Part shown: in pieces, positions 1 to 33,215 of the stretch
Layout: each line of letters begins with the position of its first letter
How positions within the stretch are numbered: the first letter of the stretch is position 1
Source: Prevotella sp.
GTDB taxonomy: Bacteria; Bacteroidota; Bacteroidia; Bacteroidales; Bacteroidaceae
Assembly: GCA_017554385.1 (NCBI GenBank)
Contig: JAFZIL010000049.1
Span: 1-33,215, forward strand
DNA: 33,215 nucleotides
Direction: 5' to 3'
Made by a program: the position numbers and the translations under genes
Notes under the pieces: generated by a model
The model's input: the letters and a program-made list of their open reading frames with translations, nothing else
The model's database searches: none
What the model was told of the DNA's origin: nothing

Positions 1-2
1 CT

Positions 3-10
3 TATCTTTG
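3..10 (+). promoter_or_regulatory. Bacteroidetes-type -7 promoter box
   Basis: TATCTTTG matches the Bacteroidetes -7 consensus TAnnTTTG and lies 56 bases before the start codon of the 1759-residue surface protein. The -33 element would lie left of the window edge. The following leader (11-35) is almost the same as the leader at 7529-7553, so the whole promoter-leader segment occurs twice in the window. Confidence 0.7.
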
Positions 11-66
11 CATCGTCAACCATAACCTTAACCATTTACAGCAAACCATCAACCATTAAAAGATAA

Positions 67-3000
67 ATGAAAGCAAAAGCTACATTCTCTACCGCCCATG
101 GCGTGCGGTTAGTGACAACCCTGCTCCTCATGCTGCTCACCGCCTCGACGGCGTGGGCGTTTAAGACAGCTGCAACAGCCGTAAGTTATATTGACGAAAA
201 CGGCAACACACAAAACTGTACAAACTATACCGTTATCACCTCATCCACCGGCACGACGTGGAGCGAAGGCTGGTATGTGGTCAATTCAACTGTTGAGATA
301 GGTTCGCGTGTAAGCGTGAGCGGCCACGTCCGCCTGATACTTGTCGACGGCTGTTCGTTGAGTATTGGTAGCGGTATCGAAGTGAACGATCCTAACAGCA
401 TCACCATCTACGGTCAATCGGCCAACAGCGGTAGGCTCAATTGCGGGGCTCCGAATTATTGTGCGGCTATAGGCGGCAACAAGTATCAGGGAAATAACGA
501 CCCCAGCTCAAGGTCATACGGCGACATCACCATCAACGGTGGCACCATCGAAGTGACCGGCGGTTACTGGGCTGCCGGCATCGGTGCGGGCTCAGCCAAG
601 GATCGTGACTATAGGTTGGGCGGCACTATCACCATCAATGGCGGCAACATAACGGCAAATGGCGGACGTGCATCGGCAGGCATTGGCGGTGGCTATTGTT
701 CCAGCACCGGCACTATCACCATCAACGCCGGCAACATCAACGCTTCAGCCGGAGTAGCAAGCGACGACTTGTTTGCGACAGGCATCGGTGGCGGTATCTA
801 CAATGAATGGTGGCTTTCACAATCCAATGCCGGCACTGTGAACATCAACGGTGGCCGGATAACGACAACCACGTATGAATATGGTATGTACGGCTGTAGA
901 CCAGGCGTCGGCACAGGTACGAGCGGTAAATACATCACCATCAACCTCAATTGGACGAGGGCCAGCGACAGATACGCGTTCTCTGTTCCCCGGATAACGT
1001 CAAATGAAATGATGTATGATGGCTGCTACGGCTACAAGAACTATCTTAAGACATTTGAAAAGGGCTGGGAGAACAATCGGCAGATTCTCGTTCCGCACAA
1101 AGGCTATACCTTCCATGCGAAGAAGGATGCCACCTGTACGGAGAATGGTTACTCGCGCAACTGCTACCAGTGTCCCGAGTGTGGGAAATACTTCACGGAC
1201 AATACGGTGCCTACCGAATGTGACAAGAGCGAGGTGTATCTCGAACCCCTCGGTCATGACATGGAATACACGGCGGCAGTTCCGGCTACATTCACGTCGA
1301 ACGGACATATAGCCTACTACCACTGCAAACGCTGTAACAAGTATTTCAAGGACTCAGCAGGTCGGTTCGAGATAACGCTTGCAGAAACAGTGACTACTGC
1401 CGTCACCTATCTTGATGAAAACGGTGTTGAGCAGACGCTTGCCTCCGGCACCTCAGTCACGGCAGACAATGCCGTATGGAGCAACGGCTGGTATATCGTG
1501 GACCATGATGTGACATTTGATGCACGAGTGTCGGTCAATGGAACGGTCAACCTGTTACTGCTCGACGGGAAGACGCTTACCGTGAAGAACGGTATCGAGG
1601 TGAAACGATGGAACACGTTCAGGATATACGCACAGTCAACAGACGAGAACACTATGGGCAAGCTGGTGGCTTCTTTGGATGAAGATGATGATGATTCAGA
1701 AGATTGTTCTACCATTGGCGGCTCGAAATCTTTCCACCAAAAAGGAACAACGACCGTCAACGGCATAGCGGGAACAATCGTTATCAACGGCGGAAATTTA
1801 GATGTGACCAGCAGGGGTTGTTATGCCATCGGCGACGGTGAGGTGGAATATGAAGTGAATGATGATGAGCGTGAATATTTCCAGACGACCACATTCAACC
1901 TGACCATCAATGGCGGTATCATCTATCTCGGACGCGGCAATTATGATGGTCTCTATAACGGCTCAATAGGAAGCCAGGCCGATGATGCAACTATCACCAT
2001 CAACGGCGGCAAGATAACAACCTCTAATGGTATCAATTGCAGATACAAAGGCCATCTCAGTATCAATGACACAGGCAGACCGCTGGAGTTGCGCACATCA
2101 ATTAATGCATTTCATGGAGGTTCAATCACACTGTCCGGACAGTTCATGTTGAACGACGGAACAGGAACCGAAGCCGTTGCAAATCATGTCGATGGATGGT
2201 ATTACACCACGAACTTTGAGAACAAGACGATTGTGAACTACAGGTCGGTTACGCTGAACGACTTTGAGGCATCGGCCACTGAAAAGATTCCTTTCGGCAC
2301 AGCTGTCGACGAGCCGTCCCGCTCATCGCACCCCGGATATACCTTCGTGGGCTGGGCAAACGACAATGCGCTCTATGACTTTTCGGCTCCAGTCACGGCC
2401 GATATGACCATTACGGCCAAATACCGCGACCTCACGCATTTCGGCTACACCAGCAGCTATACCCCCGACGGTTCGGAGAACAATCCCTATATCATCAGCA
2501 CCATTGACGGATGGAACGCCTTCTGCGATGCCCTTCAGGACAATTTTGTTTGGAACCGCTTCATTGGCCAGGACGTACAAATGAGCAACAACATCGGCTC
2601 GGCACAGCAACCTGTCATCCGCATGGCAGGCAGCACTGATCATGAGTTCTGCGGTAACTTCGACGGCGGGAGCCACACGCTGACCTTCACCGCCACCGCC
2701 GCCGACAACTACTGCGCCCCCTTCCGTAACGTCAGGGGTGGCAGTACTGCCGACGATGCCATCACCATCAGCAACCTCAACGTGAAGACTACCATCACGG
2801 CGACTGACTACAGGCATACCGCTGGACTCATTGCCCTGCAATCGGGCCACGTCAACGTGACGGACTGCAATGCCACGGTCGACATCAGCAGCACGAAAGG
2901 CTCGAACAACACCGACCTCTATCCCGCAGGACTCGTCAGCCAGGCCTCCTCGGACAATGGCGGCACGCTGAGAATTGAGCACTGCACTGCCAGTGGCCGG

Positions 3001-5346
3001 ATAGCCACCAACGGCAAGTATGCCGGTGGACTCGTCGGCATCGTGCAGGGCTCGACTACCATCACCGACTGCCTCAGCAGCGTCACCATCAGCAGCTCCA
3101 CCAGTGGCGACGGCACCCACGGCGGCATTGTCGGCGTGACAGCTTCGAAAAGCGGCCTCGAGATCTACGGCTGCGTGTTCAACGGCAGCCTGCTTGGCGC
3201 GAATACCGAGTGCGTGGGCGGCTTCGTCGGATGGCGCCAAAGCGGGGCTAACATCTACAACTCGCTCTTCATCCCCACCGAGGTCACCGTCAAGAATACG
3301 AACAGTGCCACCTTCGCACGCAACTTGATTGATACCTACAACTGCTATTACACCTACCTGCTCAACGACGGCACGAACTACAAGCCCGTGTATGTCGGTG
3401 GCGACAAAACCCCGAACTTGTGGCGTAACGGCAAGGCTCCACGCACTGTCGAGGCAGGTGAGAATGTCACCATCACCGACATCGCGCTCATCGGCACCAC
3501 CACACCCTACGGTGTCGCCGGCATTACGGCCTACAGCGGTGGCGGCATTTCATACGGCGATATGCTCTACTACGGCAGCGGCGACCAGGTGAGCCTCACG
3601 CTCAGCCACCCTGCACCTACAGCTGGCTATACTTGCAACGGCTACACCGCCACCGCAGGCACCCTCGCAGGGAACGATGACGACGGCTACACCCTGACCA
3701 TGCCCGACGACGATGTGTCCATCAGCACCGACTTCAGCATCGATGACTGGGCAGTGGGGCATGCAGGAACAGAAGACGACCCCTACATGATTTATTATAA
3801 AGAGCAGCTCGACCTGCTGGCCAGCCGTGTGAACCAGGGCAATCGATATCGCTATGACGAGGATAATCCAGTAGGATACTACTTCAAGCTCGGTGCCGAC
3901 ATTGCATACGATCCTGACGAGCTGACCATCGACAACGACGGTGACGGCATAAACGACAGCAACTACACGCCCATCGGTGCATACGTCAATTATGCATGGC
4001 TCGACTTCGGAGGTACCTTCGACGGCGATGGCCACACCATCAGCGGCATCCGCGTATATATGACTGACGGTATCGGTCAATACCAGGGCCTCTTCGGCCA
4101 TGTTTATGGAGGTACCATAAAGAACGTCACCCTGGCCGATGCCCAGATCACAGGCCAGTACTATAACGGCGGTATCGCAGGTTACACCGACAATGAAAGC
4201 ACCATCACCAACTGCCGTGTAGTCAACGTAGCCATCCACGCCAATGACGAATATGCTGAAAACTTCGGTGGAATAACAGGTGTCAACCATGGCACATTGA
4301 GCAACAACCTCGTCATCGGTGCCACCATCCCGGCTGCTGCCGACAATAGCTGCGGTGCTATCTGTGGCCGTATCGAAGCCGAATACAACGGTTCCTTCCT
4401 CCAGCATAACTACTACACCGCCTGCACCGTGGCAGGTGTTGAGAACGCTGCTGGCGTGGGTTGCGGCATCTACGACATCAATAATGATAGCATCAGGATT
4501 GAGGACATCGACCACTACGATTTCTATTATGATGCCGACTATTACGACGCTGCCGTGCCTGCCCTGCGCAACAATGCTGCCAATGCTACCGCTATCGGTC
4601 TTTTCGCTACCCTGCCCGCCAATGTCGACTTCGGATGGGGCGAAGGCAAATACCCCGTGCAGCTCACTGGCCGCACGCTGTGGAAGGACGGCGACTGGAA
4701 CACGCTGTGCCTGCCGTTCTCACTCAGTGCCGAGCAGGTGGCGACAATGTTGGATAATCCCACTGCACTGATGACACTCAACGGTACGACATCAGACCTC
4801 ACAGACGGCACACTGACGCTGAACTTCACGGATGCGACATCGATTAGCGCGGGCGTACCTTATATTATCAAGTGGGACAGCGGCGACAACCTCGTGAGTC
4901 CCGTGTTTACTGGTGTGACCATCGACAAGACGATGCACGATGTGAAGACCAGCGACGGTAATATCACCTTCAAGGGCAGCTACGACTACCAGCAGTTCAC
5001 CACGGAGGACCAGAGCATCCTCTTCCTTGGTGCCGACAATACGCTGTACTGGCCACAGAACGGTGCCCGCATCGGTGCCTGCCGTGCCTACTTCCAAGTC
5101 TCTGACGATGTCACCGCGGGCGATCCGTCGAACCCCAACGCCATTCGCGCCTTCAACCTCAACTTCGATAGCAACGTGACGACGGGAATCGTTGAAATGA
5201 GAAATGAGGAAGGAGAAATGAGAAATGGAAATGAAGGAATGAGAAATGACGGCGCGTGGTACACCCTCGACGGACGGAAGCTCGACGGCCAACCTACTGT
5301 CAAGGGGTTGTATATTCACAATGGCAGAAAGATATTGATAAAATAA
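67..5346 (+). CDS. Large secreted surface protein with beta-helix, InlB-type and GLUG repeats
   Basis: A 1759-residue exported protein. A signal peptide ends near residue 32 (AWA). Residues about 34-300 and 441-720 are two divergent copies of one module, each opening with A(V)xYxDENG and containing repeated ITINGG strands typical of right-handed beta-helices. Between them (about 360-430) are two repeats with CxxC pairs (CPECGKYF, CKRCNKYF). Residues about 724-788 match an InlB B-repeat/Listeria-Bacteroides repeat (GYTFVGWAND...ITAKYRD). GLUG-like repeats (GGLVG, GGFVGW, GGIAGYT) occupy about 917-1058 and 1317-1445. A WNTLCLPFSL domain (about 1538-1695) is also found in the 406-residue protein downstream. 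The end (1730-1759) carries YTLDGRK...GLYIHNGRKILIK, resembling a Bacteroidetes C-terminal sorting signature. Just before it, eight heptamers are translated in frame. Adhesion or glycan binding is plausible; no enzyme motif was seen. Confidence 0.9.
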   Translation: MKAKATFSTAHGVRLVTTLLLMLLTASTAWAFKTAATAVSYIDENGNTQNCTNYTVITSSTGTTWSEGWYVVNSTVEIGSRVSVSGHVRLILVDGCSLSIGSGIEVNDPNSITIYGQSANSGRLNCGAPNYCAAIGGNKYQGNNDPSSRSYGDITINGGTIEVTGGYWAAGIGAGSAKDRDYRLGGTITINGGNITANGGRASAGIGGGYCSSTGTITINAGNINASAGVASDDLFATGIGGGIYNEWWLSQSNAGTVNINGGRITTTTYEYGMYGCRPGVGTGTSGKYITINLNWTRASDRYAFSVPRITSNEMMYDGCYGYKNYLKTFEKGWENNRQILVPHKGYTFHAKKDATCTENGYSRNCYQCPECGKYFTDNTVPTECDKSEVYLEPLGHDMEYTAAVPATFTSNGHIAYYHCKRCNKYFKDSAGRFEITLAETVTTAVTYLDENGVEQTLASGTSVTADNAVWSNGWYIVDHDVTFDARVSVNGTVNLLLLDGKTLTVKNGIEVKRWNTFRIYAQSTDENTMGKLVASLDEDDDDSEDCSTIGGSKSFHQKGTTTVNGIAGTIVINGGNLDVTSRGCYAIGDGEVEYEVNDDEREYFQTTTFNLTINGGIIYLGRGNYDGLYNGSIGSQADDATITINGGKITTSNGINCRYKGHLSINDTGRPLELRTSINAFHGGSITLSGQFMLNDGTGTEAVANHVDGWYYTTNFENKTIVNYRSVTLNDFEASATEKIPFGTAVDEPSRSSHPGYTFVGWANDNALYDFSAPVTADMTITAKYRDLTHFGYTSSYTPDGSENNPYIISTIDGWNAFCDALQDNFVWNRFIGQDVQMSNNIGSAQQPVIRMAGSTDHEFCGNFDGGSHTLTFTATAADNYCAPFRNVRGGSTADDAITISNLNVKTTITATDYRHTAGLIALQSGHVNVTDCNATVDISSTKGSNNTDLYPAGLVSQASSDNGGTLRIEHCTASGRIATNGKYAGGLVGIVQGSTTITDCLSSVTISSSTSGDGTHGGIVGVTASKSGLEIYGCVFNGSLLGANTECVGGFVGWRQSGANIYNSLFIPTEVTVKNTNSATFARNLIDTYNCYYTYLLNDGTNYKPVYVGGDKTPNLWRNGKAPRTVEAGENVTITDIALIGTTTPYGVAGITAYSGGGISYGDMLYYGSGDQVSLTLSHPAPTAGYTCNGYTATAGTLAGNDDDGYTLTMPDDDVSISTDFSIDDWAVGHAGTEDDPYMIYYKEQLDLLASRVNQGNRYRYDEDNPVGYYFKLGADIAYDPDELTIDNDGDGINDSNYTPIGAYVNYAWLDFGGTFDGDGHTISGIRVYMTDGIGQYQGLFGHVYGGTIKNVTLADAQITGQYYNGGIAGYTDNESTITNCRVVNVAIHANDEYAENFGGITGVNHGTLSNNLVIGATIPAAADNSCGAICGRIEAEYNGSFLQHNYYTACTVAGVENAAGVGCGIYDINNDSIRIEDIDHYDFYYDADYYDAAVPALRNNAANATAIGLFATLPANVDFGWGEGKYPVQLTGRTLWKDGDWNTLCLPFSLSAEQVATMLDNPTALMTLNGTTSDLTDGTLTLNFTDATSISAGVPYIIKWDSGDNLVSPVFTGVTIDKTMHDVKTSDGNITFKGSYDYQQFTTEDQSILFLGADNTLYWPQNGARIGACRAYFQVSDDVTAGDPSNPNAIRAFNLNFDSNVTTGIVEMRNEEGEMRNGNEGMRNDGAWYTLDGRKLDGQPTVKGLYIHNGRKILIK
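5194..5249 (+). repeat. Eight-copy heptamer tract (GAAATGA) inside the coding sequence
   Basis: Eight consecutive 7-bp units, mostly GAAATGA with variants GGAAGGA, GAAATGG, AAATGAA and GGAATGA, fill 56 bases exactly. They are translated as a low-complexity E/M/R/N-rich stretch between the body of the 1759-residue protein and its C-terminal signature. Because 7 is not a multiple of 3, gain or loss of one unit would shift the signature out of frame. Confidence 0.9.
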
Positions 5347-5781
5347 ATTAATTGTAATTACATGGGCAATTAATGGGAATTACATGTTAAAGAAAAGAAT
5401 ATAAAACACGAATGACCACGAATTATATATGGGAATTACATGTTAAGTAATCGTAAAAAAATAAGTGGGTATGATTTTAACTAAACACGAAGAAACGAAG
5501 AAAGGAAGATTATTTCACGAGAACGAAAAACTTCGTATCTTCGTATCTTCGTGTTCCATTAATTATTTGTACCAAGTTATTTTTTTATCATCACTAAAGA
5601 AAAGAAGATAAAACACGAATGACCACGAATGACCCACGAATGATCATTAATGATAATTACATGGGCAATTATATGGGAATTACATGTTAAAGAAAAGAAA
5701 GGAATTGAACACGAATGACCACGAATGGCCCACGAATGAACATGAATATTAATGGCAATTACATGTTAAAAGAAAGAGACT
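5347..5781. repeat. Intergenic region packed with dispersed short repeats
   Basis: This 435-bp stretch holds no convincing gene. It contains near-copies of GGGAATTACATGTTAA (about 5375, 5432, 5671 and, degraded, 5756), often followed by AAGAAAAGAA, and three blocks of iterated CACGAATGAC units (about 5408, 5614 and 5709). It also contains one long inverted repeat annotated separately. No TAnnTTTG box was recognised in front of the small peptide gene, so the peptide may be read through from upstream. Confidence 0.75.
5484..5555. repeat. 17-bp inverted repeat (hairpin) in the repeat-rich spacer
   Basis: The left arm (5484-5500, AACACGAAGAAACGAAG) pairs with the right arm (5539-5555) with one mismatch across a 38-base loop. 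The right side also repeats CTTCGTAT twice. It may serve as a terminator for the upstream gene or be a dispersed Bacteroidetes repeat; no long T-run follows. Confidence 0.6.
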
Positions 5782-5964
5782 ATGAACAAGAAAACATACC
5801 AGAAGCCTGAGATGCAGGTAGTGAACATCAACATGAGTAGTCAACTGCTAAGCGGTAGCCCGGCGGACCAGGTCTACAGCAACGCCGGCCTGAAGATGGG
5901 CGGTGGCGGCAGCGGCGAGTTCCGCTCACGCGAAGGCTGGTTCGACGACGCGGAAGACTGGTAA
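5782..5964 (+). CDS. Small peptide, K-K-x-Y-x-x-P type, acidic aromatic C-terminus
   Basis: A 60-residue protein of unknown function. It starts MNKKTYQKPEMQVVNI, has a hydrophobic/small segment around residues 18-27 (SSQLLSGSP), then a Gly-rich stretch (GGGGSG, about residues 40-45) and an acidic aromatic tail ending FDDAEDW. There is no classical signal peptide or lipobox. The second small gene at 9673-9885 has the same plan: a Lys-rich start, a Tyr then Pro-acidic, a V-V strand, then an acidic tail ending in Trp. From memory, similar short proteins are frequent in Prevotella genomes beside large surface-protein genes, without an assigned role. A leader-peptide or secreted-peptide role is only a guess. 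An AT-rich hairpin overlaps its stop codon. Confidence 0.7.
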   Translation: MNKKTYQKPEMQVVNINMSSQLLSGSPADQVYSNAGLKMGGGGSGEFRSREGWFDDAEDW

Positions 5965-5989
5965 AAAATATTTTTTTGTGATTTTTACC
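5960..5989 (+). terminator. AT-rich hairpin over the stop codon of the small peptide gene
   Basis: GGTAAAAA (5960-5967) pairs perfectly with TTTTTACC (5982-5989) around a T-rich loop. The stem is weak, but its position at the stop codon fits a terminator or mRNA 3' end. A second short stem, CTTACA/TGTAAG, follows at 5997-6015. Confidence 0.45.
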
Positions 5990-6038
5990 TGCACTGCTTA
6001 CATCTTGATTGTAAGTATCTGATAGTCAATTATTATGT

Positions 6039-6068
6039 GGGTGTAGGTAAGGGTGTAAGTAGGGTGTA
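6039..6068. promoter_or_regulatory. Three helically phased GGGTGTA boxes
   Basis: GGGTGTA occurs at 6039-6045, 6051-6057 and 6062-6068, 11-12 bases apart, about one helical turn. The last copy runs into GTAAAAAA, so its complement reads TTTTTTACATACACCC. This resembles the motif array in the divergent promoter on the other side of the AraC-type gene. They look like protein-binding sites; the binding factor is unknown. Confidence 0.45.
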
Positions 6069-6110
6069 TGTAAAAAATCTACTTACACCATTGGAGTATA
6101 CATCCTTTCA

Positions 6111-6197
6111 TCTGCAAACATAGTACTATTGACTTGCAAACAATATGTTATTGACTTGCAAACAATATGTTATTGACTTGCAAACATAGTACTATTG
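6111..6197. repeat. Four 22-bp direct repeats overlapping the 3' end of the AraC-type gene
   Basis: Copies lie at 6111-6132, 6133-6154, 6155-6176 and 6177-6197. The two inner copies are identical (CTTGCAAACAATATGTTATTGA). The outer two share a variant half with CATAGTACTATTG. Both halves are near-palindromic (CAATA.TATTG; ATAGTACTAT). The last copy covers the stop codon of the AraC-type gene. The 22-bp period is close to two helical turns, as in operator arrays; there are no spacers, so it is not a CRISPR. Confidence 0.8.
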
Positions 6198-7376
6198 GGT
6201 GGTGGTGCTTTCAGCGTCTGATGGGGATTCGGCAGACTTCTGTTCTGCGTACTGGCTGGGGGTGAGGCCCGTCTGTTTGCGGAAGACGTTGTGGAAATAG
6301 CTGCGACTGCTGAATCCGCAGGACTCGGCGATATGGTCGTTCGACCATTCGTGGTGGTCCTTCAGCATGCGCTTCGCTTCCTCGATACGGAGATGGGTGA
6401 GCCAAGGGTTGAAGAGCTCCTGCTCGGTGGTCTTGAGCCATACCGTGAGCTGGTGGCGTGAGATGTGCATCTCGTTGGCTGCTGTCTGTATGGTGATGCC
6501 GCTGTTCAGGTGGCGGTTGGCCGCGATCCATCGGCTCACGATCTCTGCTGTGCGTTCCAGCTCATCCGTATTGGGCGCTTTCTCGGCTTTTACTATCTCC
6601 TTTTCCTCCTCATCCTTTTCCTCTTCTTCCTTTTCCTCCTCTTCTTCTCCGAGCTCAGCATCCATGACCTGTTGCGGAGCGCTGCTGACACCGTAGCAGA
6701 TGAAGCTGAAGATGCAGTAGTACATGCTGAGGAAGATGAACACGGAGTAGGCCAGGAGCAACGGTCCCGTGGCAAAGAGGGTGGGGGGTACGAAGAGCGC
6801 GCTCAGCGAGAGCAGCAGCACGCTGCGTTCCATCCAGCGTAGCATGTCGCCCTTGTCGTGGTCATAGTAGTTGTCGAGTGCGCGGCGCAGTCGCCTGAAG
6901 CCGTGGGCGTTGAGCCAGCTATAATAAAGCTGTATGATGGAGTAGATGCATGCCGCCACATACTCGGCCGCTCGCATCTCGGGCGTATCGTCGAGCAATG
7001 AGTGTCCCTTCATCTTTCCACCGATAATCAGCACCATCACCATGATGACGTAAGCCCCGATGCCGCCCAACCACTCATGTCTCAAAACCTTTCCATTTCG
7101 TTGCAGATAGAGCACGCCGAGCGAGAGCTGCCAGGCGCAGGGCACGAAAAACAGCAGGTTGATGAACACACCCTGGGTGATGCCCATCTGTCGGAAGTGA
7201 AGAGTGTATTGCAGTAGGAACTGGATGAAGAGCAGGCTCGTGGCACCCGCCATGAGCCATCGCGCACGGCTGAAGATATTGCCCATGGCCGTTCGCACGG
7301 GTAACAAGAATGCCAGGGTCAGCGTGAGTAGCGCCATGGTGAGCATTCCTCCGAACTGTATCTCTTCCAGACTCAT
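6192..7376 (-). CDS. Membrane-anchored AraC-family transcriptional regulator
   Basis: A 394-residue protein. The N-terminal half has about seven hydrophobic segments (around residues 10-27, 41-58, 70-92, 104-120, 139-155, 183-203, 207-228). A strongly acidic Glu/Lys linker follows (about 238-268), then a C-terminal AraC/XylS double helix-turn-helix (about 275-380) with the family signature around HIAESCGFSSRSYFHNVF and GLTPSQY. This architecture, a polytopic sensor fused to an AraC output domain, recurs in Bacteroidetes. It presumably senses a membrane or envelope signal and controls the flanking surface-protein genes. A TACCTTTG box lies just upstream. The divergent neighbour encodes a protein resembling its membrane half. 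Its stop codon lies in the last 22-bp repeat, and TTTTT(R)YACACCT-like sites lie at its promoter. Target genes are inferred from position only. Confidence 0.9.
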   Translation of the reverse strand: MSLEEIQFGGMLTMALLTLTLAFLLPVRTAMGNIFSRARWLMAGATSLLFIQFLLQYTLHFRQMGITQGVFINLLFFVPCAWQLSLGVLYLQRNGKVLRHEWLGGIGAYVIMVMVLIIGGKMKGHSLLDDTPEMRAAEYVAACIYSIIQLYYSWLNAHGFRRLRRALDNYYDHDKGDMLRWMERSVLLLSLSALFVPPTLFATGPLLLAYSVFIFLSMYYCIFSFICYGVSSAPQQVMDAELGEEEEEKEEEEKDEEEKEIVKAEKAPNTDELERTAEIVSRWIAANRHLNSGITIQTAANEMHISRHQLTVWLKTTEQELFNPWLTHLRIEEAKRMLKDHHEWSNDHIAESCGFSSRSYFHNVFRKQTGLTPSQYAEQKSAESPSDAESTTTQ

Positions 7377-7384
7377 TTCGGGTG

Positions 7385-7392
7385 CAAAGGTA
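7385..7392 (-). promoter_or_regulatory. -7 box for the AraC-type gene
   Basis: On the minus strand TACCTTTG fits TAnnTTTG and lies 8 bases before the start codon at 7376. This implies a very short or nearly leaderless transcript unless another promoter is used. No clear -33 TTTG was identified. Confidence 0.55.
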
Positions 7393-7419
7393 CGAAAAAA
7401 ATGCTAAAGTACGCTAAAA

Positions 7420-7502
7420 AGGTGTGTAAAAACTCGCAATGAACGTATTTTTGCACACCTTAGTACGTGTTTTTATACACCTAATTGCATTTTTGCACAT
7501 CT
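7420..7502. promoter_or_regulatory. Four-copy motif array (TTTTTRYACAYCT) in the divergent promoter
   Basis: The 13-mer occurs at 7448-7460 (TTTTTGCACACCT), 7470-7482 (TTTTTATACACCT) and 7490-7502 (TTTTTGCACATCT) on the plus strand, and as TTTTTACACACCT on the minus strand at 7420-7432. Plus-strand copies begin 22 and 20 bases apart, two helical turns. The array lies between the AraC-type gene and the divergent membrane-protein gene and ends 18 bases before the latter's -7 box. This fits binding sites for the AraC-type regulator or another factor controlling both genes. Confidence 0.65.
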
Positions 7503-7520
7503 ATTTTCATTGATAATGTC

Positions 7521-7528
7521 TATCTTTG
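7521..7528 (+). promoter_or_regulatory. -7 promoter box for the orphan sensor operon
   Basis: TATCTTTG fits TAnnTTTG and starts 45 bases before the chosen ATG at 7566. TTTG at 7492-7495 is the nearest -33 candidate, though the 25-base spacing is longer than usual. The box and the next 25 bases match positions 3-35 at 31 of 33 places. Confidence 0.65.
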
Positions 7529-7565
7529 CATCGTCAACCAAAGCCTTAACCATATTTCATATAGA

Positions 7566-8336
7566 ATGTTTGAAACCGAATTATATCATACACTACTTAT
7601 CCTGGCTGGAATATCCAACCTGTCGATGGCAGCCTCTCTGCTCCACGGCAACCTGTCGTACGTCGACTATTCGGTCTACCGATGGGCACGCCGCTTGGTA
7701 GCTCTCTGCTTTACCATCTTCGCCATTGGCTTTTTCCTCCATGCCCATTTCGAGTGGCGCACGTCGTGGCCTGCCGCTGCCTCTGCGCTCTCGGTGAGCT
7801 ATTTCCATATCGGTGGCGTGCTCTTCGGTTGGAGCCACACCTCCCTGCTGCGTCCCGACTACCTGACGAAGAAGGTCATCGCGCGCGATCTTATTATATT
7901 AATTATAGGACTGATTAGCTATTGGACAGCGGTAGCCAATTTTTCACTTTTCGTTTTTCACTTTTCACTTTCAATTTTCTTCCTCCACGCCACCTTCATC
8001 GCCTACACCTTCTATCATACCTATCACGAGGTGAGGCGCGACATCCTGAGCATGCCTGCCGACAAAGGCTCTCGCCGGTGGTGGACGCCGGCAGCAAAGC
8101 GTACGGTGCTCAATGGCCACCACTCGTTTGTGATTTCCGGCCACCTCATCGTGCTCTTCGGCATTGGCAGCATCGTGGTCACCGCTGCCTTCCCCTCTCA
8201 GATAACCCCTTACACCGTGCTGCTTTGTATGGGCATCGCGGTCTATTGCTATATATTCTACGCCCTCTCCGAGTATGGCTATGTCATTGAGGCCGCCACG
8301 TATGCCACCGAGGACGCAGAGAGAATTGATAATTGA
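7566..8336 (+). CDS. Polytopic membrane protein resembling the sensor half of the divergent AraC-type regulator
   Basis: A 256-residue protein with about seven hydrophobic segments (around residues 5-27, 41-63, 72-92, 107-125, 126-150, 187-208, 214-236) and no DNA-binding domain. Spacing and local sequence around residues 38-95 (ARRLVALCFTIFAIGFFLHA...) recall residues 38-92 of the AraC-type protein encoded divergently (ARWLMAGATSLLFIQFLL...), suggesting a shared sensor fold. The ATG at 7566 was chosen over an upstream TTG at 7485 because the promoter box lies between them. Residues 122-135 are encoded by a repeat arm (7929-7970), giving an FSLF-FHFSL stretch inside a membrane segment. The stop codon lies in a heptamer tract (8324-8344). 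It may modulate the regulator or be a regulator that lost its output domain; both are inferences. Confidence 0.8.
   Translation: MFETELYHTLLILAGISNLSMAASLLHGNLSYVDYSVYRWARRLVALCFTIFAIGFFLHAHFEWRTSWPAAASALSVSYFHIGGVLFGWSHTSLLRPDYLTKKVIARDLIILIIGLISYWTAVANFSLFVFHFSLSIFFLHATFIAYTFYHTYHEVRRDILSMPADKGSRRWWTPAAKRTVLNGHHSFVISGHLIVLFGIGSIVVTAAFPSQITPYTVLLCMGIAVYCYIFYALSEYGYVIEAATYATEDAERIDN
7929..7970 (+). repeat. Repeat arm (GCGG core plus heptamers) embedded in frame
   Basis: GCGGTAGCCAATTT (7929-7942) is followed by four heptamers (TTCACTT, TTCGTTT, TTCACTT, TTCACTT). The core and heptamers match the right arm of the inverted-repeat element at 26453-26494. The reading frame stays open and the heptamers add Phe/Ser/Leu-rich residues within a predicted membrane segment. 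Confidence 0.75.
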
Positions 8337-8344
8337 TAATTGAG
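8324..8344 (+). repeat. Three-copy heptamer tract (AATTGAT) at a gene junction
   Basis: AATTGAT, AATTGAT and AATTGAG run in tandem. The TGA stop codon of the membrane protein (8334-8336) is made by the tract. The next gene starts 14 bases after it, so the tract forms the junction of two probably co-transcribed genes. Confidence 0.7.
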
Positions 8345-8358
8345 GAATATCGACATAT

Positions 8359-9579
8359 ATGAAACCATTAATCAACCATTCAACCTTCCGGCTGCTTCTG
8401 GCCTGCCTGTTCATCATGGCAGGCACGAAGCAGATGATCGCTTGGGATACTAAGCCCGGTGCCAATGGGAAGTACGACAAGTATTTCGACCGTCCGACCC
8501 ATTTCCCCGACTGGACGCAGCCCAGCGACTGGCCCAACGCCGAGTACTATCTGGTGTGTGCACGCTTTAGTGAAGACGGTCCGCAAATTGAGAACTACGA
8601 GGTGGCCGTCTACGACCAGAACGGCAAGCTGCGCCACTGTAACCGCTCCAGAGCGAAGGACAACCACCTCTGCACGCTCACCATCAAGGGCGAGGAGGGC
8701 GACCAGTTCCACTGCCAGATTATCTATGGTGACGACTTCGAGCACCCGATGATAGTCGACGCCGTGGAGACCTTCGGCTTCGGTACCAACGACATTGTGG
8801 GTTCAAAGACCGCACCGTACTGGCTTACCTTGCGTGAGCGCACCCTCCTTTCTGAGACATCGCCCGAGCCATTCGTCAGCGAGACGTGTGCCAGGGTCAC
8901 CGTGAAGCGTACCATTGCTCCTAACGAGTGGGGCACCATCTGTCTGCCCTTCGCCATGACTGCCGCTCAGGTGAAGACCGCATTCGGCGAGGACGTGGAG
9001 CTGGCCAACTTCAAAGGCTGCGTGGTAGGTTATGACGACGACGGACAGACCGTGAAGAGCATCAACGTGAGTTTTGCCGACACCACGGCTATGAAGGCCA
9101 ACCACCCTTATATTATAAAGGTACGCGAGCAGGTCAAAGAGTTCGAGGTCGACGGTGTGGACATTGTCGCCTTGGGCGAGAACGAGAAGGCGTCGGTGGA
9201 CTGCGACAAGAAAACCGTAACTGTGGGCAGTGATACGTATGTCAGCTACAACAGCTTCGTGGGTAACTACCAGAACGGTTTTATCGTTCCCGACCAGTCG
9301 CTGTTCCTCAGTGGCGGCAAGTTCTGGTACTCTACCGGCAAGACAAAGATGATGGCCTTCCGTGCCTACTTCGACTTCTACGACGTGCTGCCTTCGATGG
9401 AGGGAGCCGATTCCCGTATTACCATGTCCTTCGACAATGGTGCCCCCACCGCCGTTGAGCCTGTTTCGGTTCGGTCGCTGCAACCGGATCAGCTCTTTGA
9501 CCTTCAGGGCCGCCGGCTGACGAAAGCACAGTCTCCAGGCCTGTACATACAGAACGGCAGGAAGTTCTTTGTAAAATGA
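8359..9579 (+). CDS. Secreted two-domain protein with DLQGR...K C-terminal signature
   Basis: A 406-residue exported protein of unknown function. A signal peptide covers about residues 1-28. Residues about 12-157 are almost the same as the N-terminal part of the protein at 19560-20624 (for example DRPTHFPDWTQPSDWPNAEY and QNGKLRHC.RSRAKDNHLCT), and the DNA is also nearly the same. Residues about 190-350 form a domain opening with NEWGTICLPFAMT, related to the region WNTLCLPFSL in the 1759-residue protein. The last 28 residues (LFDLQGRR...GLYIQNGRKFFVK) match the C-terminal signature of the two large proteins in this window, suggesting the same export or surface-sorting route, possibly type IX. 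It follows the orphan sensor gene by 22 bases and is probably co-transcribed. Its stop codon lies in a heptamer tract. Confidence 0.85.
   Translation: MKPLINHSTFRLLLACLFIMAGTKQMIAWDTKPGANGKYDKYFDRPTHFPDWTQPSDWPNAEYYLVCARFSEDGPQIENYEVAVYDQNGKLRHCNRSRAKDNHLCTLTIKGEEGDQFHCQIIYGDDFEHPMIVDAVETFGFGTNDIVGSKTAPYWLTLRERTLLSETSPEPFVSETCARVTVKRTIAPNEWGTICLPFAMTAAQVKTAFGEDVELANFKGCVVGYDDDGQTVKSINVSFADTTAMKANHPYIIKVREQVKEFEVDGVDIVALGENEKASVDCDKKTVTVGSDTYVSYNSFVGNYQNGFIVPDQSLFLSGGKFWYSTGKTKMMAFRAYFDFYDVLPSMEGADSRITMSFDNGAPTAVEPVSVRSLQPDQLFDLQGRRLTKAQSPGLYIQNGRKFFVK
8392..8829 (+). repeat. Duplicated 0.43-kb segment, upstream copy
   Basis: This segment encodes the N-terminal module of the 406-residue protein. 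It recurs in the same orientation at 19596-20029 with long nucleotide-identical stretches and mostly third-position changes. The two copies flank the 9.6-kb giant gene as direct repeats. Confidence 0.85.
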
Positions 9580-9671
9580 AGAATGAAGAATGAAGAATTT
9601 GCTTCCGCGATGAAATAATGAAGAATGAAGAATTTGCTTCCGTGATGAAATAATGAAGAATTTACTTCCGC
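9576..9671 (+). repeat. Heptamer tract with three copies of the TTGCTTCCGC core
   Basis: Three ATGAAGA heptamers (9576-9596) supply the TGA stop of the 406-residue protein. The core GAATTTGCTTCCGC occurs at 9595-9608, then as GAATTTGCTTCCGT at 9630-9643 and GAATTTACTTCCGC at 9658-9671. The copies are 35 and 28 bases apart, both multiples of 7. Each core is followed by GATGAAA; after the third, this ATG is the start codon of the next gene, while the first two give ATG-AAA-TAA mini-frames. Confidence 0.8.
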
Positions 9672-9672
9672 G

Positions 9673-9885
9673 ATGAAAAAGAAAAACTACATACAACCGG
9701 ATGTCCTTGTGGTGCGCTGCCAACCCATGACCATCATCTGCGCCTCGGGCGTGGAATCGGACGAAAAGCAGATTGAATATGGAGGCGTTGACGAGGACGG
9801 TAACCTGACCCCAGGCACGCGCCGCTATAACGACTGCTGGCAAGAGGAGGACGAAGAGGAAGAGCGCGACGAATATGGCTGGTGA
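9673..9885 (+). CDS. Second small peptide, K-K-x-Y-x-x-P type, acidic C-terminus
   Basis: A 70-residue protein of unknown function. It begins MKKKNYIQPDVLVVRC, like the 60-residue peptide at 5782 (Lys-rich, Tyr, then Pro-acidic and a short beta-type V-V stretch). A hydrophobic/Cys segment follows (MTIICASG, about residues 19-26), and the tail is very acidic (EEDEEEERDE) ending in Trp. Three Cys are present. There is no clear signal peptide or lipobox. The start codon lies immediately after a TTCCGC repeat core, so the repeat itself supplies the translation start region. It sits 62 bases before the giant surface-protein gene and is probably co-transcribed with it. Two such peptides beside large surface proteins suggest a linked role, which the sequence does not reveal. 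Confidence 0.7.
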   Translation: MKKKNYIQPDVLVVRCQPMTIICASGVESDEKQIEYGGVDEDGNLTPGTRRYNDCWQEEDEEEERDEYGW

Positions 9886-9947
9886 CAAGTGAGCGAATGC
9901 GAAACTTCTTTTAAACAAAATAATAACCATTAAAAAACCATTTAAGT

Positions 9948-12900
9948 ATGGAAATGAAAAAACAATTACTCAGTTGGCTACGCGTGCCGATAGGCGGGCG
10001 AAAGCCAGAACGAAGTGATGGGACGGGCACCCTGCGCTCCTGTCTCATGGCACTGTTGATGCTCTTTGCCGTGCAAGGGGCGTGGGCGGGTAATGATTAT
10101 AGTCCCACTATCAACAAGACATCCGACGAAAATGTGAGTATTACCGAAAACGCACTCAATTATGCGTTCAATATCGTGTATTGGGACTATAACGGAAATA
10201 ACTACTACTGGGATGCAAATGCATGTATCAAGGTAAACGGTGAAACGCTTTGTACCTTCAAGGATCTTCTTAAAGGCTATTTCACAATAGGAGAGCCGTA
10301 TAATAACAGTTCGGGTAGTTATACAGAAGCTAAACATGATGAATTCTATCAAAAGTATACAGGCAAACTGATCGTTACTAGGCAGTATACTGTTGGTAAC
10401 ACCGTCGTCTATGTCAGTGCCAGTAACCCCCGGAAAAGGGCTAATACTTCGTATAGTATGGAGATGACCATCGACGTTGCGTTTGAGCGATACTGGGTTG
10501 ATTTTACACGAACTATCAAATGGGAAGGTAGGTGGTGGAATCGAGATCATACAAATTATACGGACTATAACGAGGTCCTGTATAATTGCAAAGCGCCTAC
10601 GGTGTCGATGCCTACTATCACCAAAAGTAACTTCACCCGTACTGGCAACAAGAAAGTGAAGTTCACCTATCCGTCTTATTCAAACTACTCCGGCTGGTCA
10701 ACGCAGACCATCATGTACTGGGAGGATTGTACAAACTCCTGGCTGAACCCCAGCCAGAAAGCCTACGGTACGCTTTCTCAGACCGGCGAGTTCAGCGTGG
10801 GCAGCAACTACGAGCCTGTGACCCTCTATCCGCGCTTTGAGTATTACAAAAATGCCAATTATTGGGGATCTGGATCCTCTGGTGACTATGTTTTCCGCTT
10901 CGACAAGAACTATGGTAAAGATGGTTCCATAGTTATTCCCGGACAGCCCCGTCCGAAGAATGTGACGGTGTCGAGCACCAACACCTACAATAAGAATGTG
11001 ACCATCACCTGGGAGCGCGATGCCTACAACAGTAGCACGGCCACCGATGGTAAATGGGTCATTTTCCGTAAGAAGACGGGTGATGCCAGCACGCAAGTGA
11101 AGTTGACCGGCACTTCGCCTTTGGCCAACACCACCTATAGCTATACCGACACGAGTGGCGCCCTGGAATATGGCACCCAGTACACCTACACCGTGTGTTA
11201 TCAGCCCAATGGCTGGACGATAAGCAGTGAGGGCGATGCCGAGGGACTTAGCAATTTCGTGCGCTGTACGCTGAATCGTGACTTTGCGTTCAGCGGCGAA
11301 ACAGCTACGGCGGCAGATGGCAAGATTACCTTCTCGTGGAGTCATAATGCCATTGCGGATGCCAGCGCTACGAATAAGTATACCCTCTATGTGCAGCAAA
11401 GTACTGACGACGGCAAGAATTGGACCAATGTAAAAACCATTGAAATTACCAGTACGTCGACGACGAGCGGCAGTTATACCTTAGACAATCCAGATGCCTA
11501 CCAACCCTACAAGTTCCGCGCAAAGATGACGGTGCAGGGCATAGAGGTCTTTAGTGCTGAAAAGACGGCCACGTCGACCGCAGGCTCCACGCTGACGAAC
11601 TTCACCGCCTCGCGCGGCACCTATAACACGTCGGTGAAACTGGCGTGGACGGTCAATCAGAAGGGCACTAATAACACCTACTTCACCCTGCAGCGTCGCC
11701 CAATGGGCAGTACCAGCGAGGGTGCCTGGGCCAACATCTACAACACTTCAGGTACGGCCACCAGCTACAGCTATGACGACCAGACGGCCCAGCCCGGCTC
11801 GTTCAACGAGTATCGTCTGAAGATTTTCGATACATGGAATGGCAAACTCTACGAAGGCAGCTCCTTGGAGACCGACGGTTTCTGCTTAGCCCGCGGTGTG
11901 ATGAGTGGACGCATTACCTACGGCTCCGGCACGGCTGTCGAGGGCGCCAGGATTACACTGAATACTACCAATGCCGACGGCGAGGCCATCAAGAGCAACC
12001 GCTCATTGTATTTCGACGGTACAGTGAACACCACCACTAATGGCGGTTCCGGTCTCACTTGCGAAACAGATGCCGCCGATATCCAGAATCTGTTTGGCAA
12101 GGACTTTACCATCCAGATGTGGGTGAAGCCCGATGTGACGAAAATGACTGCCAACGATAACTATGAATTGTTCGACCTCCCGGCAGCCGTAGGATTCTTC
12201 ATTACCAAGTCTTCTGAGGGCTATAAGTGGTCTTACATGGTCAACAATTCACAAGGTTCATTTGACAAGACTGTCGATACTAACAAATGGACTCACCTTA
12301 CTTGGACTTATTCACAGTCGGCCAAGACACTCACACTCTATACTACCCAGGACTGCATCAACATCAAGGACAAGGTAGTGAAAACATCCGTTACCATTCC
12401 TGCTAACAAAGTGAATGCAGCCTCTACATTTGGCTTCGGTAACTGGTCTAACCTGGGGGGACCGGCACCCTACGCCGGCTATATGGACGAGGTGCGCATC
12501 TTCAACCGTTGTCTGAGCGAGGCTGAGATTCTGAAGAACTGCAACCACACGCTGAACGGTTCGGAGGAAGGCCTGATGGCTTACTATCCGTTTGATGAGG
12601 GCATGGCAAAGCAGACCAAGGCCTACGACTTCAGCAGGCAGAACGGTGTGAGCAACGAACACCACATGCGTACTGGTACTGCTGCCCGCAGCGAGCAGAA
12701 CATTGTGCCCAGCGAGGAACAGCTGAGCCTGATGACCTATACCGACAAGAACGGTAACTATATGGTGCGCGGCATACCCTTCTCGGGCGATGGCACCAAC
12801 TACATCATCACACCATCGTTAGGCATACACGAGTTTGCTCCTACCAACCAGAGCCGCTTCGTGAGCATCAACTCGCTGAATTTCTCTTCCATTGACTTCG

Positions 12901-15900
12901 AAGACATTTCGAGCTTCCCCGTCAGCGGAACAGTCTACTATGAAGGTACGGACATCCCCGTCGACAGCGTACAGTTCTTCGTCGACGGTGCCATCTGCGC
13001 CAAGGACGGTGTGCCCGTCATGACGGGTGTTGACGGTTCGTACACCATCGACGTGCCCATTGGCGACCACTACATCACCGCCTCGCGACTGCACCATACC
13101 TTCGTCAATGGCGGACGCTATCCTGAAGATAACAACAACACTGGACTGAGGGAGACCTTCATGAAAGAGATGAAGGGTGTGGACTTCTACGACAACACCA
13201 TGACCGTGCTGGCCGGACGTGTGGTCGGCGGTGCCATTGAGCGTGACAAGCAGTTAGGATTCGGCCTGAGCAAGAACAACATCGGCCAGGCACGCATCAC
13301 CCTGCAGACCACCGACGAGAAGTATCATGTGAACGTGACGACTACCAAGGTCGGAACCACCACCAATCGCAGCTATGCCAAAGCTACCGTAGCGCTGAAC
13401 TCGCCCTCCGACAAGGTACACAGCACGGCGTGGCGCAACGCCACCAGCACCGGTGACGCCACCGCTGCCCGGCAGATTGTCATCAAGACCGACCCCGCCA
13501 CTGGTGAGTATGCCGTGCTGCTGCCGCCACTGCGCTATGAGGTTGTGAATGTAGAGTTCGTCAATACCAACCCCGACGTGCATTTCGACTACTCCAGCTC
13601 GAAGGACGAGGTGAACGTGACGCGGCTTGGCTTTGAGACGACCGACACGCTGAAGACCGACAAGAGCCAGACCTTCACCTACCTGACCCGCTTCGACAAG
13701 ATCTATACCGCACCCATCGACTTCAAGGTGATCCAGGAGGGATGCCCCGACGGTGCATTCGGTCTCGAGTCAGTCACCTATAACGACGCTGCACTGGATG
13801 AACACACCGTAGGCAACCTCTACACGATTAGTTCTATCGGAAAGGTCGGCTACCCTTACGGTGCTCCTATCTTCCAGCAGGGCGAACAGTACACCTTCAA
13901 CATCGAGGCATGCCAGACCTACAAGAACTACGACGGTGGTCTGACGAACCCAGTGGTCGACACCGTGCCCATGGACAGCATGGAGGTGACGGCAAGCAAC
14001 GGCCTGAGCGACGAGCAGTTTGTGGCCATCAGGGATGATGTCACCTACAACGGAAAGAGCTATAAGGCCGGTGACTTGGTAGAGATGCAGAGCAGCAAAT
14101 TCTACCTTGATGCCGAAGGAAAGGGCACCTACGCGTGGACGGCAGGATTCCCCGACCTGACATCGCCCTACAACCACAAGGGCTTCTATTTCACCTACAA
14201 CAACGGCGAGCAGTGGCCCGCGCCCAACACCTCTCAGCCGGGCATCATACTGGGTTGCGTACCCACAGGAGTCAACTTCACGACGGCAGCACCCGACGTG
14301 GTAGAGATGGTGCTGCGCGATCCCCCAGGCACCAACTCATCGGCCACTTGGGAAGCTGGAACTACCGTGACCACCTCACATACTGACTTCGCGAAGGCCG
14401 TCACCGACGACAAGTTGATTACTCACCTTCAGGCAGGTTTCTGGCAGGAGACCGAGGCTGGCTTAGGCGTGGTCGTCGTGACCCGCATAGAGGCTAAGGC
14501 CGATCTCGATGCCGGTGTACACAGCCAGACGGAAACTGGCGACGAGCACACCGTTATCACCACCACCACACTCGATCGCGCCATCAGCACCAGTGCAGAG
14601 CCTGAGTATGTGGGCGCCCAGGGCGACGTGTTCATCGGACGCGCCAAGAACTACCTCTTTGGAGCAGCACGCACCATCGGTTTCAAGGAAGAGAGCGCCA
14701 ACAACTATGTCCTCGACCTCGACATGGGTATCACCCGTGGTGTGGAGTATGGCACTTACTTCAATTATACACAGAACTACATAGAGAATACGCTGCTGCC
14801 CAACTTGGAGAAACTGCGCGACGCACAGCTCATCTATAATGAGAATCCTCAGAGCGTGGCACCTGTGCCTGGCAAGATCATCTTCGTCACTAACCTCAAG
14901 CCTGGCGACTACGGCTACGGCTCGTCGAACGACAATAAGGATGTGTGGGGCGATAACGCCGCAAAATACGACGCCCAGACCGGACCGAGCTACCGCATGA
15001 TCATCCCGAGGGATAATCAGGGCAATGCCTTGGTGGAAGGCGTGGACTCCATCAAACTCTACAATAACAACATCAAGGGCTGGCACAATACCCTTGCCGC
15101 CAACGAGGAGGCCAAGGTGAGAGCTAAGAGCAACCGCAACACCTATCTGGACCAGAACATCTCCTTCGACTCCGGCAGCACCATCACACAGAGCATGACT
15201 CAGACATACGCCGAGGGCACTACCACGACAGAGGAATATACCACGACGGCCGTACTCAACGCGTCTGTCGGTGCGCTCTTCTGTGAGACTGGTCTGATTG
15301 TGAACACCGAGAACGAGTGGGGAAAACACGAGGGAAAGAGCGATGGCAAGGAGAACGAGAACCACTCTACCGTGAGCTACTCGCTGGTGGAGAACGGTGA
15401 CGACGATGCCATCTCCGTCGACGTGTTCAAGTCGGCCGACGCATTCTCGCCCATCTTCATCACACGTGCCGGACAGACCTGCTGCCCGTACGAGGGTGCA
15501 CGCTACACCAAGTACTACAAGCCCGGCTACAAGCTCGACGAGGCTACCATGCAGATTGAGCAGCCGCACATCCTCATTGACAATGTGAAGAACGCTGTGA
15601 AGAGCGGTGTGGCCAATGGTTCTACTGCCCGCTTCAACGTGACACTGACCAACACCTCAGAGATTGACGAGGACGTGTTCTTCGATGTCTTCGTGCCCAG
15701 CACGGGTAACGCCAACGCTGCAAACGTCGGCTTGAACGGCGAGCCTGTCAGCGTGAAGAAGGTGTCGTTGCTCGTTCCGGCCGGTGAAGCCGTCAACGCC
15801 GTGCTCACCGTCGACCAGATCGATCCGAGTATTCAGGACTACGACTCTATTGCCGTGGTCATCGCATCGCAGTGCCAGCAGGATCCCGCAAGCACATGGG

Positions 15901-18900
15901 AAGTGATTGCCGACACGGCCTACGTCAGCGTACACTATGTGGCCACCTCGTCGCCCGTGACGATGCAGATAGCCTCTACGACCGTCAACACCAGCAACAC
16001 CGACGAGACTGCCGTCATCAAGGTGGGCGGCTACGACCTCGGCTTCAACGGATTCAAGGGCGTGAAGCTGCAGTACAAGTATGCCAACGATGCTGCCTGG
16101 ACGACCTTCAAGGAGTACCACGCTTCCGACATCTACGCAACTCAGACCAGCGAACAGCTGCCTGAGGGCGGACTGACCTACTTCTACGACATGAAGGGCA
16201 AGAGCGACGGACGCTACACCTTCCGCGCTATGAGCACTTCGACCTTCAAGAGCGAGGACTACAATGTCTTTAGCGACGAAATCACCGTCATCAAGGACAT
16301 GCAGCGTCCGCAGCTGCTTGGACTGGCCAACCCCAGCGACGGTATCCTCTCCGCCGGCGAGGAAATCTCTGTCAACTTCAACGAGGACATCCGCTCGGGT
16401 GCCATCAACGAGCTGACCAGCTTCGAGGTCATCGGTGAACTGAACGAGGCTCAGATCGACCATAACGTGGGTCTGAAGATGGAAGGTAGCGACTGTACCG
16501 CCTACACCCAGGCCGACGTCACACTGGGTAACCGCAGCTTCAGCGTTGAGTCGTGGGTGAACATCGCAGGCCAGGGTACCCTCTTTGCACATGGCAAGGG
16601 AAGCAACAAGTTCGCACTGGGTGCTGATGCCGACGGCCATCTCGTGGCTACCATCGGCGAGCACACCTACACCTCTGTCAAGGCCATGCCGCTGAACAAG
16701 TGGGCTTATCTCATGGTGAGCTACAACTATGATGAAGGTGCCAGCAAGCTGTCGGCCAACATCGCTACTGACGACCAGACCATCGGCCTGTTCGGAGGAG
16801 AAAGCGTAGCTGACTATAGCGGTAACGGCAATATCACTCTTGGAAACCAGATGACCGGTGCCATCCAGGAGCTGACCCTCTGGGACAGCGCACACACACT
16901 CGCTGAGGCTCTGGAGTACATGCACATCACCAAGAAACCTACGGAACCGGGCCTCATCGGCTACTGGAAGTTTGACGAGGGCAACGGCACCGTCGCCAAC
17001 GACGTTGCACGCAGCCGTCACATGACGCTGACAGCAGCCAACTGGTATCTGAACAACAAGAACAAGGCCGTGACGCTCGACGGTAGCAATGCCCTCCAGA
17101 TGGACATCACCGCTATCAGCTCCGGCGATAACGATGACTATGCCTTTGAGATGTGGTTCAAGGGTAGCGACACCAACAAGGGTGCCACGCTCTTCGCAAC
17201 CAGCGTGACTGACGGACCTAAGATGGCCTTCGATGCCGACGGCATGCTCACACTGAGCAGCAAGGGTGCCACCACGCAGCTCTCGAAGAAGAACTACCTC
17301 GACAACGCTTGGCACCATGTGGCACTGAACGTGCTGCGCGGAGGTACAGCCAGCGTCTATGTCGACGGTACCATCGCCAAGCAGATCTCTGCAAAGGCAG
17401 TGGCTGCCCTCCAGGGCTATGCTCTCTTCATCGGTGCCGATAAGCAGGACAATACCTTTGAGAATTACTTCACAGGTAGCATCGACGAGGTGCGCCTCTG
17501 GCACGCTACGCTCAACGGAAAGACCATACAGAGCCGTATCCACAACCGCCTGCAGGGCAATGAGAACGGACTCGTGGCCTACTATCCCTTCGAGGCCAAG
17601 ACGCTGGACAGCGGCAATCAGGTGGTGGTTGTCAACAGCCCGTTAGACAACGCCCTTGATGCCAACGGAAGACCGTCGACCGCTACTGTGGTCAGCAGTT
17701 CTGCTGCCGACATCGCTTACAGCGACGATGCTCCCGCACTGAAGCCTGCGAAGAATGCCACCAACCTGGACTTCAGCTACGTGGCCAGCGAGCGCAAGAT
17801 TGTGTTCTCACTGAACAATACGCCCGACCTGCTTGAAGGAACCACCGTGCAGTTCACTGTCAAGAATGTCGCCGACGTGAACGGCAACTACTGTCTGCCT
17901 ATCGTCTGGACGGCATACATCCGACAGAACCAGCTGCTGTGGCTCACCGACAATGCCAGCGTGAAGGGCGAGCAGGGATCGGAAATGAGCTTCACGGCTC
18001 AGTTCGAGAACACCAGCGGACAGAACGCTACATGGGCACTCTTAGGTCTGCCTTCTTGGCTGACCGCCAGCGAGACGGCCGGTACAGTGGCTGCTACCAA
18101 GCAGAAGACGCTGACATTTACCGTCGACCCGTCGACAGCCATCGGCAAGTATGAGAGCACCATCTATCTCTATGGTGACAACCAGATCTACGAGCCGTTT
18201 ACGGTGAGCCTGAACGTCACTGGTGAAACACCCAACTGGGAGGCTACACCGGGCAATAGCACCATGACCATCGTGGGTGTGCTGAACATCGACGGCCATC
18301 AGAGCGAGGACACCGAGGATATGGTAGCCGCCTTCCGTGGCACCGAGTGCGTGGGCGTGGCTCATCCGAAGTACTTCAGCCGCTACGATAGTTACATGGT
18401 GATGCTGAACATCTATGGTGAGAACAAAGCTGACCTGACCTACAAGGCATACGATGCCTCGACGGGTACCATCTATCCGTCGGTCGAAGTAAGCGATACG
18501 AGGGCCAACGAGTTCGTGGCCGATAAGACCGTCGGTACGTTCAACACTCCTGTGACGTTTACTCCGCTGAACGAGATTGAGCAAGACCTGTCGTTGAACC
18601 GCGCCGGCTGGAAGTGGTTCTCACTGTACGCCATGCCGAAGGACGCTGCTCCAGATGCTGTGTTCAAGGATGCCCTTGATGCCATTACGACAGTTACTGA
18701 TGGTGATAATTCGTCTATCAACTGGATTGGTGGGCCGGATCTTGACGATCCTGCTACGATGTACAAGCTGAACGCTGTTGCACGGTATGTGGAGACGATC
18801 GTAGGCACGCCCACTGACTGTACCGACATCGACATCACACTGAATAGCGGCTGGTCTTGGATAGGCTATCCCTGCCAGGCTTCTAACTCGCTCAAAGCAG

Positions 18901-19553
18901 CATTTGCCTATGCAGATCCGCAGGAGGGCGACCAGGTGAAGAGCCAGACCGCGTTCTCTATCTACACCGATAACGAGTGGATTGGTACGCTGACGGCTAT
19001 GGTTCCCGGCGAGGGTTACCTGTACAACTCGATGGCATCGGCTGCCAAGACGTTCAACTACCCGAAGCCCGAAGTGAGCGGTAAGAAGAACGCACCGCGT
19101 AAATCTCCGTTCAAGGTTCTCGATTCACAGTTCTGCGACAACATGACCATGATTGCCGTGGTGATGAATGGCGACGAGATGGTTGAGAATGCTGAGGTGA
19201 GCGTCTATGCCGGTACGGAGCTGCGCGGTCAGTCGACAGCGCCAGTGAAGGACGGTAAGCACTTCCTGACCATCGGTGGCAAGAGTGGCGAAGACGACGT
19301 GCTGACATTCGTGGTCACCGCTGGCGAGAGCACTTACTACCTGAACCAGACCGAACTGTTCCATGCAAATGCAATGATGGGAACGATGGCTCAGCCTTAC
19401 GTGCTGCAGTTAGGCGGAACCACAGGTGTGAACGCCGTTGAATATGCTCCCGTTGACAATTACTACGACCTGCAGGGTCGCAAGGTTGAGAACGCTCACA
19501 TGAGAAAGGGCGTCTACATCAACCAGAACAAGAAGGTTGTTGTCAAGAAATAA
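9948..19553 (+). CDS. Giant multidomain surface protein with LamG and fibronectin III-like modules
   Basis: A 3201-residue exported protein. A long N-terminal region precedes a signal core ending AWA near residue 48; an internal ATG at 9954 is an equally good start. Modules by approximate residue: Fn3-like domains 334-650; LamG/ConA-like domain 683-890 (FTIQMWVKPD...YMDEVRIFNR...GLMAYYPFDEG); carboxypeptidase-regulatory-like beta sandwich 990-1046; a long central region without a recognised domain (1050-2150); LamG 2174-2348 and 2373-2550; a BACON/Ig-like domain 2663-2761 (LPSWLTAS...TFTVDPS); a GWKWFS...GWSWIGY...GEGYLYN domain 2886-3044, shared with the next gene; and a C-terminal signature 3172-3201 (YYDLQGRKVEN...KGVYINQNKKVVVKK). 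The LamG folds point to glycan or host-ligand binding. It likely forms a unit with the small peptide before it and the secreted protein 6 bases after it. Confidence 0.9.
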   Translation: MEMKKQLLSWLRVPIGGRKPERSDGTGTLRSCLMALLMLFAVQGAWAGNDYSPTINKTSDENVSITENALNYAFNIVYWDYNGNNYYWDANACIKVNGETLCTFKDLLKGYFTIGEPYNNSSGSYTEAKHDEFYQKYTGKLIVTRQYTVGNTVVYVSASNPRKRANTSYSMEMTIDVAFERYWVDFTRTIKWEGRWWNRDHTNYTDYNEVLYNCKAPTVSMPTITKSNFTRTGNKKVKFTYPSYSNYSGWSTQTIMYWEDCTNSWLNPSQKAYGTLSQTGEFSVGSNYEPVTLYPRFEYYKNANYWGSGSSGDYVFRFDKNYGKDGSIVIPGQPRPKNVTVSSTNTYNKNVTITWERDAYNSSTATDGKWVIFRKKTGDASTQVKLTGTSPLANTTYSYTDTSGALEYGTQYTYTVCYQPNGWTISSEGDAEGLSNFVRCTLNRDFAFSGETATAADGKITFSWSHNAIADASATNKYTLYVQQSTDDGKNWTNVKTIEITSTSTTSGSYTLDNPDAYQPYKFRAKMTVQGIEVFSAEKTATSTAGSTLTNFTASRGTYNTSVKLAWTVNQKGTNNTYFTLQRRPMGSTSEGAWANIYNTSGTATSYSYDDQTAQPGSFNEYRLKIFDTWNGKLYEGSSLETDGFCLARGVMSGRITYGSGTAVEGARITLNTTNADGEAIKSNRSLYFDGTVNTTTNGGSGLTCETDAADIQNLFGKDFTIQMWVKPDVTKMTANDNYELFDLPAAVGFFITKSSEGYKWSYMVNNSQGSFDKTVDTNKWTHLTWTYSQSAKTLTLYTTQDCINIKDKVVKTSVTIPANKVNAASTFGFGNWSNLGGPAPYAGYMDEVRIFNRCLSEAEILKNCNHTLNGSEEGLMAYYPFDEGMAKQTKAYDFSRQNGVSNEHHMRTGTAARSEQNIVPSEEQLSLMTYTDKNGNYMVRGIPFSGDGTNYIITPSLGIHEFAPTNQSRFVSINSLNFSSIDFEDISSFPVSGTVYYEGTDIPVDSVQFFVDGAICAKDGVPVMTGVDGSYTIDVPIGDHYITASRLHHTFVNGGRYPEDNNNTGLRETFMKEMKGVDFYDNTMTVLAGRVVGGAIERDKQLGFGLSKNNIGQARITLQTTDEKYHVNVTTTKVGTTTNRSYAKATVALNSPSDKVHSTAWRNATSTGDATAARQIVIKTDPATGEYAVLLPPLRYEVVNVEFVNTNPDVHFDYSSSKDEVNVTRLGFETTDTLKTDKSQTFTYLTRFDKIYTAPIDFKVIQEGCPDGAFGLESVTYNDAALDEHTVGNLYTISSIGKVGYPYGAPIFQQGEQYTFNIEACQTYKNYDGGLTNPVVDTVPMDSMEVTASNGLSDEQFVAIRDDVTYNGKSYKAGDLVEMQSSKFYLDAEGKGTYAWTAGFPDLTSPYNHKGFYFTYNNGEQWPAPNTSQPGIILGCVPTGVNFTTAAPDVVEMVLRDPPGTNSSATWEAGTTVTTSHTDFAKAVTDDKLITHLQAGFWQETEAGLGVVVVTRIEAKADLDAGVHSQTETGDEHTVITTTTLDRAISTSAEPEYVGAQGDVFIGRAKNYLFGAARTIGFKEESANNYVLDLDMGITRGVEYGTYFNYTQNYIENTLLPNLEKLRDAQLIYNENPQSVAPVPGKIIFVTNLKPGDYGYGSSNDNKDVWGDNAAKYDAQTGPSYRMIIPRDNQGNALVEGVDSIKLYNNNIKGWHNTLAANEEAKVRAKSNRNTYLDQNISFDSGSTITQSMTQTYAEGTTTTEEYTTTAVLNASVGALFCETGLIVNTENEWGKHEGKSDGKENENHSTVSYSLVENGDDDAISVDVFKSADAFSPIFITRAGQTCCPYEGARYTKYYKPGYKLDEATMQIEQPHILIDNVKNAVKSGVANGSTARFNVTLTNTSEIDEDVFFDVFVPSTGNANAANVGLNGEPVSVKKVSLLVPAGEAVNAVLTVDQIDPSIQDYDSIAVVIASQCQQDPASTWEVIADTAYVSVHYVATSSPVTMQIASTTVNTSNTDETAVIKVGGYDLGFNGFKGVKLQYKYANDAAWTTFKEYHASDIYATQTSEQLPEGGLTYFYDMKGKSDGRYTFRAMSTSTFKSEDYNVFSDEITVIKDMQRPQLLGLANPSDGILSAGEEISVNFNEDIRSGAINELTSFEVIGELNEAQIDHNVGLKMEGSDCTAYTQADVTLGNRSFSVESWVNIAGQGTLFAHGKGSNKFALGADADGHLVATIGEHTYTSVKAMPLNKWAYLMVSYNYDEGASKLSANIATDDQTIGLFGGESVADYSGNGNITLGNQMTGAIQELTLWDSAHTLAEALEYMHITKKPTEPGLIGYWKFDEGNGTVANDVARSRHMTLTAANWYLNNKNKAVTLDGSNALQMDITAISSGDNDDYAFEMWFKGSDTNKGATLFATSVTDGPKMAFDADGMLTLSSKGATTQLSKKNYLDNAWHHVALNVLRGGTASVYVDGTIAKQISAKAVAALQGYALFIGADKQDNTFENYFTGSIDEVRLWHATLNGKTIQSRIHNRLQGNENGLVAYYPFEAKTLDSGNQVVVVNSPLDNALDANGRPSTATVVSSSAADIAYSDDAPALKPAKNATNLDFSYVASERKIVFSLNNTPDLLEGTTVQFTVKNVADVNGNYCLPIVWTAYIRQNQLLWLTDNASVKGEQGSEMSFTAQFENTSGQNATWALLGLPSWLTASETAGTVAATKQKTLTFTVDPSTAIGKYESTIYLYGDNQIYEPFTVSLNVTGETPNWEATPGNSTMTIVGVLNIDGHQSEDTEDMVAAFRGTECVGVAHPKYFSRYDSYMVMLNIYGENKADLTYKAYDASTGTIYPSVEVSDTRANEFVADKTVGTFNTPVTFTPLNEIEQDLSLNRAGWKWFSLYAMPKDAAPDAVFKDALDAITTVTDGDNSSINWIGGPDLDDPATMYKLNAVARYVETIVGTPTDCTDIDITLNSGWSWIGYPCQASNSLKAAFAYADPQEGDQVKSQTAFSIYTDNEWIGTLTAMVPGEGYLYNSMASAAKTFNYPKPEVSGKKNAPRKSPFKVLDSQFCDNMTMIAVVMNGDEMVENAEVSVYAGTELRGQSTAPVKDGKHFLTIGGKSGEDDVLTFVVTAGESTYYLNQTELFHANAMMGTMAQPYVLQLGGTTGVNAVEYAPVDNYYDLQGRKVENAHMRKGVYINQNKKVVVKK

Positions 19554-19559
19554 GACAGC

Positions 19560-20624
19560 ATGCTAAATCGAATCGTCAACAAATCTATTTTACAACTGCT
19601 TCTGGCCTGCCTCGTCTTCGTGGCAGGTCCGAAGCAGGTTTTTGCGTGGGACACTGAGCCTGGTGCCAACGGGAAGTACGACAAGTACTACGACCGTCCG
19701 ACTCACTTTCCTGACTGGACGCAGCCCAGCGACTGGCCAAACGCCGAGTACTATCTGGTGTGTGCCCGCTTCGGTGATAACGGTCCACACATTGAGAACT
19801 ACGAGGTGGCCGTCTACGACCAAAACGGCAAGCTGCGCCACTGCAGCCGCTCCAGAGCGAAGGACAACCATCTATGCACACTCACCATCAAGGGTGAAGA
19901 GGGCGAGGAGTTTCACTGCCAGGTTATCTATGGTGACGACTTCGAGCACCCGACGATTGCCGACGTACCAGAGACCTTCGGTTTCATTTCCAACGACATC
20001 GTGGGCTCAACCACTCCTTTCTGGCTTACGGTGCCAGTACCAGAAAGCATCACCTATCGGCTGACTGCTGGCTGGAACTGGATATCATCAAACCAAGAAG
20101 CGATGGCGAGCATGACGTTCCTTACGGACATCACGGACTTGACAGACCGGTTGGTCAGCCAGACGCAGGAGTTGATCAAAGACCCTGTGTACGGATTGGT
20201 GGGTAACCTGAATAGCGTTGTACCGGGAACAGCCTACAAACTGTACCTGAACGCTGCATGCACCTTCACTTGTGAAGGACAGCCGGCCGACGCATCTATG
20301 GCCATCGACCTGCATAAAGGCTGGAACTGGTTAGGCTACTTGCTCACAGTGGAGTTGCCCATAGCCGATGCTCTCGGGAACATGGAACCTTCGAATGGCG
20401 ATCGTCTTGTAGGCCAGGATGGGTTTGCTGAATACAAGAACGGCACATGGACTGGAAGCCTCGAAAAGATGAGACCAGGCAAGGGTTATATGTACTACTC
20501 GGCGAAGGATGCAGTGTTGGTCTATCCATCGTTATCGTCGGGCAGCAATGCCCGCTCATCGCAAAGACGAACGGTGCATACCGACGATCCATCCCCACCC
20601 AGGGGCAGTATCTCGGTTCGCTGA
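19560..20624 (+). CDS. Secreted protein, duplicate N-terminal module plus GWNW repeat domain, no sorting signature
   Basis: A 354-residue exported protein of unknown function starting 6 bases after the giant gene. A signal peptide spans about residues 1-30. Residues about 13-158 duplicate those of the 406-residue protein. From about 171 to 320 it carries the GWNWIS...KGWNWLGY...NGDRLVGQDGFAEYKNGTW...PGKGYMYY domain, related to residues 2886-3044 of the giant. Unlike the other three large secreted proteins, it has no DLQGR...GLYI signature. It ends in a short basic Ser/Arg/Pro tail, and I saw no such signature in other frames before the terminator. It is therefore a mosaic of pieces found in its neighbours, and may be released rather than anchored, or may have lost its C-terminus. 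Confidence 0.85.
   Translation: MLNRIVNKSILQLLLACLVFVAGPKQVFAWDTEPGANGKYDKYYDRPTHFPDWTQPSDWPNAEYYLVCARFGDNGPHIENYEVAVYDQNGKLRHCSRSRAKDNHLCTLTIKGEEGEEFHCQVIYGDDFEHPTIADVPETFGFISNDIVGSTTPFWLTVPVPESITYRLTAGWNWISSNQEAMASMTFLTDITDLTDRLVSQTQELIKDPVYGLVGNLNSVVPGTAYKLYLNAACTFTCEGQPADASMAIDLHKGWNWLGYLLTVELPIADALGNMEPSNGDRLVGQDGFAEYKNGTWTGSLEKMRPGKGYMYYSAKDAVLVYPSLSSGSNARSSQRRTVHTDDPSPPRGSISVR
19596..20029 (+). repeat. Duplicated 0.43-kb segment, downstream copy
   Basis: Second copy of the segment at 8392-8829, in the same orientation, 11.2 kb away. Recombination between the copies could delete the small peptide and giant genes and fuse the two secreted proteins. Confidence 0.85.
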
Positions 20625-20629
20625 GATAA

Positions 20630-20661
20630 AAAGGGTGCGCCGTATGTGTGGCGCACCCTTT
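20630..20661. terminator. Strong bidirectional terminator hairpin
   Basis: AAAGGGTGCGCC (20630-20641) pairs perfectly with GGCGCACCCTTT (20650-20661) across an 8-base loop. It lies between the convergent surface-protein operon and the acyl-CoA synthetase gene, with A-rich and T-rich edges, so it can end transcription from both sides. Confidence 0.85.
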
Positions 20662-20704
20662 GTCGTATAGTAATGGAGGCTGATTTCAGAGTAGGTAAGG
20701 TCGT

Positions 20705-22366
20705 TTATTCCTTTCCGGCATCTTTCTGTCTGATCTCTACACGGCGTATCTTACCGCTGATGGTCTTCGGCAGTTCGTCGACGAACTCGACGATGCGGGG
20801 GTACTTATAGGGTGCGGTGACCTTCTTCACATGCTGCTGCAGCTCCTTGACAAGGTCATCGCCAGCCTTGTCCTTCCACTCCTTGCCGAGGACGACGGTG
20901 GCTTTGACCACCATGCCACGGATATCGTCGGGTACACCGGTAATGGCACACTCTACGACAGCGGGATGGGTCATCAGCGCCGACTCGACCTCGAACGGAC
21001 CAATGCGGTAACCGGAACTCTTGATGACGTCGTCGATGCGGCCCTCGAACCAGTAGTAGCCGTCCTCGTCGCGCCAAGCCATGTCGCCCGTGTGGTAGAA
21101 GCCGTCGTGCCAGGCCTCGCGCGTCTTCTCTTCGTCGCGGTAGTAGCCCTTGAACAGGCCGATGGGCTTACGGTCACCCACCTTGATTACAATCTCGCCT
21201 TTCTCACCGTCCTCGCACAGCGTGCCGTCGGCACGTACCAGCTGGATGTCATATTGGGCATTGGGGATGCCCATGGAGCCGGGCTTCGGCGTCATCCAGG
21301 GGAAGGTACCCAAGGACATCGTGGTCTCGGTCTGGCCAAAACCTTCCATGATGTTAAGACCAATCAGCTCTTTGAGCTTGTCGAAGACAGAAGGATTGAG
21401 GGCTTCGCCGGCGGTACAGCAGTATTCCAGACTGCTCAGGTCGTACTTCGACAAGTCCTCGCGGATCATGAAACGGTAGATGGTGGGAGGAGCGCAGAAG
21501 CTCGTCACCTTGTATTTCTCCATCTGGCGCAGCAGCGTGTCGGCATTGAACTTCTCATGGTCGAACACGAAGACCGTAGCACCGGCAAACCACTGACCGT
21601 AGAACTTACCCCAGACGGCCTTGCCCCAGCCCGTGTCGGCAACGGTGAGGTGGAGCGAGCCTTCGTGAAGGTTGTGCCAGAAGACACCTGTAGACAGATG
21701 GCCCATGGCGTAAAGGTAGTCGTGAGCCACCATCTTCGGCTCACCGCTGGTGCCAGAAGTAAAATACATCAGCATCGTGTCGTCGTTCTCGTTGACGAAG
21801 GCAGGACGCTGGAACTTCGGAGCGTCTACTATTTCCTTCAGATAGTCGTGGAAACCCTCGGGGATATGATTTCCTATGGCAATGTATTGCTTCACCGTCG
21901 GGCTGCCCTCCTTTGCCAGTTGTATCTGCTCCGTGACGTAGGCATCGTCGACGCAGATAATGGCTTTCACCGAGGCGCGGGTGTTGCGGTAGATGATGTC
22001 CTTCTTCGTCAGCATGTGGGTGGCCGGGATGACGATGGCACCGATCTTACACAGGGCCAGCATGACGACCCACCACTCGTAGCGACGCTTCAGGATGAGC
22101 ATCACGGGGTCGTTCTTGCCGATGCCGAGCGACATCAGATAGGAGGCGGCCTGATCGGTCTGCTCCTTCAGCTCGGCAAACGTGGTGCGGATCTCCTCAC
22201 CTTGGTCGTTGGTCCATAGCAGTGCCAGACCGTCGGGCTTCTCCTCGGCCCAGACATCCATCACGTCGTAGGCGAAGTTGAAGTTCTCAGGGATGATGAA
22301 CTCTAAGTGCTGATTATAGTCCTCGACGCTCGTGAAGGTCGTCTGTTTTAAGAATCTTTCTATCAT
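20705..22366 (-). CDS. Acyl-CoA synthetase (AMP-forming), medium-chain/acetyl type
   Basis: A 553-residue member of the ANL adenylate-forming superfamily. It activates a carboxylic acid with ATP to an acyl-AMP and transfers it to CoA. Core motifs are all present: YFTSGTSGEPK (P-loop-like), GFGQTE, YHTGDMAW, GRIDDVIKSSGYRIGPFEVE and the C-terminal PKTISGKIRR, with the catalytic and usually acetylated lysine at 539. Overall form resembles the ACSM medium-chain group more than classical Acs, which is about 100 residues longer, so the substrate is uncertain. It follows the XRE-cupin gene, separated only by an 8-bp tandem repeat, and probably shares its promoter at 23014. From memory, the same regulator-synthetase pair follows proC in Bacteroides, suggesting a conserved link to amino-acid metabolism. 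Confidence 0.9.
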   Translation of the reverse strand: MIERFLKQTTFTSVEDYNQHLEFIIPENFNFAYDVMDVWAEEKPDGLALLWTNDQGEEIRTTFAELKEQTDQAASYLMSLGIGKNDPVMLILKRRYEWWVVMLALCKIGAIVIPATHMLTKKDIIYRNTRASVKAIICVDDAYVTEQIQLAKEGSPTVKQYIAIGNHIPEGFHDYLKEIVDAPKFQRPAFVNENDDTMLMYFTSGTSGEPKMVAHDYLYAMGHLSTGVFWHNLHEGSLHLTVADTGWGKAVWGKFYGQWFAGATVFVFDHEKFNADTLLRQMEKYKVTSFCAPPTIYRFMIREDLSKYDLSSLEYCCTAGEALNPSVFDKLKELIGLNIMEGFGQTETTMSLGTFPWMTPKPGSMGIPNAQYDIQLVRADGTLCEDGEKGEIVIKVGDRKPIGLFKGYYRDEEKTREAWHDGFYHTGDMAWRDEDGYYWFEGRIDDVIKSSGYRIGPFEVESALMTHPAVVECAITGVPDDIRGMVVKATVVLGKEWKDKAGDDLVKELQQHVKKVTAPYKYPRIVEFVDELPKTISGKIRRVEIRQKDAGKE

Positions 22367-22377
22367 TTTCTTTTTTT

Positions 22378-22433
22378 CGTTATGACGTTATGACGTTATG
22401 ACGGTATTTCGTTATGACGTTATAACGAAATTA
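22378..22433. repeat. 8-bp tandem repeat (CGTTATGA) at the regulator-synthetase junction
   Basis: Seven consecutive 8-bp units: CGTTATGA three times, CGGTATTT, CGTTATGA, CGTTATAA, CGAAATTA. The last unit contains the stop codon of the XRE-cupin gene (22431-22433). The same unit reappears between argC and argD (30771-30825). Confidence 0.9.
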
Positions 22434-22988
22434 TTCAACTGTAAATGCAAGGAACTTAACGGGTTTGTCGCCAACGGCCAGCATGCCGTGCGGCTTCGAG
22501 GAGTCGAAATAGATGCTGTCGCCCTCTTCCAGGATGATCGTCTTGCCACCGATGTAGAGTTCCATCTTGCCTTCGAGTATGAGGTTGAACTCTTGTCCGG
22601 GATGTGAGTTCTTGTAGATGGTGTGGGCATCGGGTTTTGGCTCTACCGTCACGATGAACACATCGGCCTTGTGACCCACGAAGCCACCCACGAGCGACTG
22701 ATACTTGTACGCCTTCGTGCGCTCAATGGACATGCCCTGTCCCTTGCGCACTACGAAGTAGCTCTTCATGTGGGGCGACTCGGCGAAGATGAGCTCCTCT
22801 GTCGAGACTCCGTACTTATGGGCAATCTTCATCAGGTTCGAGATGGTGATGTCCATCTCGCCTTTCTCTATCTTCTCATACTTCTCCGCTTCGATTCCAA
22901 TGGTCTCTGCCATCTCGCTTACGGGAATATCGAGCACGTCGCGCAGTCCACGCAGGCGCTCACCGATTTGTTTTAACTGGTCATCCAT
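22431..22988 (-). CDS. XRE-family regulator with C-terminal cupin domain
   Basis: A 185-residue protein with an N-terminal helix-turn-helix of the Cro/CI type (about residues 7-62) and a C-terminal cupin barrel (about 108-183; HPGQEFNLILEGKMELYIGG...GDSIYFDSSKPHGM). Size and layout equal those of the E. coli PuuR group, which senses a polyamine-pathway metabolite; here the ligand may be an arginine or ornithine derivative or an acyl compound. The start MDDQLK at 22988 is chosen because a TACTTTTG promoter box lies upstream at 23014-23021, inside the longer open frame that begins at 23090. A large inverted repeat (23053-23088) upstream is a candidate operator, so autoregulation is likely. It is probably co-transcribed with the acyl-CoA synthetase gene. 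Confidence 0.88.
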   Translation of the reverse strand: MDDQLKQIGERLRGLRDVLDIPVSEMAETIGIEAEKYEKIEKGEMDITISNLMKIAHKYGVSTEELIFAESPHMKSYFVVRKGQGMSIERTKAYKYQSLVGGFVGHKADVFIVTVEPKPDAHTIYKNSHPGQEFNLILEGKMELYIGGKTIILEEGDSIYFDSSKPHGMLAVGDKPVKFLAFTVE

Positions 22989-23013
22989 GTTGTCGCTTTG
23001 TATAAATTTGCTG

Positions 23014-23021
23014 CAAAAGTA
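23014..23021 (-). promoter_or_regulatory. -7 promoter box for the XRE-cupin gene
   Basis: TACTTTTG on the minus strand fits TAnnTTTG, 26 bases before the ATG at 22988. A conserved -33 box is not obvious; TTTG with a 25-base spacer is the best candidate. Confidence 0.65.
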
Positions 23022-23052
23022 CGAAGATTTTGTGATATACGGGAAACAAAAC

Positions 23053-23088
23053 GGCACAAATTGTGATAAAACGCTCACAATTTGTGCC
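23053..23088. promoter_or_regulatory. Perfect 14-bp inverted repeat, candidate operator or terminator
   Basis: GGCACAAATTGTGA (23053-23066) and TCACAATTTGTGCC (23075-23088) are perfect complements around the 8-base TAAAACGC. Each arm contains a near-palindromic CACAAnTTGTG, with centres 21 bp apart (23060 and 23081), as expected for two dimer sites on one DNA face. A further TTTTGTGA half-site lies at 23028-23035. It sits between the arcA stop codon and the XRE-cupin promoter. It could be the regulator's operator; as RNA it could also end the arcA transcript. Confidence 0.7.
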
Positions 23089-23117
23089 AAATAGTTATTA
23101 TGTGCATATTGTTTCAG

Positions 23118-24374
23118 CTATTCCTCGCGCCAGATGGGCATGGTCATGCAGCGGGCACCGCCACCGGCACGTGGCAGTTCGGAGGCAGGGAAGACGGCCA
23201 CGAACTTCTCGTAGTCGTCCATCATGACCTTGCCGCTGCAGATGTCCTTGGCCTGAAGGACGGCAAAGCCCGCCTTGTCCAAGGCCTCGATGGTATAGGC
23301 ATTGCGGCGGTAGCCCAATACCTTTCCATCGCCGAGGGAGAAGAAGTTTGCTCCGCTGTGCCACTGTTCGCGTAACTGCACCCACGGGTCGTAGCCACCA
23401 CCAAAGATTGGCTCGATGTCCCACTCCAAGTGGCGTAGCCCGGCGAGGATGTTCTTCACCTGACGGTAGCTGATCTTCCCGTTGTGGATGCTGATGAGCG
23501 TAGTGTCCTTGCCTGCGAAGAGTCCCTGTTTGCGTAGCATTGGCTCGAAGGCCATGCACTGGTGCTTACCCAAGAACGTAAAGACCATGTCGAGGTGGAT
23601 GAACGACTCCGGCTCGCGTGGCAGCTCCTGCACAAGAATATTAAAATGATCGCGCTCGCGTGCGAAGGTCTGTGCCAGATACTCAATGCCTTTGGCGTTG
23701 GTGCGTATGCCTTCGCCTACGACGAGCAGGTCGGGCGAGGCGATATGGATGTCACCGCCCTCGGTGCGCGCCTTCGGGGTCCATGTGGCGGCATTCATCG
23801 TCTCTACACCGAAGAAGTGGCGGAAGATGGCCTCGTAGATGAGCGACTCGCGCTCGCGAACCTCGAACGACATGCTGTTGATGAGCACACGGTTGTAGAT
23901 GGTCGACGAGGCGTCGCGCGTGAACAACAGGTTATACAGTGGCTCCAGGAGGTAGCGGTTGTCATTGACGCCCTCCCACTGCGGGTTCTCATAACCCTCA
24001 ATGAGAATGCGGGCCAGCTTTTTCGCATCCATGCCCATCAACTCCTCGGCCAGCCTGTCGTTGGTGTTGCCAGAGAGCTTGATGGGACGGTGGCCGTAGT
24101 TGAACACACTCTCGTTGACCAGGTGCGTCTTGATGTCCTCGTTCTTCAGCAGTTCTCTCAGGATGTCCTCGACGTAATAGACCTTCGCCCACTTCTCGAG
24201 CACGCCGCAGAATCGCCCATACTCGATGTCGACGTTCATGCGGTCGAGGATGTCGCTATACAGCGCATGGGCGCAGTTCATCGGTGTCATGCGCTCAATC
24301 TCTACACCTGGACGGTGCAAGAGTACGGCACGCAGACGGCCAGTCTCCGAGGCAACATAAACTTTCTTTTCCAT
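23118..24374 (-). CDS. arcA: Arginine deiminase
   Basis: A 418-residue enzyme converting L-arginine to L-citrulline and ammonia. It has the full guanidino-modifying set: FTRD (Asp154), EGGDIH (Glu205, Asp208, His210), HLD (His260, Asp262) and the nucleophile Cys409 in RAGGGARCMTMP near the C-terminus. Length is typical of the family. It starts directly after the pruA stop codon with no gap, so both are translated from one mRNA. No arcB (ornithine carbamoyltransferase) or arcC (carbamate kinase) is present in the window. The next step is instead supplied by the citrulline hydrolase gene three genes upstream in the same block, so arginine use here yields ammonia and glutamate rather than ATP from carbamoyl phosphate. 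It is the last gene of the catabolic block. Confidence 0.93.
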   Translation of the reverse strand: MEKKVYVASETGRLRAVLLHRPGVEIERMTPMNCAHALYSDILDRMNVDIEYGRFCGVLEKWAKVYYVEDILRELLKNEDIKTHLVNESVFNYGHRPIKLSGNTNDRLAEELMGMDAKKLARILIEGYENPQWEGVNDNRYLLEPLYNLLFTRDASSTIYNRVLINSMSFEVRERESLIYEAIFRHFFGVETMNAATWTPKARTEGGDIHIASPDLLVVGEGIRTNAKGIEYLAQTFARERDHFNILVQELPREPESFIHLDMVFTFLGKHQCMAFEPMLRKQGLFAGKDTTLISIHNGKISYRQVKNILAGLRHLEWDIEPIFGGGYDPWVQLREQWHSGANFFSLGDGKVLGYRRNAYTIEALDKAGFAVLQAKDICSGKVMMDDYEKFVAVFPASELPRAGGGARCMTMPIWREE

Positions 24375-26000
24375 TTATTTCATGTAAGTGTACCTGTAGT
24401 CCGTCGGAGACACGAGCGTCTCCTTGATGACACGCGGGATAATCCAGCGGATGAGGTTGAACTCACCGCCTGCCTTGTCGTTGGTACCACTGGCACGGGC
24501 GCCTCCGAAGGGCTGCATACCCACGACGGCACCGGTGGGCTTGTCGTTGATGTAGAAGTTGCCGGCAGCATAGCACAGGCGGTCGGTCATCTTCTCCACA
24601 GCCATGCGGTCGCGTCCGAAGACGGCACCTGTCAGTCCGTAAGGTGAGGTTTCGTCGCACAGTTGCAACGTCTCGTCCACCTTGTCGTCGTCGTAGGGAT
24701 AGACGGTGATGATCGGGCCGAAGATCTCCTCCTCCATCGACTTGAAGTGCGGGTTGGTGGTCTCGATGACCGTAGGCTCCACGAACCAGCCTACGGACTT
24801 GTCGCACTTGCCGCCGATGACAATCTTAGCGTCGGCAGCTTCCTTGGCATAGTCGATGTACGACTTGCACTTGTCGAACGAGGCCTCGTCGATGACGGCG
24901 TTGACGAAGTTCATAGGTTCGCAGACATCGCCCATCTTGATCTCGGCACACATACGACGGATGTCCTCCAATACGTCGGGCCACAGGCTCTTGGGGATAT
25001 ACATGCGCGAGGCAGCCGAGCACTTCTGTCCCTGGAACTCGAAGGCTCCGCAGAAAGCAGCAGTGGCCACGGCCTTCTTATCAGCAGAAGGATGCACAAA
25101 GATGAAGTCCTTGCCACCTGTCTCGCCGACCAGTCGCGGATAGCTTACGTAGCGGTCGAGGTTCTTGCATGCCTGCTGCCAGAGACTCTTGAACGTGGCG
25201 GTGCTGCCCGTAAAGTGGATGCCAGCGAAATGCTTGCTCTGTGTGGCCACTTCACCGATGAGGGCACCACTGCCAGGCAGGAAGTTCACCACACCGTCGG
25301 GCAGTCCGGCCTCCTTATAGAGCTGCATGAGGTAGTAGTTCGAGAGCAGGGCTGTGGTCGAAGGCTTCCACAGCGCGACATTACCCATGAGCACAGGTGT
25401 CATGCAGAGGTTCGAAGCAATCGAGGTGAAGTTGAACGGTGTCACGGCGAGCACAAAGCCCTCCAACGGACGGTACTCCGTGTGGTTCAACTGCATGTTG
25501 CCGTCCTTAGGCTGCATGGCGTAGATCTTCGAGGCGTAGTGGACGTTGTAGCGGAAGAAGTCGATGGTCTCGCAAGCGCTGTCGATCTCGGCCTGGTAGA
25601 AGTTCTTGCTTTGGCCCAGCATCGTGGCGGCGTTCATGATGGGACGGTACTTCGTGGCAAGCAGCTCGGCCATCTTCATGACGATGGCGGCACGGGTTGT
25701 CCACGGCGTGCGGCTCCACTCCTGCCAGGCCTTCATGGCGGTCTCGATGGCCAACTCAATCTCGGCCTTTCCCACCTTGTGGTAGGTGGCCAGCACGTGC
25801 TGGTGGTCGTGTGGGCAGGTCACCGTGCCGGTGTTGCCGGTGCGAATCTCCTTGCCACCGATGATGATGGGAATGTCGACAACGATGCTCTTCTGGCGTT
25901 CCAGCTCTTTTTCAAGTGCAACACGCTCTGGCGAGCCTGCCAGATAGGCTTTCACCGGTTCGTTGGCCGGTGTGGGGAAGGTGATAATAGAATTATTCAT
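24375..26000 (-). CDS. pruA: Delta-1-pyrroline-5-carboxylate (L-glutamate semialdehyde) dehydrogenase
   Basis: A 541-residue aldehyde dehydrogenase of the ALDH4 type, oxidising glutamate semialdehyde/P5C to glutamate with NAD. Key features, numbered from the chosen start, are VTPFNFTSIASN (cofactor loop), the general base Glu293 in LVGETGGKDF, and the nucleophile Cys327 in GQKCSAASRMY. It is a single-domain enzyme without the proline dehydrogenase fusion seen in PutA. The frame extends upstream to 26075, but those 25 extra residues are translated heptamer repeat (FTFHYSLFTIHYY), so the ATG at 26000 is taken as the true start. Together with rocD it completes ornithine catabolism. The inverted-repeat element with the four-helix-bundle gene lies directly upstream, so expression of pruA and arcA depends on read-through of that element or a promoter within it. 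Confidence 0.93.
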   Translation of the reverse strand: MNNSIITFPTPANEPVKAYLAGSPERVALEKELERQKSIVVDIPIIIGGKEIRTGNTGTVTCPHDHQHVLATYHKVGKAEIELAIETAMKAWQEWSRTPWTTRAAIVMKMAELLATKYRPIMNAATMLGQSKNFYQAEIDSACETIDFFRYNVHYASKIYAMQPKDGNMQLNHTEYRPLEGFVLAVTPFNFTSIASNLCMTPVLMGNVALWKPSTTALLSNYYLMQLYKEAGLPDGVVNFLPGSGALIGEVATQSKHFAGIHFTGSTATFKSLWQQACKNLDRYVSYPRLVGETGGKDFIFVHPSADKKAVATAAFCGAFEFQGQKCSAASRMYIPKSLWPDVLEDIRRMCAEIKMGDVCEPMNFVNAVIDEASFDKCKSYIDYAKEAADAKIVIGGKCDKSVGWFVEPTVIETTNPHFKSMEEEIFGPIITVYPYDDDKVDETLQLCDETSPYGLTGAVFGRDRMAVEKMTDRLCYAAGNFYINDKPTGAVVGMQPFGGARASGTNDKAGGEFNLIRWIIPRVIKETLVSPTDYRYTYMK

Positions 26001-26013
26001 AATTTTAAAGTAA

Positions 26014-26494
26014 TAGTGAATAGTGAAAAGTGAATAGTGAAAAGTGAAAAATTTGCTTCCGCTCTCCCTGTTCACTTGTTTTCATTATGTTGTTTGGTTG
26101 TTTTAATTGATGAAATTAAAAGTGCAAGCAATTCTTGGCAATCCTTGCTCATGCTTTCGAATTCTTGTTCGTTCAAATACTCTGTATCCTCGAGGATGTT
26201 GAGCCAATAGAGAGTCTCATTGCATTCTTTCAAAGCAATAGACAATTTGTTGATGAAATCAGCAGGGCTTTGAGCGTAAGTGGCTTCGCTCACCAAAGCG
26301 CCAATAGCTGTGCCAGAGCGAAATAACTGATTAATCATACCGTATTCCTTTGGACTGCATTTGATGCCTTTTACAGTCTTGACGACTCTTACACCGAAAA
26401 GATAGCTCTTCCTTGTTAGCGGTGAACTGTTATATTGTAAATATGACATAGTGCGGTAGCAAATTATTCACTTTTCACTTTTCACTATTCACTT
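26014..26494. mobile_element. Inverted-repeat-bounded unit carrying only the four-helix-bundle gene
   Basis: The left arm (26014-26062) is five heptamers (TAGTGAA/AAGTGAA) followed by AAATTTGCTTCCGC. The right arm (26453-26494) is GCGGTAGCAAATTA followed by four heptamers (TTCACTT/TTCACTA). Over 42 bases the arms are complementary at 37 positions, with the unique core inward on both sides. The single gene between them nearly fills the interior. It sits inside the rocD-ctlX-pruA-arcA block and supplies the ctlX stop codon. There is no transposase and no obvious target-site duplication. Mobility is inferred from the inverted ends and from the related gene-less copy in argC. Confidence 0.5.
26072..26449 (-). 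CDS. Four-helix-bundle protein (S23/IVP family)
   Basis: A 125-residue, mostly helical protein matching the four helix bundle/23S intervening-sequence protein family by length and sequence (KGIKCSPKEYGMINQLFRSGTAIGALVSEA..., then SPADFINKLSIALKECNETLYWLNIL). Homologues are encoded inside intervening sequences of 23S rRNA genes in some bacteria, and the accessory protein Avd of diversity-generating retroelements has the same fold. The biochemical role is unknown. Here the gene interrupts an arginine-catabolic operon and is bounded on both sides by inverted repeat arms, the right one ending 3 bases before its start codon. It has no evident connection to arginine metabolism. Compared with its neighbours it is AT-rich, which fits a separate origin. 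Confidence 0.85.
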   Translation of the reverse strand: MSYLQYNSSPLTRKSYLFGVRVVKTVKGIKCSPKEYGMINQLFRSGTAIGALVSEATYAQSPADFINKLSIALKECNETLYWLNILEDTEYLNEQEFESMSKDCQELLALLISSIKTTKQHNENK

Positions 26495-27427
26495 AAATAG
26501 TTCCGCCAGCATGCAGCGGGCGCTGCCACCGCCTGCGGTCTCGATGGTATGGATGTCGGGCGAGATGATGCGGGTGTACTTCGAGAGGGTGGATACCTGC
26601 TCAGGTGTGAGCGACTGACGGGCCGTCTGGCTCATGATGAGTAGTTGCTCGTCGCGGTCGTTATGCAGTTCCAGCATGTTGCCGGCAAACTGGTGCATCT
26701 GCTCTAAGGTGATAGGCACGATCTCCTTGCCGTCGTTTTGTAAGTGAGTCAGAAGCTCACTACGCTCTGACTCGTCGCGGACGCTGTCGAGGCAGACTAC
26801 GGCCTGACGGGTGCCTACATGCATCATAACGTTGGTGTGATAGACGGGCGTGCCCTGCTCGTCAAAGCTGTGGAAGGCGAAGGAACGATACCCCATCGTC
26901 TTTGCCCACTCTTTGAGAGCCTCCTTGTCGGTTCGGGGTGATAGGCAGGAGTAGGCCATGCGGTGTTCACGGTCGAGGACGAGTGAGCCTGTACCCTCAA
27001 GAAAGTGGCCGGAAGTTTCGTAGGGGGTGAAATCTACATCGCGGGAGTAGTGCAGATGCCAAAGCACCTTCTTCAACTTCTCACGTTCCAATCGACGGTT
27101 CAGTGCATACATAGGATAGAGCACCAACGTACTCCCCTCGCCTTTTGGAGAGGGGACGGGGGTGAGGCTGTGCGTGGAGAAGCAGTTGTTGGGGAAGATG
27201 CTGTCGGGCGTTGGTGGCTCGGGCGTGTCCTGAAGTACGTCGACAGTGACGCCGTTGTCGCGTAGCAAGGCGACGAATGCATCGAACTCCTTGATGGCCT
27301 GCTGAGCAACAGCCTCCTCGCCCTCCTCGCTTTTCTGCTGGAAGGCATTGTTCGTGGCCGTCTGCTCATTGAAGGCGAAACGCACGGGACGCACCATCAA
27401 TACATGATTCGTCGTTTGCATGCTCAT
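26489..27427 (-). CDS. ctlX: Citrulline hydrolase (ureidase) of the arginine deiminase superfamily
   Basis: A 312-residue protein of the CtlX family, which hydrolyses citrulline to ornithine, CO2 and ammonia. The active-site set is present: FPNN (79-82), Glu144 in EGTGS, His197 in YHTNV, and Cys305 in [12 protein letters not shown]. Its ATG overlaps the rocD stop codon (ATGA), indicating translational coupling. Context supports citrulline as substrate: arcA supplies it and rocD takes ornithine. Residues 87-99 ([13 protein letters not shown]) are encoded by a palindromic dispersed repeat replacing the short acidic loop usual after FPNNWxSxH; this lies close to the active site. The position corresponding to the usual Trp of FPNNW is Cys82. 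The stop codon is formed by the downstream heptamer arm. Activity despite the insertion is likely but not certain. Confidence 0.85.
27132..27169 (-). repeat. Palindromic dispersed repeat inserted in frame in ctlX
   Basis: Plus strand CTCCCCTCGCCTTTTGGAGA begins a ~38-base unit continuing GGGGACGGGGGTGAGG. CCCCTC and GAGGGG form a stem, extended past one mismatch by CC/GG around TTTT. From memory, this is a widespread repeat type in Bacteroidetes whose translation reads L-T-P-x-P-S-P-K-G-E-G. It replaces about two loop residues of the family consensus without breaking the frame. Confidence 0.75.
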
Positions 27428-28662
27428 GCCGCCATCTCTTCAAACGTAGACTTGATAATACCGATGGCTTCGCGCAACTCCTGTTCGTTGATGCAGAGCG
27501 GCGGGGCGAAGCGGATGATGTCATCGTGGGTGGGCTTGGCCAAGAGTCCCTTGTCCATCATGTTCAGGCAGATGTCCCATGCCGTCTTGCCGTTGATAGG
27601 CTTGGTGACGATGGCGTTAAGCAGACCGCGGCCGCGCACCTCGACGATAAAGGGTGAGTCGATCTTCTTGATCTCCTCGCGGAAGATGCGGCCCATGGCC
27701 TCGGCATTCTCTACGAGATGTTCATCGCGCACCACCTTCAGTGCCTCGACGGCCACGCGGGCAGCCAAGGGGAATCCTCCAAACGTCGAGCCGTGTTCGC
27801 CCGGTTTGATGTTCAGCATGATGTCATCGTCGGCCAAGCAAGCCGAGACGGGCAGTACACCGCCACCGAGTGCCTTTCCAAGGATAACGATGTCGGGTCT
27901 GACACCGTCGTGTTCTGAGCACAGCATGCGACCCGTTCGGGCGATACCCGTCTGAACCTCGTCGGCAATCAGCAGCACGTTATGTTCATGGCACAGGTCG
28001 TAGCATTGCTTCAAGTAGCCGTCGTCGGGCACGAATACGCCGGCTTCGCCCTGGATGGGTTCAGCAATGAAGCCTGCCACCTCACTGCCATACTCTTCGA
28101 GGGCACGGCGCAGTGCTTCCACATTATTATAAGGTATACGGATGAAGCCTGGTGTCAGCGGGCCGTAGTTGTCGTACGAACTGGGATCGTTGCTCATGGT
28201 GATGACAGTCACCGTACGACCGTGGAAGTTGCCCTCACAGCAAATAATCTTGATTTTCTCGTTGGGTATTCCTTTCTTTACGGCCCCCCAACGCCGGGCC
28301 AATTTCAGTGCCGTCTCCACACCCTCGGCACCTGTGTTCATGGGCAGGATGCGGTCGTAGCCAAAATATTCGTGCATGAACTGCTCGTACTCACACAGTG
28401 CATCATTATAGAACGCGCGACTGGTCAGACAGAGCGTGTCGGACTGATCCTTGAGCGCTTTGACGATGCGGGGATGGCAGTGGCCCTGGTTAACGGCAGA
28501 GTAGGAAGACAGGAAGTCGAAATACTTCTTTCCCTCGACATCCCACACGTAGATGCCCTTGCCCTTGTGGAGTACGACGGGGAGCGGATGGTAGTTATGA
28601 GCACCATACTGTTCCTCCAGATCCATGAATTGTTTTGCGGTTTTAGTTGTTTCGGTTGTCAT
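27424..28662 (-). CDS. rocD: Ornithine aminotransferase
   Basis: A 412-residue class-III PLP aminotransferase transferring the delta-amino group of ornithine to 2-oxoglutarate, giving glutamate and glutamate semialdehyde/P5C. Lys263 in [15 protein letters not shown] binds PLP; Asp234 in IADEVQTG contacts the cofactor nitrogen. The N-terminal [13 protein letters not shown] is typical of ornithine rather than acetylornithine aminotransferases, and separates it from the argD-type gene nearby. It is the first gene of the catabolic block, with its own promoter box (28689-28696) and a terminator between it and proC, so it can be regulated apart from the biosynthetic genes. Its stop codon overlaps the ctlX start. 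Confidence 0.92.
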
Positions 28663-28688
28663 AAGGTTTTAGATTTAATAGTTGATTG

Positions 28689-28696
28689 CAAATTTA
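28689..28696 (-). promoter_or_regulatory. -7 promoter box for the rocD block
   Basis: TAAATTTG on the minus strand fits TAnnTTTG, 27 bases before the rocD ATG. A TTG about 23 bases further upstream falls inside a short palindrome. Confidence 0.65.
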
Positions 28697-28711
28697 GCGA
28701 ATAATTATGAT

Positions 28712-28724
28712 ACTTGTCTCAAGT
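28712..28724. promoter_or_regulatory. Palindrome overlapping the -33 region of the rocD promoter
   Basis: ACTTGTCTCAAGT is a perfect inverted repeat (ACTTG/CAAGT) with a 3-base centre, placed where the -33 element should be. A repressor bound here would block the catabolic block. The regulator is not known. Confidence 0.45.
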
Positions 28725-28744
28725 TGTGAGATAAATAATGTTAA

Positions 28745-28788
28745 ACAGACAGCGTGCATGCCAATTAACTGTCATGCACGCTGTCTGT
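28745..28788 (-). terminator. Perfect 16-bp stem terminator after proC
   Basis: ACAGACAGCGTGCATG (28745-28760) pairs perfectly with 28773-28788 around a 12-base loop. On the minus strand it is followed by TTTAACATTATTT. It lies 17 bases after proC and separates the biosynthetic transcript from the rocD block. Confidence 0.85.
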
Positions 28789-28804
28789 GGGATGTTAGAA
28801 TGAA

Positions 28805-29584
28805 TTATTTCAGTCCGGCTTTCAGTCCTCGAATGACTGCCGAGGAGAAGCCTGCATGCTCCATCTCGTTCAGACCTTTGATGGTGACACCCTGCGGCGT
28901 GGTCACCAGGTCGATGGCAGCCTCGGGATGGAGGCCTGTGGAGGTGAGCAACTCGATGGCACCGCGTAGTGTTTGCAGTACCACTTGCTTCGCCTCGTCG
29001 GCTTTGAAGCCTAACTCCACAGCTCCCTCGCTCGATGCGCGGATGTAGCGCATAGCGTAGGCGATGCCGCAGGAAGCCAGCGTGGTGCCGGCAGCCAGAT
29101 GGGCTTCGTCGGTGATGAGCGTGCCACCCATCTCGTTGTATATGTCGACCACGGTCTTCGTGTCTTTCTCAGAAGCGGTGACGGGCACGATGAAAGTCAT
29201 TGATGCCATCTGAGCAATAGCAATGTTGGGGATGACGAGCAACAGTGGCGGACAGCTGAGGCCCAGCCAATCCTCGATGCTTGACGAGGCAACACCGGCA
29301 GCCACCACAATAAGTATTTGTCGTTGGGGAGCCAATACGTCCTTGATCTGTCGCAGCACTGTCTCGACGAGCCATGGCTTCACCACTACACATACAATGT
29401 CGGCCTTCTCGGCAGCTGCGATATTGTCGGAGGTCACGTTTACGCCTAACTTGCGGAACTTCTCGAGCACCTGTTTGTTCGGGTCAGAAACGGTGATGTC
29501 CTCGTTTTTGAAGTACGTTCCTTTTATCAGTCCCTCGACAGTAGTGCCACCCATGGCACCGGCTCCTATCACACTTATCTTCAT
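28805..29584 (-). CDS. proC: Pyrroline-5-carboxylate reductase
   Basis: A 259-residue enzyme reducing P5C to L-proline with NAD(P)H. An N-terminal Rossmann motif (KISVIGAGAMGG) and the C-terminal dimer region with DLVTTPQGVTIKGLNEME, the family signature, are present. The ATG at 29584 is chosen; the TTG three codons upstream lies in heptamer repeat. It is the last gene of the argG-argC-argD-proC group. Because P5C is made by RocD and consumed by PruA from the adjacent block, ProC sits at the branch between proline synthesis and glutamate formation. It can turn arginine- or ornithine-derived P5C into proline. Confidence 0.93.
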   Translation of the reverse strand: MKISVIGAGAMGGTTVEGLIKGTYFKNEDITVSDPNKQVLEKFRKLGVNVTSDNIAAAEKADIVCVVVKPWLVETVLRQIKDVLAPQRQILIVVAAGVASSSIEDWLGLSCPPLLLVIPNIAIAQMASMTFIVPVTASEKDTKTVVDIYNEMGGTLITDEAHLAAGTTLASCGIAYAMRYIRASSEGAVELGFKADEAKQVVLQTLRGAIELLTSTGLHPEAAIDLVTTPQGVTIKGLNEMEHAGFSSAVIRGLKAGLK

Positions 29585-29619
29585 AATTCTCAATTCTCAA
29601 TTGTCAATTCTCAATTGTT
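29585..29619. repeat. Five-copy heptamer tract (AATTCTC) between argD and proC
   Basis: AATTCTC, AATTCTC, AATTGTC, AATTCTC, AATTGTT fill the junction exactly. The tract begins directly at the proC start codon, and its last base is the first base of the argD stop codon as read on the plus strand (29619-29621). Confidence 0.85.
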
Positions 29620-30761
29620 CAGTCTTCTTCTGGTTGTACTCTGATCAGTCTTTCGATAAAATCGTCAGCCTCCGCTTTGGTGAGACAGAGGGGCGGTAGC
29701 AGGCGCAGGATGTTTTCTCCTGCGGCACCGGTGAAGCAGTGCTCGTGTTTGATGAGAGGCTTGCGTACAAACTTGTGGGGCATGTCAAGTTCGATGCCGA
29801 TCATGAGTCCACGACCACGCACTTCCTTGATGTGCGAGCTGCCTATGTTCTTGATGCCTTCCATCAGGTAGTCACCGACGACACGGGCGTTCTCTATCAA
29901 GCCCTCTTCCTCGATGACATCGAGTGTGGCCAACGCGGCTGCGCAAGCCAGGTGGTTGCCACCGAAGGTGGTGCCAAGTTGTCCGTATTCAGGAGCGAAG
30001 TCGGGGCTGATGAGCACAGCGCTCATGGGGAAGCCGTTGGCAATGCCCTTGGCCACGGTGATGATGTCGGGTTTGATATCAAGCCACTGGTGGGCGAAGA
30101 ACTTTCCGCTGCGTCCGTAGCCGCATTGAATCTCGTCGGCAATAAGGGGCACACGATAGCGTTTGCAGGCATAAGCAAGTTTCTGGGCAAACTCGGGTGT
30201 TGCCATCTGCACGCCGCCTACGCCTTGGATGCACTCGAGGATAACGGCACAGATACCGCCACGTGACAGTTCGCGAATCCAGGGCTCGATGTCGTTCATC
30301 GGGAGGAAGCGCACATGGTGGTTGTCGTTGAGCGTAGCGCGGATTTTCGAGTTGTGGGATACCTCGACAGCCAGACTGGTACGGCCATGGAAAGCCTTTT
30401 CGCAGGCCAGAACTCGCATATAGTTGGGATTGCGGAACGAGGCGAGCTTCAGCGCGTTCTCGTTGGCCTCGGCACCGCTATTCACGAGGAACAGCTGATA
30501 GTCGTCGTAACCAGAAATCTTACCTAACCGTTCTGCCAGTTCGCGTTGCAGCGTGTTCACCACCGAGTTCGAGTAGAACCCGATCTTGTTCAACTGTTCC
30601 GTCACCTTCTTAATATAATGGGGGTGCGAGTGTCCGATGCTGATAACAGCGTGGCCGCCATACATGTCGAGATACTCTTGGCCCTTGTCGTCCCAGACCT
30701 TACACCCTTTGCCCCTGACGATGTTGACGTCGAAGAGGGGATATACATCGAATAGTTTCAT
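29619..30761 (-). CDS. argD: Acetylornithine/succinylornithine aminotransferase
   Basis: A 380-residue class-III PLP aminotransferase of arginine biosynthesis, interconverting N-acyl-glutamate semialdehyde and N-acyl-ornithine. Lys238 in ITVAKGIANGFP is the Schiff-base lysine; Asp209 in LIADEIQCGYGRSG binds the pyridine nitrogen; NSGAEANE is the phosphate-binding segment. Some Bacteroides use N-succinyl rather than N-acetyl intermediates, so the acyl group here cannot be told from this gene alone. It follows argC after a 76-base spacer mostly made of 8-bp repeats and precedes proC after a heptamer tract. It is distinct from the true ornithine aminotransferase at 27424. Confidence 0.92.
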   Translation of the reverse strand: MKLFDVYPLFDVNIVRGKGCKVWDDKGQEYLDMYGGHAVISIGHSHPHYIKKVTEQLNKIGFYSNSVVNTLQRELAERLGKISGYDDYQLFLVNSGAEANENALKLASFRNPNYMRVLACEKAFHGRTSLAVEVSHNSKIRATLNDNHHVRFLPMNDIEPWIRELSRGGICAVILECIQGVGGVQMATPEFAQKLAYACKRYRVPLIADEIQCGYGRSGKFFAHQWLDIKPDIITVAKGIANGFPMSAVLISPDFAPEYGQLGTTFGGNHLACAAALATLDVIEEEGLIENARVVGDYLMEGIKNIGSSHIKEVRGRGLMIGIELDMPHKFVRKPLIKHEHCFTGAAGENILRLLPPLCLTKAEADDFIERLIRVQPEED

Positions 30762-30770
30762 ATTGTTATT

Positions 30771-30825
30771 CGTTATTACGTTATTTCGTTATCACGTTAT
30801 TACGCCTCTCGTTATGACGTTATGA
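30771..30825. repeat. 8-bp tandem repeat (CGTTATKA) between argC and argD
   Basis: CGTTATTA, CGTTATTT, CGTTATCA and CGTTATTA (30771-30802), a 7-base interruption, then CGTTATGA twice (30810-30825) and a degenerate end before the argC stop codon. The unit is the same as in the regulator-synthetase junction at 22378-22433, 8.4 kb away. Confidence 0.9.
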
Positions 30826-30837
30826 CGCTGTTATCAT

Positions 30838-31881
30838 TTAAAATGCGCTTGCCTTCAGCCGCAGTCCTGCGGTCTCGTCAATGCCGAACATAAGGTTCAT
30901 GTTCTGTACAGCTTGACCGACGGCACCTTTCAGCAGGTTGTCGATAGCAGAGGTGATGAGCAGTTTGTCGCCGTACTTCTCGCAATGGACAAGTGCCTTG
31001 TTGGTATTGACAACCTGTTTCAGGTCGATGGGGGCATCGCTGTAGTGGGTGAAGGCGGCGTCACGGTAGAAGTCCTTGTAAGCCTCGATGATATCTTCTA
31101 TTGGTGCTGGTGTCTTGACTACGGCAGTACAGAAGATGCCGCGGGCGAAGTCACCGCGATAGGGGATGAAGTCGATGTCTGCATCGAGGTAACCCTGTAT
31201 CTGCTTGAGGCTCTGGCGAATCTCGGCAATGTGCTGGTGCTGGAAGGGCTTGTAGATGCTCAGGTTGTTGTTACGCCAAGAGAAATGGGTGGTGGCGCCT
31301 GGCTTCTGACCAGCTCCTGTTGAACCTGTAATGGCATTAACAGCTACATCCTCTTTCAGTATATTCAAGTAGGCTGCTGGCAGCAAGGCTATCTGAATAC
31401 ACGTGGCGAAGCATCCTGGGTTGGCTACATGCTGAGCTTTCAGGATTTCAGCCTTGTTGATTTCTGGCAGACCGTAAACGAATTTATAGGGTAAAGTGAA
31501 GAGTGAACCATTTGCTTCCGCACCTCCTTCTCCGGTAGGAAATTTTTCACTATTCACTGTTACCTTTTCCCTTTTAATACGGAAATCTTGGGCGAGATCG
31601 ATGATTTTTACGTTCTCAGGGATGGTGTGCTCCTTGAGGAACTGTTCGCTTTTGCCGTGGCCAAAGCAAAAGAACACTACGTCGACTTCCTCAAAGGGCA
31701 TCTGATCAGTGAAACGTAAATCCGTCTCACCGATAAGTCCCTCGTGCACGTCGCTTACGAGATTGCCTGCGTTGCTCTCAGAGTTGGCAAACACAATCTC
31801 GGCCTCGGGATGGTTCAACAGCACACGGATGAGCTCGCCACCCGTATAGCCTGCCGCACCAAGAATACCTACTTTTATCAT
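30838..31881 (-). CDS. argC: N-acetyl-gamma-glutamyl-phosphate reductase with in-frame repeat insertion
   Basis: A 347-residue enzyme reducing N-acyl-glutamyl phosphate to the semialdehyde with NADPH. An N-terminal dinucleotide-binding motif (ILGAAGYTGGELIR) and the catalytic Cys157 in HVANPGCFATC identify it. Between IDLAQDFRIK (94-103) and FVYGLPEIN (134-142), where relatives have only a few residues, there is an extra stretch encoded by a 66-bp inverted-repeat element (residues about 108-129). The element is exactly 22 codons and keeps the frame. It lies on a loop linking the nucleotide-binding part to the catalytic part, so the enzyme may tolerate it, but this is inference. Just upstream of its start codon is another repeat core with seven heptamers. 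Confidence 0.92.
   Translation of the reverse strand: MIKVGILGAAGYTGGELIRVLLNHPEAEIVFANSESNAGNLVSDVHEGLIGETDLRFTDQMPFEEVDVVFFCFGHGKSEQFLKEHTIPENVKIIDLAQDFRIKREKVTVNSEKFPTGEGGAEANGSLFTLPYKFVYGLPEINKAEILKAQHVANPGCFATCIQIALLPAAYLNILKEDVAVNAITGSTGAGQKPGATTHFSWRNNNLSIYKPFQHQHIAEIRQSLKQIQGYLDADIDFIPYRGDFARGIFCTAVVKTPAPIEDIIEAYKDFYRDAAFTHYSDAPIDLKQVVNTNKALVHCEKYGDKLLITSAIDNLLKGAVGQAVQNMNLMFGIDETAGLRLKASAF
31494..31559. repeat. 66-bp gene-less inverted-repeat element inside argC
   Basis: Left arm: AAGTGAA, GAGTGAA and CCATTTGCTTCCGC (31494-31521). Ten-base centre: ACCTCCTTCT. Right arm: CCGGTAGGAAATTT, TTCACTA and TTCACTG (31532-31559). The arms are inverted copies with the core inward, as in the 0.48-kb unit at 26014-26494 but with no gene. 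The length, 66 bp, is divisible by three, so argC stays in frame. It looks like a miniature derivative of the larger unit. Confidence 0.75.
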
Positions 31882-31882
31882 T

Positions 31883-31945
31883 GTAGTAGCAAATTATTCA
31901 CTTTTCACTATTCACTTTTCACTATTCACTTTTCACTATTCACTT
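31883..31945. repeat. Repeat core and seven heptamers between argG and argC
   Basis: GTAGTAGCAAATTA (31883-31896) starts one base outside the argC start codon and is followed by exactly seven heptamers alternating TTCACTT and TTCACTA (31897-31945). The next base begins the argG stop codon (31946-31948 on the plus strand). It is a single right-type arm, filling the junction completely. Confidence 0.9.
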
Positions 31946-33139
31946 TTACCTTTCATTAGGGTGGATGCCGTAATATACTCTCAGCGGAGTGCTGCTGACC
32001 TTGATGAAGCCTTTGGCCTCGTCGGCAGTCCAACCGGTCTGGGTCTCGCCATACTCTCCGAGCTTCGACTTCGTAAGGTCGTTGGCAGAGTCGATGCCAA
32101 CGGTCTCGAAACCGTAGGGGCGCAGCTTCAGGATGGCGGTGCCGGTGACATTGCGCTGGCTGCTGGTCAGCATGGCCTCGATGTCAGGCATCACAGGCTC
32201 TAAGTACTGGCTCTCGTGCAGGAACATGCCGTACCAGTTGGCCACCTGGTCCTTCCAGTATTGCTGCCATTTCGACAGCGTCGACTTCTCCAACAGACGG
32301 TGGGCCTCGATGATGAGCTTCGGTGCAGCGGCCTCGAAGCCTACACGACCCTTGATGCCGATGATGGTGTCGCCCACGTTGGCGTCGCGACCGATGGCAT
32401 ACGATGCGCCAATCTCCTCAATCTTCTGGATGGCTTTTATGCGGTCGTCGAACTTCTCACCGTTCACACCGACAATCTCGCCCTTGTCGAACTCAATCTT
32501 CAGCAGCTGTTCAGGTTCCTTAGCTGTGACGTGTTTCAGATATGCCTCCTCGGGCAGACCCTGAGTCGGGTCGAGTAGCTCACCGCCACAGATGCTGGTT
32601 CCCCAGATGCCGACGTTATACGAGTACTTTAGCTTGGTGAAGTCGGCAAAGAATCCGTGTTCGTTCAGGAAGTCCACCTCCTCCTTGCGGGTGAGTTTCT
32701 TGTCGCGAGTCAGCGTGATAATCTCCACGCCGGGAGCCATGACGAGGAACGTCATGTCGAAGCGTATCTGGTCGTTGCCGGCACCTGTAGAACCGTGGGC
32801 AATGGCATCGGCACCTATCTCTTTTGCGTAGCGCGCGATGGCGATGGCCTGGAAAATGCGCTCAGACGAAACCGAAATGGGGTAGCAGTTGTTGCGCAGC
32901 ACGTTGCCAAAGATCATGTACTTCAGCGACTTTGCGTAGTACTCCTGCGTCACGTCGAGAGTGACATACTCCTTAGCGCCTAACTTGTAGGCGTTCTCCT
33001 CGTTCTTCTTTAACTGCTCGGCACTGAAGCCTCCGGTGTTGGCGCAGGCGGCATAAACCTCATATCCGTCCTGTGCCAGTTTCATTACGGTGTAACTGGT
33101 GTCAAGCCCACCAGAAAAGGCTACTACTACTTTCTTCAT
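31946..33139 (-). CDS. argG: Argininosuccinate synthase
   Basis: A 397-residue enzyme joining citrulline and aspartate with ATP to argininosuccinate, the penultimate step of arginine synthesis. The ATP-binding loop AFSGGLDTS (residues 7-15) and the GSTGAGNDQIRFD segment (116-128) are intact, and length is normal for the family. The ATG at 33139 is preferred over a GTG five codons upstream, which lies at the edge of the heptamer tract. It is the first gene of the group seen here; the promoter and any further genes lie beyond the right edge. It shares citrulline with ArcA and CtlX, which work in the opposite direction, so the two sets need opposed regulation. Confidence 0.95.
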   Translation of the reverse strand: MKKVVVAFSGGLDTSYTVMKLAQDGYEVYAACANTGGFSAEQLKKNEENAYKLGAKEYVTLDVTQEYYAKSLKYMIFGNVLRNNCYPISVSSERIFQAIAIARYAKEIGADAIAHGSTGAGNDQIRFDMTFLVMAPGVEIITLTRDKKLTRKEEVDFLNEHGFFADFTKLKYSYNVGIWGTSICGGELLDPTQGLPEEAYLKHVTAKEPEQLLKIEFDKGEIVGVNGEKFDDRIKAIQKIEEIGASYAIGRDANVGDTIIGIKGRVGFEAAAPKLIIEAHRLLEKSTLSKWQQYWKDQVANWYGMFLHESQYLEPVMPDIEAMLTSSQRNVTGTAILKLRPYGFETVGIDSANDLTKSKLGEYGETQTGWTADEAKGFIKVSSTPLRVYYGIHPNER

Positions 33140-33151
33140 ATTTATTCTATA

Positions 33152-33215
33152 CACTATTCACTATACACTATTCACTATTCACTATACACTATACACTATT
33201 CACTATTCACTATAC
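33152..33215. repeat. Heptamer tract (CACTATT/CACTATA) upstream of argG, running off the window
   Basis: Nine complete heptamers (33152-33214) mix CACTATT and CACTATA, starting 12 bases before the argG start codon, and continue to the window edge. No -7 box is seen before the edge, so the argG promoter or a preceding gene lies further right. Confidence 0.9.

What the first reader, a model, noticed from the sequence alone, without database searches (positions are those of the whole stretch)
26014..26494. A 0.48-kb inverted-repeat unit carrying a lone four-helix-bundle gene inside an arginine-catabolic operon
The two arms (five and four heptamers plus a 14-nt core AAATTTGCTTCCGC / GCGGTAGCAAATTA) are inverted copies matching at 37 of 42 positions, and bracket one gene of the S23/IVP four-helix-bundle family. 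The gene is unrelated to arginine metabolism and the unit forms the ctlX stop codon. S23-type genes are known inside 23S rRNA intervening sequences and the fold occurs in retroelement accessory proteins; a role as cargo of a repeat-ended unit in a metabolic operon would be new to me. No transposase or clear target duplication was seen, so mobilisation in trans or by recombination would be needed.
Basis: partly seen in the sequence, partly recalled or inferred. Interest (0 to 1): 0.82.

Follow-up and report, generated by a model that had tools for sequence, protein, structure and literature searches.

The report
Heptamer-armed four-helix-bundle insertion unit
A half-kilobase insert in an arginine-breakdown operon carries one small gene between two mirror-image arrays of seven-base repeats, and many relatives of this gene in other bacteria show the same layout, which suggests a widespread minimal mobile element related to the inserts known from ribosomal RNA genes.

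Summary
A four-helix-bundle (S23/IVP, PF05635) gene at 26072-26449(-) lies between inverted heptamer arrays plus core (26022-26065 / 26450-26493, 89% complementary over 44 nt), exactly between ctlX and pruA. Of 27 ctlX loci only this one has the gene beside ctlX, and eight relatives have a compact 17-52 bp ctlX-pruA spacer, so it is an insertion.

It is not a one-off. PF05635 genes of Bacteroidota, Gammaproteobacteria and other phyla often have inverted, period-7 (or 8) flanks (104 of 207 pass a strict test); control genes do not. Arm sequence follows the gene's lineage more than the genome, even between different genomes and unrelated sites, which points to gene plus arms as one unit. Gene-less palindromes and half-arms of the same repeat are dispersed in this genome, some in frame inside proteins (argC, with empty sites in relatives). 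The gene is under purifying selection.

Best reading: a minimal mobile element like the 23S rRNA intervening sequence, but outside rRNA. Movement, catalysis and arm binding are inferred. At one site the gene stayed put while both arms changed together, and in Coxiella the homologous ORF is thought not to be expressed; both speak against an active role there.

The parts
26015..26065 (+). left arm: five AGTGAAW heptamers followed by core AATTTGCTTCCGC; on the 3' side of the 4HB gene, upstream of pruA
26050..26062 (+). core AATTTGCTTCCGC (inner end of the left arm)
   Evidence: one of 50 exact cores in the genome
26072..26449 (-). four-helix-bundle (S23 / 23S_rRNA_IVP, PF05635, TIGR02436) gene, 125 aa
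   Evidence: AF2 model pLDDT 94; matches 2rld, 2gsc and, more weakly, Avd 4dwl
26453..26465 (-). core AATTTGCTACCGC (inner end of the right arm), three bases upstream of the 4HB start codon
26450..26494 (-). right arm: core plus four heptamers, inverted relative to the left arm; supplies the ctlX stop codon
26489..27427 (-). ctlX (citrulline utilization hydrolase), upstream gene of the operon
24375..26000 (-). pruA (L-glutamate gamma-semialdehyde dehydrogenase), downstream gene; start taken as ATG at 26000 from the conserved N-terminus in relatives
31482..31560 (+). gene-less palindromic copy of the repeat (heptamers, core, 10-nt loop, inverted core, heptamers), in frame inside argC
9575..9678 (+). 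direct half-arm copies: AATGAAG heptamers plus core, three times
7925..7985 (-). half-arm copy (core with mismatches plus heptamers) inside an open frame

Best explanation
The segment is an insertion, in this lineage, of a minimal IVS-like genetic element. It consists of one gene for a four-helix-bundle protein of the S23/IVP family, enclosed by lineage-specific inverted arrays of heptamers with a short core on their inner side. Shown: the anatomy; the absence of the gene beside ctlX in relatives; the same anatomy around many members of the gene family in several phyla; co-diversification of arms and protein; purifying selection on the protein; dispersed gene-less palindromes and half-arms of the same repeat. 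Inferred: the oligomeric 4HB protein recognises its own arms, which fold into a long stem in the host transcript (or in single-stranded DNA), and this lets the unit, and in trans the gene-less palindromes, be copied to new places by host or other machinery. Once in place it rides in the host operon in the same direction. The stem is a likely RNase III substrate, which would free the 4HB message and part ctlX from pruA, as reported for 23S rRNA intervening sequences. The catalytic step is unknown: in Pfam and NCBIfam the protein matches only S23/four-helix-bundle models, two PRK12275-type hypothetical-protein models below cut-off and, below cut-off, Hen1_N.
For: Insertion: of 398 genus genomes 27, this one included, have ctlX. 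Only this one has a 4HB gene in its ctlX locus, eight have a 17-52 bp ctlX-pruA spacer, and two (L064, L143) a gene-less palindrome with another heptamer. Generality: inverted flank scores exceed the cross-locus 99th percentile in 23 of 54 genus genes (33 of 54 exceed the maximum of 125 control ORFs), 6 of 30 in the phylum, 47 of 74 named loci and 28 of 49 in Gammaproteobacteria; direct orientation 0, 3, 9 and 6. Lag-7 autocorrelation of the flanks outside the genus is .37-.43 against about .26 in controls. Co-diversification: rank correlation of protein and arm similarity between different genomes at unrelated sites is .42 in the genus (0 of 999 permutations) and .22 in 150 other loci (0 of 499); with left arms against reverse-complemented right arms only, which share no coding sequence.31 and .19 (0 of 499 each). 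Selection: 56 pairs, median dN/dS .21. RNA stem: MFE -135.6, z -5.5. Orientation: 46 of 54, 26 of 30 and 55 of 72 co-directional with both neighbours; baselines 66, 78 and 61%. Core pairs closer than 700 nt in this genome: 9 convergent, 0 divergent. Fold: S23 proteins, more weakly DGR Avd.
Against: No target duplication, transposase or catalytic motif was found. At the frd site 17 4HB genes form nearly one clade (2 changes against 14.7 shuffled) while their arms differ by subclade: there the gene stayed and only the arms changed. 103 of 207 genes do not pass the strict inverted-arm threshold, and at the looser limit of 31 three of 54 genus genes also pass in direct orientation. Two identical 4HB genes in one genome lie in a duplicated segment of 1070 bp, longer than the unit. 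Identical units at separate sites of one genome were not sought systematically; the near-identical ones seen lie in one cluster (L073). In Coxiella the S23p ORF is reported as probably not expressed and decaying, and the authors think the RNA matters more than the protein (PMC4990558, passages). Outside the genus one arm pattern was hardly dispersed in the genome.
Confidence: 0.6

Rival explanations
1. Passive palindromes. Heptamer arrays and their mirror images arise and are kept alike by replication slippage and hairpin template switching, and spread by recombination; 4HB genes merely sit in, or are trapped by, such palindromes and play no part in their movement.
For: Both arms change together at the fixed frd site. 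Most cores in the genome are half-arms or gene-less. The ctlX-pruA junction and the same argC spot hold different arrays in different genomes. Heptamer arrays are described in Xanthomonas, Nostoc and Beggiatoaceae without a 4HB link in the passages I read (PMC4692102, PMC4679880).
Against: Arm type follows 4HB lineage across unrelated sites and genomes, and distant 4HB lineages within one genome have background arm similarity (17 pairs, median 15). Control genes lack such flanks. The protein is under purifying selection.
Confidence: 0.2
2. REPIN/MITE-like DNA element moved in trans by a transposase elsewhere in the genome (a RAYT or other IS200-like enzyme), with the 4HB gene as passenger.
For: Dispersed inverted pairs with lineage-specific ends look like REPINs (recalled; PMC3116915 seen in a search listing only). 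One 4HB pair lies next to a reading frame whose start resembles a RAYT (by eye).
Against: No transposase gene is in the unit. Ends are heptamer arrays, not REP hairpins (recalled). Ends covary with the 4HB protein itself. A transposase elsewhere was not sought.
Confidence: 0.1
3. Domesticated operon spacer: the unit is old and vertically kept, and the stem serves mRNA processing between metabolic genes.
For: The frd site is long occupied; genes are mostly co-directional with the host operon; strong stem.
Against: Beside ctlX the gene is unique among 27 genomes, so it is not kept there. Gene-less palindromes inside proteins cannot be spacers.
Confidence: 0.1

Closest known systems
23S rRNA intervening sequences with an S23p ORF (Coxiella; PMC4990558, passages read)
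   Same: An S23/IVP gene between ends that pair into a stem cut by RNase III. In Coxiella two or three tandem heptamers, by strain, stand just upstream of the S23p start. A mobile origin was proposed (Burgin 1990; Ralph and McClelland 1993, as cited in that paper).
   Different: Here the unit lies between protein genes; none of 60 related loci scanned with Rfam holds LSU rRNA. Arms are inverted arrays that diversify with the protein. The Coxiella ORF is decaying and probably not expressed; the genes here are under purifying selection.
REPIN / RAYT systems (PMC3116915, listing only; features recalled)
   Same: Dispersed inverted pairs with lineage-specific ends and a gene flanked by its own ends.
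   Different: The gene is a four-helix-bundle protein, not a transposase; ends are period-7 arrays.
Heptamer arrays of Xanthomonas (GGGAATC; 70 convergent pairs in Xcc) and Nostoc (PMC4692102, passages and section 10 read)
   Same: Same kind of dispersed convergent heptamer arrays; Xcc also encodes the S23 protein of 2gsc.
   Different: In what I read the paper does not mention S23 or four-helix-bundle genes (the terms 'helix bundle' and '23S' have no occurrence); the link was not tested here for Xanthomonas.
Rickettsia palindromic elements (recalled)
   Same: Palindromic repeats inserted in frame in protein genes.
   Different: Other sequence, other taxon; no gene-bearing version that I know of.
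Avd of diversity-generating retroelements (4dwl, 8ub7)
   Same: Same fold (TM about .7-.86, E .013 and .066).
   Different: Sequence identity 12-14%; a reverse transcriptase partner was not sought.

Membership tests
S23/IVP four-helix-bundle protein family | PF05635 / TIGR02436 above the curated cut-off | tested here: met
   86.3 bits against 33.8; 97.8 against 24
S23/IVP four-helix-bundle protein family | four-helix bundle like 2gsc and 2rld | tested here: met
23S rRNA intervening sequence | lies inside a 23S rRNA gene | tested here: not met
   between ctlX and pruA; no LSU in 60 related loci (20 named from outside Bacteroidota, 40 gammaproteobacterial)
23S rRNA intervening sequence | ends pair into a stem around the ORF | tested here: met
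   (predicted)
23S rRNA intervening sequence | excised by RNase III | not testable with these tools
   -
MITE / insertion sequence | terminal inverted repeats | tested here: met
MITE / insertion sequence | target-site duplication | tested here: inconclusive
   none seen against the empty sites, but those genomes are only 57-72% identical in CtlX
MITE / insertion sequence | transposase in the unit | tested here: not met
   the only ORF of 80 aa or more inside the unit is PF05635; a parent element elsewhere was not sought
REPIN / RAYT | RAYT (Y1 transposase) gene flanked by the repeats | tested here: not met
   the flanked gene is PF05635
REPIN / RAYT | dispersed inverted pairs with lineage-specific ends | tested here: met
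Rickettsia palindromic element | in-frame insertion in protein-coding genes | tested here: met
   argC; 12 of 40 core loci lie inside a long frame, some perhaps antisense
Diversity-generating retroelement (Avd) | reverse transcriptase and template/variable repeats | not tested
   -

The most novel reading that the evidence does not exclude
S23/IVP four-helix-bundle genes are in general the sole gene of a widespread family of tiny bacterial mobile elements whose ends are inverted heptamer arrays recognised by the cognate protein. The 23S rRNA intervening sequences, the dispersed palindromic heptamer arrays of many genomes and the in-frame palindromic inserts in proteins are all members or by-products of this family, which uses a mobility mechanism without a transposase of its own, perhaps through an RNA stem.
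Probability: 0.4. Interest if true: 0.92.

Novelty: new variant of a known kind. Interest (0 to 1): 0.78.

Why it matters
S23/IVP proteins are described as having no known function (PMC4990558, passages), and for heptamer arrays in bacterial genomes no mechanism was evident to those who described them (PMC4679880, abstract). Tying the two together gives both a direct test: does a four-helix-bundle protein bind, and move, its own inverted heptamers? It would also explain in-frame palindromic inserts in housekeeping proteins, and make the rRNA intervening sequence one setting of a general element.

Tried and rejected
Ten paper searches were made. Those that bear on S23/four-helix-bundle genes with heptamers, inverted repeats or mobility listed no paper that links such genes to inverted heptamer arrays outside rRNA, as far as the listings and the passages I read show. 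The library holds open-licence papers only, so this is no proof of absence.

I thought that G1025, with eleven PF05635 matches, might be a set of 23S inserts. Rfam found no rRNA in the three stretches fetched and the matches are weak, so I left it out. Three of its four rows have no arms; the fourth, a weak match of 17 bits, does (score 51). All four are inside the counts: without them 27 of 45 pass instead of 28 of 49.

The Porphyromonas BrickBuilt MITE (PMC4596501, passages read) has IS5-like ends and a 23-nt unit, so it is unrelated. A k-mer search for one shared core across the genus gave no single motif; cores are lineage-specific, such as AGACAATAGTC and GACAAATGCTTT in the GGAGTTA lineage. 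Outside Bacteroidota one arm pattern, sought in eight genomes, gave 10 hits in the Thiohalocapsa genome, 4 at one place in a Clostridia genome, 1 in a third and none in five, so genome-wide dispersal is not shown outside the genus.

How the genus set was made: 30 loci of the best matches, the two genes of the own genome, and 20 regions that I picked from the list, clusters included. Rows dropped: 59 genes found, 54 scored (two duplicate loci, three short flanks); (five short flanks, one with N), three, two and one without a neighbour. L223 and L259 appear to be the same locus and are counted in two sets; L259 was removed for but not. Group labels are mine, from record titles. dN/dS: 40 of the 56 pairs were printed; high dS values are uncertain.

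Full report
What is there. The + strand sequence at 26015-26065 reads as five AGTGAAW heptamers and the core AATTTGCTTCCGC; at 26450-26494 the mirror image stands with four heptamers and core AATTTGCTACCGC. Between them, on the minus strand, is one 125-aa gene of PF05635 / TIGR02436. The operon runs ctlX, 4HB, pruA on the minus strand. The TGA in the first heptamer ends ctlX, and the 4HB start codon follows the core after three bases. As RNA the unit is predicted to fold with the arms as one long stem (MFE -135.6 kcal/mol, z -5.5, none of 100 shuffles as low).

It is an insertion. Among 398 genomes of the genus 27, the window's own included, have ctlX. I read up to 480 nt downstream of ctlX in all 27 (250 nt where no pruA start was found) and searched all 27 loci, up to 1.5 kb on each side, for 4HB frames: only the window genome has one. 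Eight have ctlX and pruA 17-52 bp apart (L065, L066, L140, L142, L148, L153, L158, L159). Two (L064, L143) have a gene-less palindrome there with another repeat, AGTTAAAGGAGTTAAGCCAAATG. Six have one-sided arrays (L069, L141, L144, L151, L152, L155). Ten have other spacers or no pruA start found. CtlX identity to these relatives is 57-72%, so exact boundaries and target duplications cannot be read.

The repeat is dispersed. The genome holds 50 exact cores AATTTGCTWCCGC and none of the reversed control. All 50 sites were fetched; 49 have heptamer motifs within 21 nt upstream. Counting cores with mismatches as well (60 in all), nine convergent pairs and no divergent pair lie within 700 nt. One of the nine joins the argC core to a core farther off and overlaps the argC palindrome, which leaves eight separate pairs: seven with loops of 10-64 nt and no gene, and the 4HB unit with 390 nt. 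Most other cores are half-arms. Twelve of 40 core loci lie within a long frame, where the insert reads as recurrent peptides such as KSEKFATA or ANSSLFT; some of these frames may be antisense. For argC the empty form (DFRIKGNHDYVYGLPE or nearly so) is seen in 8 of 11 genomes. The window genome has the palindrome in frame, L161 has a different array (CACCCCT) at the same spot, and L162 a short insert. Repeat types are genome-specific: AGTGAARAGTGAA occurs 231 times in this genome and 330 in G034 but 0 in G026, G086, G009 and G008; its reversed control is not clean (51 in this genome, 0-15 elsewhere), because the pattern is low in complexity. AGTTGACRAGTTGAC occurs 184 times in G086 and 46 in G044, 0 in five of 14 (control 0 in all 14). 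AATTGATAATTGAYAATTGA occurs 24 times in G109, 12 in G044 and 4 here (control 1 in total). In G044 six gene-less close pairs can be read from the list; all six are convergent.

The architecture is general but not universal. PF05635 occurs in 131 of 150 genus genomes, 232 of 296 of the phylum and 77 of 369 Gammaproteobacteria. For each gene tested I aligned the 250-nt left flank with the reverse complement of the right flank. Genus: median 39 against 18 for cross-locus pairs, direct pairs and 125 control ORFs; 23 of 54 exceed the cross-locus 99th percentile of 45.4 (high because loci share repeats), direct 0 of 54; 33 of 54 exceed the control maximum of 31, direct 3 of 54. The window's own gene is one of the 54. 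Phylum: 6 of 30, direct 3 of 30, controls 0 of 19. Named loci: Bacteroidota 26 of 45 (direct 7), others 21 of 29 (direct 2). Gammaproteobacteria: 28 of 49 (direct 6). In sum 104 of 207 pass. Periodicity is a measure that needs no arm match: lag-7 identity is .365/.366 (phylum).382/.376 and .403/.413 (named) and .425/.422 (Gammaproteobacteria) against .26 in controls. In the genus both 7 and 8 are raised.32-.37 against .26-.27. One search had no control windows of its own; its other lags serve.

Arms belong to the gene lineage. In the genus, for 1360 pairs of loci from different genomes with no homologous neighbours, protein similarity and arm similarity correlate at .42 (0 of 999 permutations reach it; maximum .233). 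Arm scores of 24 or more occur in 59% of 150 pairs with protein similarity .5-.7 and in at most 1% of pairs in each bin below .35. In 150 loci of other taxa the correlation is .22 (0 of 499). Flanks could share coding sequence, so I repeated this with left arms against reverse-complemented right arms only.31 (56 loci) and .19 (149 loci), 0 of 499 each; outside the genus high arm scores are seen mainly in few close pairs (104 of 10617 have similarity .6 or more). Seventeen same-genome pairs of distant lineages have a median of 15, the background. So the arm type is a property of the 4HB lineage more than of the genome. Cores follow too: AGACAATAGTC, GGACATTAGTC or GACAAATGCTTT stand on the inner side of arms in the GGAGTTA lineage.

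Against easy mobility. Seventeen 4HB genes marked by frd-like neighbours (short peptide motifs, fuzzy; one neighbour confirmed as fumarate reductase/succinate dehydrogenase flavoprotein) form nearly one clade (2 changes against 14.7 in shuffles), while their arms are TTTAGTCG, AGTTGAC, GAGTTTAT or GGTTATA by subclade. There the gene is old and both arms were rewritten together. Other shared sites, read by eye and named for one locus each, are etfA-acyl-CoA dehydrogenase and pta-ackA. Two identical genes in G117 lie in a 1070-bp duplication longer than the unit. The tree warns that the window gene is a long branch, so I draw nothing from its place.

The protein is real and kept. Among 56 pairs with dS .05-2 the median dN/dS is .21 (maximum .45), and .04-.15 for the printed pairs with at least 75% identity. 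AF2 gives pLDDT 94. Foldseek's best matches are 2rld (50-52% identical), 2gsc and, more weakly, Avd of the Bordetella phage retroelement (4dwl, E .013) and its ribonucleoprotein (8ub7, E .066). Avd works as an oligomer with a reverse transcriptase and RNA (recalled), which makes RNA or DNA binding plausible but does not show it.

Orientation. Both neighbours run the same way as the 4HB gene in 46 of 54, 26 of 30 and 55 of 72 loci, against 66, 78 and 61% for other triples in the same loci (neighbours from a greedy ORF choice, not a gene finder). This fits a unit that lives on host transcripts but is only moderately above baseline.

Known things. The Coxiella 23S intervening sequence has two or three tandem heptamers, by strain, just upstream of its S23p ORF, and is cut out by RNase III; authors cited there proposed transposition or mobility. 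[quoted passage not shown] Xanthomonas has 186 GGGAATC arrays in Xcc, with 70 convergent pairs (PMC4692102, passages and section 10), and Beggiatoaceae, Cyanobacteria and five Bacteroidetes have TAACTGA arrays (PMC4679880, abstract, passages and section 12). None of the passages I read connects arrays with S23 genes outside rRNA. None of 60 loci scanned with Rfam has LSU rRNA; the window and the Bacteroidota loci were not scanned.

Verdict. The anatomy, the insertion, the breadth and the arm-gene covariation are shown here. That the 4HB protein recognises its arms and that the unit moves are the simplest inferences. The route and the enzyme are unknown. I file it as a new variant of the S23 intervening-sequence kind, not as a member, because the defining rRNA location is not met.

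Noticed in passing
window 31482-31560: Palindromic heptamer element in frame inside argC; the same spot in another genome (L161) holds a different heptamer array, while eight of eleven genomes are empty.
   Followed up: yes
window 5194-5249, 8324-8343, 22378-22427, 29585-29616, 30765-30828, 31895-31955, 33147-33215: Other 7-8 nt tandem arrays in the window.
   Followed up: partly
L279, L285, L288, L294, L296, L297, L298: In seven of the 40 gammaproteobacterial loci scanned a tRNA gene lies about 24-53 nt downstream of the 4HB frame on the same strand, one with an RtT RNA match: a second link to stable-RNA operons.
   Followed up: partly
L064 and L143, ctlX-pruA junction: Gene-less palindrome with another heptamer at the very junction where the window has the 4HB unit; one-sided arrays there in six further genomes: a hot spot or turnover of one old insertion.
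   Followed up: partly
L070, L071 (G117): Two identical 4HB genes in 1070-bp duplicated segments, preceded by a frame whose start looks like a RAYT transposase (by eye).
   Followed up: no
L073, L074, L075, L076: Clusters of two or three 4HB genes within one fetched stretch; in L076 three distant lineages stand side by side with different arms.
   Followed up: partly
G1025 (L289-L291): A 1.5-Mb genome with eleven weak PF05635 matches, several of identical score; three of four rows tested lack arms, and no rRNA was found in the three stretches fetched.
   Followed up: partly
L002, G000:C30:5678-5995: Second 4HB gene of this genome, next to prfB, with inverted arrays of another heptamer (AATGAGA).
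   Followed up: yes
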